Assembly: GCF_014700075.1 (NCBI RefSeq) | Contig: NZ_JACXBU010000018.1 | Span: 1-61,610, forward strand | Reading direction: 5' to 3' | Length of the DNA stretch: 61,610 nucleotides | Origin: Pseudomonas sp. JM0905a | GTDB taxonomy: Bacteria > Pseudomonadota > Gammaproteobacteria > Pseudomonadales > Pseudomonadaceae | Shown here: one piece after another, positions 1-61,610 of the stretch | How the letters are laid out: each line of letters starts with the position of its first letter | How positions within the stretch are numbered: the first letter of the stretch is position 1 | Position numbers and translations under genes: made by a program | Notes under the pieces: generated by a model | Database searches by the model: none | What the model saw: the letters and a program-made list of their open reading frames with translations, nothing else | Told to the model about the DNA's origin: nothing

Positions 1-102
1 CCGGCCTTCGATCTGCAAAAAAGCGCGGCGCGCGGCCAGGAGCACACTGCTCTGGTAGAGGTTCGCGGCATGATCGCCGATGAAGAGGCGGCCAGTGCCG
101 AC
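1..102 (+). pseudogene. Fragment of signal peptide peptidase SppA (window edge)
   Basis: Reading frame 1 is open from the window edge and translates to FDLQKSAARG...HTALVEVRGMIADEEAASAD. This resembles the region of Pseudomonas SppA (S49 peptidase) just after the N-terminal membrane anchor and before the catalytic Ser/Lys region. The resemblance stops after the SAD residues, about position 102. The frame then runs on into unrelated sequence and ends at 177-179. No catalytic domain follows. It may be a gene remnant at a rearrangement breakpoint, or the 3' edge of an assembly join. The match is from memory of the family, not from a search. Confidence 0.45.
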
Positions 103-176
103 ACCGCCGCACCGCATTCGAAACCCTGTTTCGCCTTGTCCCTTTCCTTTTGCCGGGGTCTGCTAAGCTGCCTGCC

Positions 177-1169
177 ATGACTGCCCATCGAATCGCTTTT
201 CTCCTCTGGCCCGGTACCAAGGCGCTGACCCTGGCGCTGGCCGAGGAAGCCCTGCGTGTCGCCCAGCGACTGCATCCGGAAGTGGTTTACGAGATATCCT
301 TCCTGCAGGCTGAACCCGCCGCCGAAGGTGCCTGGCGCCTGCCGGGTGAGGCCTGGACCGGCAAGCTGGATGGCCTGCAGCGTCTGTTCCTGGTGGCCGA
401 CGAGCCGCCGGCGCAGATATCCCCGGCACTCTCCGCAGCGATCAAGCATTCGGTGCGTGCCGGTTGCGTGGTCGGCGGCCTTTCCGCCGGCGTCTATCCC
501 CTGGCGCACCTGGGGCTGCTGGATGGTTATCGCGCAGCGGTGCACTGGCGCTGGCAGGACGATTTCGCCGAGCGTTTCCCCAAGGTGATTGCCACCAGCC
601 ATCTGTTCGACTGGGATCGCGACCGTCTCACCGCTTGCGGCGGCCTGGCGGTGCTCGACCTGCTGCTGGCCGTGCTCGCCCGCGACCATGGCGCCGAGCT
701 GGCGGGTGCGGTATCCGAAGAGCTGGTGGTGGAGCGCATCCGTGAAGGCGGCGAGCGCCAGCGCATCCCGCTGCAGAATCGTCTGGGCTCCAGCCACCCG
801 AAGCTGACCCAGGCCGTGCTGTTGATGGAAGCCAATATCGAAGAGCCGCTGACCACCGACGAGATTGCCCAGCACGTCTGCGTGTCCCGTCGTCAGTTGG
901 AGCGCATCTTCAAGCAGTACCTCAATCGCGTGCCGAGCCAGTACTACCTTGAACTGCGCCTGAACAAGGCGCGGCAGATGCTGATGCAGACCAGCAAGTC
1001 GATCATCCAGATCGGCCTGTCCTGCGGCTTCTCCTCCGGCCCCCACTTCTCCAGTGCCTACCGCAACTTCTTCGGCGTCACCCCGCGCGAAGACCGCAAC
1101 CAGCGCCGCGGCACCAGCCCCTTCGAAACCTCGCAGCCGGCACCGACCCCGGTGGCGGAGCGGAGCTGA
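177..1169 (+). CDS. argR: Arginine-responsive AraC/XylS-family regulator ArgR
   Basis: Transcriptional regulator of arginine metabolism in pseudomonads: with arginine it activates the aru (AST) catabolic operon and represses biosynthetic genes. The 330-aa protein has an N-terminal DJ-1/PfpI (GATase-1-like) domain, about residues 5-175, and a C-terminal AraC helix-turn-helix pair, about residues 215-315, with the motifs CVSRRQLERIFKQY and GLSCGFSSGPHFSSAYRNFF. The ATG at 177 was chosen because its product begins MTAHRIAFLLWP, as in known ArgR; a TTG at 150 would add nine unsupported residues. In P. aeruginosa the gene is last in the aotJQMOP-argR operon, but no aotP is seen upstream here. Confidence 0.93.
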   Translation: MTAHRIAFLLWPGTKALTLALAEEALRVAQRLHPEVVYEISFLQAEPAAEGAWRLPGEAWTGKLDGLQRLFLVADEPPAQISPALSAAIKHSVRAGCVVGGLSAGVYPLAHLGLLDGYRAAVHWRWQDDFAERFPKVIATSHLFDWDRDRLTACGGLAVLDLLLAVLARDHGAELAGAVSEELVVERIREGGERQRIPLQNRLGSSHPKLTQAVLLMEANIEEPLTTDEIAQHVCVSRRQLERIFKQYLNRVPSQYYLELRLNKARQMLMQTSKSIIQIGLSCGFSSGPHFSSAYRNFFGVTPREDRNQRRGTSPFETSQPAPTPVAERS

Positions 1170-1196
1170 CCTTTCTCTTTTCACTCCTGCTTTTCT

Positions 1197-1318
1197 TGTG
1201 GGGGCGAATTCATTCGCTAAGGGCAGCGCAGCTGCCCCGTAGGTTGGTGCTGAGGAACGAAGTCCAACGCTTGTTGTGGATCCGTTGTTGGGCTTCGCTT
1301 CGTTCTGCGCCAACCTAC
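1197..1318. repeat. REP-like element plus inverted repeat
   Basis: This lies in the 406-bp gap between argR and aruC. A REP-type core (GGGGGCGAATTCATTCGC) starts at 1197. It is followed by an imperfect inverted repeat whose arms start GTAGGTTGG at 1239 and end CCAACCTAC at 1318. The same two motifs recur at 33.2-33.4 kb. The rest of the gap holds the ArgR sites and the aruC promoter. Confidence 0.75.
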
Positions 1319-1445
1319 AAGTGTTCTTTGCCGGACCGCCCATTACTTGCCAGCCGATACCCACCAGTCACCCCGTGGAGAAAATTTCCCGGCGGGTGCG
1401 TAGCAGCGCCGATCAGCGTTTAAACTGCGCCTTCCCGACGCTTTC

Positions 1446-2796
<1,351 letters not shown>

Positions 2797-2948
2797 GTCT
2801 CTGCTGGACGCAGCGCAGGGAAGCGCTGCGCTGCGATCCCAGGGGAGAACAGATTCATGCATAAGCTCGGGCCATTGGGGCCCGGCTTTTCTCCGGATGG
2901 AATCACTGGTTCGTTCGGAGTTTTCAACAAGAAAAAGGAGTGACCCCC

Positions 2949-3965
2949 ATGTTGGTGATGCGCCCCGCGCAAATGGCCGATCTCGCTGAAGTCCAGCGTC
3001 TGGCTGCGGATAGCCCCGTGGGTGTCACTTCGTTGCCCGATGACGCCCAGGTGCTGGGCGAGAAGATCGCCGCGTCCGAGGCATCTTTCTCCGCCGAGGT
3101 GAGCTTCAACGGCGAAGAGAGCTACTTCTTCGTCCTCGAGGACAGCGCGACCGGCCGCCTGGCGGGCTGCTCGGCGATCGTCGCTTCCGCCGGCTTCTCC
3201 GAACCCTTCTACAGCTTCCGTAACGAGACCTTCGTACATGCCTCGCGGGAGCTGAAGATCCACAACAAGATCCACGTCCTCTCGCTCTGCCACGACCTGA
3301 CCGGCAACAGCCTGCTGACCAGCTTCTATGTCGAGCGCGACCTGGTGAACACCCCCATCGCCGAGCTCAACTCCCGTAGCCGCCTGCTGTTCATGGCCAG
3401 CCACCCGGAGCGCTTCGCTGATGCCGTGGTGGTGGAAATAGTCGGATACAGCGACGAGCACGGCGAGTCGCCGTTCTGGGATGCCGTGGGGCGCAACTTC
3501 TTCGACCTCAACTACACCGAGGCCGAGCGCCTGTCCGGCCTGAAGAGCCGCACCTTCCTCGCCGAACTGATGCCGCATTACCCGATCTACGTGCCGCTGC
3601 TGCCGGATGAAGCCCAGGAATCCATGGGCCAGGTGCACCCGCGTGCGCAGATCACCTTCGACATCCTGATGCGCGAAGGCTTCGAGACCGACAACTACAT
3701 CGACATTTTCGATGGTGGCCCGACCCTCCACGCCCGCACCTCGAGCATCCGCTCCATCGCGCAGAGCCGCATGGTGCCGGTGAAGCTGGGCGAGCAGGGC
3801 AAGGGCGGCCGCCAGTACCTGGTGTGCAACGGCCAGCTGCAGGATTTCCGTGCCATCGTCGCGGAGCTCGACTGGGTACCCGGCAAGCCGGTGTTGCTCG
3901 GCGAAGAAGCCGCCGAGGCCCTGGGTGTTGGCGAAGGCGCCAGCGTCCGCCTGATCGCGGTTTGA
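2949..3965 (+). CDS. aruF: Arginine/ornithine N-succinyltransferase alpha subunit AruF
   Basis: Catalyses, with AruG, the first AST step: succinyl-CoA + arginine to N2-succinylarginine. The 338-aa protein belongs to the AstA family, with signatures SFRNETFVHASRELKIHNKI, LCHDLTGNSLLTSFYV and YIDIFDGGPTLHARTSSIR. ATG 2949 is preferred over GTG 2940 because AGGAG (2936-2940) is spaced 8 bp before it and family members begin MLVMRPAQ. A 152-bp gap after aruC contains no gene. It is paralogous to the next gene; the two products form a heteromer in P. aeruginosa. Confidence 0.94.
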   Translation: MLVMRPAQMADLAEVQRLAADSPVGVTSLPDDAQVLGEKIAASEASFSAEVSFNGEESYFFVLEDSATGRLAGCSAIVASAGFSEPFYSFRNETFVHASRELKIHNKIHVLSLCHDLTGNSLLTSFYVERDLVNTPIAELNSRSRLLFMASHPERFADAVVVEIVGYSDEHGESPFWDAVGRNFFDLNYTEAERLSGLKSRTFLAELMPHYPIYVPLLPDEAQESMGQVHPRAQITFDILMREGFETDNYIDIFDGGPTLHARTSSIRSIAQSRMVPVKLGEQGKGGRQYLVCNGQLQDFRAIVAELDWVPGKPVLLGEEAAEALGVGEGASVRLIAV

Positions 3966-3971
3966 GTCTTT

Positions 3972-4063
3972 GACCCTCCTCCCGTCGGGAGGAGGTGGCC
4001 CCTGATGGGGCCGGATGAGGGCACTGCCCTCTCCCTGGCTGCCTTCCCGGACGGAAGGGAGCG
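3972..4063. repeat. Intra-operon repeat with stable hairpin between aruF and aruG
   Basis: A 9-bp perfect stem, CCTCCTCCC at 3975-3983 and GGGAGGAGG at 3987-3995, is followed by GGCCCC/GGGGCC and a segment rich in CCCTCTCCC. It is a degenerate copy, in reverse orientation, of the dispersed repeat seen near 23.64, 31.98, 40.32 and 51.42 kb. There is no T-tract, so it is not a classical terminator. It could stabilise upstream mRNA. Confidence 0.6.
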
Positions 4064-4080
4064 AAATTTCTGGAGGCACT

Positions 4081-5103
4081 ATGATCGTTCGTCCCGTACG
4101 CAGCGCCGACTTACCGGCCCTGATCGACCTGGCGCGCAGCACCGGCGCGGGCCTGACCACGCTGCCGGCCAATGAGGCGCGCCTGTCGCATCGCGTCGGC
4201 TGGGCGGAGAAGGCATTCCGTGGCGAGGCCGAGCGGGCCGACGCGGATTACCTCTTCGTACTCGAGGACGACGATGGCACCGTCATCGGCATTTCCGCCG
4301 TGGCCGGCGCCGTGGGCCTGCGCGAGCCCTGGTACAACTACCGGGTCGGCCTGACCGTCAGCGCCTCCCAGGAGCTGCACATCCACCGCCAGATTCCCAC
4401 CCTGTTCCTGGCCAACGACCTGACCGGCAATTCCGAGCTCTGCTCGCTGTTCCTGCATGCAGGCCACCGCACCGGCCTGAAAGGGCGTCTGCTGTCCAAG
4501 GCGCGCTTCCTGTTCATCGCGGAGTTCCCCGAGCTGTTCGGTGAAAAGGTGATCGCCGAGATGCGCGGCATGTCCGATGGCAATGGCGTTTCCCCGTTCT
4601 GGGAAAGCCTCGGCCGGCATTTCTTCAAGATGGAATTTTCTCGTGCCGACTACCTCACCGGCGTCGGCAACAAGGCATTCATCGCCGAACTGATGCCCAA
4701 GTTCCCGCTCTACACCTGCTTCCTCTCCGAAGCGGCGCGCAACGTCATTGGTCGCGTGCACAACGACACCGAGCCGGCGCTGGCCATGCTCAAAGGGGAA
4801 GGGTTCAGCTACCAGGGCTACGTCGACATCTTCGACGCCGGCCCGGCCATCGAATGCGAAACGTCGAAGATCCGCGCCGTGCGTGACAGCCAGAACCTGG
4901 TCCTGGCCGTCGGCACCCCCGGCGAAGACGCCACGCCTTTCCTGATCCACAACCGCAAGCGCGAAGACTGCCGTATCACCGCCGCTCCGGCCCGCCTGGC
5001 GGCCGGCACCCTGGTGGTGGATGCGCTGACCGCCAAGCGCCTGAAACTCTCCGCTGGCGCTTCGGTTCGCGCCGTCCCGCTGTCGGCCAAGGAGTCCGTA
5101 TAA
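4081..5103 (+). CDS. aruG: Arginine N-succinyltransferase beta subunit AruG
   Basis: Second subunit of arginine N-succinyltransferase (AstA family, 340 aa). It shows the family blocks NYRVGLTVSASQELHIHRQI, LANDLTGNSELCSLFL and YVDIFDAGPAIECETSKIR, and is clearly paralogous to AruF. The ATG at 4081 follows TGGAGG with good spacing and gives MIVRPVRSADL; an earlier in-frame start at 4015 falls in the repeat and is rejected. Its stop codon is directly followed by the aruD start, so the two are translationally linked. Confidence 0.94.
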   Translation: MIVRPVRSADLPALIDLARSTGAGLTTLPANEARLSHRVGWAEKAFRGEAERADADYLFVLEDDDGTVIGISAVAGAVGLREPWYNYRVGLTVSASQELHIHRQIPTLFLANDLTGNSELCSLFLHAGHRTGLKGRLLSKARFLFIAEFPELFGEKVIAEMRGMSDGNGVSPFWESLGRHFFKMEFSRADYLTGVGNKAFIAELMPKFPLYTCFLSEAARNVIGRVHNDTEPALAMLKGEGFSYQGYVDIFDAGPAIECETSKIRAVRDSQNLVLAVGTPGEDATPFLIHNRKREDCRITAAPARLAAGTLVVDALTAKRLKLSAGASVRAVPLSAKESV

Positions 5104-7910
<2,807 letters not shown>

Positions 7911-7920
7911 GAACCCTGAA

Positions 7921-8205
7921 ATGTCCGACGCCCTGCAACTCATCCTCGAAGATACTGACGGCACCCAGCTCGAAACCTCCTGCACCCGGTTTGCCGTCGT
8001 CTGGCAGGGCAAGGAAGTCTGGATCCAGCAGGCCGGCAACGGCCAGCTGCTGATCGGCGTGGACGTCGAGGAAGACGACACCGAGTACGCCAACCTGCTG
8101 CTGCGCCCGCTGGCCACCAACCTGGTCAGCCTGCAGCTGGAAATGGAACCGGCTGACGCCGACGACGACCATGTCCATGGTCCCGACTGCGATCACGATC
8201 ATTGA
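7921..8205 (+). CDS. Small acidic protein with His/Asp-rich tail, between aruB and aruE
   Basis: A 94-aa cytosolic protein of unknown function encoded inside the aru operon, 10 bp after aruB and 9 bp before aruE. A PA0900-like homologue holds the same place in P. aeruginosa, sometimes annotated loosely as a topoisomerase II-like protein; that name has no support in the sequence. The body looks like a small beta-rich fold (RFAVVWQGKEVWIQQAGNGQ). The C-terminus, DDDHVHGPDCDHDH, is a likely metal ligand cluster. AruE is a zinc enzyme, so a metal-related role is possible but speculative. Confidence 0.85.
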   Translation: MSDALQLILEDTDGTQLETSCTRFAVVWQGKEVWIQQAGNGQLLIGVDVEEDDTEYANLLLRPLATNLVSLQLEMEPADADDDHVHGPDCDHDH

Positions 8206-8214
8206 GGTAACAGG

Positions 8215-9213
8215 ATGCTAGCCCTCGGGAAACTGCTTGAACTGACCCTCGCCGGCCGCGAGCCGACCGAGAAGATCCAGCTGACATCCGGGGGTGTGCG
8301 CCTGCACTGGCTGGGCGAGGGGGCGCTGGACGTCACCCCGCCAGCCGCCGAAGACAGCGGGCTCGACCTGCTGCTTTCGGCCGGTATTCACGGCAACGAG
8401 ACTGCGCCCATCGAGCTGCTGGACCGCCTGGTCCAGGCCATCGCCCGGGGCCAGCTCAAGCCGCGGGCCCGGATTCTCTTCCTACTGGGCAACCCCGAAG
8501 CCATTCGTCGCGGTGAGCGTTACGTCGAGCAGGACGTCAATCGCCTGTTCAACGGTCGCCACGCCGAATCCAGCGGCTTCGAAGCCATGCGCGCCGGAGA
8601 GCTGGAGCGCCACGCCGCTGCCTTCTTCAGCAAGCCCGATCGCGCCCGTCTGCACTACGACCTGCACACCGCCATCCGTGGCTCGAAGATCGAACAGTTC
8701 GCCCTCTATCCCTATGTGGAAGGCCGCGAGCATTCGCGTCAGGAACTGGCTCGCCTGCGGGATGCCGGCATCGATGCCGTGCTGCTGCAGAACAAGACCG
8801 GCATCACCTTCAGCTCCTACACCTATGCCCGTCTGGATGCCGAGGCCTTTACCCTGGAACTGGGCAAGGCGCGGCCGTTCGGCAGCAACCAGGAGGTCAA
8901 TCTCGACCGTCTGGAAACGCGTCTGAAGGCGCTGATCGAGGGAAGTGAGCCGAAGACCGATGGCGACAGCCTGGACGGACTGCAGCTGTTCTCCGTATCG
9001 CGCGAGATCATCAAGCACAGCGAAGCCTTCCAGCTGCACCTGGCGCCGGATATCGAGAACTTCAGCGAATTGCCCGTCGGCTACCTGCTGGCCGAAGACA
9101 TCGCCGGCACCCGCTGGGTCGTGGAAGAGCAGGGCGCCCGCATCATCTTCCCCAATCCCAGGGTGAAGAACGGCCTGCGTGCCGGGATTCTGATAGTCCC
9201 GGCCGACGTCTGA
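8215..9213 (+). CDS. aruE: Succinylglutamate desuccinylase AruE
   Basis: Zinc-dependent hydrolysis of N-succinylglutamate to glutamate and succinate, the last AST step. The 332-aa protein is an AstE/AspA (M14-like) hydrolase. The zinc ligands are H59 and E62 in [14 protein letters not shown] and H151 in [10 protein letters not shown]; the catalytic glutamate is E215 in [12 protein letters not shown]. It follows the small acidic gene by 9 bp with a GAGGTAACAGG ribosome-binding region. Confidence 0.94.
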
Positions 9214-9293
9214 CGATTCTTCCCTTTCTGTACCTGTACCCGTTTGGCGCAGGGCTTTAGGATCGGGCTCTTCGCCCATCCAAGGAGCCCGGA

Positions 9294-10298
9294 ATGAGCC
9301 TGATCGACCTGCGTAGCGACACCGTCACCCAACCTACTGCCGGCATGCGCGAAGCCATGCAGCGCGCCGAGTTGGGTGACGATGTCTATGGCGAAGACCC
9401 AACCGTGAACCGCCTGGAAGCGAGCCTGGCCGAACGCCTGGGCTTCGAGGCCGCGCTCTTCGTGCCGACCGGCACCATGAGCAACCTGTTGGGTCTGATG
9501 GCCCATTGCGAACGCGGTGACGAGTACATCGTCGGCCAGCAGGCCCACACCTACAAATACGAGGGCGGCGGCGCCGCTGTGCTGGGCTCCATCCAGCCCC
9601 AGCCCATCGAGGGCGAGGCCGACGGCAGCCTGGATCTGGGCAAGGTCGAGGCCGCCATCAAGCAGGACGACTTCCACTTCGCTCGCACCCGGCTGCTGGC
9701 CCTGGAGAACACCATGCAGGGCAAGGTCCTGCCGCTGGAGTACCTGGCGGCGGCGCGCGAGCTGACCCGTCGTCGCGGCCTGGCCCTGCACCTGGACGGC
9801 GCCCGGCTGTACAACGCGGCGGTGAAGCAGGGCGTGGATGCCTGCGAGATCACCCGGCACTTCGATTCGGTTTCCGTGTGCCTGTCCAAGGGCCTCGGCG
9901 CGCCGGTGGGTTCGGTGCTCTGCGGCAGCGCGGCGCTGATCGCGAAGGCCCGGCGTCTGCGCAAAATGGTCGGCGGCGGCATGCGCCAGGCCGGGTTGCT
10001 GGCGGCGGCGGGGCTTTACGCGCTGGATCATCAGGTCGAGCGCCTGGCGGACGATCACGCCAATGCCGAGCGCCTGGGCGCTGGGCTGCGGGAGCTGGGC
10101 TATGACATCGAGCCGGTGCAGACCAACATGGTCTACGTACAGATCGGCGATCAGGCTCGTGCCTTGGGCGAGTTCCTCGTCGGCCAGGGTATCCGTGTCA
10201 GCCCGGCCGCGCGCCTGCGTCTGGTGACCCACCTGGACGTGCAAGCCGCCGATATCACCCGCGTAATCGAGGCTTTCGCGGCATTCCGATGCGCCTGA
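9294..10298 (+). CDS. ltaE: Low-specificity L-threonine aldolase
   Basis: PLP-dependent cleavage of L-threonine/allo-threonine to glycine and acetaldehyde. The protein is 334 aa, with the family start [13 protein letters not shown] and the PLP lysine K199 in [20 protein letters not shown] lies 8-13 bp upstream of the ATG. It sits 80 bp after aruE and could have its own promoter. Confidence 0.92.
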
Positions 10299-10365
10299 AT
10301 CGACGGCGTGCATAAATAGCCGCCTTCTATCGCACAAAGAGACTATCCCGCTGGCGCAGGGCCGA

Positions 10366-10371
10366 TATAAT
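10366..10371 (+). promoter_or_regulatory. alaS promoter -10
   Basis: A perfect TATAAT sits about 190 bp before the alaS start. The -35 region 16-18 bp upstream is poor. The long leader from here to 10561 shows no obvious leader ORF. Confidence 0.5.
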
Positions 10372-10561
10372 GCGGCCCTTTGCCGGTGATTCGTATGCCT
10401 GTCGCCAGACGGCTGCGAGTTTCGCGCGCAATGTTGGGAATAGGCGGGAACTGCCGGAATTTTCTTGAAAACCTGCTGCTTTTTCGCCGATTTCCACTTG
10501 CCGTCCTTCGCCGATAACGATTTGCACCGCCGTCGTGGCCGCAGTTTCCGTGGAAGAACCT

Positions 10562-13186
10562 ATGAAAAGCGCAGAAATCCGTGAAGCCTTCCTGAGCTTC
10601 TTCGAAGAGAAGGGGCATACCCGTGTCGCTTCCAGCTCCCTGATTCCGGGCAACGACCCGACCCTGCTGTTCACCAACGCGGGGATGAACCAGTTCAAGG
10701 ACTGCTTCCTTGGCCTGGAAAAGCGCGCCTACACCCGTGCCACCACCAGCCAGAAATGCGTGCGTGCCGGCGGCAAGCACAACGACCTGGAAAACGTCGG
10801 CTACACCGCGCGCCACCACACCTTCTTCGAAATGCTGGGCAACTTCAGCTTCGGCGATTACTTCAAACGCGACGCCATTCACTACGCCTGGGAATTCCTC
10901 ACCGGCGACAACTGGCTGAAGCTGCCGAAAGAGAAACTCTGGGTCACCGTCTACGCCAGCGACGACGAGGCCTACGACATCTGGACCAAGGAAGTCGGCA
11001 TTCCCCACGAGCGCATGGTGCGCATCGGCGACAACAAGGGTGCGCCGTACGCTTCCGACAACTTCTGGGCCATGGGCGATACCGGCCCCTGCGGTCCTTG
11101 CACCGAGATCTTCTTCGACCACGGTCCGGAAATCTGGGGTGGCCCGCCCGGCTCGCCGGAAGAAGACGGCGACCGCTACATCGAGATCTGGAACAACGTG
11201 TTCATGCAGTTCAACCGCACGGCTGACGGCGTGATGCACCCACTGCCGGCGCCGAGCGTGGACACCGGCATGGGACTGGAGCGCATCAGCGCCGTGCTGC
11301 AGCACGTGCACTCGAACTACGAGATCGACCTGTTCCAGAGCCTGCTCAAGGCATCCGCCGAAGCCATCGGCTGCGCCAATGACGACGCCCCGTCGCTGAA
11401 AGTGGTGGCTGACCACATCCGTTCCTGCAGCTTCCTCATTGCCGACGGCGTACTGCCGTCCAACGAGGGCCGTGGCTACGTGCTGCGCCGCATCATCCGT
11501 CGTGCCTGCCGCCACGGTAACAAGCTGGGCGCCACGGGCAGCTTCTTCCACAAGATCGTCGCCGCCCTCGTGGGCGAGATGGGCGAGGCCTTCCCTGAAC
11601 TCAAGCAACAGCAGGCACACATCGAGCGCGTGCTGAAGACCGAAGAAGAGCAGTTCGCCAAGACCCTGGAGCAGGGCCTGCGCATCCTCGAGCAGGATCT
11701 GGCTGGCCTGTCCGGCACGGTGATCCCGGGTGATGTGGTGTTCAAGCTCTATGACACCTACGGCTTCCCCATGGACCTGACCGGCGACATCGCCCGTGAA
11801 CGCGGCCTGACCCTGGACGAGGAAGGCTTCGAGCGCGAGATGGAGAAGCAGCGCGAACTGTCCCGCGCTTCCAGCGCCTTCGGCATGGACTACAACGCCC
11901 TGGTCAAGGTTGACGCCGATACCGATTTCACCGGCTATGTCTGCACCCACGGCGAAGGCAAGGTGATCGCCCTGTTCAAGGACGGCCAGGCCGTCGAGCA
12001 GCTCGCCGAAGGCGAGGAGGGCGTGCTGGTCCTGGATCGCACCCCGTTTTACGCCGAGTCCGGCGGCCAGGTGGGCGACTGCGGTTTCATCGCCGCCAGC
12101 GGCCTGCGCTTCGATGTCCGTGATACCACCAAGGCCGGCGGTGCCTTCCTGCACCACGGCGTGGTCGATCACGGCACCCTGCGCGTCGGCGCTGCGGTTA
12201 CCGCCCAGATCGACGCTACCGTTCGTCAGGCCACTGCGCTCAACCACTCCGCCACCCACCTGCTGCACGCCGCCCTGCGCCGTGTACTGGGCGACCACGT
12301 CCGGCAGAAGGGCTCCCTGGTGGACAGCCAGCGCCTGCGCTTCGACTTCAGCCACTTCGAGGCCATCAAGCCCGAGCAGCTAAAGGCCCTGGAGGACATC
12401 GTCAACGCCGAAATTCGCAAGAACAGCGAAGTCGAGACCGAAGAGACCGACATCGAGACCGCCAAGGCGAAAGGCGCCATGGCCCTGTTCGGCGAGAAGT
12501 ACGGCGACCAGGTTCGCGTGCTGACCATGGGCGGCGATTTCTCCGTTGAACTCTGCGGCGGCACCCACGTGTCCCGCACCGGTGATATCGGCCTGTTCAA
12601 GATCACCAGCGAAGGCGGTGTAGCTGCTGGCGTGCGCCGTATCGAAGCGGTGACCGGTGCCGCTGCGCTGGCCTACCTGAACGGTGCCGAAGAACAACTG
12701 AAGGAAGCCGCGGGCCTGGTCAAAGGCAGCCGCGACAACCTGCTGGACAAACTGTCCGCGCTGCTGGAGCGCAATCGCCAGCTCGAGAAGGAGCTGGAGC
12801 AGCTCAAGGCCAAGGCGGCGAGTGCCGCTGGCGACGACCTGGCTGCTTCCGCCATCGATGTGAAAGGCGTGAAGGTGCTGGCTGCGCGCCTGGACGGACT
12901 GGACGGCGATGCGCTGCTGGCGCTGGTCGACCAATTGAAGAACAAGCTCGGCCGCGCGGTGATCCTGCTCGGCAGTGCGCTGGAGGGCAAGGTGACACTG
13001 GTCGCCGGCGTCACCCAGGACCTGACCGGCCAACTCAAAGCCGGCGATCTGATGAAGCAGGCCGCGGCAGCGGTTGGCGGCAAGGGCGGTGGTCGCCCTG
13101 ACATGGCGCGCGGCGGCGGTACCGATGCTGCGGCCTTGGAGCAGGCTCTGGCCCTGGCCGCACCGTTCGTCGAACAGGGCCTCTGA
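10562..13186 (+). CDS. alaS: Alanyl-tRNA synthetase
   Basis: Charges tRNA-Ala and edits Ser/Gly mischarging. The 874-aa protein has the class II catalytic core at the N-terminus ([31 protein letters not shown]), the editing domain with [12 protein letters not shown], the zinc-binding CGGTH motif, and the C-Ala DHHA1 domain ending [18 protein letters not shown] 10562 is chosen because the product starts [14 protein letters not shown] as in other AlaS; an in-frame alternative at 10535 adds nine residues without support. The ribosome-binding site is weak. Confidence 0.97.
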
Positions 13187-13224
13187 GGCCCGCCGCCAGC
13201 GGTCCGCCCCACGCCCGGCGGACC

Positions 13225-13253
13225 TTGGCAGTGTTCTGCGTTGATTGTTTAAT
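13225..13253 (+). promoter_or_regulatory. lysC sigma-70 promoter
   Basis: TTGGCA (13225-13230), a 17-bp spacer and TTTAAT (13248-13253) form a good sigma-70 promoter 33 bp before lysC. It starts at the end of a GGTCCGCC/GGCGGACC hairpin (13201-13224) that may act as the alaS terminator. Confidence 0.65.
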
Positions 13254-13286
13254 GGGCGCCCTTCACGGGATTAGGCGGCTTTTGAA

Positions 13287-14522
13287 ATGGCTTTGATCGT
13301 ACAGAAGTTTGGGGGGACCTCGGTCGGCACTGTCGAGCGCATCGAACAGGTGGCCGAGAAGGTGAAGAAGTTCCGCGAAGGCGGCGATGACATCGTGGTC
13401 GTGGTTTCCGCCATGAGCGGCGAAACCAACCGCCTGATCGATCTGGCCAAACAGATCAGCGAGCAGCCGGTACCGCGCGAACTGGACGTGATGGTCTCCA
13501 CTGGCGAACAGGTGACCATCGCCCTGCTGGCCATGGCGCTGATCAAGCGCGGCGTGCCGGCGGTTTCCTATACCGGTAACCAGGTGCGCATCCTCACCGA
13601 CAGCGCCCACAACAAGGCGCGCATCCTGCAGATCGACGACCAGAAGATCCGTGCCGACCTCAAGGCCGGCCGCGTGGTCGTGGTCGCCGGCTTCCAGGGC
13701 GTGGATGAGCACGGCAACATCACCACCCTCGGTCGTGGCGGCTCCGACACCACCGGCGTAGCCCTGGCGGCGGCCCTGAAGGCCGACGAGTGCCAGATCT
13801 ACACCGATGTAGATGGCGTCTACACCACCGATCCGCGCGTGGTGCCCCAGGCTCAGCGCCTGGACAAGATCACCTTCGAAGAGATGCTGGAAATGGCCAG
13901 CCTCGGCTCCAAGGTGCTGCAGATTCGCTCGGTGGAGTTCGCCGGCAAATACAATGTCCCGCTGCGCGTGCTGCACAGCTTCCAGGAGGGTCCGGGCACC
14001 CTCATTACCCTTGATGAAGAGGAATCCATGGAACAGCCGATCATCTCCGGCATCGCCTTCAACCGCGACGAAGCCAAGCTGACCATCCGTGGCGTGCCGG
14101 ACATCCCCGGCGTGGCTTTCAAGATTCTGGGCCCGATCAGTGCCTCCAATATCGAAGTGGACATGATCGTGCAGAACGTCGCGCACGATAACACCACCGA
14201 TTTCACCTTCACCGTGCACCGTAACGACTACCAGAACGCCCAGCGCGTGCTGGAGCAGACCGCTAGCGAACTCGGCGCCCGTGAAGTGATCGGCGACACC
14301 AAGATCGCCAAGGTCTCCATCGTCGGCGTCGGCATGCGTTCCCACGCTGGCGTAGCCAGCCGCATGTTCGAAGCCCTGGCCAAGGAAACCATCAACATCC
14401 AGATGATCTCCACTTCGGAAATCAAGGTTTCCGTGGTGATTGAAGAAAAATATCTGGAGCTGGCGGTCCGTGCACTGCACACCGCCTTCGAGCTGGACGC
14501 CCCGTCTCGACAGGGCGAGTAA
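13287..14522 (+). CDS. lysC: Aspartokinase (alpha subunit; possible internal beta start)
   Basis: ATP-dependent phosphorylation of aspartate, the entry step to lysine, methionine and threonine. The 411-aa protein starts with the kinase motif VQKFGGTSVG and carries two ACT regulatory regions in the C-terminal third (FKILGPISASNIEVDMI; SIVGVGMRSHAGVASRMF). It is a monofunctional LysC of normal size. An in-frame ATG at 14028 (M248) preceded by AGAGGA could start a 164-aa regulatory beta subunit, as in other alpha2beta2 aspartokinases. Confidence 0.96.
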   Translation: MALIVQKFGGTSVGTVERIEQVAEKVKKFREGGDDIVVVVSAMSGETNRLIDLAKQISEQPVPRELDVMVSTGEQVTIALLAMALIKRGVPAVSYTGNQVRILTDSAHNKARILQIDDQKIRADLKAGRVVVVAGFQGVDEHGNITTLGRGGSDTTGVALAAALKADECQIYTDVDGVYTTDPRVVPQAQRLDKITFEEMLEMASLGSKVLQIRSVEFAGKYNVPLRVLHSFQEGPGTLITLDEEESMEQPIISGIAFNRDEAKLTIRGVPDIPGVAFKILGPISASNIEVDMIVQNVAHDNTTDFTFTVHRNDYQNAQRVLEQTASELGAREVIGDTKIAKVSIVGVGMRSHAGVASRMFEALAKETINIQMISTSEIKVSVVIEEKYLELAVRALHTAFELDAPSRQGE

Positions 14523-14532
14523 GGCAAATTCC

Positions 14533-14568
14533 AAAAGGCGCGGCTCATCCCGCGCCTTTTGTCGTTTT
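14533..14568. terminator. Rho-independent terminator after lysC
   Basis: An 11-bp stem, AAAAGGCGCGG (14533-14543) and CCGCGCCTTTT (14550-14560), with a 6-nt loop, is followed by GTCGTTTTT. Confidence 0.88.
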
Positions 14569-14582
14569 TGGCCGCTGCGGTG

Positions 14583-14611
14583 GAACTTTCCTTTTGCCGG
14601 GGCTGGTCAAT
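14583..14611 (+). promoter_or_regulatory. Candidate AlgU/sigma-E-type promoter of rsmA
   Basis: GAACTT (14583-14588) and a TCAAT box (14607-14611) resemble an extracytoplasmic-function promoter, although the 18-bp spacer is 1-2 bp longer than usual. P. aeruginosa rsmA is known to have an AlgU-dependent promoter, so the match is plausible. Confidence 0.4.
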
Positions 14612-14708
14612 ACTTGGGTGTAAGCTCCAGCGGCAATTCTGTGCCGGGGCCGTAACCATTTCTTTTTTGCAGACTGTTGTCCCGAAACGAATCCGTAAGG
14701 AGAAAGGA

Positions 14709-14894
14709 ATGCTGATTCTGACTCGCCGGGTCGGAGAGACCCTGATGGTGGGTGACGATGTCACTGTGACCGTGCTTGGCGTGAAAGGTAATCAGGTGCG
14801 CATTGGTGTCAATGCTCCCAAGGAGGTTGCCGTGCATCGCGAAGAAATCTACCAGCGCATACAGAAAGAGAAAGACCAGGAACCAAGCCACTAA
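14709..14894 (+). CDS. rsmA: Global post-transcriptional regulator RsmA/CsrA
   Basis: Homodimeric RNA-binding protein. It binds GGA motifs near ribosome-binding sites and represses secondary-metabolism and biofilm genes; it is titrated by RsmY/RsmZ-type sRNAs. The 61-aa sequence starts [18 protein letters not shown] and includes [13 protein letters not shown]; the RNA-contact residues L4 and R44 are intact. AAGGAGAAAGGA precedes the ATG. A tRNA cluster follows, as in P. aeruginosa. Confidence 0.97.
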
Positions 14895-14913
14895 TTTTTC
14901 TGCATTTTTTGCT

Positions 14914-14941
14914 TTGCAAACGGGGAAAACATGGATATCAT
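14914..14941 (+). promoter_or_regulatory. Promoter of the tRNA-Ser gene
   Basis: TTGCAA (14914-14919), a 16-bp spacer and TATCAT (14936-14941) lie 15 bp before the tRNA, just after rsmA. Confidence 0.5.
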
Positions 14942-14955
14942 GCGCCCCGTGTTGC

Positions 14956-15046
14956 GGAGAGGTGGCCGAGTGGCCGAAGGCGCTCCCCTGCTAAGGGAGT
15001 ACACCTCAAAAGGGTGTCGGGGGTTCGAATCCCCCCTTCTCCGCCA
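14956..15046 (+). tRNA. tRNA-Ser(GCT)
   Basis: A 91-nt class II tRNA with encoded CCA. The acceptor stem is GGAGAGG/CTTCTCC, the anticodon loop CTGCTAA gives GCT, there is a long variable arm, and the T-loop is GTTCGAATC. Confidence 0.95.
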
Positions 15047-15110
15047 TATTTCGTGTTGTAGGGTGGTCAGCGGTAGATCGATAAGTTATTGAAACTTCTC
15101 GAAAAAACAG

Positions 15111-15138
15111 TTGACCGAGGCTAAAAATTCCCTATAAT
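15111..15138 (+). promoter_or_regulatory. Strong promoter of the tRNA-Arg pair
   Basis: TTGACC (15111-15116), a 16-bp spacer and a perfect TATAAT (15133-15138) are followed by a GC-rich discriminator (GCGCGCCC). This is the pattern of a stringently controlled stable-RNA promoter. Confidence 0.8.
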
Positions 15139-15151
15139 GCGCGCCCACAAC

Positions 15152-15228
15152 GCACTCATAGCTCAGCTGGATAGAGTACCCGGCTACGAACCGGGCGGTC
15201 GGAGGTTCGAATCCTCCTGAGTGCGCCA
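15152..15228 (+). tRNA. tRNA-Arg(ACG), copy 1
   Basis: A 77-nt tRNA with encoded CCA. The acceptor arm starts GCACTCA and ends TGAGTGC. The anticodon ACG in CTACGAA is read as ICG after deamination. Confidence 0.96.
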
Positions 15229-15300
15229 TCTTTCAAGGCTCTTGGCGTAGCCAGGGTCATGAAGAAACCAGCGGTGATCTGGTCTAAAAACACCAACTAC

Positions 15301-15377
15301 GCACTCATAGCTCAGCTGGATAGAGTACCCGGCTACGAACCGGGCGGTCGGAGGTTCGAATCCTCCTGAGTGCGCCA
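15301..15377 (+). tRNA. tRNA-Arg(ACG), copy 2
   Basis: Identical to copy 1 and 72 bp downstream. No separate promoter is obvious in the spacer, so it is probably co-transcribed. Confidence 0.96.
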
Positions 15378-15382
15378 TACCG

Positions 15383-15417
15383 AAAGGGCCTGCAGCAATG
15401 CAGGCCCTTTTTATTTT
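15383..15417. terminator. Terminator of the tRNA operon
   Basis: A 12-bp stem, AAAGGGCCTGCA (15383-15394) and TGCAGGCCCTTT (15399-15410), with loop GCAA, is followed by TTATTTTT. It also reaches the 3' end of the convergent gene. Confidence 0.9.
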
Positions 15418-15422
15418 TGCAT

Positions 15423-15926
15423 TCAGCGTCTGCCTTTCACGCAGCCGTCCTCGTCAAACGCTACTTGCTGGCCGGTTCCTTTCTTCGCCTTGTAGTGGTA
15501 ACGGACCTGGCCATTGGTGCCGCTAATGCGGTCCGGCTTGCCCAGTGCACTTTCGACGTCGGCGCGGGTCATGCCTTTGCGGATCTCCTTCCGAATGATC
15601 GCCCTGCGCCGTTCCTGCGGCGAAATCAGGTTGCCGCACACTTCTTCTCGTTCGCCGACAACTACTATTTCCTTGGAGCGTTCAGGGCTTTCCCAGTTCT
15701 GACTCGGAAAGTACTGGCTGCCGGTTTCCTCCGGTATCGGCTCGTTGCTCAACAGGTTCGGCGTCCTGGTGCGTTGATGTTCGACTTGGCTGCCCGCCGG
15801 GCAGCCATGCTGGTTGAAGCTGACGTTGCCTTCGGCGTCACTGCAGCGGAAGACGGACGCCGCATTCAGTGGGGTTTGCGGCAAGCAGGGCAGGGCGATG
15901 AGGGGGAGGATCGAGAGTCGTTTCAT
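15423..15926 (-). CDS. DUF4124-domain exported protein
   Basis: A 167-aa protein with a signal peptide (KRLSILPLIALPCLPQTPLNA, cleavage near AASVFRC). The DUF4124 core follows (VFRCSDAEGNVSFNQHGCP), with two cysteines that may pair. The C-terminal part, IRKGMTRADVESALGKPD, resembles the SmpA/BamE-type repeat seen in small envelope proteins. It is likely periplasmic, function unknown, and convergent with the tRNA operon. Confidence 0.85.
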   Translation of the reverse strand: MKRLSILPLIALPCLPQTPLNAASVFRCSDAEGNVSFNQHGCPAGSQVEHQRTRTPNLLSNEPIPEETGSQYFPSQNWESPERSKEIVVVGEREEVCGNLISPQERRRAIIRKEIRKGMTRADVESALGKPDRISGTNGQVRYHYKAKKGTGQQVAFDEDGCVKGRR

Positions 15927-16140
15927 GGTGCCTTCTCCTTGGCATGGGCTCTCGAGCGTATCCGGTGATTTTCTTTGCCTGGGCGTGTCCTACAGTAGGT
16001 TGCTTTCGTCGCACCAAGGTGAAGGCAATCCCAGCTATGCGATGCAAGCGATTGTTCTTTCCACGATTTTGTAACGCGTGAGTCGAATGGCGGTGTTATC
16101 ATTGCGCGGTCAGCCCCGCCGGGGCATTCGGACAACCATC

Positions 16141-16200
16141 ATGGACTTACCCAGTAGTTACTCAGAATCCCGATTGCACAATCGCGAAATGACTGTCTGA
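16141..16200 (+). CDS. Putative 19-aa leader peptide upstream of mgtE
   Basis: An ATG at 16141 opens a 19-codon frame (MDLPSSYSESRLHNREMTV) ending in TGA 43 bp before mgtE. It contains a small hairpin (CGATT/AATCG, 16171-16184). There is no strong ribosome-binding site. Mg2+ transporter genes in other bacteria carry leader peptides that sense translation, which makes this worth noting; it could still be chance. Confidence 0.3.
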   Translation: MDLPSSYSESRLHNREMTV

Positions 16201-16210
16201 CCCCTTTTCG

Positions 16211-16240
16211 GCGCGCCCCGCCGCTGGGGGTGGAGCGCGC
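16211..16240 (+). promoter_or_regulatory. Hairpin over the mgtE ribosome-binding site
   Basis: GCGCGC at 16211-16216 pairs with GCGCGC at 16235-16240, with an inner CCCC/GGGG pairing. The purine-rich GGAG (16232-16235) that would be the Shine-Dalgarno of mgtE lies within the 3' arm, so the structure could gate translation. Confidence 0.45.
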
Positions 16241-16243
16241 TAT

Positions 16244-17686
16244 ATGACTGAAGTAGAAGCCAAAAAGCCGCAAGAGAGCCTGCAGGACCGCCTGGCCCAG
16301 GTTATCGATCTGCTGCATCGCCACAAGCTGGTAGAAGACCTGACCCACCGTCAGGAAGGCCAGCATCGCGACCTCGTTGAAAACCTCGTCCACCGGCAGA
16401 ACCTTGCCGAGCTTCAGCGCAAGCTGGATGAGCTGCACCCTGCCGACATCGCCCACATCCTTGAAGCCCTGCCGCTGAATGACCGCCTGACGGTCTGGCA
16501 GTTGGTCAAGGCGGAGCGCGACGGCGACATCCTCCTCGAAGTATCCGACGCCGTTCGGGAGTCGCTGATCGCCGACATGGACGATCACGAACTGCTTGCC
16601 GCGGCTAAGGAAATGGACGCCGACGAGCTGGCCGATCTCGCGCCCGAGTTGCCGCGAGACGTGATCCACGAGCTGATGGAAACCCTCGATGCGCAGCAGC
16701 GCGAGCGTGTTCGCTCCGTGCTGTCCTACGAGGAAGACCAGGTCGGCGCGCTGATGGACTTCGAGATGGTCACCATCCGTGATGACGTGGCCCTGGAAGT
16801 GGTGTTGCGCTACCTGCGCCGCCTGAAGGAGCTGCCTGGTCATACCGACAAGCTTTTCGTGGTGGATTACGACGGCATCCTCAAGGGCGTTCTGCCCATC
16901 AAGCGTTTGCTGGTGAACGACCCGGACAAGGAAGTGGCCGACGTGATGGCCACCGACCCGGTGAGCTTCCATCCGGATGAAGATGCCTACGATGCCGCCC
17001 AGGCGTTCGAGCGCTACGACCTGGTTTCGGCGCCGGTGGTGGACAAGAACGGCAAGCTGATCGGCCGTCTGACCATCGACGAGATGGTCGACCTGATCCG
17101 TGAGGAAAGCGAGAACGAAGTCCTCAACATGGCCGGTCTGCGCGAAGAGGAAGACATCTTCGCCTCGGTCTGGAAATCGGTGGGCAACCGCTGGGCCTGG
17201 CTGGCGGTCAATCTGGTCACCGCCTTCATCGCGTCGCGCGTCATCGGCTTGTTCGAAGGTTCCATCGAGAAGCTGGTGGCCCTTGCCGCGCTGATGCCCA
17301 TCGTCGCCGGGATTGGCGGCAACTCCGGCAACCAGACTATCACCATGATCGTCCGCGCCATGGCCCTCGACCAGGTCGGGACGGGCAACACCTCGCGCCT
17401 GTTGCGCAAGGAATTGGGCGTGGCGCTCATCAATGGCCTGATCTGGGGCGGGGTGATTGGCCTGGTGGCCTACTCCCTGTACGGCAGTTGGTCATTGGGT
17501 GCAGTGATGACGGGTGCCATGACGTTGAACCTGCTGCTCGCGGCGCTGATGGGCGTGCTGATTCCTATGACGCTGACGCGCATGGGGCGCGACCCGGCCA
17601 TGGGCTCCAGCGTGATGATCACGGCCATGACCGACAGTGGTGGCTTCTTCATCTTCCTCGGGCTTGCCACCCTGTTCCTGCTCTGA
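16244..17686 (+). CDS. mgtE: Magnesium channel/transporter MgtE
   Basis: Inner-membrane Mg2+ channel gated by cytosolic Mg2+. The 480-aa protein has an N-terminal MgtE-N domain (about residues 40-135), two CBS domains (about 140-265), a connecting helix, and five transmembrane helices from about 300. The selectivity region PIVAGIGGNSGNQ is at 352-364. In P. aeruginosa MgtE also affects type III secretion via RsmY/RsmZ. The gene is monocistronic and followed by a strong terminator. Confidence 0.95.
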   Translation: MTEVEAKKPQESLQDRLAQVIDLLHRHKLVEDLTHRQEGQHRDLVENLVHRQNLAELQRKLDELHPADIAHILEALPLNDRLTVWQLVKAERDGDILLEVSDAVRESLIADMDDHELLAAAKEMDADELADLAPELPRDVIHELMETLDAQQRERVRSVLSYEEDQVGALMDFEMVTIRDDVALEVVLRYLRRLKELPGHTDKLFVVDYDGILKGVLPIKRLLVNDPDKEVADVMATDPVSFHPDEDAYDAAQAFERYDLVSAPVVDKNGKLIGRLTIDEMVDLIREESENEVLNMAGLREEEDIFASVWKSVGNRWAWLAVNLVTAFIASRVIGLFEGSIEKLVALAALMPIVAGIGGNSGNQTITMIVRAMALDQVGTGNTSRLLRKELGVALINGLIWGGVIGLVAYSLYGSWSLGAVMTGAMTLNLLLAALMGVLIPMTLTRMGRDPAMGSSVMITAMTDSGGFFIFLGLATLFLL

Positions 17687-17698
17687 CCAGGGCACAAA

Positions 17699-17735
17699 CG
17701 AATAAGCCGCCTTCAAGGGCGGCTTATTCGTTTCT
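17699..17735. terminator. Bidirectional terminator after mgtE
   Basis: A 13-bp stem, CGAATAAGCCGCC (17699-17711) and GGCGGCTTATTCG (17718-17730), is followed by TTTCTG. Confidence 0.85.
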
Positions 17736-17784
17736 GTGGCATCAGGCATGCAACCGCTTCTCCGAGCCTCGAATCGGAGGCATG

Positions 17785-17804
17785 AAAAAACCGGCAATCG
17801 CCGG
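17785..17804 (-). terminator. Terminator of the AmrZ-like gene
   Basis: Read on the minus strand, GCCGG(loop)CCGGC forms a short stem over 17791-17804 and is followed by TTTTTT, 26 bp beyond the stop codon. Confidence 0.75.
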
Positions 17805-17829
17805 CTTCTTCAATGAATGCGAGGCAGTC

Positions 17830-18156
17830 TCACGACTCCTCGGCAGCCAGTTCCGCATCGTGGGCGATCAGCGCAACCAGTGCGTTCTGCTGGCGCCGGG
17901 AGAGTTGGCGGAAACGCTGCAGTAGCTCGCGCTCGTGCAGGCTCAGCTCTGGGCTGTCCAGGCGCATGGAAACGCCTTCGTCCAGTGCGCCTTCCTGGAG
18001 CATGCTCTGCTCAAGGCGGGCGATGATCTCGGAGTTCATGCTGCGATGGTGGTTGCGGGCCACGACAGCAATGCGCTCTCGCATACCCTCGGGGAGACGA
18101 ACGACGAATTTGTCAGCCGTGCGACTGGAATAGATAGCCTGTTTCATAGGGCGCAT
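17830..18156 (-). CDS. amrZ: AmrZ-like ribbon-helix-helix transcription factor
   Basis: A 108-aa Arc/MetJ-type DNA-binding protein. The beta-strand [15 protein letters not shown] contains K16, V18 and R20, equivalent to the DNA-contact residues K18, V20 and R22 of P. aeruginosa AmrZ. The helices ([19 protein letters not shown]) and the C-terminal tetramerisation region ([23 protein letters not shown]) also match. AmrZ controls alginate, motility and c-di-GMP genes and represses its own gene. The symbol rests on remembered similarity; a close paralogue is possible. The start could be M1 or M4. Confidence 0.75.
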
Positions 18157-18656
18157 ACATTCAACCGGTTAGTTCAGGAAAGCGATGCTGGCAATGAGCC
18201 GCAAGATTGTCACCGGTTTGACTGTTCTTGGCAGCAATTGTTCAGCCAGTTTCGCGATTCGAATCGGTATGACCCTAAGGTCAGCAAAACGTTTCCTTGA
18301 CGTCAAATTGGTGTCAGATTGTGATCGTTATAGAGGCTTTTGGCCAGCACCAATTGTCCGAATTGAGAGTGGATGAACACTTTCCAGACAATTCCCAGAT
18401 GCCGTTTCCACCGCTCTAAATCACGCATCAAGCACAATCCGACAGCCGCTTTGCCCCTCGAAGCCCCATTCAAGGTCCATGAAGGCATCATGATGCTTTA
18501 TGGCCATCATGCTAAAGGGTAGCTGCTGTTGTCTGACCACGCCCTTCGCAAAAGAATCCTTTGCGCTGTCATAAAAGCGGTTCAAAATTTTTGAACCAGT
18601 ACACACGACGCTCCGTCGTAACCATCGTTCGCAACCCATTCCCACCAGGTGCATTC
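18157..18656. other. 500-bp divergent intergenic region amrZ/phnN
   Basis: AT-richer than its surroundings. It must hold the promoters of both divergent genes. A perfect 12-bp palindrome GCATCATGATGC lies at 18485-18496. Short reading frames on the minus strand (18303-18491, 18421-18654) lack ribosome-binding sites and recognisable domains. I see no convincing gene here; a small RNA cannot be excluded. Confidence 0.5.
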
Positions 18657-19241
18657 ATGACAGGCAGGCTCATCTACCTCATCGGCCCGTCCGGTTCCGG
18701 CAAGGACAGCCTCCTGGATGCCGTGCGAGAGCGCTTGGGCGGGCAGGGTTGCCGCGTTGCACGCCGGGTCATCACCCGTTCCGCCGAGGCCAAGGGCGAG
18801 TTGGCGGAAGCCGTCAGTCCCGAAGCATTCGCCGAACGCGAGGCCCGTGGTGACTTCGCCATGAGCTGGTACGCCAACGGCCTGTCCTATGGCATCCCCC
18901 GAGTGATCGACGACTGGCTCGCTGCGGGCGACGACGTGCTGGTTAACGGCTCCCGTGGTTACCTGCCGGAAGCACGCCGACGTTATCCGCACCTACTGGC
19001 CGTGCTGCTGACGGTGGAGGATGGCGTCTTGCGCACACGCCTGCATGCCCGCGGCCGTGAGTCGGCGGAAGAGATCGAAGCCCGGCTGGCGCGCAATGCC
19101 GGGTTTGCCGATACCCTGCTCGCTGGCGAGAACGCCGATCTCTGCCTGCTGGACAACTCCGGCTCCCTCGCCGAGACCTGCCAGCGCCTGCTGCAGCTCA
19201 TCGAAGACCACCGGCCCTTTGCCTGGCCCGACTCGGCCTGA
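18657..19241 (+). CDS. phnN: Ribose 1,5-bisphosphate phosphokinase PhnN
   Basis: Makes PRPP from ribose 1,5-bisphosphate and ATP, the last step of the C-P lyase route and an alternative PRPP source. The 194-aa protein is guanylate-kinase-like, with Walker A GPSGSGKDS (K16) at the N-terminus and family motifs ARRVITR, FAMSWYANGLSYGIP and VLVNGSRGYLPEA. ATG 18657 is chosen because family members begin close to the P-loop. No phnC-M genes are next to it; its neighbours are amrZ (divergent) and a repeat element. Confidence 0.9.
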   Translation: MTGRLIYLIGPSGSGKDSLLDAVRERLGGQGCRVARRVITRSAEAKGELAEAVSPEAFAEREARGDFAMSWYANGLSYGIPRVIDDWLAAGDDVLVNGSRGYLPEARRRYPHLLAVLLTVEDGVLRTRLHARGRESAEEIEARLARNAGFADTLLAGENADLCLLDNSGSLAETCQRLLQLIEDHRPFAWPDSA

Positions 19242-19249
19242 GCCCTCTG

Positions 19250-19476
19250 AACCTATTTACGATCTGCTGCGCGTCGGCCGTGCGGCGTTAAAAACAGGCT
19301 GGAGCGCCAGCCCGGTCGGAATGCTCATTTACAGCTCGTAAACTCGTGTGCGAGCCCAGTCCGCTTCCTCGCCTGTTTGATTCGCTGGCGCTCACCCTTC
19401 GGGCCAGCCTTCGGCTGTTACTCCCGTGGGTCGTTGCGCCTTGCATGGCTCTAGCTCGCGAAATCGTAAACAGGTT
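19250..19476. mobile_element. 227-bp MITE-like element with inverted ends
   Basis: The ends are imperfect inverted repeats: AACCTATTTACGAT at 19250-19263 and ATCGTAAACAGGTT at 19463-19476 (one mismatch). The interior holds further inverted motifs (GGCTGGAGCGCCAGCC; TTTACAGCTCGTAAA) and no plausible coding frame. It exactly fills the space between the phnN and lrp stop codons, as expected for a small non-autonomous mobile or dispersed repeat. I recall similar GTTTACGA-bounded repeats in other Pseudomonas genomes, but have not searched. Confidence 0.6.
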
Positions 19477-19477
19477 C

Positions 19478-19945
19478 TCAATCCAACGGCAGTTCCGTGG
19501 TGCGCTTGACCTCGCTCATGGCGATGTTCGAGTGCGCCTCCAGCACATGGGGCCGTTGCAGCAACTGGTCCCGCAGAAAGCGCTCATAGCTGGCGATGTC
19601 CTTGGCCACCACCTTCAACAGGTAATCCGAACCGCCGGCCATGGTGTAGCACTCCAGCACTTCCGGATAGCCGACGATCGCCTCCTCGAATTCTGTGAGG
19701 TTGTTGCGGCCGTGGGCGGACAGCTTGATGTTGACGAAGACCGTGATCGAGAAACCCAGCAGCCTGGGGTTGAGCAGGGCGACCTTGCGCTCGATCAGTC
19801 CTTCCTCCTGCATGCGGTGAATGCGCCGCCAGCAGGGCGATTGGGACAGTTCCACCTTCTCGGCCACCTCGGCGGCGGACAGGTCGGCGTCGTGCTGCAG
19901 CAGGCGCAGGATCTTGCGGTCGATAGGGCTCAGAGTGTTCTGCAT
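19478..19945 (-). CDS. Lrp/AsnC-family transcriptional regulator
   Basis: A 155-aa protein. An N-terminal helix-turn-helix (LSAAEVAEKVELSQSPCWRRIHRM) is followed by a RAM/AsnC ligand domain (VLECYTMAGGSDYLLKVVAKD). It is divergent from the indolepyruvate oxidoreductase gene with a 200-bp shared region, so it very probably controls that gene in response to an amino acid. It resembles the class including BkdR and Lrp, but the exact member cannot be named. Confidence 0.88.
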   Translation of the reverse strand: MQNTLSPIDRKILRLLQHDADLSAAEVAEKVELSQSPCWRRIHRMQEEGLIERKVALLNPRLLGFSITVFVNIKLSAHGRNNLTEFEEAIVGYPEVLECYTMAGGSDYLLKVVAKDIASYERFLRDQLLQRPHVLEAHSNIAMSEVKRTTELPLD

Positions 19946-20145
19946 GAATCAGTCCGAAATTTTGTTCTTGTTGGAAGAATCATGCACAAGTCTGGCCTTG
20001 GAACACGAAAATAGAAAGAAAAAATCAGCACTGTCCGGTCATAGTCTTGGCACCTGTCCGACGCAGCGATCCTGCTTCTGACTGAACACAAGATGGCACC
20101 CACCGTTGCCATCAAGGTCGCCATAAAAATAAAAGGAGCGCCCGC

Positions 20146-23100
20146 ATGTCTCTGGCCGAGATCCGCCTGGATGACAAATACCGCCTCGAAACCGGTCACC
20201 TCTACCTCACCGGCACCCAAGCGCTCACCCGCTTGCCGATGCTGCAGAAGCAACGGGACAAGGCCCACGGCCTGAACACTGCCTGCTTCATCTCCGGCTA
20301 TCGCGGTTCGCCCCTCGGCAACCTCGACAAGAGCCTCTGGGAAGCCAAGGCCTTCCTCAAGGAAAACCACGTCCACTTCCAGCCCGGTGTCAACGAAGAG
20401 TTGGCCGCCACCGCCTGCTGGGGTAGCCAGCAGACCAGCCTGTTCCCTGGTGCCCGCTATGACGGCGTGTTCTCCATGTGGTACGGCAAGGGTCCGGGTG
20501 TGGATCGCTGCGGCGACGTCTTCAAGCACGGCAACTCCGCGGGCGTCTCGCCTCATGGTGGCGTCCTGCTGCTGGCCGGTGACGACCACGGCTGCAAATC
20601 CTCCAGCATCGCCAACCAGAGCGAGCACGCCTTCATCGGCGCATCCATTCCCGTACTGAATCCGTCCAACGTCCAGGAAATCCTCGACTACGGGATCATC
20701 GGCTGGGAGCTGTCGCGCTACAGCGGCTGCTGGGTGGCGCTCAAGACCATCGCCGAGAACGTCGACTCCTCGGCCGTGGTGGAAGTGGACCCGCTGCGGG
20801 TCGAGGTGAAGATTCCACAAGACTTCGTCCTGCCCGAAGACGGCGTGCACATCCGCTGGCCGGACCCGCCCCTGGCGCAGGAAAAGCGCCTGAACATGTA
20901 CAAGATCTACGCCGCCCGCGCCTTCGCCCGTGCCAACAACCTCAACCAGGTGATGTTGGATTCGCCCAGCCCGCGCCTCGGCATCATCACTACCGGCAAG
21001 TCCTACCTCGACGTGCGCCAGGCGCTGAACGACCTGGGCCTGGACGAAGAGCTCTGCGCCAAGGTCGGCCTGCGGGTGCTCAAGGTCGGCATGAGCTGGC
21101 CGCTGGAGCCGGTCTCCGTCCACGAGTTCGCCGAAGGCCTGGATGAAATCCTGGTGGTGGAAGAGAAGCGCAGCGTCATCGAAGACCAGGTCACCGGCCA
21201 GCTCTACAACTGGCCTGTGGACAAGCGCCCGCGCGTGGTGGGTGAGTTCGACGAAGACGGCGTATCGCTGTTGCCCAACCTCAGCGAACTGACCCCGGCG
21301 ATGATCGCCCGCGTCATCGCCAAACGCCTGGCGCCGATCTACTCCAGCGAGCAGATCGAATCCCGCCTGGCCTTCCTCGCCGCCAAGGAAAAAGCCCTGG
21401 CCGCGCCCAAGCACACCACCACCCGCACGCCGCACTTCTGCTCCGGCTGCCCGCACAACAGCTCCACCAAACTTCCCGAAGGCAGCCGCGCCCAGGGCGG
21501 TATCGGCTGCCATTACATGACCCAGTGGATGGACCGCAACACCGACACCTATACCCAGATGGGCGGGGAGGGGGCCACCTGGATCGGCCAGGCCCCCTTC
21601 ACCGATACCCCGCATATCTTCCAGAACCTGGGTGACGGCACTTACTTCCACTCCGGCCAGCTGGCCCTGCGCGCGGCCGTCGCCGCCGGGGTCAACATCA
21701 CCTACAAGATCCTCTACAACGATGCCGTGGCTATGACCGGCGGCCAGCCCATCGACGGCGAACTGCGCGTCGACCAACTCAGCCAGCAGGTTTTCGCCGA
21801 AGGCGTGAAGCGCATCGCCCTGGTCACCGACGAGCCGGAGAAGTACCCGACCCGCGATACCTTCGCGCCCATCGTCACCTTCCACCATCGCCGCGAACTG
21901 GATGCCGTGCAGCGCGAACTGCGCGAGTTCAAGGGCGTGTCGGTGCTGATCTACGACCAGACCTGCGCCACCGAAAAGCGTCGCCGCCGCAAGCGCGGCA
22001 AGCTGGTTGACCCGGCCAAACGCGCATTCATCAACCCGGCCGTGTGTGAAGGCTGCGGAGACTGCAGCGTCAAATCCAACTGCCTGTCCGTGCTGCCGCT
22101 GGAAACCGAACTGGGCCGCAAGCGCCAGATCGACCAGAACGCCTGCAACAAGGACTTCTCCTGCGTCGAAGGCTTCTGCCCGAGCTTCGTCACCGTGCAT
22201 GGCGGTAGCCTGCGCAAGCCCGAAGCCGCTGGAGCCAAGGCGCTCTTCGTGGCCCTGCCGGAACCGCGCCAGCCGAGCCTGGAGCGTCCCTGGAACATCC
22301 TTCTGCCGGGCGTTGGCGGCAGTGGTGTGACCACCGTCGGCGCGCTGCTGGGCATGGCCGCGCACATTGAAGGCAAGGGCTGCACCGTACTCGACCAGGC
22401 CGGCCTGGCGCAGAAGTTCGGCCCGGTGATCACCCACATCCGTATCGCCGCCAAGCAGGACGATATCTACGCCGTGCGCATTGCCGCTGGTGAGACCGAT
22501 CTGCTGCTGGGTTGCGATCTGGTAGTGGCCGCAAGCGAAGAGGCCCTGGCCAAGCTCAACGACCGCATCGCCCACGCCGTGGTCAACAGCCATGAGGCCG
22601 CGACTGCCGAATTTACCCGCAATCCCGATGCCCAAGTGCCTGGCCAGGCCATGCGCGACGCGCTGGTAGAAGCGGTCGGCAGCGCCAAGACCCACTTCGT
22701 CGACGCTACCCGCCTGGCCACCCGCCTGCTGGGCGACAGCATCGCCACCAACCTCTTCATGCTGGGCTTCGCTTACCAGCGCGGTCTGGTGCCGATCTCC
22801 GCCGAAGCCATCGACAAGGCCATCGAGCTCAACGGTGTGTCCGTCGCTCTCAACCAGCAGGCGTTCCTGTGGGGCCGCCGTGCCGCCCACGACCTCGTGG
22901 CGGTGGAAAAGCTGGCCAAACCGGAGGAGGTGGAAGCACCGCGCTGCGAAACCCTGGAAGAGATCGTCCAGCACCGTGCCGATCACCTGCGGGCCTATCA
23001 GAACGCCGACTATGCCGAACGCTACCGTGCCCTGGTGGAGCGCGTGCGCCAGGCCGACAGTGGTGAAGACAAGGCTCTCAGCCGCGCTGTCGCCCGCTAC

Positions 23101-23613
23101 TACGCCAAGCTGCTGGCCTACAAGGACGAGTACGAAGTGGCGCGCCTCTATAGCGCTGACGCCTTCCGCAAGCAGCTCCAAGCCCAGTTCGAGGGTGACT
23201 TCCACCTGGAGTTCTACCTGGCGCCGTCCTGGCTGGCCAAGCCCGACCCGCTCACCGGCGAACCGCGCAAGCGCCGCTTCGGACCCTGGATGCTCAGGGC
23301 GTTCGGTGTGCTGGCGCGCTTCAAGTTCCTGCGTGGCACCGCCTTCGACCCCTTCGGCCATAGCGAGGAGCGCAAGGTCGAGCGCGAGCTGATCGCCGGG
23401 TACGAAGCCACCGTCGACCTGCTGATCAAGGAACTGAAGCCGAGCAACTACGCCACTGCCGTCGCCCTCGCCGAACTGCCGGAGCAGATCCGTGGTTACG
23501 GCCCGGTGAAGGAGCGCGCCCTGGCCAAGGTCCGCGAGCAGGAGAAGCAGCTCCGCGCCCGCCTCACCGCCAGCGACATCCAGGTGCTGCACCTGTTCGA
23601 CCCGGCAGCCTGA
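20146..23613 (+). CDS. Fused indolepyruvate ferredoxin oxidoreductase (IorA-IorB type)
   Basis: Thiamine-diphosphate/iron-sulfur enzyme that oxidatively decarboxylates aryl- or branched-chain 2-oxoacids to acyl-CoA. The 1155-aa chain joins the alpha region (TPP-binding GDGTYFHSG with GDG at 496-498; [11 protein letters not shown]), a ferredoxin-like cysteine cluster (C634, C637, C640, C646, plus [12 protein letters not shown]), the gamma region ([17 protein letters not shown]), and a C-terminal DUF6537-like part. C432/C435 add a further CxxC. AAGGAG precedes the ATG. The gene is followed by a repeat and leucine dehydrogenase. Confidence 0.92.
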
Positions 23614-23635
23614 ACACCATTACGACCTCAGACCT

Positions 23636-23684
23636 CCCCCCTCTCCCGCTTGCGGGAGAGGGGCCGGGGGAGAGGGCGCTCTTC
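23636..23684. repeat. Dispersed CCCTCTCCC hairpin repeat
   Basis: A 12-bp stem, CCCCTCTCCCGC (23638-23649) and GCGGGAGAGGGG (23652-23663), is followed by a GGGGGAGAGGG tail. Related copies lie near 31.98, 40.32 and 51.42 kb and, degenerate, at 3.98 kb. Confidence 0.75.
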
Positions 23685-23722
23685 GACTTGATACACATCT
23701 CTACCGAATCAGAGGTACCTCC

Positions 23723-24775
23723 ATGTCCGTCTTTACCCATGTCGAGTTCGATCATCACGAGCAAGTCGTCTTCGGTCACGACAAGGCCACCGGTCTCAAG
23801 GCCATCATCGCCGTCCACAACAGCAACCTCGGCCCGGCCCTCGGCGGCTGCCGCATGTGGCCCTACCTGAACGACGAGCAGGCCCTGCGCGACGTGCTGC
23901 GCCTGTCCCGTGGCATGACCTACAAATCCGCCCTGGCCAACCTGCCGCTGGGTGGCGGCAAGGCCGTGATCATCGGCGACCCGCACCGCGACAAGAGCGA
24001 AGCGCTGTTCCAGGCCATGGGCGATTTCGTCGACAGCCTGGGTGGCCGCTACATCACCGCCGCCGATTCCGGCACCGGCGTCACCGAGATGCGCATCATG
24101 GCCGAGCGCAGCCGCCACGTGGCCGGCGCCGGCACCCGCGAAGCCCTGGGTGGTGGCGTGCGTGACGGCAACCCGTCGCCGTCCACCGCCTACGGCACCT
24201 TCGTCGGTATCCGCGTGGCGGCGAAGCACCGCCTTGGCCGTGACGACCTGAGCGGCCTGCGCGTGGCCATCCAGGGCGTCGGCCAGGTGGGCTTCAGCCT
24301 CGCGCAGTACCTCAAGGATGCAGGCGCCCAGCTTTGGGTCTGCGACATCCACGAAGCCAACGCGCGCAAAGCTGCCGAGCAACTGGGCGCCCAGTTGGTA
24401 GGGCAGAACGAAATCTACGGCCTCGATGTGGACGTCTTCGCGCCCTGTGCCATGGGCGGCATCATCAACCCGCAGACGCTGGAAGCCCTGCGCGCGCCCA
24501 TCATCGCCGGCGCTGCCAACAACCAGCTGGCCGACGCGGGCCTGGCTGAGGAGCTGCGTCGTCGCGGCACCCTCTACGCACCGGACTACGCCATCAATGC
24601 CGGCGGCATCATCGACGTCTGGTACGAGCGCAGCAACGGCAGCGAGGCCGAACTGCGCCAGCACGTGGAAGGTATCGGCGAGACCCTGCGGGAAATCTTC
24701 GTCCGTGCCGAAAGCGAAGGCCGCACCACCACTGCCGTGGCGGACCGCCTGGCCGAAGAGCGCTTCGGACGTTGA
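23723..24775 (+). CDS. Leucine/valine/phenylalanine dehydrogenase (Glu/Leu/Phe/Val DH family)
   Basis: NAD-dependent oxidative deamination of a branched or aromatic amino acid. The 350-aa protein has the substrate-binding segment [15 protein letters not shown] with catalytic lysine K80, the Rossmann motif [17 protein letters not shown], and [11 protein letters not shown] near the C-terminus. AGAGGT precedes the ATG. Its 2-oxoacid product is a plausible substrate of the upstream oxidoreductase. It may be named ldh or vdh; specificity cannot be read from the sequence. Confidence 0.92.
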
Positions 24776-24782
24776 CGGAAGT

Positions 24783-24810
24783 GCCTCGCGGGGCGACTGT
24801 TCCGCGAGGC
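24783..24810 (+). terminator. Hairpin after leucine dehydrogenase
   Basis: GCCTCGCGG (24783-24791) pairs with CCGCGAGGC (24802-24810). There is no U-run, so termination is uncertain. Confidence 0.4.
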
Positions 24811-24839
24811 ATGACAAATTGCGCGGACGTCGCTAACAT
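24811..24839 (+). promoter_or_regulatory. Promoter of tRNA-Arg(CCT)
   Basis: ATGACA (24811-24816), a 17-bp spacer and TAACAT (24834-24839). Confidence 0.5.
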
Positions 24840-24883
24840 GCCGGCCGTCCTCAGGACCTCGCCGCCTCTGGCGAGCCCGCCGC

Positions 24884-24960
24884 GTCCCAGTAGCTCAATT
24901 GGATAGAGCATCCCCCTCCTAAGGGGAAGGTTGGTGGTTCGAACCCACTCTGGGACGCCA
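24884..24960 (+). tRNA. tRNA-Arg(CCT)
   Basis: A 77-nt tRNA with encoded CCA. The acceptor stem is GTCCCAG/CTGGGAC, the anticodon CCT lies in CTCCTAA, and the T-loop is GTTCGAACC. Confidence 0.96.
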
Positions 24961-25076
24961 TTTTCCCCCATGTTCATGACTTCTCATCGCTCCATACCGC
25001 TTGCCGCCTGTGCTTGCGGCACCTTGTGCTGCGCGCTTGACTGAAAGATGGGGGCTCACCTCACGGGAGAACTCAG

Positions 25077-25214
25077 ATGCTCAAGCGCTTGATCCCCTTG
25101 GTAATGGTGGCGTTGTTCATCGCGATCAGTGGCTCGTCTTGCGATGGCGGCAGCGGTGGTGGCGGTGGTTCGCAACAGAGCGAGCCCATGGGCGGCGGAG
25201 GCGGTGGTTACTAG
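25077..25214 (+). CDS. Small glycine-rich exported peptide
   Basis: A 45-aa frame starting MLKRLIPLVMVALFIAISG, a clear signal-peptide-like hydrophobic stretch, then SSCDGGSGGGGGSQQSEP and a Gly-rich end closing in Tyr. The cysteine could be a lipobox cysteine, although the SGSSC context is weak. GGGAGA lies 9 bp before the ATG and a strong terminator follows, which supports a real short gene. Function unknown. Confidence 0.6.
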   Translation: MLKRLIPLVMVALFIAISGSSCDGGSGGGGGSQQSEPMGGGGGGY

Positions 25215-25219
25215 TACGA

Positions 25220-25246
25220 AAAAGCCCCGCCTGGTGCGGGGCTTTT
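25220..25246. terminator. Bidirectional terminator
   Basis: AAAAGCCCCGC (25220-25230) pairs with GCGGGGCTTTT (25236-25246), loop CTGGT. It serves the small peptide gene and, on the other strand, the LysE gene. Confidence 0.85.
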
Positions 25247-25280
25247 CATGTCCGGCACCCGTTGCAGGTGCCCTGTTCGA

Positions 25281-25892
25281 TCAGCGGGTCATCGGCAGCG
25301 CCGCGCCAATCAGCGCGAAAAGCGTCCCGCAGCCACGATTGAATCCCTTGCCGCCGCGCTCCAGCCAGGGCCGAACCCTGAACGCCAGGCGCGCCAGCAG
25401 GTACTCCGCCAGGAACTCCGTTGCTGCGAAGGTCGCCGCCATCACCACGAACTGGGCGGCCAGGGAACGCTGCAGGTCGATGAACTGCGGCAGGAAGGCC
25501 CCATAGAAGAGCAGCACCTTGGGGTTGGCAATCGCTGACAGGAAACCCTGGCGGAACAGGCTCGATGCCGGGGGCATAGCCGCACCAGTCAGGGGATTCA
25601 GGCGCAGCGGCGGTGATCGCCAGAGCTGGATGCCCAGCCAAACCAGATAGGCACCACCTACCCACTTGAGCACCGTCAGCGCGGCCGAGGAGGCTTCCAG
25701 CAGGGCGCCCAACCCGAACATCGCCAGGGCGATCAACAGGCTGAAGCCGGTAACCCCGCCAACGATGGTGAACAGCGTCCGTTTCGCTCCATGCAGCGCC
25801 CCGTGGGTCAGGGCGAGCAGGCTGTTCGGGCCGGGGGTGAGCGAGAGGCCGATGGTGGCGATGAAGTAGATCAGCCAGGTTTCCAGTGCCAT
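25281..25892 (-). CDS. LysE/RhtB-family amino acid exporter
   Basis: A 203-aa inner-membrane protein with about six hydrophobic segments. The family start LIYFIATIGLSLTPGPNSLLAL is followed by GALHGAKRTLFTIVGGVTG, and FLSAIANPKVLLFYGAFLPQF lies mid-protein. The start was placed at 25892 (MALETW, with GAGG upstream); the longer frame to 26006 adds an unsupported extension. It is divergent from the AraC-type gene, which may regulate it. Confidence 0.9.
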   Translation of the reverse strand: MALETWLIYFIATIGLSLTPGPNSLLALTHGALHGAKRTLFTIVGGVTGFSLLIALAMFGLGALLEASSAALTVLKWVGGAYLVWLGIQLWRSPPLRLNPLTGAAMPPASSLFRQGFLSAIANPKVLLFYGAFLPQFIDLQRSLAAQFVVMAATFAATEFLAEYLLARLAFRVRPWLERGGKGFNRGCGTLFALIGAALPMTR

Positions 25893-25983
25893 GTGTGGGT
25901 CCTCGTTGAAGGCTGGGGCCAGTCTAGGGGCGCGCGGCCACGGCATGCGGTATTTTCTGGACATTGATGGGTAGTTCCAGGAC

Positions 25984-27024
25984 ATGTCGACCATGCAAGA
26001 CGACACCCTTCAGCCCGACGTTCGCTTCCTGTTGCTGCCGCTTCCCGAGTTCAGCCTGCTGCCCTTCGGTGGCTTTCTCGACAAGCTGCGCTTCACCGGC
26101 GACGAGGAAGACTACAGCCGCCAGCGTTACTGCAGCTGGACGATCCTCGGCCTTGAGCATGGGCATGTGCTGTCCAGCAGCGGGGCGGCGGTCCAGGTGG
26201 ATGCCAGTGCGGACGAGGTGATCCTCGCCGAATACGATTACCTGGTGGTGTTCGGCGGGCGCAGCGCGGGCGCCACTGAGGCGCTCGCCCCGCGCTACCG
26301 GCAGCTCCTGCGCAAGGCGGCTGCGCAGGGCGTGAAACTGGTCTGCATCGATAACGCGAGCTTCCTGTTCGCCGCCTGCGGCCTACTGTCTGGCCACAAG
26401 GTGGTTGTGCACTGGCGGCACGAGGCCGAGTTCCGAGCCTCGTTTCCGCGCATCCAGTTGCAGCGGGACCGGCTCTACTGGCTCGACGGCAATCGTATTT
26501 CCTGCGCCGGTGGCGCTGCTGCCATCGATCTGGCGGTGGAGTTGTTGTCCCGAGCGTGCGGCCGCACCAAGGCACTCAAGGGGCTGGCCGATATGCTGGT
26601 GGATGAAAGCCGCAGCAGCGAGCACCGCTTGCGTTCACGGGAGGCCGAGGTCATGCACGGGCGGCATGTGGATCGCGCCATCGCCGTGATGAGGCAACTG
26701 ATGGCTTCGGCCACCGGTGCTGACGAGCTGTCCGACGTGGTCGGCATCAGCCGCCGCCAACTGGACCGGCTGTTTCAGGCCAGCCAGGGCATGACGGTGA
26801 AGGCCTATTGGACCGAAATGCGGCTGAACCATGCGAAGTGGCGCCTGCTGAACTCCAACCACAGTTTGGCGCTGATCGCCGACGAGATTGGCGCTGCGGA
26901 TACCAGCCACCTGGCAAGGCTGTTCCGCAAGCGCTTCGGCACATCCCCCGCCGCCTTCCGGCAGCAGGAAAGGGCACGGGTGGAACGCATAGACGAGCAG
27001 GACTGCGTCCAGCATCGCGAATGA
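25984..27024 (+). CDS. GlxA-type AraC-family regulator (DJ-1 domain plus HTH)
   Basis: A 346-aa protein in which an N-terminal DJ-1/PfpI domain (about residues 10-190, with YLVVFGGRS and CIDNASFLFAACGLLSGHKV) precedes an AraC helix-turn-helix pair (ADELSDVVGISRRQLDRLFQ; LIADEIGAADTSHLARLFRKRF). The architecture is as in ArgR, but the sequence is distinct. It is divergent from lysE with 91 bp between starts, so control of that exporter is a reasonable guess. The last residues and the stop codon are supplied by a REP sequence. Confidence 0.9.
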   Translation: MSTMQDDTLQPDVRFLLLPLPEFSLLPFGGFLDKLRFTGDEEDYSRQRYCSWTILGLEHGHVLSSSGAAVQVDASADEVILAEYDYLVVFGGRSAGATEALAPRYRQLLRKAAAQGVKLVCIDNASFLFAACGLLSGHKVVVHWRHEAEFRASFPRIQLQRDRLYWLDGNRISCAGGAAAIDLAVELLSRACGRTKALKGLADMLVDESRSSEHRLRSREAEVMHGRHVDRAIAVMRQLMASATGADELSDVVGISRRQLDRLFQASQGMTVKAYWTEMRLNHAKWRLLNSNHSLALIADEIGAADTSHLARLFRKRFGTSPAAFRQQERARVERIDEQDCVQHRE

Positions 27025-27037
27025 ATTCGCCCCCACA
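27016..27037. repeat. REP element overlapping a gene end
   Basis: CGCGAATGAATTCGCCCCCA is the inverted form of the motif at 1197. The TGA at 27022-27024 inside it ends the upstream regulator. Confidence 0.75.
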
Positions 27038-27103
27038 GCTATCGGAGCTGTCTTGATGTACGGCTAAAATGCCGGGATTTCACGGCTCCGAGGTTCCATC
27101 CCC

Positions 27104-27976
27104 ATGCTCGCCGCTGAGCTCAAGGCCTTCTATATGGTCGCCCGCCTGGGCAGCATCACCCAGGCGGCGAAGAAGCTCGGCCTCAGCCAGCCGACCGTGA
27201 CCACCCAGATCCGCAACCTGGAAGCCCAGTACGGCGTCGAGCTGTTCCATCGGGGCGGTCGCCGTCTGACGGTGAGCGAAGAGGGGGCGAGGTTGCTGCC
27301 CATGGTCAAGGTGCTGCTGCAGCAGGAGGCCGACATCGAGTTCTTCCTGCGCAATTGCGGTCAGATGCAGGGCACCCTGCGCATTGGCGCCACCGCGCCG
27401 TACTACATCCTCGACCTGGTGCGCAGCTTCCGTACGCGTTTCCCGCAGATCGACGTTTCCCTGGATATCGGCAACTCCCAGCAGGTGGTCGAAGCTCTGG
27501 AGGAGTATCGCGTCGACCTCGCCGCGTCCTCGCAGAAACTGGACGACGCCCGCCTGGTGCGCATGGTGCTGGGCAGCGACCCGCTGGTGTTGGCCGTACA
27601 CCGTGAACACGCCCTGGCGCGCCGCAAGTCGGTGAGCCTGGAGGACCTGAAGGGCCACTGCCTGCTGATGCGCGAGCCCGGCTCCACCACTCGCCAGCTC
27701 ACCGAGGATATGCTCAAGGACGCCGGCATCTCCATCGGCCCCTTGCTGGAAATCGGCAGCCGCGAATCCATCCGCGAGGCGGTGATCCGCAACCTCGGCA
27801 TCAGCATCATTGCCCGCCATGAAGTGCCGGATAACCCGGAGCTGCGGGTGATCGAACTCAAGGGCGCGCCGCAGATCGACGAATACCTCTATTGCCTCAA
27901 GGAGCGGCGTCAGGCGCGGCTTCCGGCGGCGTTCCTGGTTGTGGCGCGGGATACCCTCTCCCAAATTCGCCAATGA
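27104..27976 (+). CDS. LysR-family regulator of aminoethylphosphonate genes
   Basis: A 290-aa LysR-type regulator, with helix-turn-helix (GSITQAAKKLGLSQPTVTTQI) and a LysR substrate domain. It lies 110 bp upstream of, and in the same direction as, the aminophosphonate transporter operon, and fits the LysR family known to accompany 2-aminoethylphosphonate catabolism and uptake genes. It probably activates them when an aminophosphonate is present. Confidence 0.85.
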   Translation: MLAAELKAFYMVARLGSITQAAKKLGLSQPTVTTQIRNLEAQYGVELFHRGGRRLTVSEEGARLLPMVKVLLQQEADIEFFLRNCGQMQGTLRIGATAPYYILDLVRSFRTRFPQIDVSLDIGNSQQVVEALEEYRVDLAASSQKLDDARLVRMVLGSDPLVLAVHREHALARRKSVSLEDLKGHCLLMREPGSTTRQLTEDMLKDAGISIGPLLEIGSRESIREAVIRNLGISIIARHEVPDNPELRVIELKGAPQIDEYLYCLKERRQARLPAAFLVVARDTLSQIRQ

Positions 27977-28086
27977 CACTATCGGCGTACTTTGCCTAAC
28001 CGCCATCTAGCCTTCGCAATTCCTCCCTAGCATCAACCTCGTCGAGTCGTGCCCTGTGCACGCCAACCGCTCAACGAGGTACCACC

Positions 28087-29148
28087 ATGTCCCATTCCGA
28101 CCAGCACGCCACCCATATGCGGGTGCGAGATATCCACAAACGCTTCGGCCATTTCACCGCATTGGGCGGTGTGTCCCTGGATATCGCCGAAGGCGAGCTG
28201 GTGTGCCTGCTGGGGCCGTCGGGTTGTGGCAAGACCACGCTGCTGCGCTGCATCGCCGGCCTGGAGCAACAGGACAGCGGCACCCTGCATATCGGCTCGC
28301 GGGATATCTCGCGCCTGCCGCCCCAGGCCCGTGACTACGGCATCCTCTTCCAGTCCTACGCACTGTTCCCCAACCTGACCGTCGAGCAGAACATCGCCTA
28401 CGGGTTGTCCGGCAGCGGCCGCGAGCAGGTGCGTGTCCGCGTCGCCGAGATGCTGGAGCTGGTGGGCCTGGCCGGCAGCGAGAAGAAGTTCCCAGGCCAG
28501 CTTTCCGGTGGCCAGCAGCAGCGCGTGGCCCTGGCCCGCGCCCTGGCGCCGGCACCGTCCTTGTTGCTTCTCGACGAGCCGATGTCGGCGCTGGACGCCC
28601 GCGTCCGCGAGCATCTGTGCACCGAGCTGCGCCAGCTGCAGAAGCGCCTGGGCATCACCACCCTGATGGTGACCCACAACCAGGACGAGGCCATGCTGAT
28701 GGCCGATCGCATCGCGGTGATGAACCAGGGCCGCGTGGAGCAGTACGGTACTCCCCAGGACATCTATCGCCAGCCGGCCACACCCTTCGTCGCCGAGTTC
28801 GTCGGCCAGGGCAACTGGCTCCCCTTCGACTCGCTCCAGAACGGCCATGCTCGCGTCGGGAGCCTGGAACTGCGCCTGCCCGAGTCGGCCAACGGTGCTG
28901 CCAGGGGCCGCGTTTTCTGTCGTCCCGAGGCTGTCGCTATCAACCCCTCCGAGCAGCAGGACAATCGCTTCCGCGCCCAGGTGCGGGAAATCACCTTCCT
29001 CGGCAACCGCTGCCGGATGAGCTTCGAGCTGGAGCAACTGCCGGGCCATTCGCTGCTGGCCGAGCTGGCCCCGGAAGGCCTGCCGCGACTCGGTACCCCG
29101 GATATCTGGGTGGCGCTGCCGTCTCGCAGCCTGCAGGTGTTCGCCTGA
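28087..29148 (+). CDS. ABC transporter ATPase, 2-aminoethylphosphonate type
   Basis: A 353-aa importer ATPase of the PotA/FbpC class. Walker A is GPSGCGKTT, the Q-loop region ILFQSYALFPNLT, the signature LSGGQQQRVALARAL, Walker B LLLLDEPMSALD and the switch histidine VTHNQ. A C-terminal TOBE-like domain follows from about residue 245. It is the first gene of the operon ATPase-permease-binding protein-oxidoreductase; the next gene starts 1 bp after its stop. Confidence 0.9.
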   Translation: MSHSDQHATHMRVRDIHKRFGHFTALGGVSLDIAEGELVCLLGPSGCGKTTLLRCIAGLEQQDSGTLHIGSRDISRLPPQARDYGILFQSYALFPNLTVEQNIAYGLSGSGREQVRVRVAEMLELVGLAGSEKKFPGQLSGGQQQRVALARALAPAPSLLLLDEPMSALDARVREHLCTELRQLQKRLGITTLMVTHNQDEAMLMADRIAVMNQGRVEQYGTPQDIYRQPATPFVAEFVGQGNWLPFDSLQNGHARVGSLELRLPESANGAARGRVFCRPEAVAINPSEQQDNRFRAQVREITFLGNRCRMSFELEQLPGHSLLAELAPEGLPRLGTPDIWVALPSRSLQVFA

Positions 29149-29149
29149 G

Positions 29150-30871
29150 ATGGATGCCGTGATCAAGCTGGATAACGTTCCGGCCAAGGGCGCTACGCGC
29201 GTCGCCCTCGGCGACCGCCTCTTCGTGACCGGCGGCAAGTACCTGTTCCTCGGCCTGCTGATCCTCGCGGTACTGCTGCCGCTGCTGGCGATCTTCTGGC
29301 GCGGCTTCAGTGGCGAAGCGGGGCAGGGCGGCGGTTTCGTCGCGGCCCGCGAGCTGTTCGCCAGTGCCAACTTCCATTGGCTGCTGGCCAATAGCCTGAA
29401 GGTGTCCCTCAGCGTGGCGGCCATCGTGGTGCCCACCGCCTACCTGTTTGCCTATGCGCTGCAACGTACGCTGATCCCGGCCAAGGGCTTATGGCGGGGG
29501 ATTTCCCTGCTGCCGCTGCTGGCGCCCTCGATGCTGCCGGGCATCGCGCTGATCTATCTGTTCGGCAACCAGGGCCTGCTGCGCGAATGGCTGCCGGACA
29601 ATATCTACGGCTTCTGGGGCATCGTCCTGGGTGAAGCCATCTACACCTTCCCCCATGCGCTGATGGTGCTGCTCTCGGCCCTGGGCATGGCGGATGCGCG
29701 CCTGTTCGACGCAGCCGCCAGCATGGGCGCCGGCTCCTGGAAGGCTTTCCGCAGCATCACCTGGCCGGCCACCCGCCAGGCAGTGTTCGCGGCCTTCTGC
29801 CTGGTGTTCACGCTGACCATCACCGACTTCGGCGTGCCCGTGGTCGTGGGCGGCGACTACCAGGTGCTGGCGCTTGAGGCCTACAAGGCCGTGGTCGGCC
29901 AGCAGCAGTTTGGCCGTGGCGCGCTGATCGGCATGGTGCTGTTGCTCCCCGCGCTGCTCAGCTTTGGCGTCGACGCCTGGCTGCGCCGACGTCAAGGCGA
30001 GGCCATGAGCGGCCGCGCCCAGGTCTTCCACCCGGCGCCGTCGAAGGTCCGAGATGCCTGCTTCCTGGCCTTGGTGCTGGTGGTCTGCGCGGTCCTGCTG
30101 CTGGTGCTGGGCATGGCGGTATATTCGTCGCTGGTGAAGTTCTGGCCCTACAACCTGTCGCTGTCCCTGCGTCACTACGCCTTCGAGGAAACCGCCGGCG
30201 GCGGTTGGCTGGCCTACCGCAACAGCCTGACCCTGGCCACCTGCACCGCCATTTTCGGCAGCGCACTGATCTTCACCGGCGCCTACCTGATGGAGAAGAC
30301 CCGCGGTCAGCAGTGGCTGAACCAGGCGCTGCGCCTGCTCAGCTTCGTGCCGATGGCGGTGCCCGGCCTCGTGCTCGGCCTTGGCTACGTGTTCTTCTTC
30401 AACCTGCCGGGCAACCCGCTGCACGCGCTCTACGGCAGCATGGCCCTGCTGGTGATCTGCTCCATCGCGCACTTCCTGACCACCGCGCAGATGACCGCCA
30501 CCACCGCGCTGCGCCAGCTGGATGGCGAGTTCGAAGCCGCCGCGCTGTCGCTCAAGGCCCCGCTCTGGCGCCACTACCTGCGCGTGACCCTGCCGATCTG
30601 CCTGCCGGCGCTGCTGGACATCATTCGCTACCTGTTCGTGTCGGCCATGACCACCGTGTCTGCTGCCATCTTCCTCTACAGCCCCGACAGCATCCTCGCC
30701 TCCGTGGCCGTACTGAACATGGACGATGCCGGAAATGTGGGCGGTGCGGCCGCCATGTCGACCCTGATCCTGCTGACTTCCGCCGCGGTGTCCCTGCTGC
30801 TGGCCTGGGCTTCGCGCGGTCTGCTGCGCCGGTCCCAGGCTTGGCGCCAGGGCTCGCCGGCCACCACCTGA
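29150..30871 (+). CDS. Fused two-domain ABC permease, 2-aminoethylphosphonate type
   Basis: A 573-aa inner-membrane protein with two permease halves in one chain. The N-terminal half has the EAA-type loop DAAASMGAGSWKAFRSITWP, the C-terminal half EAAALSLKAPLWRHYLRVTLP. About twelve hydrophobic segments are visible. It pairs with the preceding ATPase. Fused permeases of this size are typical of the FbpB/PhnU2-like class. Confidence 0.9.
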   Translation: MDAVIKLDNVPAKGATRVALGDRLFVTGGKYLFLGLLILAVLLPLLAIFWRGFSGEAGQGGGFVAARELFASANFHWLLANSLKVSLSVAAIVVPTAYLFAYALQRTLIPAKGLWRGISLLPLLAPSMLPGIALIYLFGNQGLLREWLPDNIYGFWGIVLGEAIYTFPHALMVLLSALGMADARLFDAAASMGAGSWKAFRSITWPATRQAVFAAFCLVFTLTITDFGVPVVVGGDYQVLALEAYKAVVGQQQFGRGALIGMVLLLPALLSFGVDAWLRRRQGEAMSGRAQVFHPAPSKVRDACFLALVLVVCAVLLLVLGMAVYSSLVKFWPYNLSLSLRHYAFEETAGGGWLAYRNSLTLATCTAIFGSALIFTGAYLMEKTRGQQWLNQALRLLSFVPMAVPGLVLGLGYVFFFNLPGNPLHALYGSMALLVICSIAHFLTTAQMTATTALRQLDGEFEAAALSLKAPLWRHYLRVTLPICLPALLDIIRYLFVSAMTTVSAAIFLYSPDSILASVAVLNMDDAGNVGGAAAMSTLILLTSAAVSLLLAWASRGLLRRSQAWRQGSPATT

Positions 30872-30924
30872 ACCAACTGTTGAACAACTACAAACCGCAA
30901 GCCAACCCCGACAAGGAGCTTTCC

Positions 30925-31944
30925 ATGTTCAAACGCCTCGCACTCGCCGCCGCCGTTGTGGCCGGTTTCAGCCTCCAAGCCCAGGCCGCTACCACGCTTA
31001 CCGTGTACACCGCCCTGGAAGCCGAACAGCTGTCGGCTTACAAGAAGGCCTTCGAAGCGCAGAACCCGGATATCGAGATCAAGTGGGTGCGTGATTCCAC
31101 CGGCATCATCACTGCCAAGCTGCTGGCCGAGAAAGACCGCCCGCAAGCCGACGCCGTGTGGGGCCTTGCCGCTTCCAGCCTGGCCATCCTCGATGCGCAG
31201 GGCATGCTGGAGAAGTACGCGCCCAAACACCTGGAAACCATCGGCGCCAACTACCGCGACGCCGCCAACCCGCCGGCCTGGGTGGGCATGGACGTGTGGG
31301 CAGCGACCATCTGCTTCAACACCGTGGAAGCCGAGAAGCAGGGCCTGGCCAAACCCGGCAGCTGGGAAGACCTGACCAAGCCCGAGTACAAGGGCAAGAT
31401 CGTGATGCCGAACCCGGCGTCCTCCGGTACCGGCTTCCTCGACGTCAGCGCCTGGCTGCAGACCTTCGGCGAGAAGCAGGGCTGGGCCTACATGGACGGC
31501 CTGCACGAGAACATCGGCCAGTATGTCCACTCCGGTTCCAAGCCGTGCAAGCTGGCCGCCGCCGGCGAGTTTCCCATTGGCATCTCCTTCGAATACCCGG
31601 CCGTGCAGCTCAAACGCCAGGGCGCCCCGCTGGACATCGTCCTGCCGAAGGAAGGCCTGGGCTGGGAAATCGAAGCCACCGGCATCGTGAAAGGCACCGA
31701 CCAGCTTGAAGCCGCGAAGAAGCTTGCCGACTTCTCCGCCAGCCCGGCGGCCATGGAGCTGTACAAGGAAAACTTCGCCGTCCTCGCCGCCCCCGGCATC
31801 GCCAAGCCGCAGACCGAACTGCCGGCTGACTACGAGCAGCGCCTCATCAAGAACGACTTCGCCTGGGCCTCGCAGAACCGCGACCAGATCCTGGCCGAGT
31901 GGCGCAAGCGTTACGACGGCAAGTCCGAGAAGCTGCCGCAGTAA
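30925..31944 (+). CDS. Periplasmic substrate-binding protein, 2-aminoethylphosphonate type
   Basis: A 339-aa protein with a signal peptide (FKRLALAAAVVAGFSLQAQA, cleaved before ATTLTVYTAL). The fold is that of class II iron/phosphonate-type binding proteins (TLTVYTALEAEQLSAYKKAF; MPNPASSGTGFLDVSAW; FEYPAVQLKRQGAPLDIVLP). AAGGAG precedes the ATG. The family assignment to aminoethylphosphonate rests on the operon and the LysR neighbour; polyamine or iron substrates are less likely alternatives. Confidence 0.85.
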   Translation: MFKRLALAAAVVAGFSLQAQAATTLTVYTALEAEQLSAYKKAFEAQNPDIEIKWVRDSTGIITAKLLAEKDRPQADAVWGLAASSLAILDAQGMLEKYAPKHLETIGANYRDAANPPAWVGMDVWAATICFNTVEAEKQGLAKPGSWEDLTKPEYKGKIVMPNPASSGTGFLDVSAWLQTFGEKQGWAYMDGLHENIGQYVHSGSKPCKLAAAGEFPIGISFEYPAVQLKRQGAPLDIVLPKEGLGWEIEATGIVKGTDQLEAAKKLADFSASPAAMELYKENFAVLAAPGIAKPQTELPADYEQRLIKNDFAWASQNRDQILAEWRKRYDGKSEKLPQ

Positions 31945-31973
31945 GTCACACGCCAGGTCCCTTGCCTGGATAG

Positions 31974-32008
31974 CCCCTCTCCCTCTGGGAGAGGGGTTGG
32001 GGTGAGGG
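31974..32008. repeat. Dispersed CCCTCTCCC hairpin repeat
   Basis: CCCCTCTCCC (31974-31983), loop TCT, GGGAGAGGGG (31987-31996), then TTGGGGTGAGGG. It lies inside the operon, before the oxidoreductase gene. Confidence 0.8.
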
Positions 32009-32042
32009 CAGCTGGGCCCCGCTCGAATCCAAGGAGTCATTC

Positions 32043-33173
32043 ATGCCCCTGCAAGACACCGACATCGCCATCGTCGGCGCCGGCATCCTCGGCCTTTCCC
32101 ACGCTTACGCCGCTGCCCGTCGCGGCTTGCGGGTCAGCGTCTTTGAACGCAGCGCGAGCCCGCTGGGCGCTTCGGTGCGCAACTTCGGCCAGGCCCTGGT
32201 CACCGGCCAACCGCCAGGTCCCATGCATGCCCTGGCCCGCGATAGTCGCGATATCTGGGCGGGCTGGGCCGAGGGCGCCGGTTTCGACATCCGCCGCAAC
32301 GGCTCACTGCTGTTCGCCCGTACCCGCGCCGAAGAGGAACTGCTGGAAGCCTTCTGCGAAGTGCGCGCCCCCGAGCATGGCTATCACGTCGAACTTCTGC
32401 GCGGCGAACGCCTGCACGACCTCTACCAGGGCCAGTTCAGCCACCATCGCGCTGCACTGCTGGGCTTGGATGACCAGCAAATTTATTCCCGCGACGCCGT
32501 GCCTGCGCTGGTGGACTACCTGCGCCGCGAGCACGGCGTCGAATTCCATTTCTCCACCCTGGTGCGCGATGTCGAACCGGGGGTTATCCACAGCACACAA
32601 GGCAGCTGCCTCGCAGAGCAGATCGTTATCTGTTCAGGGCACGACTACCAAACGCTCCTGGCCGAACACATCGCTTCGCTGCAACCCCAGGTGTGCCGCC
32701 TGCAGATGTTGCGGGTGCGCCCGGAGCGCGACTTCGGCCTGAACCAGGCGGTGCTCACGGGCCTCTCCTGCGTGCACTACGGCGCCTTCGCCGACCTGCC
32801 GGAGGCCGAAGCCATTCGCGAGCAGATCCAGAGCGAGCAGCCGGAACTGGAGGAAAACGGCATCCACCTGCTGGTCAGCCCGACGCCTTATGGCGAGCTG
32901 ATCGTCGGTGATTCTCACCACTACGGCAGCGATGCCTCGCCCTTCAACGCCGAAGCGGTGGACGACATCATGCTGGCGCTGGCCGAGCACACCCTGGGGA
33001 CCCGCCTGACGGTGGTGGAGCGCTGGCAGGGCGTCTACGGCGCCCGTGGCCCCGGCCCGTTCTCGGTACTCAAGGCCGCTCCCGGCGTGACCGCCGTGCT
33101 GATGCACAGTGGTGTCGGCATGAGCATTGGCCCGGCCTTGGGTGAGCGGACGATGGCAGGGTTGCTGGGCTGA
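32043..33173 (+). CDS. FAD-dependent oxidoreductase linked to aminophosphonate use
   Basis: A 376-aa DAO-family (glycine-oxidase-like) flavoenzyme. The dinucleotide-binding motif IAIVGAGILGLSHAYAAARRG lies at residues 8-28, and MHSGVGMSIGPALGERTM near the C-terminus completes the FAD site. Its place after an aminophosphonate importer matches the HpnW-like family (TIGR03364) proposed to oxidise an aminophosphonate such as a hydroxylated or N-methylated 2-aminoethylphosphonate. The partner phosphonatase-like gene is not in the window. AAGGAG precedes the ATG. Confidence 0.8.
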   Translation: MPLQDTDIAIVGAGILGLSHAYAAARRGLRVSVFERSASPLGASVRNFGQALVTGQPPGPMHALARDSRDIWAGWAEGAGFDIRRNGSLLFARTRAEEELLEAFCEVRAPEHGYHVELLRGERLHDLYQGQFSHHRAALLGLDDQQIYSRDAVPALVDYLRREHGVEFHFSTLVRDVEPGVIHSTQGSCLAEQIVICSGHDYQTLLAEHIASLQPQVCRLQMLRVRPERDFGLNQAVLTGLSCVHYGAFADLPEAEAIREQIQSEQPELEENGIHLLVSPTPYGELIVGDSHHYGSDASPFNAEAVDDIMLALAEHTLGTRLTVVERWQGVYGARGPGPFSVLKAAPGVTAVLMHSGVGMSIGPALGERTMAGLLG

Positions 33174-33177
33174 ACCT

Positions 33178-33360
33178 GTAGGGGCGAGAGACCGTAGGTT
33201 GGTCCGAGGAACGAGGCCCAACGAAATGGGCGGGGCCGTGAAGCTGAATTCCCAGGAAACCTTGTAGGGGCGAATTCATTCGCCAAGGGCAGCGTAGCTG
33301 CCCCCTGATTGATTTCTGGGCAGACCTTCGGCCTGCTTGGCGAAGGAATTCGCCCCTACA
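33178..33360. repeat. Composite REP cluster between convergent operons
   Basis: A GTAGGTTGG unit (33191 on) and a REP pair occupy the convergent gap. The REP pair has 24-bp arms, 33263-33286 and 33337-33360, complementary except for one base. No gene is present. Confidence 0.8.
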
Positions 33361-33390
33361 GATAAGCGACCGCCCCCGGGTGGTCGCTTG

Positions 33391-34470
33391 TCAATCCAAC
33401 CGCTTGTGCACCCGCATCACCGCAACGGTGAGCATCACCAGGGTGAACACCACCAGCACCACCAGCTCCAACCAGAGGTCGGCCAGCCCCGCCCCGCGCA
33501 GCATGATGCCGCGGGTCAGGCGCAGGAAGTGGGTCAGCGGCAGGATTTCCGCTATCCACTGCGCCGCCTGCGGCATGCCGGCGAAGGGGAACATGAAGCC
33601 GGAGAGCAGGATCTGCGGCAGGAAAGTGAAGAAGGCCATCTGCATGGCCTGGAACTGGCTGCGCGCGAGGGTGGAGATGAACACGCCCAAAGTCAGGCTG
33701 GCGAAGATGAACACCAGCGATGCGCCGTAGAGCTCCAGTAGCGAACCACGCACTGGAACCTCGAACAGCCACAGCCCCACCAGCAGGATCACCGTCACCT
33801 GCACCAGGCCGATGCCGACGAAGGGCAGCACCTTGCCCAGGGTCAGTTCCCAGGGTGAAACCGGCGTGGTGATCAGCAGCTCCATGTTGCCGCGCTCCCG
33901 CTCGCGCACCAGGGCGATGGCGGTGAACAGCACCATGGTCATGGTCAGGATCACGCCGATCAGCCCCGGCACGGTGTTCAGCGGCGCCAGGCGTTCCGGG
34001 TTGTAGAAGTTCACCACCTGCACGCCGGTGAGGTTCGGCCAGCCGGGCAGGGGGTAGGCCGCCAGTTGCCGAGCCGAGGCCTGCACCACCTGGTCGGAGC
34101 CATCCACCACCAGTTGCAAGGGTGGGCGGTCCTTGCGTTGCAGTCGTGCTTCAAAGTCAGGCGGCACCACCAGGGCCGCGCTGATACTGCCTTCGCGCAG
34201 CAGCTTGTCCAGTTGCTGCGGGGTGGCGAGTTGGTAGCGGAAGTCCAGCACCTGGCTGGCCCCGAGTTCGGCCACCACTTCACGGGAGCGGGCGGTGTCC
34301 GCCTGGTCCAGCACGGCGGCGTGCAGGCCGCGCACGTCCATGTTGATGGCGTAGCCGAAGAGCACCAGCTGCATGATCGGGATGCCGACAATCATGGCGA
34401 AGGTCAGGTGGTCGCGGCGCAGCTGGCGCAGTTCCTTGAGGACGATGGCCCCCAGGCGGCGCAGGTTCAT
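33391..34470 (-). CDS. ABC-2 type permease (YbhS/YbhR-like)
   Basis: A 359-aa inner-membrane subunit of a multidrug ABC exporter. There is an N-terminal membrane helix (LTFAMIVGIPIMQLVLFGYAI), a periplasmic loop, then five helices from about residue 170 with the ABC-2 motif VRERERGNMELLITTPVSPWE. It overlaps the ATPase gene by four bases. It is the last gene of the tetR-hlyD-ATPase-permease operon. Confidence 0.9.
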   Translation of the reverse strand: MNLRRLGAIVLKELRQLRRDHLTFAMIVGIPIMQLVLFGYAINMDVRGLHAAVLDQADTARSREVVAELGASQVLDFRYQLATPQQLDKLLREGSISAALVVPPDFEARLQRKDRPPLQLVVDGSDQVVQASARQLAAYPLPGWPNLTGVQVVNFYNPERLAPLNTVPGLIGVILTMTMVLFTAIALVRERERGNMELLITTPVSPWELTLGKVLPFVGIGLVQVTVILLVGLWLFEVPVRGSLLELYGASLVFIFASLTLGVFISTLARSQFQAMQMAFFTFLPQILLSGFMFPFAGMPQAAQWIAEILPLTHFLRLTRGIMLRGAGLADLWLELVVLVVFTLVMLTVAVMRVHKRLD

Positions 34471-35414
34471 GGCGAGGCTCCGGCCCGCTCAAGCGGGCGG
34501 TGGGTGACGGCGACGAAGACGTCTTCGAGGTTGGCTTCAGTGGGCTTCACCTCGGCGTCGACGCCTTGTTCGGCCAGGCGCCGGGCGATGCGCTCGTGGG
34601 CGTCGTCGACGGCGCTGAGCACTCGCAGCGTCGCGCCGATCTGCGCCATGGCGATGACCTCCTTGGCGCCTTGCAGGGCACGCTGGGCCTGGCGCGGCTG
34701 GGCGCACTCCACCACCAATGGGCGGCCGGGCAGGGCGGCCATGAGTTCGGCGGGGCTGCCGTCAGCCACCAGGCGGCCGGCGTCGAGGATGCCGAGGCGG
34801 GTGCAGCGTTCGGCTTCGTCCATGTAGTGGGTGGACACCAGCAGGGTGGTGCCGGCTTCGGCCAGTTCGAACAGCGAGTCCCAGAATTCCCGGCGCGACT
34901 GCGGGTCCACGGCGCTGGTGGGCTCGTCGAGCAGCAGCAGGTCGGGCTTGTGCAGCACCGCGCCGGCCAGTGCCAGGCGCTGTTTCTGGCCGCCGCTCAT
35001 GGTGCCGGCGAGTTGCTTGCGGCGGTCCGCGAGCCAGTAGCGTTCCAGCAATTCGTCGATGCGCTGGCGAGCCTGGCGGCGGTCCAGTCCCTGGACGGTG
35101 GCGAGGAATTCCAGGTTCTCGTCCACCGTCAGGTCTTCGTAGAGGGAGAACTTCTGGGTCATGTAGCCGATGCGCCGCTTCAGCGGTTCGGCGTCCTGGG
35201 GGATGCGGCAACCGAGCACTTCGATCTCGCCGGCGCTGGGAAGCAGCAGACCACAGAGCATGCGGATGGTGGTGGACTTGCCGCAGCCATTGGGGCCGAG
35301 GAAGCCGAAGACCTCGGCACGGTTGACGTGCAAGTTCAGCCCATCAACGGCGGTGAGCTGGCCGAAACGCTTGGTCAGGCCGTTCGCGCGAATGACGGCT
35401 TCGTTACTGTTCAT
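34467..35414 (-). CDS. ABC exporter ATPase (YbhF-like, single module)
   Basis: A 315-aa ATPase with Walker [10 protein letters not shown], signature [14 protein letters not shown], Walker [13 protein letters not shown] and H-loop [12 protein letters not shown], followed by a DUF4162-like C-terminal part. It corresponds to one of the two modules of E. coli YbhF. It overlaps the HlyD gene by 11 bp and the permease gene by 4 bp, indicating tight translational coupling. Confidence 0.9.
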
Positions 35415-36363
35415 GGCTCACTCGCTCCGCCTGCACCGGCAGGCCGGCGGGCAGCTTGCGCGCCGCCTCGCCCTTGAGCACCAGCTCGGCGCGATAGACC
35501 AGGCGGCTGGCGTCTTCGCCGGTCAGGGCGAAGTAGGGGGTGAAGCTGGACTCGCTGGCGATGCTGCGCACGGTCGCTTCGAAGGGCTCGTCCACACCTT
35601 CCACTTTCACCTTGAGGGAATCGCCGATGGCGATATTCGGCCGCACGGAGGCTGGGACGTAGACCCGCGCGTAGGGCGCATCGCCCACCAGCAGGCTAAC
35701 CAGTTCGGCGTTCAGCGGCGGCTGGTCGCCGGGCTTGAAGGGCAGGGCGTCGACCCGTCCGGCGCGGGGCGCGCGCAGGCTGAGGTGTTCGCGGGTGACT
35801 TTCAATTGGGCCAGACGACCCTGGGCGGCCTGGAGCAGGGCGGTGGCCTGCTCGATCTGCTCCGGGCGGGTTCCGTTGGTGAGTTCGCGCAGCTGGGCAT
35901 CGGCGTTGTTCACCGCGGCGCTGGCCTGGTCGCGGGCGGCGCGGGCGCGGTCCAGTTCGGCGATGGCGACCTGGCGGCGCTGGTAGAGGGAGGCGATGCG
36001 CTGGAAGTTGCGCTCGGCGTCGGTCAGCTCCGCGCGGTTGCGATTGAGGGTGGCGCGAGCGGCGTCCACGGTCTCGCTGCGGGCGCCGTTGCTCAGTTCG
36101 TCCAGCCGCGCCCGGGCCTGGCCGACATCGCCTTCGGCTTCCTTGACGCGGGCGTCGAGCCGGCGCGGGTCCAGTTCCAGCAGCAGCTGACCTTCCTGTA
36201 CCTGGTCGCCTTCGGCAACGCGCCAGGCGAGGATGGTTTCCGAGGCTTCGGCGGGCAGGCCGATGCGGTCCCATTCCAGGGTGCCGAGCAGCGCCTGCTG
36301 GTCAGTGTCTTCGCAACCAGTGAGCAGGGTGAAGGCCAGCAGGCAGGGAAGCAGGCGTTTCAT
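35404..36363 (-). CDS. HlyD-family periplasmic adaptor lipoprotein
   Basis: A 319-aa membrane fusion protein. The N-terminus RLLPCLLAFTLLTGCEDTD has a good lipobox (LTGC). A lipoyl half-motif (ETILAWRVAEGDQVQEGQLLLELDP), a long alpha-helical coiled coil (about residues 70-190), the second lipoyl half and a beta-barrel follow. It joins the ABC pump to an outer membrane channel encoded elsewhere. Confidence 0.9.
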   Translation of the reverse strand: MKRLLPCLLAFTLLTGCEDTDQQALLGTLEWDRIGLPAEASETILAWRVAEGDQVQEGQLLLELDPRRLDARVKEAEGDVGQARARLDELSNGARSETVDAARATLNRNRAELTDAERNFQRIASLYQRRQVAIAELDRARAARDQASAAVNNADAQLRELTNGTRPEQIEQATALLQAAQGRLAQLKVTREHLSLRAPRAGRVDALPFKPGDQPPLNAELVSLLVGDAPYARVYVPASVRPNIAIGDSLKVKVEGVDEPFEATVRSIASESSFTPYFALTGEDASRLVYRAELVLKGEAARKLPAGLPVQAERVSHEQ

Positions 36364-37007
36364 GGCTTCACCTCCAGGCCCCGTTCGAGCAGCGCCAGTA
36401 TGTGTTTCACCATGGCTTCGTCGCCCAGTTCCGGGGTGGCGAAGATGCCGCGCCAGATAGGGCCGGCCGCATAGGGCAGCATCACCATACCCACCAGTGA
36501 GACCACCAGCAGGCGCGGGTCGATGTCGGGATTCAGGCGGCCGCCGGCCTGGGCCTTGGCGAAGCGCTCGGCCAGCAGGATCGGCACCATCGGCGCGAAG
36601 CGACTGGCGAGCATGTCGCGCAAGGCGCCGCCTTCGCAGAGCACTTCACGCACCCACAGCGGCGGCAGCCAGGGATTGCGGCTGAGGTTGGCGCTCATGC
36701 CGCGCACGAAGGCGCTGACCAGATCCAGCGGATCGTCGCCGACCTGTTGCAGGCGCTCGGCCATGCCCTGGAACAGGGGGAGCAGACGCTCTTCCACCAG
36801 GGCATCCACCAGGCGTTCCTTGTTGCCGAAGTAGTAGTTGACCAGGGCCGGGGTCACGCCGGCCTGCTGGGCGATGCCACGCAGGCTCGCGGCGTGGATG
36901 CCGATGTGGGCGAAGGCGTCGGTGGCGGCGTCCAGCAGGCGTTCGCGCTGGAGCTGGGAATCGCCCGTGGGGCGGCCTGGGGAACGGGGGCGGGTCACGG
37001 TAACCAT
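36360..37007 (-). CDS. TetR-family repressor of the ABC efflux operon
   Basis: A 215-aa protein with a TetR helix-turn-helix (HAASLRGIAQQAGVTPALVNYYF) and a CecR/DUF1956-like ligand domain. It is the first gene of the four-gene operon, overlaps hlyD by 4 bp, and starts divergently from the FUSC operon. An inverted repeat lies 25 bp upstream of its start. Confidence 0.9.
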   Translation of the reverse strand: MVTVTRPRSPGRPTGDSQLQRERLLDAATDAFAHIGIHAASLRGIAQQAGVTPALVNYYFGNKERLVDALVEERLLPLFQGMAERLQQVGDDPLDLVSAFVRGMSANLSRNPWLPPLWVREVLCEGGALRDMLASRFAPMVPILLAERFAKAQAGGRLNPDIDPRLLVVSLVGMVMLPYAAGPIWRGIFATPELGDEAMVKHILALLERGLEVKP

Positions 37008-37031
37008 CTCCGGGCAAGTGGGATGATTTAT

Positions 37032-37047
37032 TTAAATAGCCATTTAA
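37032..37047. promoter_or_regulatory. Candidate TetR operator
   Basis: TTAAAT-AGCC-ATTTAA forms a perfect 6-bp inverted repeat in the AT-rich gap between the divergent tetR and FUSC operons. It is well placed for autoregulation and perhaps control of both directions. Confidence 0.55.
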
Positions 37048-37185
37048 TTAATTAACAACCGAAAGCCGACGAACGTAAAAGTCGCCTCTGGACGGCATTA
37101 TGTTAGGAGGCTAATAATAAGCCTTGCGTATAGCCTGCCGACTCCGGCGGTCTATCTTCAATCTCACACTCACCTTCCCTGGACC

Positions 37186-39180
37186 TTGCCCGTGCGCGAT
37201 ACCTTGCGTGCCTTCGTGGCGCCCGACATCCCGGCGCTGCAGTTCGCGATCAAGACCCTGCTGGGCGGCGCGCTCGCGCTCTGGTGCGCCTTCCGCTTCG
37301 ACCTCCAACAGCCGCAGTGGGCATTGATGACGGCCTTCATCGTGGCCCAGCCGCTGTCCGGCATGGTGGTGCAGAAGGGGCTGGCGCGGTTGCTCGGCAC
37401 CCTGGTGGGGACGGTGATGTCGGTGACCATCGTCGGCCTCTTCGCTCAGACGCCCTGGCTGTTCCTGCTGGCGCTGGCCACCTGGCTGGGCATCTGCACC
37501 GCCGCGTCCACCATGATGCGCAGCGCCTGGTCCTACTCCTTCGTGCTGGCCGGTTACACGGTCGCCATCATCGGCCTGCCGGCCATCGCCCATCCGCTGA
37601 CAGTGTTCGACCAGGCGGTGGCGCGCTCCACGGAAATCTGCCTGGGTATTCTCTGTGCCACGTTCACCAGCGCACTGCTCTGGCCGCAGCGGGTGGAGCG
37701 TCAGCTGGCCCGCCAGGCGCGAGATGCCTGGCAATGCGGCATCCAGGCGTCGATATCCGCCCTGAAAGGGGAGCGCCAGGAGCGCCAGGGCCTGCTCGGC
37801 GTGCTCGGACGCATAGTGGCCGTCGACGCCCAACGCGAGCACGCCTGGTTCGAAGGCAACCGTGGCCGCCAGCGCGCGGTGGCGCTGCAGGTGCTCAGCC
37901 GCGATCTGCTCAGCCTGTTGCGCCTGGCCCGTGGTGTGGCGCGCCAGTGGCGCCAGCTGGGAGAGGGTGAGGCCGAGCGTCTGCGGCCCTGGCTGGAAGA
38001 GGTGGAGCTGGCCCTGACTGAGCCCGACACCACTCGCCTGGATGACGTTCGCGACCGCTTGCTGGCGGCGTCCGACGACGAGGCGCTGTCCACCGTCCAG
38101 CAATACTGCCTGGGCCGTCTGGCGATGGTGATGCGCCAGGCCTCCGCAGCTGTGATCGCCATGCACGCGGTGGAGCAGGGACAGGCCCCGGAGGATGCGC
38201 CGCCACCGTTGTCCACCCACCGCGATGTACAGACCGCCGCCATCTACGGTCTGCGCAGCGCCCTGGCCTTTCTCGGCCTGTCGGCCTTCTGGCTGGCCAC
38301 CGCCTGGACTTCGGCCGTCGGCGCACTGACCCTGACCTGCGTGATCTGCGGCCTGTTCGCCAGCCGCGAGAACGCCGAGCAGATCGGCATGATGTTCCTG
38401 CGCGGAATCCTCTATGCACTGCCGGTGGCCTTCATCGTCGGCCAGGTGTTCCTGCCCCAGCTCAGCGGCTTCCCGATGCTCTGCATGGCCCTCGGTGTGC
38501 CGCTGTTCTTCGGCGCGCTGGGCATGGCCAAGCCGGCACTGGGCGCGACGGCCACCTCCTTCTGCCTGCATTTCATCGTGCTCTGCGCGCCGCAGAACCT
38601 GATGCGCTTCGACGTGGGACTGTTCTTCAACGAGGCCATTTCCATGCTGCTGGGGGTTGGCTTCGCGGTGTTCACGTTCCGTCTGATTCGCCTGCGCAAC
38701 CCGGTGTGGCATGCCCGGCGCCTGCTCAAGGCATCGCTTTCCGACCTGGCGCGCCTTACCGGCGTGCGGCTGGCCGGTGCGGAGAACTGGTTCGGCGGCC
38801 GTATGGCCGACCGCCTGCTGCAGCTGGCGCGGCTGTATCCGGTGCTGCCGGAACAGAGCCGCAGCCGCTGGGATGACGGCATCGCCAGCCTGGACCTGGG
38901 CGACGAATTGCTGCACCTGCGGCGTTGTCTGGCGGCGGCAGACCGATCACTGGGCGTCTCCGAGGACCGCTTCCTGCGCAACCTTGAGCGCGTCCTGATG
39001 CAGGGGCCGGCGCCCGGTCACACCCAGGCCCTCGACGAACCCGTCGGTGAATTGCTGGAGGCCCTGCGTGGCGCGGGCCGCAGCATCGACCGCCGCCTGG
39101 CCCAGGCGGCGCTGTTGCAGTTGCAGCAGAGCTGGCGGCAATGGTGTGAACAACAGGAGGCGAGCCATGGGTTTGCGTGA
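37186..39180 (+). CDS. FUSC-family (AaeB-like) efflux protein, system 1
   Basis: A 664-aa inner-membrane protein with two clusters of membrane helices (about residues 15-165 and 355-505), each followed by a soluble region. It is like AaeB, the aromatic acid exporter, with the FUSC signature QPQWALMTAFIVAQPLSGMVVQKG. The first codon is a TTG at 37186, or GTG at 37192; neither has a clear Shine-Dalgarno. Its end overlaps the DUF1656 gene by 14 bp, and an HlyD adaptor follows. Confidence 0.88.
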   Translation: MPVRDTLRAFVAPDIPALQFAIKTLLGGALALWCAFRFDLQQPQWALMTAFIVAQPLSGMVVQKGLARLLGTLVGTVMSVTIVGLFAQTPWLFLLALATWLGICTAASTMMRSAWSYSFVLAGYTVAIIGLPAIAHPLTVFDQAVARSTEICLGILCATFTSALLWPQRVERQLARQARDAWQCGIQASISALKGERQERQGLLGVLGRIVAVDAQREHAWFEGNRGRQRAVALQVLSRDLLSLLRLARGVARQWRQLGEGEAERLRPWLEEVELALTEPDTTRLDDVRDRLLAASDDEALSTVQQYCLGRLAMVMRQASAAVIAMHAVEQGQAPEDAPPPLSTHRDVQTAAIYGLRSALAFLGLSAFWLATAWTSAVGALTLTCVICGLFASRENAEQIGMMFLRGILYALPVAFIVGQVFLPQLSGFPMLCMALGVPLFFGALGMAKPALGATATSFCLHFIVLCAPQNLMRFDVGLFFNEAISMLLGVGFAVFTFRLIRLRNPVWHARRLLKASLSDLARLTGVRLAGAENWFGGRMADRLLQLARLYPVLPEQSRSRWDDGIASLDLGDELLHLRRCLAAADRSLGVSEDRFLRNLERVLMQGPAPGHTQALDEPVGELLEALRGAGRSIDRRLAQAALLQLQQSWRQWCEQQEASHGFA

Positions 39181-39373
39181 ATGGTCCCTGGGCGGCGTAT
39201 TGCTCAGCCCCTTTCTGCTTTATGCACTGCTGGCACTGCTGGTGACCGGCGTGCTGCGCATTGGCCTGGCGCGAGTCGGGCTGGCGCGCTGGATCTGGCA
39301 CGAGGCTTTATTCGACTGTGCCCTGTATGTCTGTGTACTGGCCGCGCTGGTCGCGCTGACCGGGCACTGGTGA
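39167..39373 (+). CDS. DUF1656 small membrane protein (AaeX-like), system 1
   Basis: A 68-aa protein with two predicted membrane helices (LSPFLLYALLALLVTGVL; LFDCALYVCVLAALVAL) and the typical RIGLARVGLARWIWHEALFD link. CAGGAGG lies 8 bp before the ATG. It is the small partner found between FUSC and HlyD genes in such efflux operons; its exact job is not known. Confidence 0.88.
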   Translation: MGLREWSLGGVLLSPFLLYALLALLVTGVLRIGLARVGLARWIWHEALFDCALYVCVLAALVALTGHW

Positions 39374-39384
39374 AGGAGAGAAAG

Positions 39385-40239
39385 ATGCGTTCGATGTTGC
39401 GTGTGCTGGTCACCCTCACCCTGGTCGTGGTGGCCCTGGTGGCCGGCTATGGTCTCTGGCAGCACTACATGCTTGCACCCTGGACCCGCGATGCTCGGGT
39501 ACGTGCCGATGTGGTGGTGATATCGCCGGACGTGTCCGGCTGGGTCATGGAGCTCAAGGTTCAGGACAACCAGCAGGTGAAGGCCGGCGACCTGTTGCTG
39601 AGCATCGACCGTGAGCGCTACCAGGCAGCCCTGGAGAAGGCCCGCGCGGTGGCCGACACCCGCCAGCACCAGTTGCGCCTGCGTGAACACGAGGCATCCC
39701 GCCGTGAGCACCTGGGACCTCAGGCCATCAGCGCGGAATTGCGCGAGAACGCCTTGATCACTGCCGAGGTGGCACGCGCCGAGTTCCGCGAGGCCCAGGC
39801 GGAAGTGAAGGTAGCCGAGCTGAACCTTGCCCGCAGCGAACTGCGTGCGCCCCGCAATGGCCAGGTCACCAACCTGCGCCTGGCCCAGGGCAACTACGTC
39901 GGCGCTGGCCAGCCGGTCATGGCGCTGGTGGATGACGGCTCCTTCTATGTCCAGGCCTATTTCGAGGAAACCAAGCTGCCGCGCATCAAGATCGGTGCAC
40001 CGGTGAAGGTCTGGCTGATGAGTGCGGGGGAGCCGCTGACCGGCAAGGTGGAAAGCATCAGCCGCGGCATCACCGACCGCAACGCGACTCCGGATACCCA
40101 GTTGCTGGCGAACGTCGAGCCGACCTTCAACTGGGTGCGCCTGGCCCAGCGGATCCCGGTGCGGATCAAGCTGGACAAGGTGCCGGATGATGTTCAGCTG
40201 AGTGCTGGCATGACGGCGAGTGTGACGGTGGAGGAGTAG
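39385..40239 (+). CDS. HlyD/AaeA-like membrane fusion protein, system 1
   Basis: A 284-aa adaptor with an N-terminal membrane anchor (LRVLVTLTLVVVALVAGYGL), first lipoyl half (ISPDVSGWVMELKVQDNQQV), hairpin helices, second lipoyl half (RSELRAPRNGQVTNLRLAQG) and a beta-barrel ending NWVRLAQRIPVRIKLD. It is shorter than most adaptors, as is AaeA. GAAGGAG precedes the ATG. No outer membrane factor gene accompanies this copy. Confidence 0.92.
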   Translation: MRSMLRVLVTLTLVVVALVAGYGLWQHYMLAPWTRDARVRADVVVISPDVSGWVMELKVQDNQQVKAGDLLLSIDRERYQAALEKARAVADTRQHQLRLREHEASRREHLGPQAISAELRENALITAEVARAEFREAQAEVKVAELNLARSELRAPRNGQVTNLRLAQGNYVGAGQPVMALVDDGSFYVQAYFEETKLPRIKIGAPVKVWLMSAGEPLTGKVESISRGITDRNATPDTQLLANVEPTFNWVRLAQRIPVRIKLDKVPDDVQLSAGMTASVTVEE

Positions 40240-40253
40240 GGCGAGGTCTTTTT

Positions 40254-40346
40254 CGCGAATGAATTCGCCCCCACAGGAAAAACAAGGAACTACCCGGCTG
40301 GCAGGGATAGCTCCCTCTCCCTCTGGGAGAGGGCGGGGGTGAGGGC
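40254..40346. repeat. REP element plus CCCTCTCCC repeat
   Basis: A REP core lies at 40254-40275. A hairpin CCCTCTCCC/GGGAGAGGG (40313-40333) follows, with its GGGGGTGAGGG tail to 40346. Confidence 0.78.
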
Positions 40347-40385
40347 AGCGTCAGGCCTGCTCGGTGTTGGTCCCTTTCGCACACA

Positions 40386-40414
40386 AAAAAGCCCGGACTC
40401 GATCCGGGCTTTTT
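40386..40414. terminator. Bidirectional terminator
   Basis: AAAAAGCCCGGA (40386-40397) pairs with TCCGGGCTTTTT (40403-40414), loop CTCGA. It lies between convergent operons. Confidence 0.9.
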
Positions 40415-40428
40415 CAAATCCAGTGCAA

Positions 40429-40899
40429 TCAGCCGATGGTGATCGGCGGCAGCTCCGGCAGTTCCACGGAGAGCTGCTGCTTGGGCGCCAGCACTTCGGC
40501 TTCGCCGTCCACGACCTGGTCGGCGTTCTGGTTGAACACGCGGGTGGCGATGCGCACGCGGTTCTTCGGCAGCTTCTCGAGAATTTCCAGTTCCACGGTC
40601 AGGGTGTCGCCCAGCTTCACCGGACGGGTGAACTTGAGCTGCTGGCCGAGGTAGATGCTGCCCGGGCCGGGCATTTCGCAGGCGATGGCGGCGCTGATCA
40701 GGGCGCCGGTGAACATGCCGTGGGCGATGCGCTCCTTGAACATGGTGGTGGCGGCGTATTCAGCGTCCAGGTGCACAGGGTTGCGGTCGCCGGAGACGGC
40801 GGCGAACAGCTGGATGTGACGCTCTTCGACAGCAGTGGAGAAGGTGGCTTTCTGGCCGACTTCCAGGGCGTCGTAAGTGAAGTTGGTTACCTGGCTCAT
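40429..40899 (-). CDS. phaJ1: (R)-specific enoyl-CoA hydratase PhaJ1 (MaoC family)
   Basis: Hydrates trans-2-enoyl-CoA to (R)-3-hydroxyacyl-CoA, linking beta-oxidation to polyhydroxyalkanoate synthesis. The 156-aa hot-dog-fold protein has the hydratase-2 motif SGDRNPVHLD with D38 and H43 catalytic, and PVKLGDTLTVELEILEKLPK. Length and sequence match PhaJ1 of P. aeruginosa, which also lies near fadD2/fadD1. The hydrolase gene upstream overlaps its start by 4 bp. Confidence 0.9.
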   Translation of the reverse strand: MSQVTNFTYDALEVGQKATFSTAVEERHIQLFAAVSGDRNPVHLDAEYAATTMFKERIAHGMFTGALISAAIACEMPGPGSIYLGQQLKFTRPVKLGDTLTVELEILEKLPKNRVRIATRVFNQNADQVVDGEAEVLAPKQQLSVELPELPPITIG

Positions 40900-41855
40900 G
40901 CGGTCTCCTTGGCTTGCGTTGGGTGGTGCCGACTGTGGGCAAGGGTGCGCTCCAGCCAGTCGATCAGATCGTTGGTCACTTCGTCGCGGTTGCTCTCGTT
41001 GAGCAGCTCGTGGCGGGCGTCGGGGTAGATGTTCAGTTGCACGTCCTTGATGCCGGCCCGGCGCAATGCCTGGGCCAGATCCTGCAGGCGCCGGCCTTCG
41101 CTGACCGGGTCGCGTTCGCCGCCGATCACCAGCAGCGGCAGGTCGGGGTCTATCTGCGCCAGGTTTTTGGGCGGGGTGATGTTCTGAAGCCCGCCGAGCA
41201 GGTCAAGCCACAACTGGTTGGTGCAGCGGAAGCCGCAGAGCGGGTCGCCGACGTACTTGTCCACTTCCACCGGGTCGCGGCTCAGCCAGTCGAAGGCCGT
41301 GCGGTTGGGCTTGAAGGCCTTGTTGAAGGAGCCGAACGAGAGGAACTCGATCAGCGCGCTGCGGCCCTCCTTGCCCTGGCGCCAGCGCTCGAAGCGGGCC
41401 ACCAGTGCGGCCACCTTGTACAGCGCCACCGGCTGGTAGTTGGAGCCGGACAGGATGGCGCCCTGCAGGCTGGAGCTGTGCTGCATCAGGTAGGCCTGGC
41501 CGATGTAGCTGCCCATGCTGTGGCCCAACAGGAAGATGGGCGCCTGCGGGTGCTGCTGGCGGATGTGGTGGTTGAGGCTGGCCAGGTCGCCGATGACCTT
41601 GTTCCAGCCGTCATCCGCGGCGTACTGGCCGAGGACGCCCTGCTCGGCGCTGCGGCCGTGGCCGCGCTGGTCCAGTGCATAAAGCTCGAAGCCGGCGGCC
41701 ACCAGCGCCTCGCCCAACCGTGCATAGCGGCCGCCATGTTCGGCCATGCCGTGGGAGAGCATGACCACCGCCCTTGGCGGGGCTTCGCCGGACCAGTGGT
41801 TGACGTACAGGGGCACTGCATCGCTGGCGTCGAGCCAGAAAGCATCGTGGCGCAT
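40896..41855 (-). CDS. Alpha/beta hydrolase, lysophospholipase (PldB) type
   Basis: A 319-aa serine hydrolase of the monoacylglycerol lipase/lysophospholipase family (Hydrolase_4). The nucleophile elbow is LLGHSMGSY, the oxyanion region VVMLSHGMAEHGGRYARL, the acidic residue lies in VIGGERDPVSEG and the histidine in DARHELLNES. ATG 41855 has AAAGGA upstream; the longer frame to 41966 is not supported. It is co-transcribed with phaJ1, consistent with lipid-derived fatty acid use. Confidence 0.9.
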   Translation of the reverse strand: MRHDAFWLDASDAVPLYVNHWSGEAPPRAVVMLSHGMAEHGGRYARLGEALVAAGFELYALDQRGHGRSAEQGVLGQYAADDGWNKVIGDLASLNHHIRQQHPQAPIFLLGHSMGSYIGQAYLMQHSSSLQGAILSGSNYQPVALYKVAALVARFERWRQGKEGRSALIEFLSFGSFNKAFKPNRTAFDWLSRDPVEVDKYVGDPLCGFRCTNQLWLDLLGGLQNITPPKNLAQIDPDLPLLVIGGERDPVSEGRRLQDLAQALRRAGIKDVQLNIYPDARHELLNESNRDEVTNDLIDWLERTLAHSRHHPTQAKETA

Positions 41856-41919
41856 GGCCGATCCTTTTGCCGGGGAATCGGCGCATTGTGCACGGGCGCG
41901 GGGGTGGCGCAAAGCCTGC

Positions 41920-42657
41920 TCAGTTGGGCGCGACGTTATGGCGTTCGAGGATGCGCGAGTACTCACCGCTGGCCAACAGGTCGCGCAGGCCGCGCTCGTA
42001 GATTTGCGCCCAGTCGGGTTGGCCGGCGCGCGGCTCGGTGAAACCCGCCAGCAGGGGAATTCTTTCCAGGGCCGGCGGTTGCCACTGGAGCTTGCCGCGC
42101 AGGTGCTTGTCCGTGGCGATCAGATACTGGCCTACCGCGCGCTCCAGCAGCACCAGGTCGAAACGACGGGCATCCAGCTTGCGCAGGTTGGAGATGTCGT
42201 CCACCGCCTCTTCGGCGCTGAATCCCGAGTGCAGCACACTGGTTGGATAGCCGTAGCCCCTGACCACGCCCACCTTGCGTCCCTTGAGTTCGGCCAGGTC
42301 CTTGAAATCGATCGGCGTGTCCTTGCGCACGAAGAATCCCAGCTCGCTGTAGAACAGCGGGCGCGAGGCATGGAGTTTTTCCTCCACCACTTCCCGCGGC
42401 CAGAGGGCCAGGGCGCCCTGGTAGTGGCCGCTGTGAAGGGCGGCGCGCACGCGCGCCCAGGGCATGAAGTCCACCAGGACCTTGTAACCCTGGGTGGCAA
42501 AGGCGCGGGTGGTGAGTTCGACAATGCTGCCGCCGTGTGGCAGGGACTGCGAGCAATAGGGTGGGTATTCCAGGGTGGCCAGGCGCAGATCGGCGCGGAC
42601 GCCGCAGCTGAGGAGCAGGCAGGACAGCAGTGCCCACAGGGCCGGAGGGAGACGCAT
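41920..42657 (-). CDS. Periplasmic solute-binding protein, family 3 (orphan)
   Basis: A 245-aa protein with an N-terminal signal sequence (RLPPALWALLSCLLLSCGVRA; the Cys could be a lipobox) and a SBP_bac_3 fold (LRLATLEYPPYCSQSLPHGG; LKGRKVGVVRGYGYPTSV). No ABC permease or ATPase gene is next to it. Such orphans are common in Pseudomonas; the ligand is unknown. Confidence 0.85.
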   Translation of the reverse strand: MRLPPALWALLSCLLLSCGVRADLRLATLEYPPYCSQSLPHGGSIVELTTRAFATQGYKVLVDFMPWARVRAALHSGHYQGALALWPREVVEEKLHASRPLFYSELGFFVRKDTPIDFKDLAELKGRKVGVVRGYGYPTSVLHSGFSAEEAVDDISNLRKLDARRFDLVLLERAVGQYLIATDKHLRGKLQWQPPALERIPLLAGFTEPRAGQPDWAQIYERGLRDLLASGEYSRILERHNVAPN

Positions 42658-42842
42658 GGGTGATAGGTAATCCAGATGTCATGTTCTTGTTCGAATGCTA
42701 GGCGAATCTAACTGGACTATCGGCAAGATTCACGTGGTCAATGACACCCAGTCGCATATTTGCGCTGCGCGATGGAGCTGCTAAGTTCCGGGCAGTCCCG
42801 CAGTGCGGGCCAGACTATTTCAGGGCTTAGAGGATAAGAACA

Positions 42843-44531
42843 ATGCAACCTGATTTCTGGAGCGACAAACGCCCGGCCGGCGTGCCCAACCAAATCGATC
42901 TGGCCGCCTACAAGTCAGTGATCGAGGTGTTCGAGCGATCCTGCAAGAAATTCGCCGACCGTCCCGCCTTCAGCAACCTGGGCGTGACCCTGACCTATGC
43001 CGAGCTGGATCGCCTGTCCGCCGCCTTCGCCGCCTACCTGCAGAAGAACACCGACCTCAAGCCTGGCGATCGCATCGCCGTGCAGATGCCCAACGTCCTG
43101 CAATACCCCATCGCCGTGTTCGGCGCCCTGCGCGCCGGGCTCATCGTGGTCAACACCAACCCGCTCTACACCGCCCGCGAGATGCGTCACCAGTTCAAGG
43201 ACGCCGGGGTGCGTGCGTTGGTCTACATCAACCTGTTCGGCAAGCTGGTCGAAGAGGTGCTGCCCGATACCGAGATCGAATACCTGATCGAAGCGCGCAT
43301 GGGTGACCTGCTGCCGAGCCTGAAGGGCTGGCTGGTCAATACCGTGGTGAAGTCGTTGAAGAAGATGGTCCCGGACTACCACCTGCCCCAGGCGGTCCAC
43401 TTCAAGGACGTGCTGAAGCAGGGCCAGGGCCATGCGCTGAAACCGGTGCGGGTGAGCCTGGAAGACATCGCCGTGCTGCAGTACACCGGCGGCACCACCG
43501 GCGTTGCCAAGGGCGCGATGCTGACCCACGGCAACCTGGTGGCCAACATGCAGCAGGTGGACGCCTGCCTGTCGCAGCTCGGGCCGGATGGTTCGCCGCT
43601 GATGAAGCAGGGCCAGGAGATCATGATTGCGCCGCTGCCGCTGTACCACATCTATGCCTTCACCGCGAACTGCATGTGCATGATGGTCAACGGCAACCAC
43701 AACATCCTCATCACCAACCCGCGCGACATCGGCGGCTTCATCAAGGAGCTGAAGAAGTGGCGCTTCTCCGCGCTGCTGGGCCTGAACACCCTGTTCGTGG
43801 CGCTGATGGACCACCCCGAGTTCAAGAACCTCGACTTCTCCAACCTCAAGGTCACCAACTCCGGCGGTACCGCGCTGGTCAAGGCCACCGCCGAACGCTG
43901 GCAGTCCCTCACCGGTTGCTCGGTGGTGGAAGGCTACGGCCTGACCGAAACCTCGCCCGTGGCCAGCACCAACCCCTACGGCAACCAGGCGCGCCTCGGC
44001 ACCGTGGGCATCCCGGTTCCGGGCACCGCCTTCAAGACCATCGATGACGCCGGCAACGAACTGCCCCTGGGCGAGCGCGGCGAGCTGTGCATCAAGGGTC
44101 CGCAGGTGATGAAGGGCTATTGGCAGCGCCCTGAAGCCACCGCCGAGGTGCTGGACGCCGACGGCTGGCTGAAGACCGGCGACATCGCGGTGATCGACCC
44201 CGACGGCTTTGTGCGCATCGTCGACCGCAAGAAGGACCTGATCATCGTCTCCGGTTTCAACGTCTACCCGAACGAGATCGAAGACGTGGTCATGGCTCAC
44301 CCGAAGGTCGCCAACTGCGCGGCGATCGGCGTGCCGGACGAGAAATCCGGCGAGGCGGTGAAGCTCTTCGTGGTGCCGCGCGAGGGCGGCGTCAGCATCG
44401 AGGAGCTTAAGGCCTACTGCAAGGAAAACTTCACCGGCTACAAGGTGCCCAAGCACATCGTGCTGAAGGACGCCCTGCCGATGACCCCGGTAGGCAAGAT
44501 CCTGCGTCGCGAGCTGCGCGACATCGCCTGA
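42843..44531 (+). CDS. fadD2: Long-chain fatty acid-CoA ligase FadD2
   Basis: Activates fatty acids to acyl-CoA with ATP for beta-oxidation. The 562-aa adenylate-forming enzyme has the P-loop YTGGTTGVAKGAMLTHGN (Y214), the motif GYGLTETSPVAS, the FACS region DGWLKTGDIAVIDPDGFVRI and the C-terminal lysine segment TPVGKILRREL. AGAGGATAA precedes the ATG. It is the first of two tandem paralogues; gene order follows P. aeruginosa (PA3300 then PA3299). The symbol depends on that order. Confidence 0.92.
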   Translation: MQPDFWSDKRPAGVPNQIDLAAYKSVIEVFERSCKKFADRPAFSNLGVTLTYAELDRLSAAFAAYLQKNTDLKPGDRIAVQMPNVLQYPIAVFGALRAGLIVVNTNPLYTAREMRHQFKDAGVRALVYINLFGKLVEEVLPDTEIEYLIEARMGDLLPSLKGWLVNTVVKSLKKMVPDYHLPQAVHFKDVLKQGQGHALKPVRVSLEDIAVLQYTGGTTGVAKGAMLTHGNLVANMQQVDACLSQLGPDGSPLMKQGQEIMIAPLPLYHIYAFTANCMCMMVNGNHNILITNPRDIGGFIKELKKWRFSALLGLNTLFVALMDHPEFKNLDFSNLKVTNSGGTALVKATAERWQSLTGCSVVEGYGLTETSPVASTNPYGNQARLGTVGIPVPGTAFKTIDDAGNELPLGERGELCIKGPQVMKGYWQRPEATAEVLDADGWLKTGDIAVIDPDGFVRIVDRKKDLIIVSGFNVYPNEIEDVVMAHPKVANCAAIGVPDEKSGEAVKLFVVPREGGVSIEELKAYCKENFTGYKVPKHIVLKDALPMTPVGKILRRELRDIA

Positions 44532-44887
44532 CCGAACAGGGCAGGGCGGTCCGCCGTCCTGCCCTCGCTCCGCCTGCCCCGCCTTCCCCCCGCTTTTTGC
44601 ACGGACGGCTTGTCCGACAGTCCGATCCCCTCCTTGAGAACCCGTGAAAGCCGCGGAATACGCCGTTTGTCGGCGAATTAGAGTTCGGACTCCAAATGTG
44701 ACCAGCTGCACTGCTTTGGGTCACTTTTATGACTGATAAGGGCTGGTTTGGTGCTGGTGAGCCTCTTTTAAAGCTGCTACTCTCGGCGCGTTTTTTTGCC
44801 CGTTCGGGCGCACAATCGCACAGAACACAACAAACAACTGTCCCTCGGAGGACAGTGAAATCAGCTGTTGCTTAGGAGTGGGCCTCC
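44532..44887 (+). other. 356-bp fadD2/fadD1 intergenic region
   Basis: A strong 12-bp hairpin (44538-44549 with 44554-44565) follows fadD2 but has no T-run. The rest is AT-richer and must hold the fadD1 promoter and leader. No gene or clear PsrA-type operator was found. Confidence 0.5.
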
Positions 44888-46594
44888 ATGACCGAAAACT
44901 TCTGGAAGGACAAATATCCAGCGGGCGTTCCTGCCGAGATCAACGCCGACCAATACCCCAACGTCCAGGCGGTATTGAAGGAGTCCTGCCAACGCTTTGC
45001 CGACAAGCCCGCATTCAGCAACCTGGGCAAGACCCTCACCTACGGTGAGCTCTACGAACTTTCCGGTGCCTTCGCCGCCTACCTGCAGAACCACACCGAC
45101 CTCAAGCCCGGCGACCGCATCGCCGTGCAGCTGCCGAACATCCTGCAGTACCCGGTAGTGGTCTTCGGCGCCATGCGTGCCGGCCTGATCGTGGTCAACA
45201 CCAACCCGCTGTACACCGCGCGGGAAATGGAGCACCAGTTCAACGACGCCGGCGCCAAGGCGCTGGTCTGCCTGGCCAACATGGCCCACCTGGCCGAGGA
45301 AGTGCTGCCCCGCACCGGCGTGAAGCACGTCATCGTCACCGAAGTCGGCGACCTGCTGCCGACCTTCAAGCGCCTGCTGGTCAATGCCGTGATCAAGCAC
45401 GTGAAGAAGATGGTGCCGCCTTTCAGCCTGCCCCAGGCGGTCAAGCTCAACGATGCCCTGGCCAAGGGCCGTGGCCGCGCCGTCCGTGAAGTCAGCCCGC
45501 AGAGCGGCGACATCGCCGTGCTGCAATACACCGGTGGCACCACCGGCGTTGCCAAGGGCGCGATGCTGACCCACCGCAACCTGATCGCCAACATGCTGCA
45601 GTGCAAGGCATTGATGGGCGCCAACCTGAACGACGGTTGCGAGATTCTCATCACCCCGCTGCCGCTCTATCACATCTACGCCTTCACCTTCCATTGCATG
45701 GCGATGATGCTGACCGGCAACCACAACATCCTCATTTCCAACCCGCGCGACCTGCCGGCCATGACCAAGGAACTGTCGAAGTACAAGTTCACCGGTTTCG
45801 TCGGCCTGAACACCCTCTTCGTTGCCCTGTGCAACAACGAGGGCTTCCGCAAGCTGGACTTCTCCGCGCTGAAGCTGACCCTGTCCGGCGGCATGGCCCT
45901 GCAACTGGCCACTGCCGAGCGCTGGAAGCAGGTCACCGGTTGCGCCATCAGCGAAGGCTACGGCATGACCGAGACCAGCCCGGTGGTATCGGTGAACCCC
46001 TTCCAGAGCATCCAGATCGGCACCATCGGCATCCCGGTTCCGTCCACCCAGTGCAAGGTGGTGGACGAAGAGGGCAAGGACGTTGGCCTGGGCGCGCCCG
46101 GCGAGCTGTGCGTGAAAGGCCCGCAGGTGATGAAGGGCTACTGGCAGCGCCAGGAAGCCACCGACGAAATCCTCGATGCCGACGGCTGGCTGAAGACCGG
46201 TGACGTCGCGGTGATCCAGGACGACGGCTTCATGCGCATCGTCGACCGCAAGAAGGACATGATTCTGGTCTCGGGCTTCAACGTGTACCCGAACGAACTG
46301 GAAGACGTGCTGGCGACCCTGCCGGGCGTGCTGCAGTGCGCCGCCATCGGCGTTCCGGACGAGAAATCCGGCGAGGCGATCAAGATGTTCGTTGTGGCCA
46401 AGCCTGGCGTCAGCCTGACCAAGGAACAGGTGATGGAGCACATGCGCAGCAACGTCACCGGCTACAAGGTGCCGCGTGCCATCGAGTTCCGCGATGTGCT
46501 GCCGACCACCAACGTCGGCAAGATCCTGCGCCGCGAACTGCGTGACGAAGAGCTGAAGAAGCTCAAGGCGAAGCAGGAAAAGGCCCAGGCCTGA
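44888..46594 (+). CDS. fadD1: Long-chain fatty acid-CoA ligase FadD1
   Basis: A 568-aa paralogue of the preceding ligase with the same motifs (YTGGTTGVAKGAMLTHRN with Y214; EGYGMTETSPVVS; DGWLKTGDVAVIQDDGFMRI; TNVGKILRREL) and a lysine-rich end (EELKKLKAKQEKAQA). In P. aeruginosa FadD1 prefers long-chain substrates and FadD2 shorter ones. It has its own leader and a terminator, so it can be expressed independently of fadD2. Confidence 0.93.
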   Translation: MTENFWKDKYPAGVPAEINADQYPNVQAVLKESCQRFADKPAFSNLGKTLTYGELYELSGAFAAYLQNHTDLKPGDRIAVQLPNILQYPVVVFGAMRAGLIVVNTNPLYTAREMEHQFNDAGAKALVCLANMAHLAEEVLPRTGVKHVIVTEVGDLLPTFKRLLVNAVIKHVKKMVPPFSLPQAVKLNDALAKGRGRAVREVSPQSGDIAVLQYTGGTTGVAKGAMLTHRNLIANMLQCKALMGANLNDGCEILITPLPLYHIYAFTFHCMAMMLTGNHNILISNPRDLPAMTKELSKYKFTGFVGLNTLFVALCNNEGFRKLDFSALKLTLSGGMALQLATAERWKQVTGCAISEGYGMTETSPVVSVNPFQSIQIGTIGIPVPSTQCKVVDEEGKDVGLGAPGELCVKGPQVMKGYWQRQEATDEILDADGWLKTGDVAVIQDDGFMRIVDRKKDMILVSGFNVYPNELEDVLATLPGVLQCAAIGVPDEKSGEAIKMFVVAKPGVSLTKEQVMEHMRSNVTGYKVPRAIEFRDVLPTTNVGKILRRELRDEELKKLKAKQEKAQA

Positions 46595-46610
46595 TCCCGC
46601 CTAACCAGCC

Positions 46611-46640
46611 AAGGCCCCGCACATGCGGGGCCTTGTCGTT
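46611..46640 (+). terminator. Terminator after fadD1
   Basis: AAGGCCCCGC (46611-46620), loop ACAT, GCGGGGCCTT (46625-46634), then GTCGTT. Confidence 0.85.
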
Positions 46641-46663
46641 TCCGGCGGTCTACGGCGCTGATG

Positions 46664-46713
46664 AGGCTTGGACCTGCAGGGGCGAATGAATTCGCCCCTG
46701 CAGGTCCAAGCCT
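46664..46713. repeat. Perfect 23-bp inverted repeat (REP-derived)
   Basis: Arms 46664-46686 and 46691-46713 are perfectly complementary over 23 bp, loop TGAA. The core GGGGCGAATGAATTCGCCCC is the REP motif; the outer arms CTTGGACCTGCA/TGCAGGTCCAAG are unique here. It lies between fadD1 and hrpA. Confidence 0.85.
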
Positions 46714-46777
46714 GCGCCGGGGGAAATCTGCGACAATTCCGCCCTTGCCGAAAACGACAGCAGAATCAGCGGAACCG

Positions 46778-49700
46778 ATGAGCGAGCAATCCCCCAGCCC
46801 CGAACAACTCCTGCAACGCCTCGATCAGGCCATGGGCGCCGACCGGCATCGCCTGCGCCGGCAGCTCCATGAACTGCGCAAACAGCCGGATGCCACCAAG
46901 CTGGCGCAATGGGTCGAGCGCTTCCAGGCCTCGGTGGCGCGGGCGGAGGCGCGGCGTGCCAGCGTGCCGGTGATGCGCTACGACGATGCCCTGCCCATCG
47001 CCGCCAAGCGCGACGAGATCAAGGCGGCCCTGGAAAAGCACCAGGTGCTGGTGATCGCCGGCGAAACCGGTTCGGGCAAGACCACCCAGTTGCCGAAGAT
47101 CTGCCTGGAGATCGGCCGCGGCACCCACGGTCTGATCGGCCATACCCAGCCGCGCCGGCTGGCGGCACGCAGCGTGGCCACGCGGGTTGCGGAAGAAATC
47201 GGCAGCCCCCTGGGCGAGCTGGTGGGCTACCAGGTGCGCTTCGAGGACCAGTCCAACGAACGCAGCCTGATCAAGCTGATGACCGACGGCATCCTGCTGG
47301 CCGAAACCCAGCACGACCGTTTCCTCGAACGCTACGACACCATCATCGTCGACGAGGCCCACGAGCGAAGCCTGAACATCGACTTCCTCCTCGGCTACCT
47401 GAAAACCCTGCTGCCGCGCCGCCCCGACCTCAAGCTGATCATCACCTCGGCCACCATCGACCTGGAGCGTTTCTCCAAGCATTTCGGTGGGGGCGGCCTT
47501 CCCGATGCGCCGATCATCGAAGTCTCCGGCCGCACCTACCCGGTGGACACCTGGTACCGGCCGCTGGCCGCCGAGGTGGACGAAGACGGCGAAGCGCTGT
47601 TCGACGACTTGTCCGTGGACCAGGGCATCCTCCGCGCCCTGGACGAGATCTCCGCCCACGAACGCGAAGTGGGCAAGCGCCCCGGCGACGTGCTGGTGTT
47701 CCTCCCCGGCGAGCGGGAAATCCGCGACTGCGCCGAGGTGCTGCGCAAGGCCAACCTCAAGCACACCGAAGTGCTGCCGTTGTACGCGCGCCTGACGCCG
47801 GCCGAACAGCAGAAAATCTTCCAGCCCATGCCGGGCCGCAAGATCGTCCTGTCCACCAACGTCGCGGAAACCTCGCTGACGGTGCCGGGCATCCGCTACG
47901 TGATCGACAGCGGCACCGCGCGCATCAGCCGCTACAGCTACCGCGCCAAGGTCCAGCGCCTGCCGGTGGAAGCGGTGTCCCAGGCCAGCGCCAACCAGCG
48001 CAAGGGCCGTTGCGGCCGGGTCGAGCCGGGTATCTGCGTACGCCTCTACAGCGAGGAAGATTTCCTTTCCCGCCCGACCTTCACCGACCCGGAGATCCTG
48101 CGCACCAACCTTGCGGCGGTGATCCTGCAGATGCTCCACCTGCGCCTGGGCGATATCGAAGCCTTCCCCTTCATCGAGCCGCCGGACGGCAAGGCGATCA
48201 AGGACGGCTTCACCCTGTTGCAGGAGCTCTCGGCGGTGAACCGCGAGAGCCAGCTCACCCCCATCGGCCGCCAGCTGGCGCGCCTGCCCATCGACCCGCG
48301 CCTGGGCCGCATGGTGCTGGAAGGCGCCCGCCAGGGCAGCCTCGACGAAGTGCTGGTGATTACCGCCGCGCTGTCGGTGCAGGACCCGCGCGAGCGCCCC
48401 ATCGAACGCCAGCAGGCCGCCGACCAGGCGCACGCGCAATGGAAGGATGTGGATTCCGATTTCGCCGCGCTGATCAACCTCTGGCGTGGCTTCGAGGAAC
48501 AGCGCCAGGCGCTGGGCTCCAACGCATTGCGCACCTGGTGCCGGAAGAACTTCCTCAACTACCTGCGCCTGCGCGAATGGCGCGACGCCCACCGCCAACT
48601 GGTGCTGATCTGCCGCGAGCTGAAGCTCTTCCCCGTAGCCGGCAAGGGCGAGAGCACCGAAGCTGCCAAGCCACAGAAAGACGCCAAACCACGTCCTCAG
48701 CCGGCGCCCGGCAAGGCGGGTGAAGCCCCCGAGCGCAGCATCGATTACGCCAAGGTGCACAAGGCGATCCTCTGCGGCCTGCTGAGCCAGATCGGCCAGA
48801 AGACCGAAGACGGCGACTACCTCGGCGCGCGTCAGCGGCGCTTCTGGATCCATCCGGGCACCGCCATCGCCAGGAAGCGCCCGCAGTGGGTGATGACCGC
48901 CGAGCTGGTGGAAACCACCAAGCTGTTCGCGCGAATGGTGGCGAAGATCGAGCCGGACTGGCTGGAGCCCCTGGCCGGCCACCTGGTGAAGAAGAATCAC
49001 CTGGAGCCGCACTGGGAGAAGCGTCGCGGCCAGGTCGTGGCCTTCGAGCAGATCACCCTCTACGGCCTGATCATCGTCGGCCGCCGCGCGGTGCATTACG
49101 GCCCGGTGGACCCGGAAGTCTCCCGTGAGCTGTTCATCCGCGAAGGCCTGGTACGTGGCGAAATCCACAGCAGGGCGAAATGCCTCGCGGCCAACCGGCA
49201 GTTGCTGGAGAAACTCGACGAACTGGAAGCCAAGGCTCGCCGCCGTGACATCCTCGCCGATGAGGAAACCCTGTTCGCCTACTACGCGGCGCGCCTGCCG
49301 GCGGACATCTACCAGACCGCCAGCTTCGAGAAATGGTACGAGCGCGAAAGGGCGAACAACCCTGACCTGTTGATCATGCGCGAGGAGGACGTGCTGGCCC
49401 GCGAAGCCAGCGAAGTCACCGCCGCGCAGTACCCGGACAAACTGCGCCTGGGCGAATTGCAACTGCCGCTGACCTACCACTTCGAACCCGGTCACCCGCG
49501 TGACGGCGTGACCCTGCGGGTGCCGGCGCCGCTGCTGCCGCAATTGCCGGCGGAGCGCCTGGAATGGCTGGTGCCGGGTCTGCTGGAGGCCAAGTGCGTC
49601 GCCCTGGTGCGCAACCTGCCCAAGGCCATCCGCAAGAACTTCGTACCGGTGCCGGACTTCGTGAAGGCGGCGCTGGACAAGATCGTCTTCGGCCAGGGTT

Positions 49701-50797
49701 CGTTGCCTGAATCCCTGGGCCGCGAACTCACCCGCATGACCGGCGCCCGCGTGCCGGAAGAAGCCTGGGTCGAGGCCGCGGTGCAGCTGGAAAACCACCT
49801 GAAGATGAACCTCGAGGTGGTGGACGCCCGTGGCAAGTTCCTCGGCGAAGGACGCGACCTGGCCGAGATCACCGCGCGCTTTGCCGAAGCCAGCCAGGCC
49901 GCCCTGGCCATTCCGCAGGCGCAGCAGGAGCAGAAGCCGGTGGAGGCCAAGGGCTTTGCCCAGGTGGCGGAAAAGACCCAGCAGAAGGTCGCCGGCCTTT
50001 CCATGACCGTCTACCCCGCGCTGGTGGAGGAGGGTGGCAGCGTCAAGGAAAGCCGCTTCCCTACCCAGGCCGAAGCTGACTGGCAACACCGTCGCGCCCT
50101 GCAGCGCCTCTTGCTGCAGCAACTGGCGGAAACCGCCAAGTTCCTCCGCGGCAAGTTGCCGGGCCTTACCGAGCTGGGCGTGCTGTATCGCGACATGGGC
50201 CGCGTCGATGCGCTGGTGGAAGACATTCTCCTGGCCAGCCTGGACAGCTGCATCCTCGACGGCGAAGCCAGCCTGCCCCGCGACGGCGCCGCTCTGGCCT
50301 CGCTCGCCGAGAAGAAGCGCGGCGCCTGGGCCGAGCACGCTGAGCGCCTGGCGCGCCTGACCCTGGAAATCCTCAAGCTCTGGCATGCCCTGCAGAAGCG
50401 CTTCAAGGGCCGCATCGACCTGGCCCAGGCGGTGGCGCTGAACGACATCAAGGCGCAGCTGGGCAACCTGGTCTATCCGGGCTTCGTCCGCGAAACCCCG
50501 GTCGAATGGTTGAGGGAGCTACCGCGCTACCTCAAGGCCATCGAGCAGCGTTTCGACAAGATCGCTGCCCAGCTGCAGCGCGACCGCGTCTGGTCCGGCG
50601 AGCTGGCTGGTTACTGGGAGCAATACCAGGCGCGCCTGGCCAAGCACGCCCAGGAAGGCAAGCGCGACCCGGAGCTGGTGCTCTATCGCTGGATGCTGGA
50701 GGAATACCGCGTGTCGCTGTTCGCCCAGCAGCTGGGTACGAAGATGGCGGTGTCCGACAAGCGCCTGAACAAACAGTGGAGCCAGGTAGAAGCCTGA
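46778..50797 (+). CDS. hrpA: ATP-dependent RNA helicase HrpA (DEAH box)
   Basis: A 1339-aa DEAH/RHA helicase. Walker A GETGSGKTT (K101), DEAH box D192-H195, SATIDLERF, and the second RecA domain with QRKGRCGRVEPG. HA2 and OB domains follow, then a long C-terminal DUF3418 region. E. coli HrpA acts on mRNA processing and stalled ribosomes. The ATG at 46778 gives MSEQSPSPEQLLQRLDQ; the in-frame extension to 46661 runs through the REP hairpin and is rejected. Its stop overlaps the next start. Confidence 0.95.
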   Translation: MSEQSPSPEQLLQRLDQAMGADRHRLRRQLHELRKQPDATKLAQWVERFQASVARAEARRASVPVMRYDDALPIAAKRDEIKAALEKHQVLVIAGETGSGKTTQLPKICLEIGRGTHGLIGHTQPRRLAARSVATRVAEEIGSPLGELVGYQVRFEDQSNERSLIKLMTDGILLAETQHDRFLERYDTIIVDEAHERSLNIDFLLGYLKTLLPRRPDLKLIITSATIDLERFSKHFGGGGLPDAPIIEVSGRTYPVDTWYRPLAAEVDEDGEALFDDLSVDQGILRALDEISAHEREVGKRPGDVLVFLPGEREIRDCAEVLRKANLKHTEVLPLYARLTPAEQQKIFQPMPGRKIVLSTNVAETSLTVPGIRYVIDSGTARISRYSYRAKVQRLPVEAVSQASANQRKGRCGRVEPGICVRLYSEEDFLSRPTFTDPEILRTNLAAVILQMLHLRLGDIEAFPFIEPPDGKAIKDGFTLLQELSAVNRESQLTPIGRQLARLPIDPRLGRMVLEGARQGSLDEVLVITAALSVQDPRERPIERQQAADQAHAQWKDVDSDFAALINLWRGFEEQRQALGSNALRTWCRKNFLNYLRLREWRDAHRQLVLICRELKLFPVAGKGESTEAAKPQKDAKPRPQPAPGKAGEAPERSIDYAKVHKAILCGLLSQIGQKTEDGDYLGARQRRFWIHPGTAIARKRPQWVMTAELVETTKLFARMVAKIEPDWLEPLAGHLVKKNHLEPHWEKRRGQVVAFEQITLYGLIIVGRRAVHYGPVDPEVSRELFIREGLVRGEIHSRAKCLAANRQLLEKLDELEAKARRRDILADEETLFAYYAARLPADIYQTASFEKWYERERANNPDLLIMREEDVLAREASEVTAAQYPDKLRLGELQLPLTYHFEPGHPRDGVTLRVPAPLLPQLPAERLEWLVPGLLEAKCVALVRNLPKAIRKNFVPVPDFVKAALDKIVFGQGSLPESLGRELTRMTGARVPEEAWVEAAVQLENHLKMNLEVVDARGKFLGEGRDLAEITARFAEASQAALAIPQAQQEQKPVEAKGFAQVAEKTQQKVAGLSMTVYPALVEEGGSVKESRFPTQAEADWQHRRALQRLLLQQLAETAKFLRGKLPGLTELGVLYRDMGRVDALVEDILLASLDSCILDGEASLPRDGAALASLAEKKRGAWAEHAERLARLTLEILKLWHALQKRFKGRIDLAQAVALNDIKAQLGNLVYPGFVRETPVEWLRELPRYLKAIEQRFDKIAAQLQRDRVWSGELAGYWEQYQARLAKHAQEGKRDPELVLYRWMLEEYRVSLFAQQLGTKMAVSDKRLNKQWSQVEA

Positions 50798-51333
50798 TGA
50801 GCGATTCCTTCGAAATCCGTCCCATGAGCCCCGAGCTCTACCGCAAGCAGACCCGCCGCATCACCCTGGTGGTCGCGGCGATCTTCATCGCCCTGGCGCT
50901 GCTGTTGTCCACCTTTTGCGTACAGGTGTTCGGCACGCCCGGCGGCGATAACTTCCGCTGGAACCTGATTGGTGTGCTGGCCGGGCTGGCGATTACCGTC
51001 GCCGTGGTGCGCATCCAGCTCTGGCCACGCCCCTGGATGGCCCCGGCCGTTTACGGCTGGCAGCTCAAGCGCAGCCTGATGCGCGTCACCAACGTCATGC
51101 ACAAGGTCAAGGCGGGAGTGGCGGCGGGAGATCCAGCGGCGATGAAGCTGCTGCGCTTCTACCACCTGGGCCTGACCCAGATGCACCAGCTGGACGGCAA
51201 CAGCGCCGACCTCAGCCACCACGTGCGCGAGATCGACCAGCATCGCGAAGCGATGGAGGCACAGGGGCTGGAAGTGGAGCAGAACCGTCTGGACCTGGCC
51301 TGGCTGGAGGCGGTGAAGGGGTACGGCAAGTAG
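50797..51333 (+). CDS. DUF3087-like membrane protein
   Basis: A 178-aa protein whose ATG overlaps the hrpA stop (TGATG). Two membrane helices (LVVAAIFIALALLLSTFCVQVF; LIGVLAGLAITVAVVRIQLW) precede a soluble helical C-terminal domain. It resembles the DUF3087 family of Pseudomonas inner-membrane proteins; function unknown. Coupling to hrpA is strong. Confidence 0.85.
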   Translation: MSDSFEIRPMSPELYRKQTRRITLVVAAIFIALALLLSTFCVQVFGTPGGDNFRWNLIGVLAGLAITVAVVRIQLWPRPWMAPAVYGWQLKRSLMRVTNVMHKVKAGVAAGDPAAMKLLRFYHLGLTQMHQLDGNSADLSHHVREIDQHREAMEAQGLEVEQNRLDLAWLEAVKGYGK

Positions 51334-51401
51334 TTCCGACAAGATCCAACCAATCCGCCCAGCTTCAGGCCCGGGTGCGCTTCAGGATTACTGAGTGCTG
51401 T

Positions 51402-51690
51402 CCGGCGCGAGTCACCCCTCTACCTTTGGGAGAGGGGAGGGGGTGAGGGAAATTGTGCCGCGCATGTAATCCCAAGGGCAGCTCTTCGATCTGCTTGGCG
51501 AATGAATTCGCCCCTACAGGGCCCGTGCCAGGGCAAGGTGGCGCCGGCGCGAGTCACCCCTCGCCCTCTGGGGTGAAGAGGCACGCTTTCGGAAGCACCG
51601 CTTCCGGTGCCGATGAACGACTGAGCGCGAAGCGATCGGGCTGGGGCGCAGAGCGGGGGCCGGGGCGGGCCGCGTTCGGATGAGGGGGCC
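51402..51690. repeat. Cluster of dispersed repeats in a 383-bp convergent gap
   Basis: The gap (51334-51716) has no gene. A 19-bp direct repeat, CCGGCGCGAGTCACCCCTC, occurs at 51402-51420 and 51544-51562, each starting a CCCTCTCCC-type unit. A REP core lies at 51495-51518 between them. The second unit appears interrupted by about 80 bp of unrelated sequence. Confidence 0.7.
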
Positions 51691-51716
51691 TTCAGGCTAG
51701 CGCGAAAGCCAAGCTG

Positions 51717-52667
51717 CTATCGCCCCCCCAACCTCAAGCTGTACTCCGCCACTGCCTTCTCATCCGCCGCCACGCGCTCCGGCAGGAATTCACGGAGGAA
51801 TTCCACCCAGGTACGGATCTTCGCGTCGAGGAATTGCCGCGAAGGGTAGAGGGCGTAGATGCCCAGGGGAAAGAGGCTGTGGTTGGGCAGGACGCGCACC
51901 AGGCTGCCGTCCCTCAGGCCGCTGATGGCCGAGTACACCGGCACCACGCCAACCCCTATGCCGGCCTTGATGGCTTCGGTCATGGCGTCGGCGGTGTTCA
52001 CCTGGAAGGGCGTCTGGCTGATGCTGACCATCTCCTGGCCGTCCGGTCCTTCGAACAGCCACTTGTCCAGGGACATCACGTTGTTCACCAGGCGCAGGCA
52101 GCGGTGCTTCGCCAGCTCAGCGGGCAGGCGCGGCGCGCCGTGCTTCTCGATGTAGCCGGGCGATGCGCAGAGCACGCTGTAGGTGGTGCCGAGCTGCTTG
52201 GAAATGAACCCCGAGTCCGGCAGTTCCTGGGCGATCACCACCGAGATGTCGTAACCCTCGTCGAGGATGTCGGTGGTGCGGTTGGCCAGGGTCAGGTCGA
52301 AGCTCACGTCCGGGTATTTCTCGCTGTACCCGGCGATGGCCTTGATCAGGTAGTGCTGGCCGATGCCGGTCATGGCATGCACCTTCAGATTGCCCACTGG
52401 GCGTGCATGAGCCTCGCTGGCCTCGGCTTCGGCCTCTTCGATATAGCCAAGGATCTGCTCGCAGCGCAGCAGGTAGCGCTGGCCGGCTTCGGTCAGGGCG
52501 ATGCGGCGGGTGGTGCGGTGCAGCAGGCGGGTGCGCAGATGGGTTTCGAGGGTCGCTACCGCGCGGGAGATGTAGGAAGTGGTGAGGTCCATGCGCTGGG
52601 CAGCCGCAGTGAAGCTGCCGGTTTCCGCCACGCAGACGAAGGCGCGCATGTTGAAAAGGATGTCCAT
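51717..52667 (-). CDS. LysR-family regulator (AaeR/CrgA-like)
   Basis: A 316-aa LysR regulator, with helix-turn-helix GSFTAAAQRMDLTTSYISRAV and effector domain. It is of the CrgA-type clade (RTTRRIALTEAGQRYL). It is divergent from the second FUSC efflux operon with a 178-bp shared region, like aaeR next to aaeXAB in E. coli, and probably activates that operon in response to an aromatic acid. Confidence 0.88.
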   Translation of the reverse strand: MDILFNMRAFVCVAETGSFTAAAQRMDLTTSYISRAVATLETHLRTRLLHRTTRRIALTEAGQRYLLRCEQILGYIEEAEAEASEAHARPVGNLKVHAMTGIGQHYLIKAIAGYSEKYPDVSFDLTLANRTTDILDEGYDISVVIAQELPDSGFISKQLGTTYSVLCASPGYIEKHGAPRLPAELAKHRCLRLVNNVMSLDKWLFEGPDGQEMVSISQTPFQVNTADAMTEAIKAGIGVGVVPVYSAISGLRDGSLVRVLPNHSLFPLGIYALYPSRQFLDAKIRTWVEFLREFLPERVAADEKAVAEYSLRLGGR

Positions 52668-52845
52668 GTAGGGTCCTGGCCCGGAAGGGAGCCGAATTTT
52701 GTCACGAAGTATGTCGGTGGATTATGGCTGATTCAGTACACAATCCTTTATCTATCCGTCGCCTTATCGCCGAGAGTGCCCAGTTCTAGAATCGCCGCCG
52801 TTCCAGGCATCAGCCCTGGTTACCCAGCATTCAGGATATGCCGCA

Positions 52846-54354
52846 GTGCACCGCAATCCTTGGCCCGGCGTCGCCCGCGCCAGTCTGTTCTCCGTCGTTT
52901 CGCTCCTCTGCGCTTGTATCGATAGTCAGGGCATAGCCCCCCAGGCCGAGCGCCTGGACGCCACCCAATTGGACCCCGGTTCGGCCATTCGCCGTGCCGA
53001 GCGCGATGCTGCCTGGCCCAGCACCCAGTGGTGGCGCGCCTACGGCGACCCGCAACTGGACGTCTGGATGGAGCAGGCACTGGCCGACAGCCCCAGCTTG
53101 GCCATGGCCGCTGCCCGCGTACGCCAGGCCCGCGCCCTGGCCGGGGTGGTGGAGTCGGCCGAGCAGCCCCAGGTCAACTTCGATGCCAACCTGCAGCGCA
53201 AACGCTGGCCCGATGATTACTTCTACGGCCCCGGTGAACTCGCCCGCACCACCAGTTGGAACAACATCAGCCTGCTGGGTTTTTCCTATGACCTCGACCT
53301 CTGGGGCCGTGAGCGCAGCCGCAGCCACCAGGCCCTGGACCAGACCCGCGTAGCGGTGGCCGAGGCGCGCCTGGCCGCGCTGGAACTGCAGGGCAACCTG
53401 GTGCGCAGCTATATCCGGCTGGCACTGTTGCACGCGGAGATGGATGTCGCCCGGGCCAATCTTTCCCAGCAGGAACAAGTCCTGCACCTAGCCGAGCGTC
53501 GCCTGCGCGATGGTATCGGTACGCGCCTGGACGTCAGCCGCGCCGAGGCGCCCCTGCCGGAAAGCCATCGGCAGATCGACGCGCTGGACGAATCCATCGC
53601 CCTGACCCGCAACCAGCTCGCCGCCCTGGCCGGCAAGGGGCCGGGGGAGGGTGAACGCTTGCAGCGTCCCACACTCGATCTGCAGAACCTGCCCGGCCTG
53701 CCGGCGCAGCTGCCGCTGGAACTGCTCGGGCGCCGGCCAGACCTGGTGGCCAGCCGCTGGCAGGTGGCGGCGCAGGCGCGTGGCATCGAAGTCGCCAAGG
53801 CCGGCTTCTATCCCAACGTCAACCTGCTGGGCGGCATCGGCTCCAACGCCACCCAGGGCGGCGTGCTGGATTTCCTGCGCTACGACAAGCTCACCTACAG
53901 CCTCGGCCCGGCCCTCAGTCTGCCGGTGTTCGACGGCGGCCTGCGCCGTGGCGAACTCGGCGCCGCTGCTGCCGAATACGACCTGGCGGTGGAGCAGTAC
54001 AACCAGACACTGGTCGCCGCGCTGCAACAGGTGGCCGATGCCCTGGTGCGCATCAAGTCGCTGCATCAGCAGCAGGCACTGGCCGCCGAAGCGGTGGCCG
54101 CCGCGCAGAAGACCTGCGACCTCGCGTTGCTGGCCCAGCAACGCGGCCTGACCGACTTCGATACGGTGCTGGAAACCCAGCCCGAATTGTTCCAGCGCCA
54201 GCTCCAGCAACAGCAGGTCCGCGCGGCGCTGCTCGGCGCCCAGGCCGACCTGCTGCTGGCCCTTGGCGGCGGCGTGATGCCCGAGCCGGGCGGCCCTTCC
54301 GATGCCGGCCTGGCACCGCAGGAACCGCGCCTGCGCTTTCTTCCCAAGTCCTGA
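52846..54354 (+). CDS. Outer membrane factor lipoprotein (NodT/OprM family)
   Basis: A 502-aa TolC-like channel. The lipobox is LLCAC (C24). The repeat pattern WWRAYGDPQLDVWMEQAL and RRPDLVASRWQVAAQARGIEVAKAGFYPNV is typical of NodT-type factors. A GTG start follows AGGAT. It is the first gene of the OMF-FUSC-DUF1656-HlyD operon and gives this operon a complete tripartite set, unlike the copy at 37-40 kb. Confidence 0.9.
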   Translation: MHRNPWPGVARASLFSVVSLLCACIDSQGIAPQAERLDATQLDPGSAIRRAERDAAWPSTQWWRAYGDPQLDVWMEQALADSPSLAMAAARVRQARALAGVVESAEQPQVNFDANLQRKRWPDDYFYGPGELARTTSWNNISLLGFSYDLDLWGRERSRSHQALDQTRVAVAEARLAALELQGNLVRSYIRLALLHAEMDVARANLSQQEQVLHLAERRLRDGIGTRLDVSRAEAPLPESHRQIDALDESIALTRNQLAALAGKGPGEGERLQRPTLDLQNLPGLPAQLPLELLGRRPDLVASRWQVAAQARGIEVAKAGFYPNVNLLGGIGSNATQGGVLDFLRYDKLTYSLGPALSLPVFDGGLRRGELGAAAAEYDLAVEQYNQTLVAALQQVADALVRIKSLHQQQALAAEAVAAAQKTCDLALLAQQRGLTDFDTVLETQPELFQRQLQQQQVRAALLGAQADLLLALGGGVMPEPGGPSDAGLAPQEPRLRFLPKS

Positions 54355-54363
54355 GGTCCCTTC

Positions 54364-56583
54364 ATGGTGCAAACCTTCAACCGCGCGCTGGCCGACTGGG
54401 CGCGCAGTGACGGCCTGACCTGGGCCTTCATCTTCAAGGCGCTGCTCACTGCCTTCCTGGCGCTGTGGCTGGCCTATCGCCTGGAACTACCGCAGCCGGG
54501 AACCGTGCTGGTGACCGTGTTCATCGTCATGCAGCCGCAGAGCGGGCAGGTCCTGGCCAAGAGCTTCTACCGCATCATCGGCACCCTGTTGGGGCTGACG
54601 GTGATGGTGGCGCTGATCGCCCTGTTCAACCAGGAGCGGGTGCTGTTCATGCTCTGCCTGGCGATCTGGATCGGCCTGTGCACAGCCGGGGCTGCGCGCT
54701 ATCGCGACTTCCGCGGCTACGCCTGCGTGCTGGCCGGCTACACGGCGGTGATGATCGGCCTGCCGGCCACGACCCACCCCGACGACGCCTTCATGTTGGC
54801 GCTCTGGCGGGTGCTGGAAATCAGCCTGGGCATTCTCTGCACCGGCCTGGTCAACGGGCTGATCCTGCCGCAGAGCACCAGTACCGACCTGCGCAACACC
54901 CTGCATGGACGCTTCCGCGACTTCGCCGCCTTCGCCTGCGAAGGGCTGGCCGGCGGCCTGGATACCGCGCGCTTCGACGCCAGCACCGCGCGCTTTGCCG
55001 CCGCCGCCGTGAGCCTGGAGAACATGCGCAGCGCAACCGCCTTCGAAGACCCGCACATGCGCATGCGCAGCGGGCGCCTGGCGCGGCTGAACAATGAGTT
55101 CATGGTGCTCTCCACCCGTTTCCACGGCCTGCACCAGTTGCTGCGCCGTCTCACTGTAGGAGCGAGCTCTGCTCGCGAAGGCTCCGAGCCGACGGAATTC
55201 GCCAGCAGAGCTGGCTCCTACGGTGGGATCGTGCTCGCTTCATTGCAGCCGTGCCTGGCCGAAATCGCCGGCCTGCTCGCGCCACTTCGCGATCGCCTCA
55301 GCAGCGAAGCCGAGGCGGCGCAGCTCGCCATCCGCCTGGAGGCCTGCAAGCAGGAGCTGATGCAGCTGATCCGCAGCGGTCGGGCGCAGCTCGCCATGCA
55401 GCAACCCAGCGAAGCCCAGAGCCTGGACTACGACACCGCCGCCGAACTGCTCTATCGCTTCGCCGACGACCTGCACAACTACGCCCAAACCCACGCCTCG
55501 CTGCTGGACGACCACCACGCGCGCGAGCAGTGGAAAGAAAACTTCCGACCCCGCGCCAACGCCGTGGCCGCCGCCGTGGCGGGATTGCGCAGCAGCCTGC
55601 TGATCCTGGTGCTCAGTGTGTTCTGGATGGCCACCGCCTGGCCCAGTGGCGGAACCTTCGCCATGACCATCGGCATGGTTTCGGCCCTGGCGTCGTCCTC
55701 GTCCAATCCCCGGCGCCTTTCGTTGCAGCTCACCCTGGGTGCTTCCGCCGGCGCCTGCCTCGGCATCTTCATGACCTTCCGGGTGTTGCCCGATATCGAC
55801 GGATTCGCGCTGCTCTGCTGTGCGCTGGCACCCGTGGTCGCCCTGGGCGCCTGGATGCTCGCGCGGCCGCAAGTGGCCGGCGCCGGCCTGGGCCTGCTGG
55901 TGTGGTTCGCCATGACCTCCATGCCCGCCAACCAGACCCTGTTCGACCCCCATCGGGTGCTCAACGAGTACCTCGCCTCGGTGCTGTCCATGGCGTTGGC
56001 CACTGCGGCGGCTGCCGTGCTGCTGCCACCCAACCGGCCCTGGCTCTGGCGCCGCCTGGAACATGACCTGCGCATGTGCGTGGTACGCGCGGTGAGTGGC
56101 CGGATGAAGGGGCTGGTCTCCGGCTTCGAAAGCGGCACCCGCGATCTGCTGAACCAGGCCTACCTGTATTCCGCCGGCCGCCCGGATGTGCAGCGCCAGC
56201 TGCTGCGCTGGATGTTCCTGGTGCAGGAAGTAGGGCATGCGGTGATCGAGCTGCGCCTGGAACAGGCACGCCTGCCGGCGCTGTCCTGCTACGCCGAGTC
56301 CATGCCCTGGCGCAACGCCATCCGCGCTATGGGGCGTGCGCTGGTGCGGCTGTTCATCCAACCCTCGGAAGCCAACCGCCAGCGTGCCCTGTCTGCCGTG
56401 GAACAGGCTATCGACAGCGTGCGCGGCACCGCCGAGCCCTGTGCACCGCAGTTCGAGACATCCCCCCTGCGCAGGCTGCAGAGCTACCTGCACTTCATCC
56501 GCACGTCCCTGCTGGACCCGCAGACCCCGCTGACCGGCGACGCCGTGCCGGCACGCCTGCAAGGAGCCGCCCATGCCGCGTGA
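54364..56583 (+). CDS. FUSC-family (AaeB-like) efflux protein, system 2, with REP insertion
   Basis: A 739-aa inner-membrane protein with the FUSC signature and two membrane blocks (about residues 20-170 and 410-560). Residues 265-286 are encoded by a 66-bp REP hairpin read in frame without a stop; they fall in the cytosolic linker between the membrane blocks. It is about 75 aa longer than the paralogue at 37 kb, only partly from this insertion. The end overlaps the DUF1656 gene by 11 bp. Confidence 0.9.
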   Translation: MVQTFNRALADWARSDGLTWAFIFKALLTAFLALWLAYRLELPQPGTVLVTVFIVMQPQSGQVLAKSFYRIIGTLLGLTVMVALIALFNQERVLFMLCLAIWIGLCTAGAARYRDFRGYACVLAGYTAVMIGLPATTHPDDAFMLALWRVLEISLGILCTGLVNGLILPQSTSTDLRNTLHGRFRDFAAFACEGLAGGLDTARFDASTARFAAAAVSLENMRSATAFEDPHMRMRSGRLARLNNEFMVLSTRFHGLHQLLRRLTVGASSAREGSEPTEFASRAGSYGGIVLASLQPCLAEIAGLLAPLRDRLSSEAEAAQLAIRLEACKQELMQLIRSGRAQLAMQQPSEAQSLDYDTAAELLYRFADDLHNYAQTHASLLDDHHAREQWKENFRPRANAVAAAVAGLRSSLLILVLSVFWMATAWPSGGTFAMTIGMVSALASSSSNPRRLSLQLTLGASAGACLGIFMTFRVLPDIDGFALLCCALAPVVALGAWMLARPQVAGAGLGLLVWFAMTSMPANQTLFDPHRVLNEYLASVLSMALATAAAAVLLPPNRPWLWRRLEHDLRMCVVRAVSGRMKGLVSGFESGTRDLLNQAYLYSAGRPDVQRQLLRWMFLVQEVGHAVIELRLEQARLPALSCYAESMPWRNAIRAMGRALVRLFIQPSEANRQRALSAVEQAIDSVRGTAEPCAPQFETSPLRRLQSYLHFIRTSLLDPQTPLTGDAVPARLQGAAHAA
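55156..55221. repeat. REP pair (BIME-like) inside a coding sequence
   Basis: Arms 55156-55179 (GTAGGAGCGAGCTCTGCTCG...) and 55198-55221 are inverted repeats of 24 bp with two mismatches. The unit is 66 bp, a multiple of three, and begins on a codon boundary. The motif differs from the GGGGCGAATTC REP used elsewhere in the window and matches the GTAGGAGCGAGC type of Pseudomonas. Confidence 0.9.
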
Positions 56584-56773
56584 GATCGTCCTGCACGGCG
56601 TCTATATGCCGAGCCTGACCCTGCTGTTCCTGGTGGCCTTCCTGCTCGGCTGGGGGCTGGACCGCCTGTTCGCCTGGTGCGGCCTCTATCGCCACGCCTG
56701 GCACCCGGCGCTGCTGCGCGTCGGCCTGTTCACCTGCCTGTACTGCGCCCTGGCGCTGACCATCTACCGTTGA
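56573..56773 (+). CDS. DUF1656 small membrane protein (AaeX-like), system 2
   Basis: A 66-aa protein with two membrane helices (LTLLFLVAFLLGWGLDRLF; LFTCLYCALALTIY). AAGGAG lies 7 bp before the ATG, which overlaps the FUSC stop region. Same role and order as in system 1. Confidence 0.88.
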   Translation: MPREIVLHGVYMPSLTLLFLVAFLLGWGLDRLFAWCGLYRHAWHPALLRVGLFTCLYCALALTIYR

Positions 56774-56780
56774 GGCCCCC

Positions 56781-57716
56781 ATGTCCCTGAAACGCATCAT
56801 CAGTGTCGGCGCGACCCTGCTCATCCTCACCGTGGCGGTCGTGCTGGTGCGCACCCTTTGGCTGCACTACATGGATTCCCCCTGGACCCGCGACGGCCGC
56901 GTGCGCGCCGACGTGATCAACATCGCCCCCGACGTGGCCGGGCTGGTGGCCGATGTGCAGGTGCGGGACAACCAGAACGTAAAGGCCGGGGACCTGCTGC
57001 TGCGCATCGATCCCGCCCATTACCAGGTGGCGGTGAAACAGGCCGAAGCCCTGGTGGCGGCGCGCAAGGCCGCGCTGGATATGCGCAGGGTGAATGCCGA
57101 CCGCCGCGCCGACATGGACGACCTGGTGGTCTCCCGTGAGAGCCGTGAGGATGCCGGCCACCTGGCTGCCTCCGCTCTGGCGGAATACCAGGAGGCGGTC
57201 GCCGCCCTGGACGCCGCGAAGCTCAACCTGGCGCGCACCGAAGTGCGAGCCCCGGTGTCCGGCCACATCACCAACCTCAATGTCTACAAGGGCGACTTCG
57301 CAGAACGCGGTGAAGCGAGCATGGCGCTGGTGGATGACAGCTCCTTCTACGTCAACGGCTACTTCGAAGAGACGCGCCTGCCGCACATCAAGGTGGGTGA
57401 CCGTGCCGAGCTGCGCCTGATGAGCGGAGAGCGCATCAGCGGCCATGTGGACAGCATCGCCCGTGGCATCTACGACCGCGACAACCCGGAAAGCCGCGAG
57501 CTGATCGCCGATGTGAACCCCACCTTCAACTGGGTGCGCCTGGCCCAGCGCGTGCCGGTGCGCATCCACCTCGACGAGGTGCCGGAGGGCGTGCTGCTGG
57601 CCGCCGGGATGACCTGCACCGTGGTAATCGGCGAAGAGGGCAGGGAGCCGGAAACCTCTGGCCTGCTCAACCGATTATTGTTCGCCCTTTCATTCCGGAA
57701 CCCTACTAACGATTAG
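56781..57716 (+). CDS. HlyD/AaeA-like membrane fusion protein, system 2
   Basis: A 311-aa adaptor paralogous to the product at 39.4 kb, with anchor ISVGATLLILTVAVVLVRTL, the shared HYM-SPWTRDGRVRADV segment, lipoyl halves and NWVRLAQRVPVRIHLDEVP. It has a C-terminal extension (EEGREPETSGLLNRLLFAL) missing from system 1. Last gene of its operon; sequence composition changes sharply just after it. Confidence 0.92.
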   Translation: MSLKRIISVGATLLILTVAVVLVRTLWLHYMDSPWTRDGRVRADVINIAPDVAGLVADVQVRDNQNVKAGDLLLRIDPAHYQVAVKQAEALVAARKAALDMRRVNADRRADMDDLVVSRESREDAGHLAASALAEYQEAVAALDAAKLNLARTEVRAPVSGHITNLNVYKGDFAERGEASMALVDDSSFYVNGYFEETRLPHIKVGDRAELRLMSGERISGHVDSIARGIYDRDNPESRELIADVNPTFNWVRLAQRVPVRIHLDEVPEGVLLAAGMTCTVVIGEEGREPETSGLLNRLLFALSFRNPTND

Positions 57717-57894
57717 GTGAGATTTATTTCTTATAAATCAATCACTAACCAGATTTAACTTTTTCATATTTTTGTGCTGAGCGCGTCCGCCTGCAGGAGG
57801 CCACCCGCTCGCACTGGTGGTGAAAGCTCCAAGCAAGGTAATAGCGGCGGTAACTCAGGCCTTTTTGCGCGCTGGTCTCGATCAGATACTGGGG
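57717..57894. other. Composition boundary, start of accessory segment
   Basis: The first 65 bp are strongly AT-rich (TTATTTCTTATAAATCAATC...), unlike the preceding core gene. No gene or terminator hairpin is clear. This is the likely left edge of the inserted segment. Confidence 0.5.
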
Positions 57895-58116
57895 CTACAG
57901 CTCTGACATCTGAGGCAGAAGAGAGGACGGGTCGCAGGCGAGCTCGCTGGCGATCCGATATAGCTTTTCGACGGTAATGTTTACTTCACCCCGCTCGATC
58001 CGCCCCATGTAGCTGCGGTCGATACTGCAGGCCAACGCTAGAGCATCTTGCGAAATCCGGCAGGCATTCCTCTGTGCCCGGATGCGTTCCCCTAGCGCTT
58101 TCGCCAAGTTGTCCAT
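57895..58116 (-). CDS. XRE-family controller-type regulator
   Basis: A 73-aa single-domain helix-turn-helix protein: LGERIRAQRNACRISQDALA, then IDRSYMGRIERGEVNITVEKLYRIASELACDPSSLLP. The SYxxRIERGExNIT pattern is that of C (controller) proteins of restriction-modification systems and of related defence-island regulators. The start is placed at 58116 (MDNLAKAL); an in-frame start at 58167 is possible. Divergent from the two-gene operon at 58221, with a palindromic promoter between them. Confidence 0.85.
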   Translation of the reverse strand: MDNLAKALGERIRAQRNACRISQDALALACSIDRSYMGRIERGEVNITVEKLYRIASELACDPSSLLPQMSEL

Positions 58117-58155
58117 GACCGTCTCAATTTCACTTGAGGCGGAACTATCGTGCGT

Positions 58156-58186
58156 TTGCGGACGCACAGGCCACGGATTATAATCC
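58156..58186 (+). promoter_or_regulatory. Promoter with embedded palindromic operator
   Basis: TTGCGG (58156-58161), a 17-bp spacer and TATAAT (58179-58184). The -10 lies within the perfect palindrome GGATTATAATCC (58175-58186), and the -35 between inverted TGCGT/ACGCA copies (58151-58155, 58162-58166). The palindrome also presents TATAAT to the minus strand, so it may drive the XRE gene too. Confidence 0.65.
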
Positions 58187-58220
58187 GCATTTCTTTCGCG
58201 TTAACTCTTGTGGTTCCTCG

Positions 58221-58811
58221 ATGAAAACGGCCTCGTTTACCTTCGACAGGCGTCTGTATGAGCTGCTTCAGGAGGAAGCGCGGGCAAGGTTCACCACTCG
58301 TGAACTGCGTGATGCTTATGCCAAGCGCCTGGATGGCATGAATTTCCGTATCGGCGATTTACGTCGCTATGTGTATGAGCAAATCCGCCGAATGCTGCGC
58401 ATCGGCTGGGTTGTACTCGATGAGGAGCGTCGGTCGCGGGGGCAGGTCTACCGCCTGCAGTCCACACCGGCCCACCTGCAGCTGGAGCTGATCGACAACG
58501 GGTTCGAGAACAGTCTCAAATCTTCCTCTGAGCCAATGCAGGAACCTTCAGGTCCTGATGCACCGTCTGGACCGCTTGCACCTTCATCCAGCGCGGAGCA
58601 GCACTTGGAAGCGCTCCACAACGAGATCCGCTTGGACTTCCTGTCGTCGATGGGCGAGGCGGAGCGATACAAGCTGCTCCTGGATGAGTTGCCGCATCTG
58701 CGAGACAAGGTCGAAGCCGAATACCTGGAGGCTAGAGACCGCAGTTCACGCTTGCTCGGGCATCTCCGGGCTATCGAGAAGACACTCAAGACGCTTGCTG
58801 CTGCACGATGA
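58221..58811 (+). CDS. Unrecognised 196-aa protein: winged-helix-like head and coiled-coil tail
   Basis: I do not recognise a family. Residues 1-90 look like a winged-helix domain (TTRELRDAYAKRLDGMNF; DLRRYVYEQIRRMLRIGWVV; a basic hairpin EERRSRGQVYRL). A Pro/Ser-rich linker (about 97-125) and a charged helical, probably coiled-coil, C-terminus (about 125-196) follow. Its TGA overlaps the helicase ATG (ATGA), so the two are co-translated and probably partners. The ATG at 58221 is the best start; the frame is open to 58134. A DNA-binding adaptor for the helicase is a guess. Confidence 0.75.
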   Translation: MKTASFTFDRRLYELLQEEARARFTTRELRDAYAKRLDGMNFRIGDLRRYVYEQIRRMLRIGWVVLDEERRSRGQVYRLQSTPAHLQLELIDNGFENSLKSSSEPMQEPSGPDAPSGPLAPSSSAEQHLEALHNEIRLDFLSSMGEAERYKLLLDELPHLRDKVEAEYLEARDRSSRLLGHLRAIEKTLKTLAAAR

Positions 58812-60208
58812 CTAGATCGCTACGAGACTGGCAGTTCAGCTGCATCAAAAGGGCGTTGGAGCACTTTACCGTCACGCCGCACTTCTTCTGCCAGGCAACG
58901 CCGGGCGCCGGCAAGACGCGTATGGCGGCAGAGCTGGCTGGCAAACTGCTTGAGCAGGACAAGATCGATCTGGTGTTGTGCTTTGCGCCATCTTGCCAAG
59001 TTGTTGAAGGCTTTCGCTCGACCTTTGCGGCGGTGCTCGGCAGACGTCTGGATGGGCAAATGGGCGCAGTGGGAGCGGCGTTCACCTACCAGGCCATGGA
59101 GTACCGAGATGAAGGGTTCTGGCAGCTGCTTGATGACTATCGAGTGCTCGTGGTCTTCGATGAAATTCACCACTGTGCTGGTCATGACCCACTGCTCAGC
59201 AACGCCTGGGGTCAGCAGATACTCCGCCGGATACAAGACCGGGCGGCCTTCACCTTGGCTCTTTCCGGCACACCATGGCGTTCGGACGACAGGGCCATTG
59301 CCCAGGCGCGTTATTCGACGCCCGAGAGGCACTTGATCTGCGACTACCGCTACGGCCTGAAAGAAGCCATCGCCGACGGAGTGTGCCGTTCGCCTCGCAT
59401 TGTCCTGCTCGACAATCAGAAAGTGAAACTCACCGAGGAGTTGGGCACTGAAAGCACTGTGAGGATGTTTCCCAGCATCGCGAAGCTGTTGGGGGAATCA
59501 CCCGTCACCTACGAAGAACTGCTGCGGCACGACGAGGTGATCGAGGAACTGCTTGGCCTCGGCTGCAGCAAACTGGATGAGCTTCGCCAGAGCAAACCTG
59601 ATGCGGCTGGTTTGGTGGTCGCCACTGACATCGAGCACGCCCAGCAAATTGCTCGAGCCCTAGGCGCCAGGGGTGAGGGTTGCCGCATCGTGACCAACAA
59701 AACCCCCGATGCGCAGCACGTGATCAATGCGTTCAGGGATGGCGCCTGCCGTTGGATTGTTGCGGTTGGAATGATCAGCGAAGGCACGGACATCCCACGA
59801 CTGCAAGTGTGTTGTTATCTCAGCCGCATTCGCACCGAGTTGCACTACCGGCAAGTGCTGGGACGAGTGCTTCGGCGCACAGGCAAGTCCGATGATCAGG
59901 CTTGGTTGTTTATGCTTGCGGAATTGACCTTACAAGGTTTTGCAGAGCGAATCGCGGATGACTTGCCGGATGACCTGGCGGTACTAAACGCGATACAGAT
60001 ACCCGCCTCCACTCGAGATAAAACGCCCGGTCCGACAGGCGCTGTCGGCAACATCAGCGAACTCGATCGGAACATTAGAAGTAACACCGATCAGACTATT
60101 GGAAAAGACCCCGCAGGCACCGTTTCTCTAGGGGGCTTTACAGCCGAGCCAAGTTACCAGGTGAGTTTTTCCCAGTACTACAGGCAGCAGTTGCTAGCTT
60201 GTTTCTAA
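58808..60208 (+). CDS. SF2 DEAD/DEAH-type helicase (restriction Res-like)
   Basis: A 466-aa two-RecA-domain helicase. Walker A ATPGAGKTR (K36), motif II D118-E-I-H-H, motif III SGTPW (S153), motif V-like GMISEGTDIPRL and motif VI GRVLRRTG (R353, R356). DEIHH and SGTP are typical of type I/III restriction and defence helicases, not of RNA helicases. The C-terminal 60 residues are low in recognisable motifs and no nuclease domain is seen. The start overlaps the preceding gene. Codon use is less GC-rich than in core genes here, suggesting transfer. Confidence 0.88.
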   Translation: MTRSLRDWQFSCIKRALEHFTVTPHFFCQATPGAGKTRMAAELAGKLLEQDKIDLVLCFAPSCQVVEGFRSTFAAVLGRRLDGQMGAVGAAFTYQAMEYRDEGFWQLLDDYRVLVVFDEIHHCAGHDPLLSNAWGQQILRRIQDRAAFTLALSGTPWRSDDRAIAQARYSTPERHLICDYRYGLKEAIADGVCRSPRIVLLDNQKVKLTEELGTESTVRMFPSIAKLLGESPVTYEELLRHDEVIEELLGLGCSKLDELRQSKPDAAGLVVATDIEHAQQIARALGARGEGCRIVTNKTPDAQHVINAFRDGACRWIVAVGMISEGTDIPRLQVCCYLSRIRTELHYRQVLGRVLRRTGKSDDQAWLFMLAELTLQGFAERIADDLPDDLAVLNAIQIPASTRDKTPGPTGAVGNISELDRNIRSNTDQTIGKDPAGTVSLGGFTAEPSYQVSFSQYYRQQLLACF

Positions 60209-60220
60209 TACTGCGACGCC

Positions 60221-61253
60221 TTGCTCAGTTCTAGCGTGTCCACTTTGGAAAGCAGACAGGATCGACTGCTTCATTGGTCAGAAAAAACCAGGAGAGCATG
60301 GGAACCAAAATTCAGTCCGGCGCAGTTACCAGCAGGCGATCGAGCACTTCGAAGTGAGCTGGGGCGGCTTCTTACCGGCCACCAGCGAGAGCATCGCGCG
60401 CTACCTGGCCGACCATGCCGGCACGCTGGCGGCCAACACGCTGAAACTGCGTTTGGCCGCCCTGGCGCAATGGCACACCAGCCAGGGCTTTCCCGACCCG
60501 ACCAAGAGTCCCCTGGTGCGCCAGGTGCTGAAGGGCATCCGCACCCTGTACCCGAAACCGGAGAAGCAGGCTGAGCCGCTGCAACTGCGCGAGTTGGAGC
60601 GGTGCGTGGTTTGGTAGGAGCGGGTCGGGGAGGCGGCCCGTGTGGCAGGTGACCGGTCGCGACTACTGCGCTGCTGGCGGGACCGGGCTCTGCTGCTTGG
60701 CTTCTGGCGCGCCTTTCGCAGCGACGAGCTGTGTCGTCTGCAGATCGAGCACATCCAGGTGCGGCCGGGCGAGGGCATGCAACTGTTCCTGCCCTGGAGC
60801 AAGGCGGACCGTGACAACCAGGGGCGGACTTACCAGGCGCCAGCGTTGGCTCAGTTCTGCCCGGTGCAGGCCTATCTCGACTGGATCAGTGTCGCGGGCC
60901 TCACGCGTGAGCCGGTGTTCCGTGGCATTGACCGCTGGGGGCATTTGGACGAGCAGGCGCTGCACTCGCACAGCATCATTCCGCTGCTGCGTGCCGTGCT
61001 GAAGGGGGCCGGTTTACCCGCTGAGGCGTACAGCAGCCATTCCCTGCGCCGCGGGTTCGCCACCTGGGCGACCAGTAACGGTTGGGATCAGAAGGCGCTG
61101 ATGAGCTATGTCGGCTGGCGCGACGCCAAGTCGGCGCTGCGCCTTATCGAAAGCAGTGGCGTTTTCCCGGGGCAACTCCGGCCTTGGGCCTCCAGTGTTG
61201 AGTACGCTGCGCTACCGACCTTGCCGGGTCCAGATGCTTGGCGGGGTAATTGA
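60221..61253 (+). pseudogene. Inactivated tyrosine recombinase/integrase
   Basis: Three defects are visible. The N-terminal part (STLESRQDRLLHWSEKTRRAW) is in one frame and RSYQQAIEHFEVSWGGFLPA continues in another, so there is a frameshift near 60300-60320. An in-frame TAG at 60615-60617 follows ELERCVVW. The expected nucleophile Tyr after WRDAKSALR appears as Leu (RLIESSG). The rest is intact: core-binding domain, AFRSDELCRL, and the HSLRRGFATWA box. It looks like a decayed integrase of the inserted segment. Confidence 0.85.
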
Positions 61254-61610
61254 CCGGCTTGGGTGGTTGGATGTGGGAGGTGATGCGGACTACAGGTCGC
61301 GCTATCAATGGGGCGGGCGACCTCGCGCGCCGCTAGACGCCCCCGTGCTCCACAGCCTGCATCGACCTGACCAAGGCCTGGTTAATCCACCAAGGTCGCG
61401 AGCAAGGCCATGGCAAGCTTCACATATGTCTGCCTTACGCCAAAGGCTCTAGTCCAAGGGAATCGGCGGTAAGTTGGGCGATTTTATGTTCAGCCCGCGA
61501 TTATGCGGAGTCGCCCTAGAGGGACGGCGCAGGGGTCGATTCGGCGCACATTCCGCCTTTGATAGGCCTTCTCCACTCGCCATAAAAGTTGGTGGTTTCC
61601 TGTGATCTCT
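61254..61610. other. Right-end 357-bp region without a gene
   Basis: No supported reading frame. The short frames here lack start context. It may hold the right end of the inserted segment, but no repeat of a left-end sequence was found. Confidence 0.4.

Follow-up and report, generated by a model that had tools for sequence, protein, structure and literature searches.

Three genes lie near the right end of the window, i.e., the whole stretch of 61,610 nucleotides that was analyzed. A gene for a C-protein-like XRE regulator of 73 aa (57895..58116, minus strand) diverges from a plus-strand pair that encodes p196, a 196-aa protein with a winged-helix and a helical part (58221..58811), and an SF2 helicase of 466 aa (58808..60208). 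The p196 stop and the helicase start overlap by four bases (ATGA, 58808–58811). This arrangement of the triad is as described in an earlier note made from the sequence alone, and the likening of the regulator to C proteins in that note is supported by matches to the PADLOC family Control_protein (2.9e-13) and to HTH_3 (1.3e-10). For the regulator gene, an ATG at 58116 (73 aa) is preferred to the upstream GTG at 58167, because the annotated XRE proteins of the Pseudomonas relatives at loci L002–L007 are 73–81 aa long and are separated from the 196-aa gene by 101–104 bases. The GC content over the module is 0.58–0.60, compared with 0.63–0.69 in most windows to its left, in agreement with the lower GC reported earlier. 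A second low-GC stretch (0.55–0.61) is found at 14–20 kb of the window.

Downstream of the triad is the remnant of a broken tyrosine integrase (60354..61253, plus strand), which consists of open pieces at 60354–60617 and 60642–61253, the latter with a match to PF00589 (9.8e-9). The dead integrase that the earlier note placed next door is thus present as a fragment, but it is separate from the triad, and the recombinases of the element described below are at the other end. The last 127 bases of the contig (61484..61610) overlap in the assembly with contig C18, a RIT-like repeat.

The divergent promoter region of 104 bases (58117..58220) is kept in nine aligned loci. It contains a perfect palindrome, CGGATTATAATCCG (58174..58187), which includes a -10-like TATAAT and is a candidate operator. 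Among 75 loci, the palindrome is exact in 33, has one mismatch in 39, and is absent in three. A small, divergent XRE gene beside a promoter whose palindrome is retained, with no more than one mismatch, in 72 of the 75 loci is what the triad has in common with the C proteins of restriction systems; the difference is that the triad operon encodes p196 and the helicase and no restriction enzymes. A GCCTC..GAGGC repeat near the XRE gene was found in only 25 of the 75 loci.

For p196, described earlier as unrecognized, no family scored above the cut-off in PADLOC, Pfam, NCBIfam, or PHROGs. No PADLOC or PHROG family matched at E values up to 1, the matches in Pfam and NCBIfam were below threshold (0.0085 and 0.012), and the best E value in a sequence search of the PDB was 0.66. 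An AlphaFold2 model built from 53 sequences (mean pLDDT 83.1, pTM 0.50) has an N-terminal winged-helix-like part followed by two long C-terminal helices. In Foldseek, VanR and PadR regulators ranked at the top, weakly (E 3.9e-4 to 7.8e-4, TM about 0.3), the other matches were single winged-helix domains, and nothing was found among viral models at E up to 0.001. The profile and fold searches proposed in the earlier note thus led to no named family. The Vibrio relative of p196 at locus L008 is annotated as VspR, which, according to excerpts of PMC10653837, negatively regulates the CBASS operon of V. cholerae VSP-1. The likeness consists of this annotation label and of the proximity of both to CBASS genes; the excerpts mention no helicase partner for VspR.

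The helicase matches ResIII (5.8e-12) and Helicase_C (2.2e-7). Its GxGK (33–36), DEIHH (118–122), GTPWR (154–158), and QVLGRxLR (349–356) residues are invariant in 13 diverse relatives, and these include the two motifs that had been singled out as restriction-type. The helicase profile matches RadD and XPB structures, and the motor core is common to the triad helicase and SF2 helicases of this type. RadD is also the best NCBIfam relative, but at 47.7 bits against a cut-off of 720, and the C-terminal region of RadD is not recognized in the triad helicase; an assignment as a RadD repair helicase was therefore rejected. In PADLOC, the helicase has only partial and weak matches, the best being to PbeA (6.9e-15 over 249 residues). 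Hachiman and the other PADLOC-listed helicase systems were rejected as well, given that the partner p196 matches none of the PADLOC families up to E = 1. The AlphaFold2 model of the helicase is of low confidence (mean pLDDT 49.8) and was excluded from the fold search.

Searches of the three proteins against PADLOC, Pfam, NCBIfam, and PHROGs revealed no methylase, nuclease, or killing domain. An ordinary type I or type III restriction-modification system, already discounted in the earlier note, was rejected because the methyltransferase and nuclease subunits are absent from these proteins. The view that the pair corresponds to no named defense system also holds, as neither protein scored above the cut-off for such a system or for a housekeeping family. 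A search of open-licence papers found no description of an XRE/p196/helicase module.

A conserved transcription unit under purifying selection

Genome contigs were scanned with the helicase profile, and the best 80 of the 466 matched stretches were taken as the 80 loci compared. Among these best 80 of 466, p196 is directly upstream of the helicase in 77, which answers the question of co-occurrence raised in the earlier note. The three loci without an adjacent pair are L083, in which p196 was not found, L087, in which the helicase start is missing, and L096, in which p196 and the XRE gene are present and the helicase runs off the contig, leaving no complete helicase open reading frame to measure from. 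In the same set (best 80 of 466), 71 of the 80 loci have a divergent XRE gene between -968 and -892 relative to the helicase start; in five of the nine loci that lack it at this spacing, no more than about 630 bases separate the contig start from the helicase start. The linkage exceeds chance, given the adjacency of the pair in 77 of the 80 loci and a palindrome that is exact or has a single mismatch in 72 of the 75. The dN/dS values are 0.18–0.20 for all three genes in comparisons with genomes G108 and G011. Taken together, these results show that the XRE, p196, and helicase genes form a conserved transcription unit under purifying selection. Lack of co-conservation, or a match to a named or housekeeping family, had been set out earlier as grounds for abandoning a defense-like reading; what was found is a pair kept together in 77 of 80 loci and no family above the cut-off.

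The unit has a scattered distribution. A p196 gene is present in 40 of 198 Pseudomonadaceae genomes, and in one of 369 genomes sampled across the class, which is the window's own. Among plasmid records, 17 have a match to p196 and 54 to the helicase. An E. coli version of p196 has matches in nine of 5,426 E. coli genomes, with a query coverage of 80% or more in five. In phage genomes (50,697 records), p196 has no match at E up to 1, and the relatives of the helicase in the viral_contigs set are at most 35% identical; an origin as a prophage or phage module was rejected on these grounds.

Known defense genes, for which the earlier note had suggested a search, are repeatedly found near the triad. 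Examples include restriction genes at L002, an anti-phage DUF499/DUF1156/DUF3780/PLD set at L003, SIR2 and TrlF at L009, and a CBASS operon at L132. Assuming a mean genome of 4.7 Mb for the expected counts, HsdM is enriched within 10 kb of p196 (at least 11 of 44 copies, 0.25 expected) and the AbiEi-type DUF6088 within 5 kb (10 of 44 copies, 0.04 expected). These counts are not independent: at 60% identity, 12 HsdR neighbors collapse into one group, 10 HsdM into one, and 15 DUF6088 into two, and the neighbors therefore represent few events. Other cargo near the triad includes ars, ter, and phosphite genes.

Ends, insertion site, and recombinases of the element

The edge of the core genome, placed at 57.7 kb in the earlier note, is exact. 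The left flank is present in all 18 genomes of the genus that were searched, and in 12 of these the core similarity ends at window positions 57685–57687 and is followed by other core sequence, i.e., the sites are empty. One genome (G108) carries an insertion at the same site as the window's genome (G000). The site was read base by base in the 12 empty genomes and G108, with G040, G052, G101, and G115 outside this reading. The target is the 3' end of a membrane-fusion-protein gene. The inserted DNA starts at 57693 with TTCCGGAACCCTACTAAC (57693..57710, plus strand), a C'-type end that forms the terminus of the element beside the triad. Between the host gene and this end is a 6-base footprint, CTTTCA (57687..57692), that is absent from the 12 empty sites. 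The footprint preceding TTCCGGAAC is CTTTCA in G000 and CACTGA in G108, and the flanks are otherwise continuous as in the 12 empty sites. These different footprints at the same target suggest that the window and G108 elements are separate insertions. The terminal sequence is also present in G108, G011, G028, and G086, with a variant at L097, and its flanks in G011, G028, G086, and L097 are unrelated. The transfer postulated in the earlier note is supported by an element with defined ends and by empty sites in 12 relatives.

The right core flank is located at G108:4316838–4317291 and at G000:C38:464122–464572. The right terminal sequence is common to G000, G108, G028, and G086, and four elements at three sites have both ends in common; in G011, the left end is present and no intB match was found. 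Lengths derived from the end coordinates are 89.3 kb in G108, 137.4 kb in G028, and 38.5 kb in G086. The element of the window is at least 88.7 kb long, with its ends on contigs C9 and C38; the path between them runs through the repeat C18, which is entered from both contigs, and is not closed. An identical stretch of 127 bases is found at C18:1–127 and at the end of C38. C18 has three PF00589 open reading frames and no match among plasmids, and a 20 kb segment of the G108 island is covered to at most 5% by plasmid matches.

In the window's genome, the triad is the outermost component of the element at the end distal to intA; in the window's subfamily, it starts about 200 bases from the C' end. 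The helicase loci (best 80 of 466) yielded the terminal sequence only as the L097 variant, and the element end is therefore proven for the window's subfamily only. Beyond the right end of the window, ten genes of the island cargo were scanned and are metabolic or regulatory in appearance. Judging from these ten, the cargo of about 85 kb appears mainly metabolic, and the window's copy of the triad is therefore not in an obvious defense island.

At the end opposite the triad, outside the window, are four overlapping genes that encode proteins of 391–411, 559, 630–634, and 142 aa in the order intA-tfp-intB-srap. The first of these proteins is clearly a tyrosine recombinase (PF00589, 2.4e-19). When the island families A–D were compared with the strand-biased circularizing integrative element (SE) of pAQU1 located beside blaGMA-1, the matches were one-to-one (IntA 9.6e-11, Tfp 1.7e-4, IntB 1.1e-9, Srap 1.5e-5), against a database of only four proteins and with weak matches for Tfp and Srap. 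In hhalign, families A and C are clearly related to their counterparts, D weakly (30%), and B hardly (9%). According to the excerpted description in PMC10214605, SEs are defined by intA-tfp-intB-srap, imperfect end repeats of 13–19 bases, and a footprint of six bases adjoining the C' end. The window's island has the four genes in this order and a GC content below that of the host; six bases lie beside the C' end in G000 and G108, with the target otherwise restored. As candidate inverted repeats, the two ends are identical at nine of 14 positions at a fixed register in four elements (chance 0.002 per comparison). The window's element is thus an SE-type tyrosine-recombinase element with the triad at its terminus. 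It is of a known kind; its size and its end-module are new. The elements found here are 38, 89, and 137 kb long, whereas the maximum given in the excerpts of PMC10214605 is 58.5 kb, and the XRE/p196/helicase module is unmentioned in that paper. The word "helicase" occurs zero times in the main text of PMC10214605 and of PMC5385486, and no paper was found in the open-licence literature that combines it with "strand-biased circularizing." The defense-like, undescribed module proposed in the earlier note is in fact co-conserved, horizontally moving, and close to defense genes, but its position at the terminus of an SE-type element had been missed.

Two other kinds of elements have features in common with this island. 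GInts (ginABCD islands), presented in excerpts of PMC5385486 as relatives of SEs, likewise have three recombinase-type genes and a fourth, small gene together at one end; their cargo varies, and they insert at gene ends. In the window's island, by contrast, the large second recombinase is third in order, as in SEs, and the four proteins match those of a named SE. For Gamma-mobile-trio (GMT) elements, GmtXYZ genes directly adjoin the triad at L013, and phmmer matches to GmtX/GmtZ were found near it at L053, L055, and L073. The window's element differs in having SE-type genes and no GmtZ match. GmtZ scored above the cut-off in 12 of the 198 genomes, four of which also have p196, with no clear association.

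Linkage of the triad to recombinases

Of the 198 genomes, 40 carry p196 and the same number an intB-like match, with an overlap of 21 genomes. An intB match is found in 21 of the 40 genomes with p196 and in 19 of the 158 without it (odds ratio 8.1, p 1.8e-7). The two are on one contig within 140 kb in 14 of the 21 genomes with both (12 of them within 40 kb), several of these near matches being weak (E 1e-6 to 1e-7) and due to another, 700-aa recombinase type located 10–11 kb upstream. In five genomes, including the window's own, they are on different contigs, and in two they are megabases apart. SE-type recombinase matches are present in 10 of 16 plasmid and E. coli regions around the triad (with GmtXYZ in one, L013) and in only 10 of the 80 genome loci (best 80 of 466), for which flanks of at most 10 kb were available.

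Across 22 elements that have both proteins, p196 and IntB distances are correlated (r 0.49, permutation p 2e-4), which counts against pure swapping, as swapping would not produce a correlation. Within the same set, many pairs have p196 proteins that are 75–86% identical and IntB proteins that are 17–20% identical, and the module has therefore been exchanged between recombinase sets. The triad is thereby shown to behave as an exchangeable module that is not bound to one recombinase. An obligate partnership with a single recombinase was rejected, given the 19 of 40 p196 genomes without an intB match and the pairing of similar p196 proteins with unrelated IntBs. In the scanned parts of the four islands (G108, G000, G086, and G028, the middle of G028 excluded), the palindrome occurs at the triad only: no copy with two or fewer mismatches was found near the recombinase genes, and none upstream of other genes. 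A role of the palindrome as a control site of the recombinases was rejected accordingly.

Possible functions of the triad

At a probability of about 0.5, the triad is an exchangeable, self-regulated module of mobile islands that serves defense or exclusion. This reading is favored because of the exchange between recombinase sets, the restriction-type controller, and the defense neighborhood. The XRE protein, and perhaps p196 too, would occupy the palindrome, which covers the -10 box, and keep the divergent promoter set to a low level, in the manner of C-proteins in restriction modules. p196 may act as the DNA-recognition subunit and the helicase as the ATP-driven effector. The least certain step is that the two would act against incoming DNA such as phages, plasmids, or rival elements, which would benefit both the island and the host. 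Against defense stand the lack of nuclease, methylase, and killing domains in the three proteins, the non-independent neighbor counts, the ars, ter, and phosphite cargo, and the metabolic cargo of the window's island. More specifically, and tentatively, p196 and the helicase may be an undescribed immune or exclusion pair under C-protein-like control, a swappable end-module spread by SE-type and other multi-recombinase islands.

If defense is the function, a nuclease-less helicase system would be added to those known, and the recurrence of one module on unrelated mobile islands would be explained; as an immune or exclusion pair, it would mean that islands carry their own protection against phages and rival elements. 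Large blocks of DNA travel between Gammaproteobacteria on SE-type elements. In excerpts of PMC10214605, most of their ends in Pseudomonas chromosomes are left unidentified, and no accessory module is described. Such islands can be located by their exact ends, the 6-base footprint, and the recurring helicase module, and p196 and the helicase are a concrete gene pair on which the question of defense, exclusion, or help in transposition can be posed.

The proximity of the triad to the C' end (about 200 bases in the window's subfamily), the co-occurrence of p196 with intB, and the correlated distances of the two would also be expected if the triad assisted the element in transposition or replication, with p196 bound close to the element end as a loader of the helicase. 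The helicase would then open or displace strands during SE copy-out/copy-in, or aid replication of the circular form. The excerpts of PMC10214605 propose a copy-out-like route that needs replication and name no element-encoded helicase. However, the SEs that they describe include cargo-free examples of only 6.35 kb, and they call four genes essential, and a helicase is therefore not needed in general. Moreover, 19 of the 40 intB genomes lack a p196 match, just as 19 of the 40 p196 genomes lack intB, similar p196 proteins pair with divergent IntBs, and the island parts scanned have no copy of the palindrome near the recombinase genes. A helper function is thus considered unlikely.

Alternatively, p196 could be a VspR/PadR-like transcription factor for island cargo, with the helicase as its partner. 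The VspR annotation at L008, the role of VspR in repressing a CBASS operon as excerpted in PMC10653837, and the ranking of VanR and PadR as the first fold matches (E 3.9e-4) agree with such a regulatory module. It is nevertheless improbable: the TM-scores are only about 0.3, the likeness to VspR is an annotation label alone, no copy of the palindrome lies upstream of other genes in the island parts scanned, and repression needs no motor ATPase. Finally, the repair helicases RadD and XPB are the best named relatives of the helicase, and the triad might consist of a RadD-like repair helicase, a DNA-binding partner, and an autoregulator that are on mobile DNA by chance. An ordinary passenger of this type is quite improbable in view of the RadD score far below the cut-off, the presence of p196 in the window's own genome only among 369 across the class, the strict three-gene linkage (77 and 71 of the 80 loci; best 80 of 466), and the enrichment near mobile and defense genes.

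Neighbors of the triad

The triad (XRE regulator, the 196-aa winged-helix protein p196, and SF2 helicase) is also present on E. coli chromosomes. In two strains (loci L134 and L135), gorA directly follows the triad, and ars genes are located on its opposite side. A gene for a recombinase of the SE type (the strand-biased circularizing integrative element) lies near the triad in L134, and an IS2 copy is inserted between the p196 and helicase genes in L135. On the E. coli plasmid pWL297 (L132), the triad is located between a cassette of SE-type recombinases and a complete CapV-DncV-Cap2-Cap3 CBASS defence operon (L132:6603-13392), the latter a few kb away.

Among the best 80 of 466 stretches matched by the helicase profile, 21 have a conserved ORF of ~87 aa near the triad, mostly immediately downstream of the helicase gene. 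This ORF (L035:3397-3660 and relatives) has no match in Pfam or PADLOC, and is possibly an additional component of the module.

Variation in the associated recombinases

In five Pseudomonadaceae genomes (G126, G161, G103, G060, and G141; loci L259-L263), a different recombinase pair (~700 and 435 aa) is found 7-12 kb upstream of p196. An HsdM restriction-modification gene lies between this pair and p196 in G126, G060, and G103. Although genome G011 has the left end of the element and the triad (G011:C1:2796953 onward; L223 and L224), a match to intB is absent in this genome, and the G011 element may be immobilised or truncated.

The repeat at the contig end

Positions 61484-61610 of the window are part of a repeat that closes its contig (C9) and is found on contig C18 (L129; 3437 b) of the same genome. 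Inverted repeats are present at its termini, and it carries three ORFs for tyrosine recombinases (431, 380, and 336 aa), which overlap and all have PF00589; it looks like a RIT element. Because C9 and another contig, C38, both run into C18, the genome probably harbors at least two copies.

A reverse transcriptase ORF (RVT_1, 4.9e-22; L246:18835-19575) is located close to the C38 end that leads into C18.
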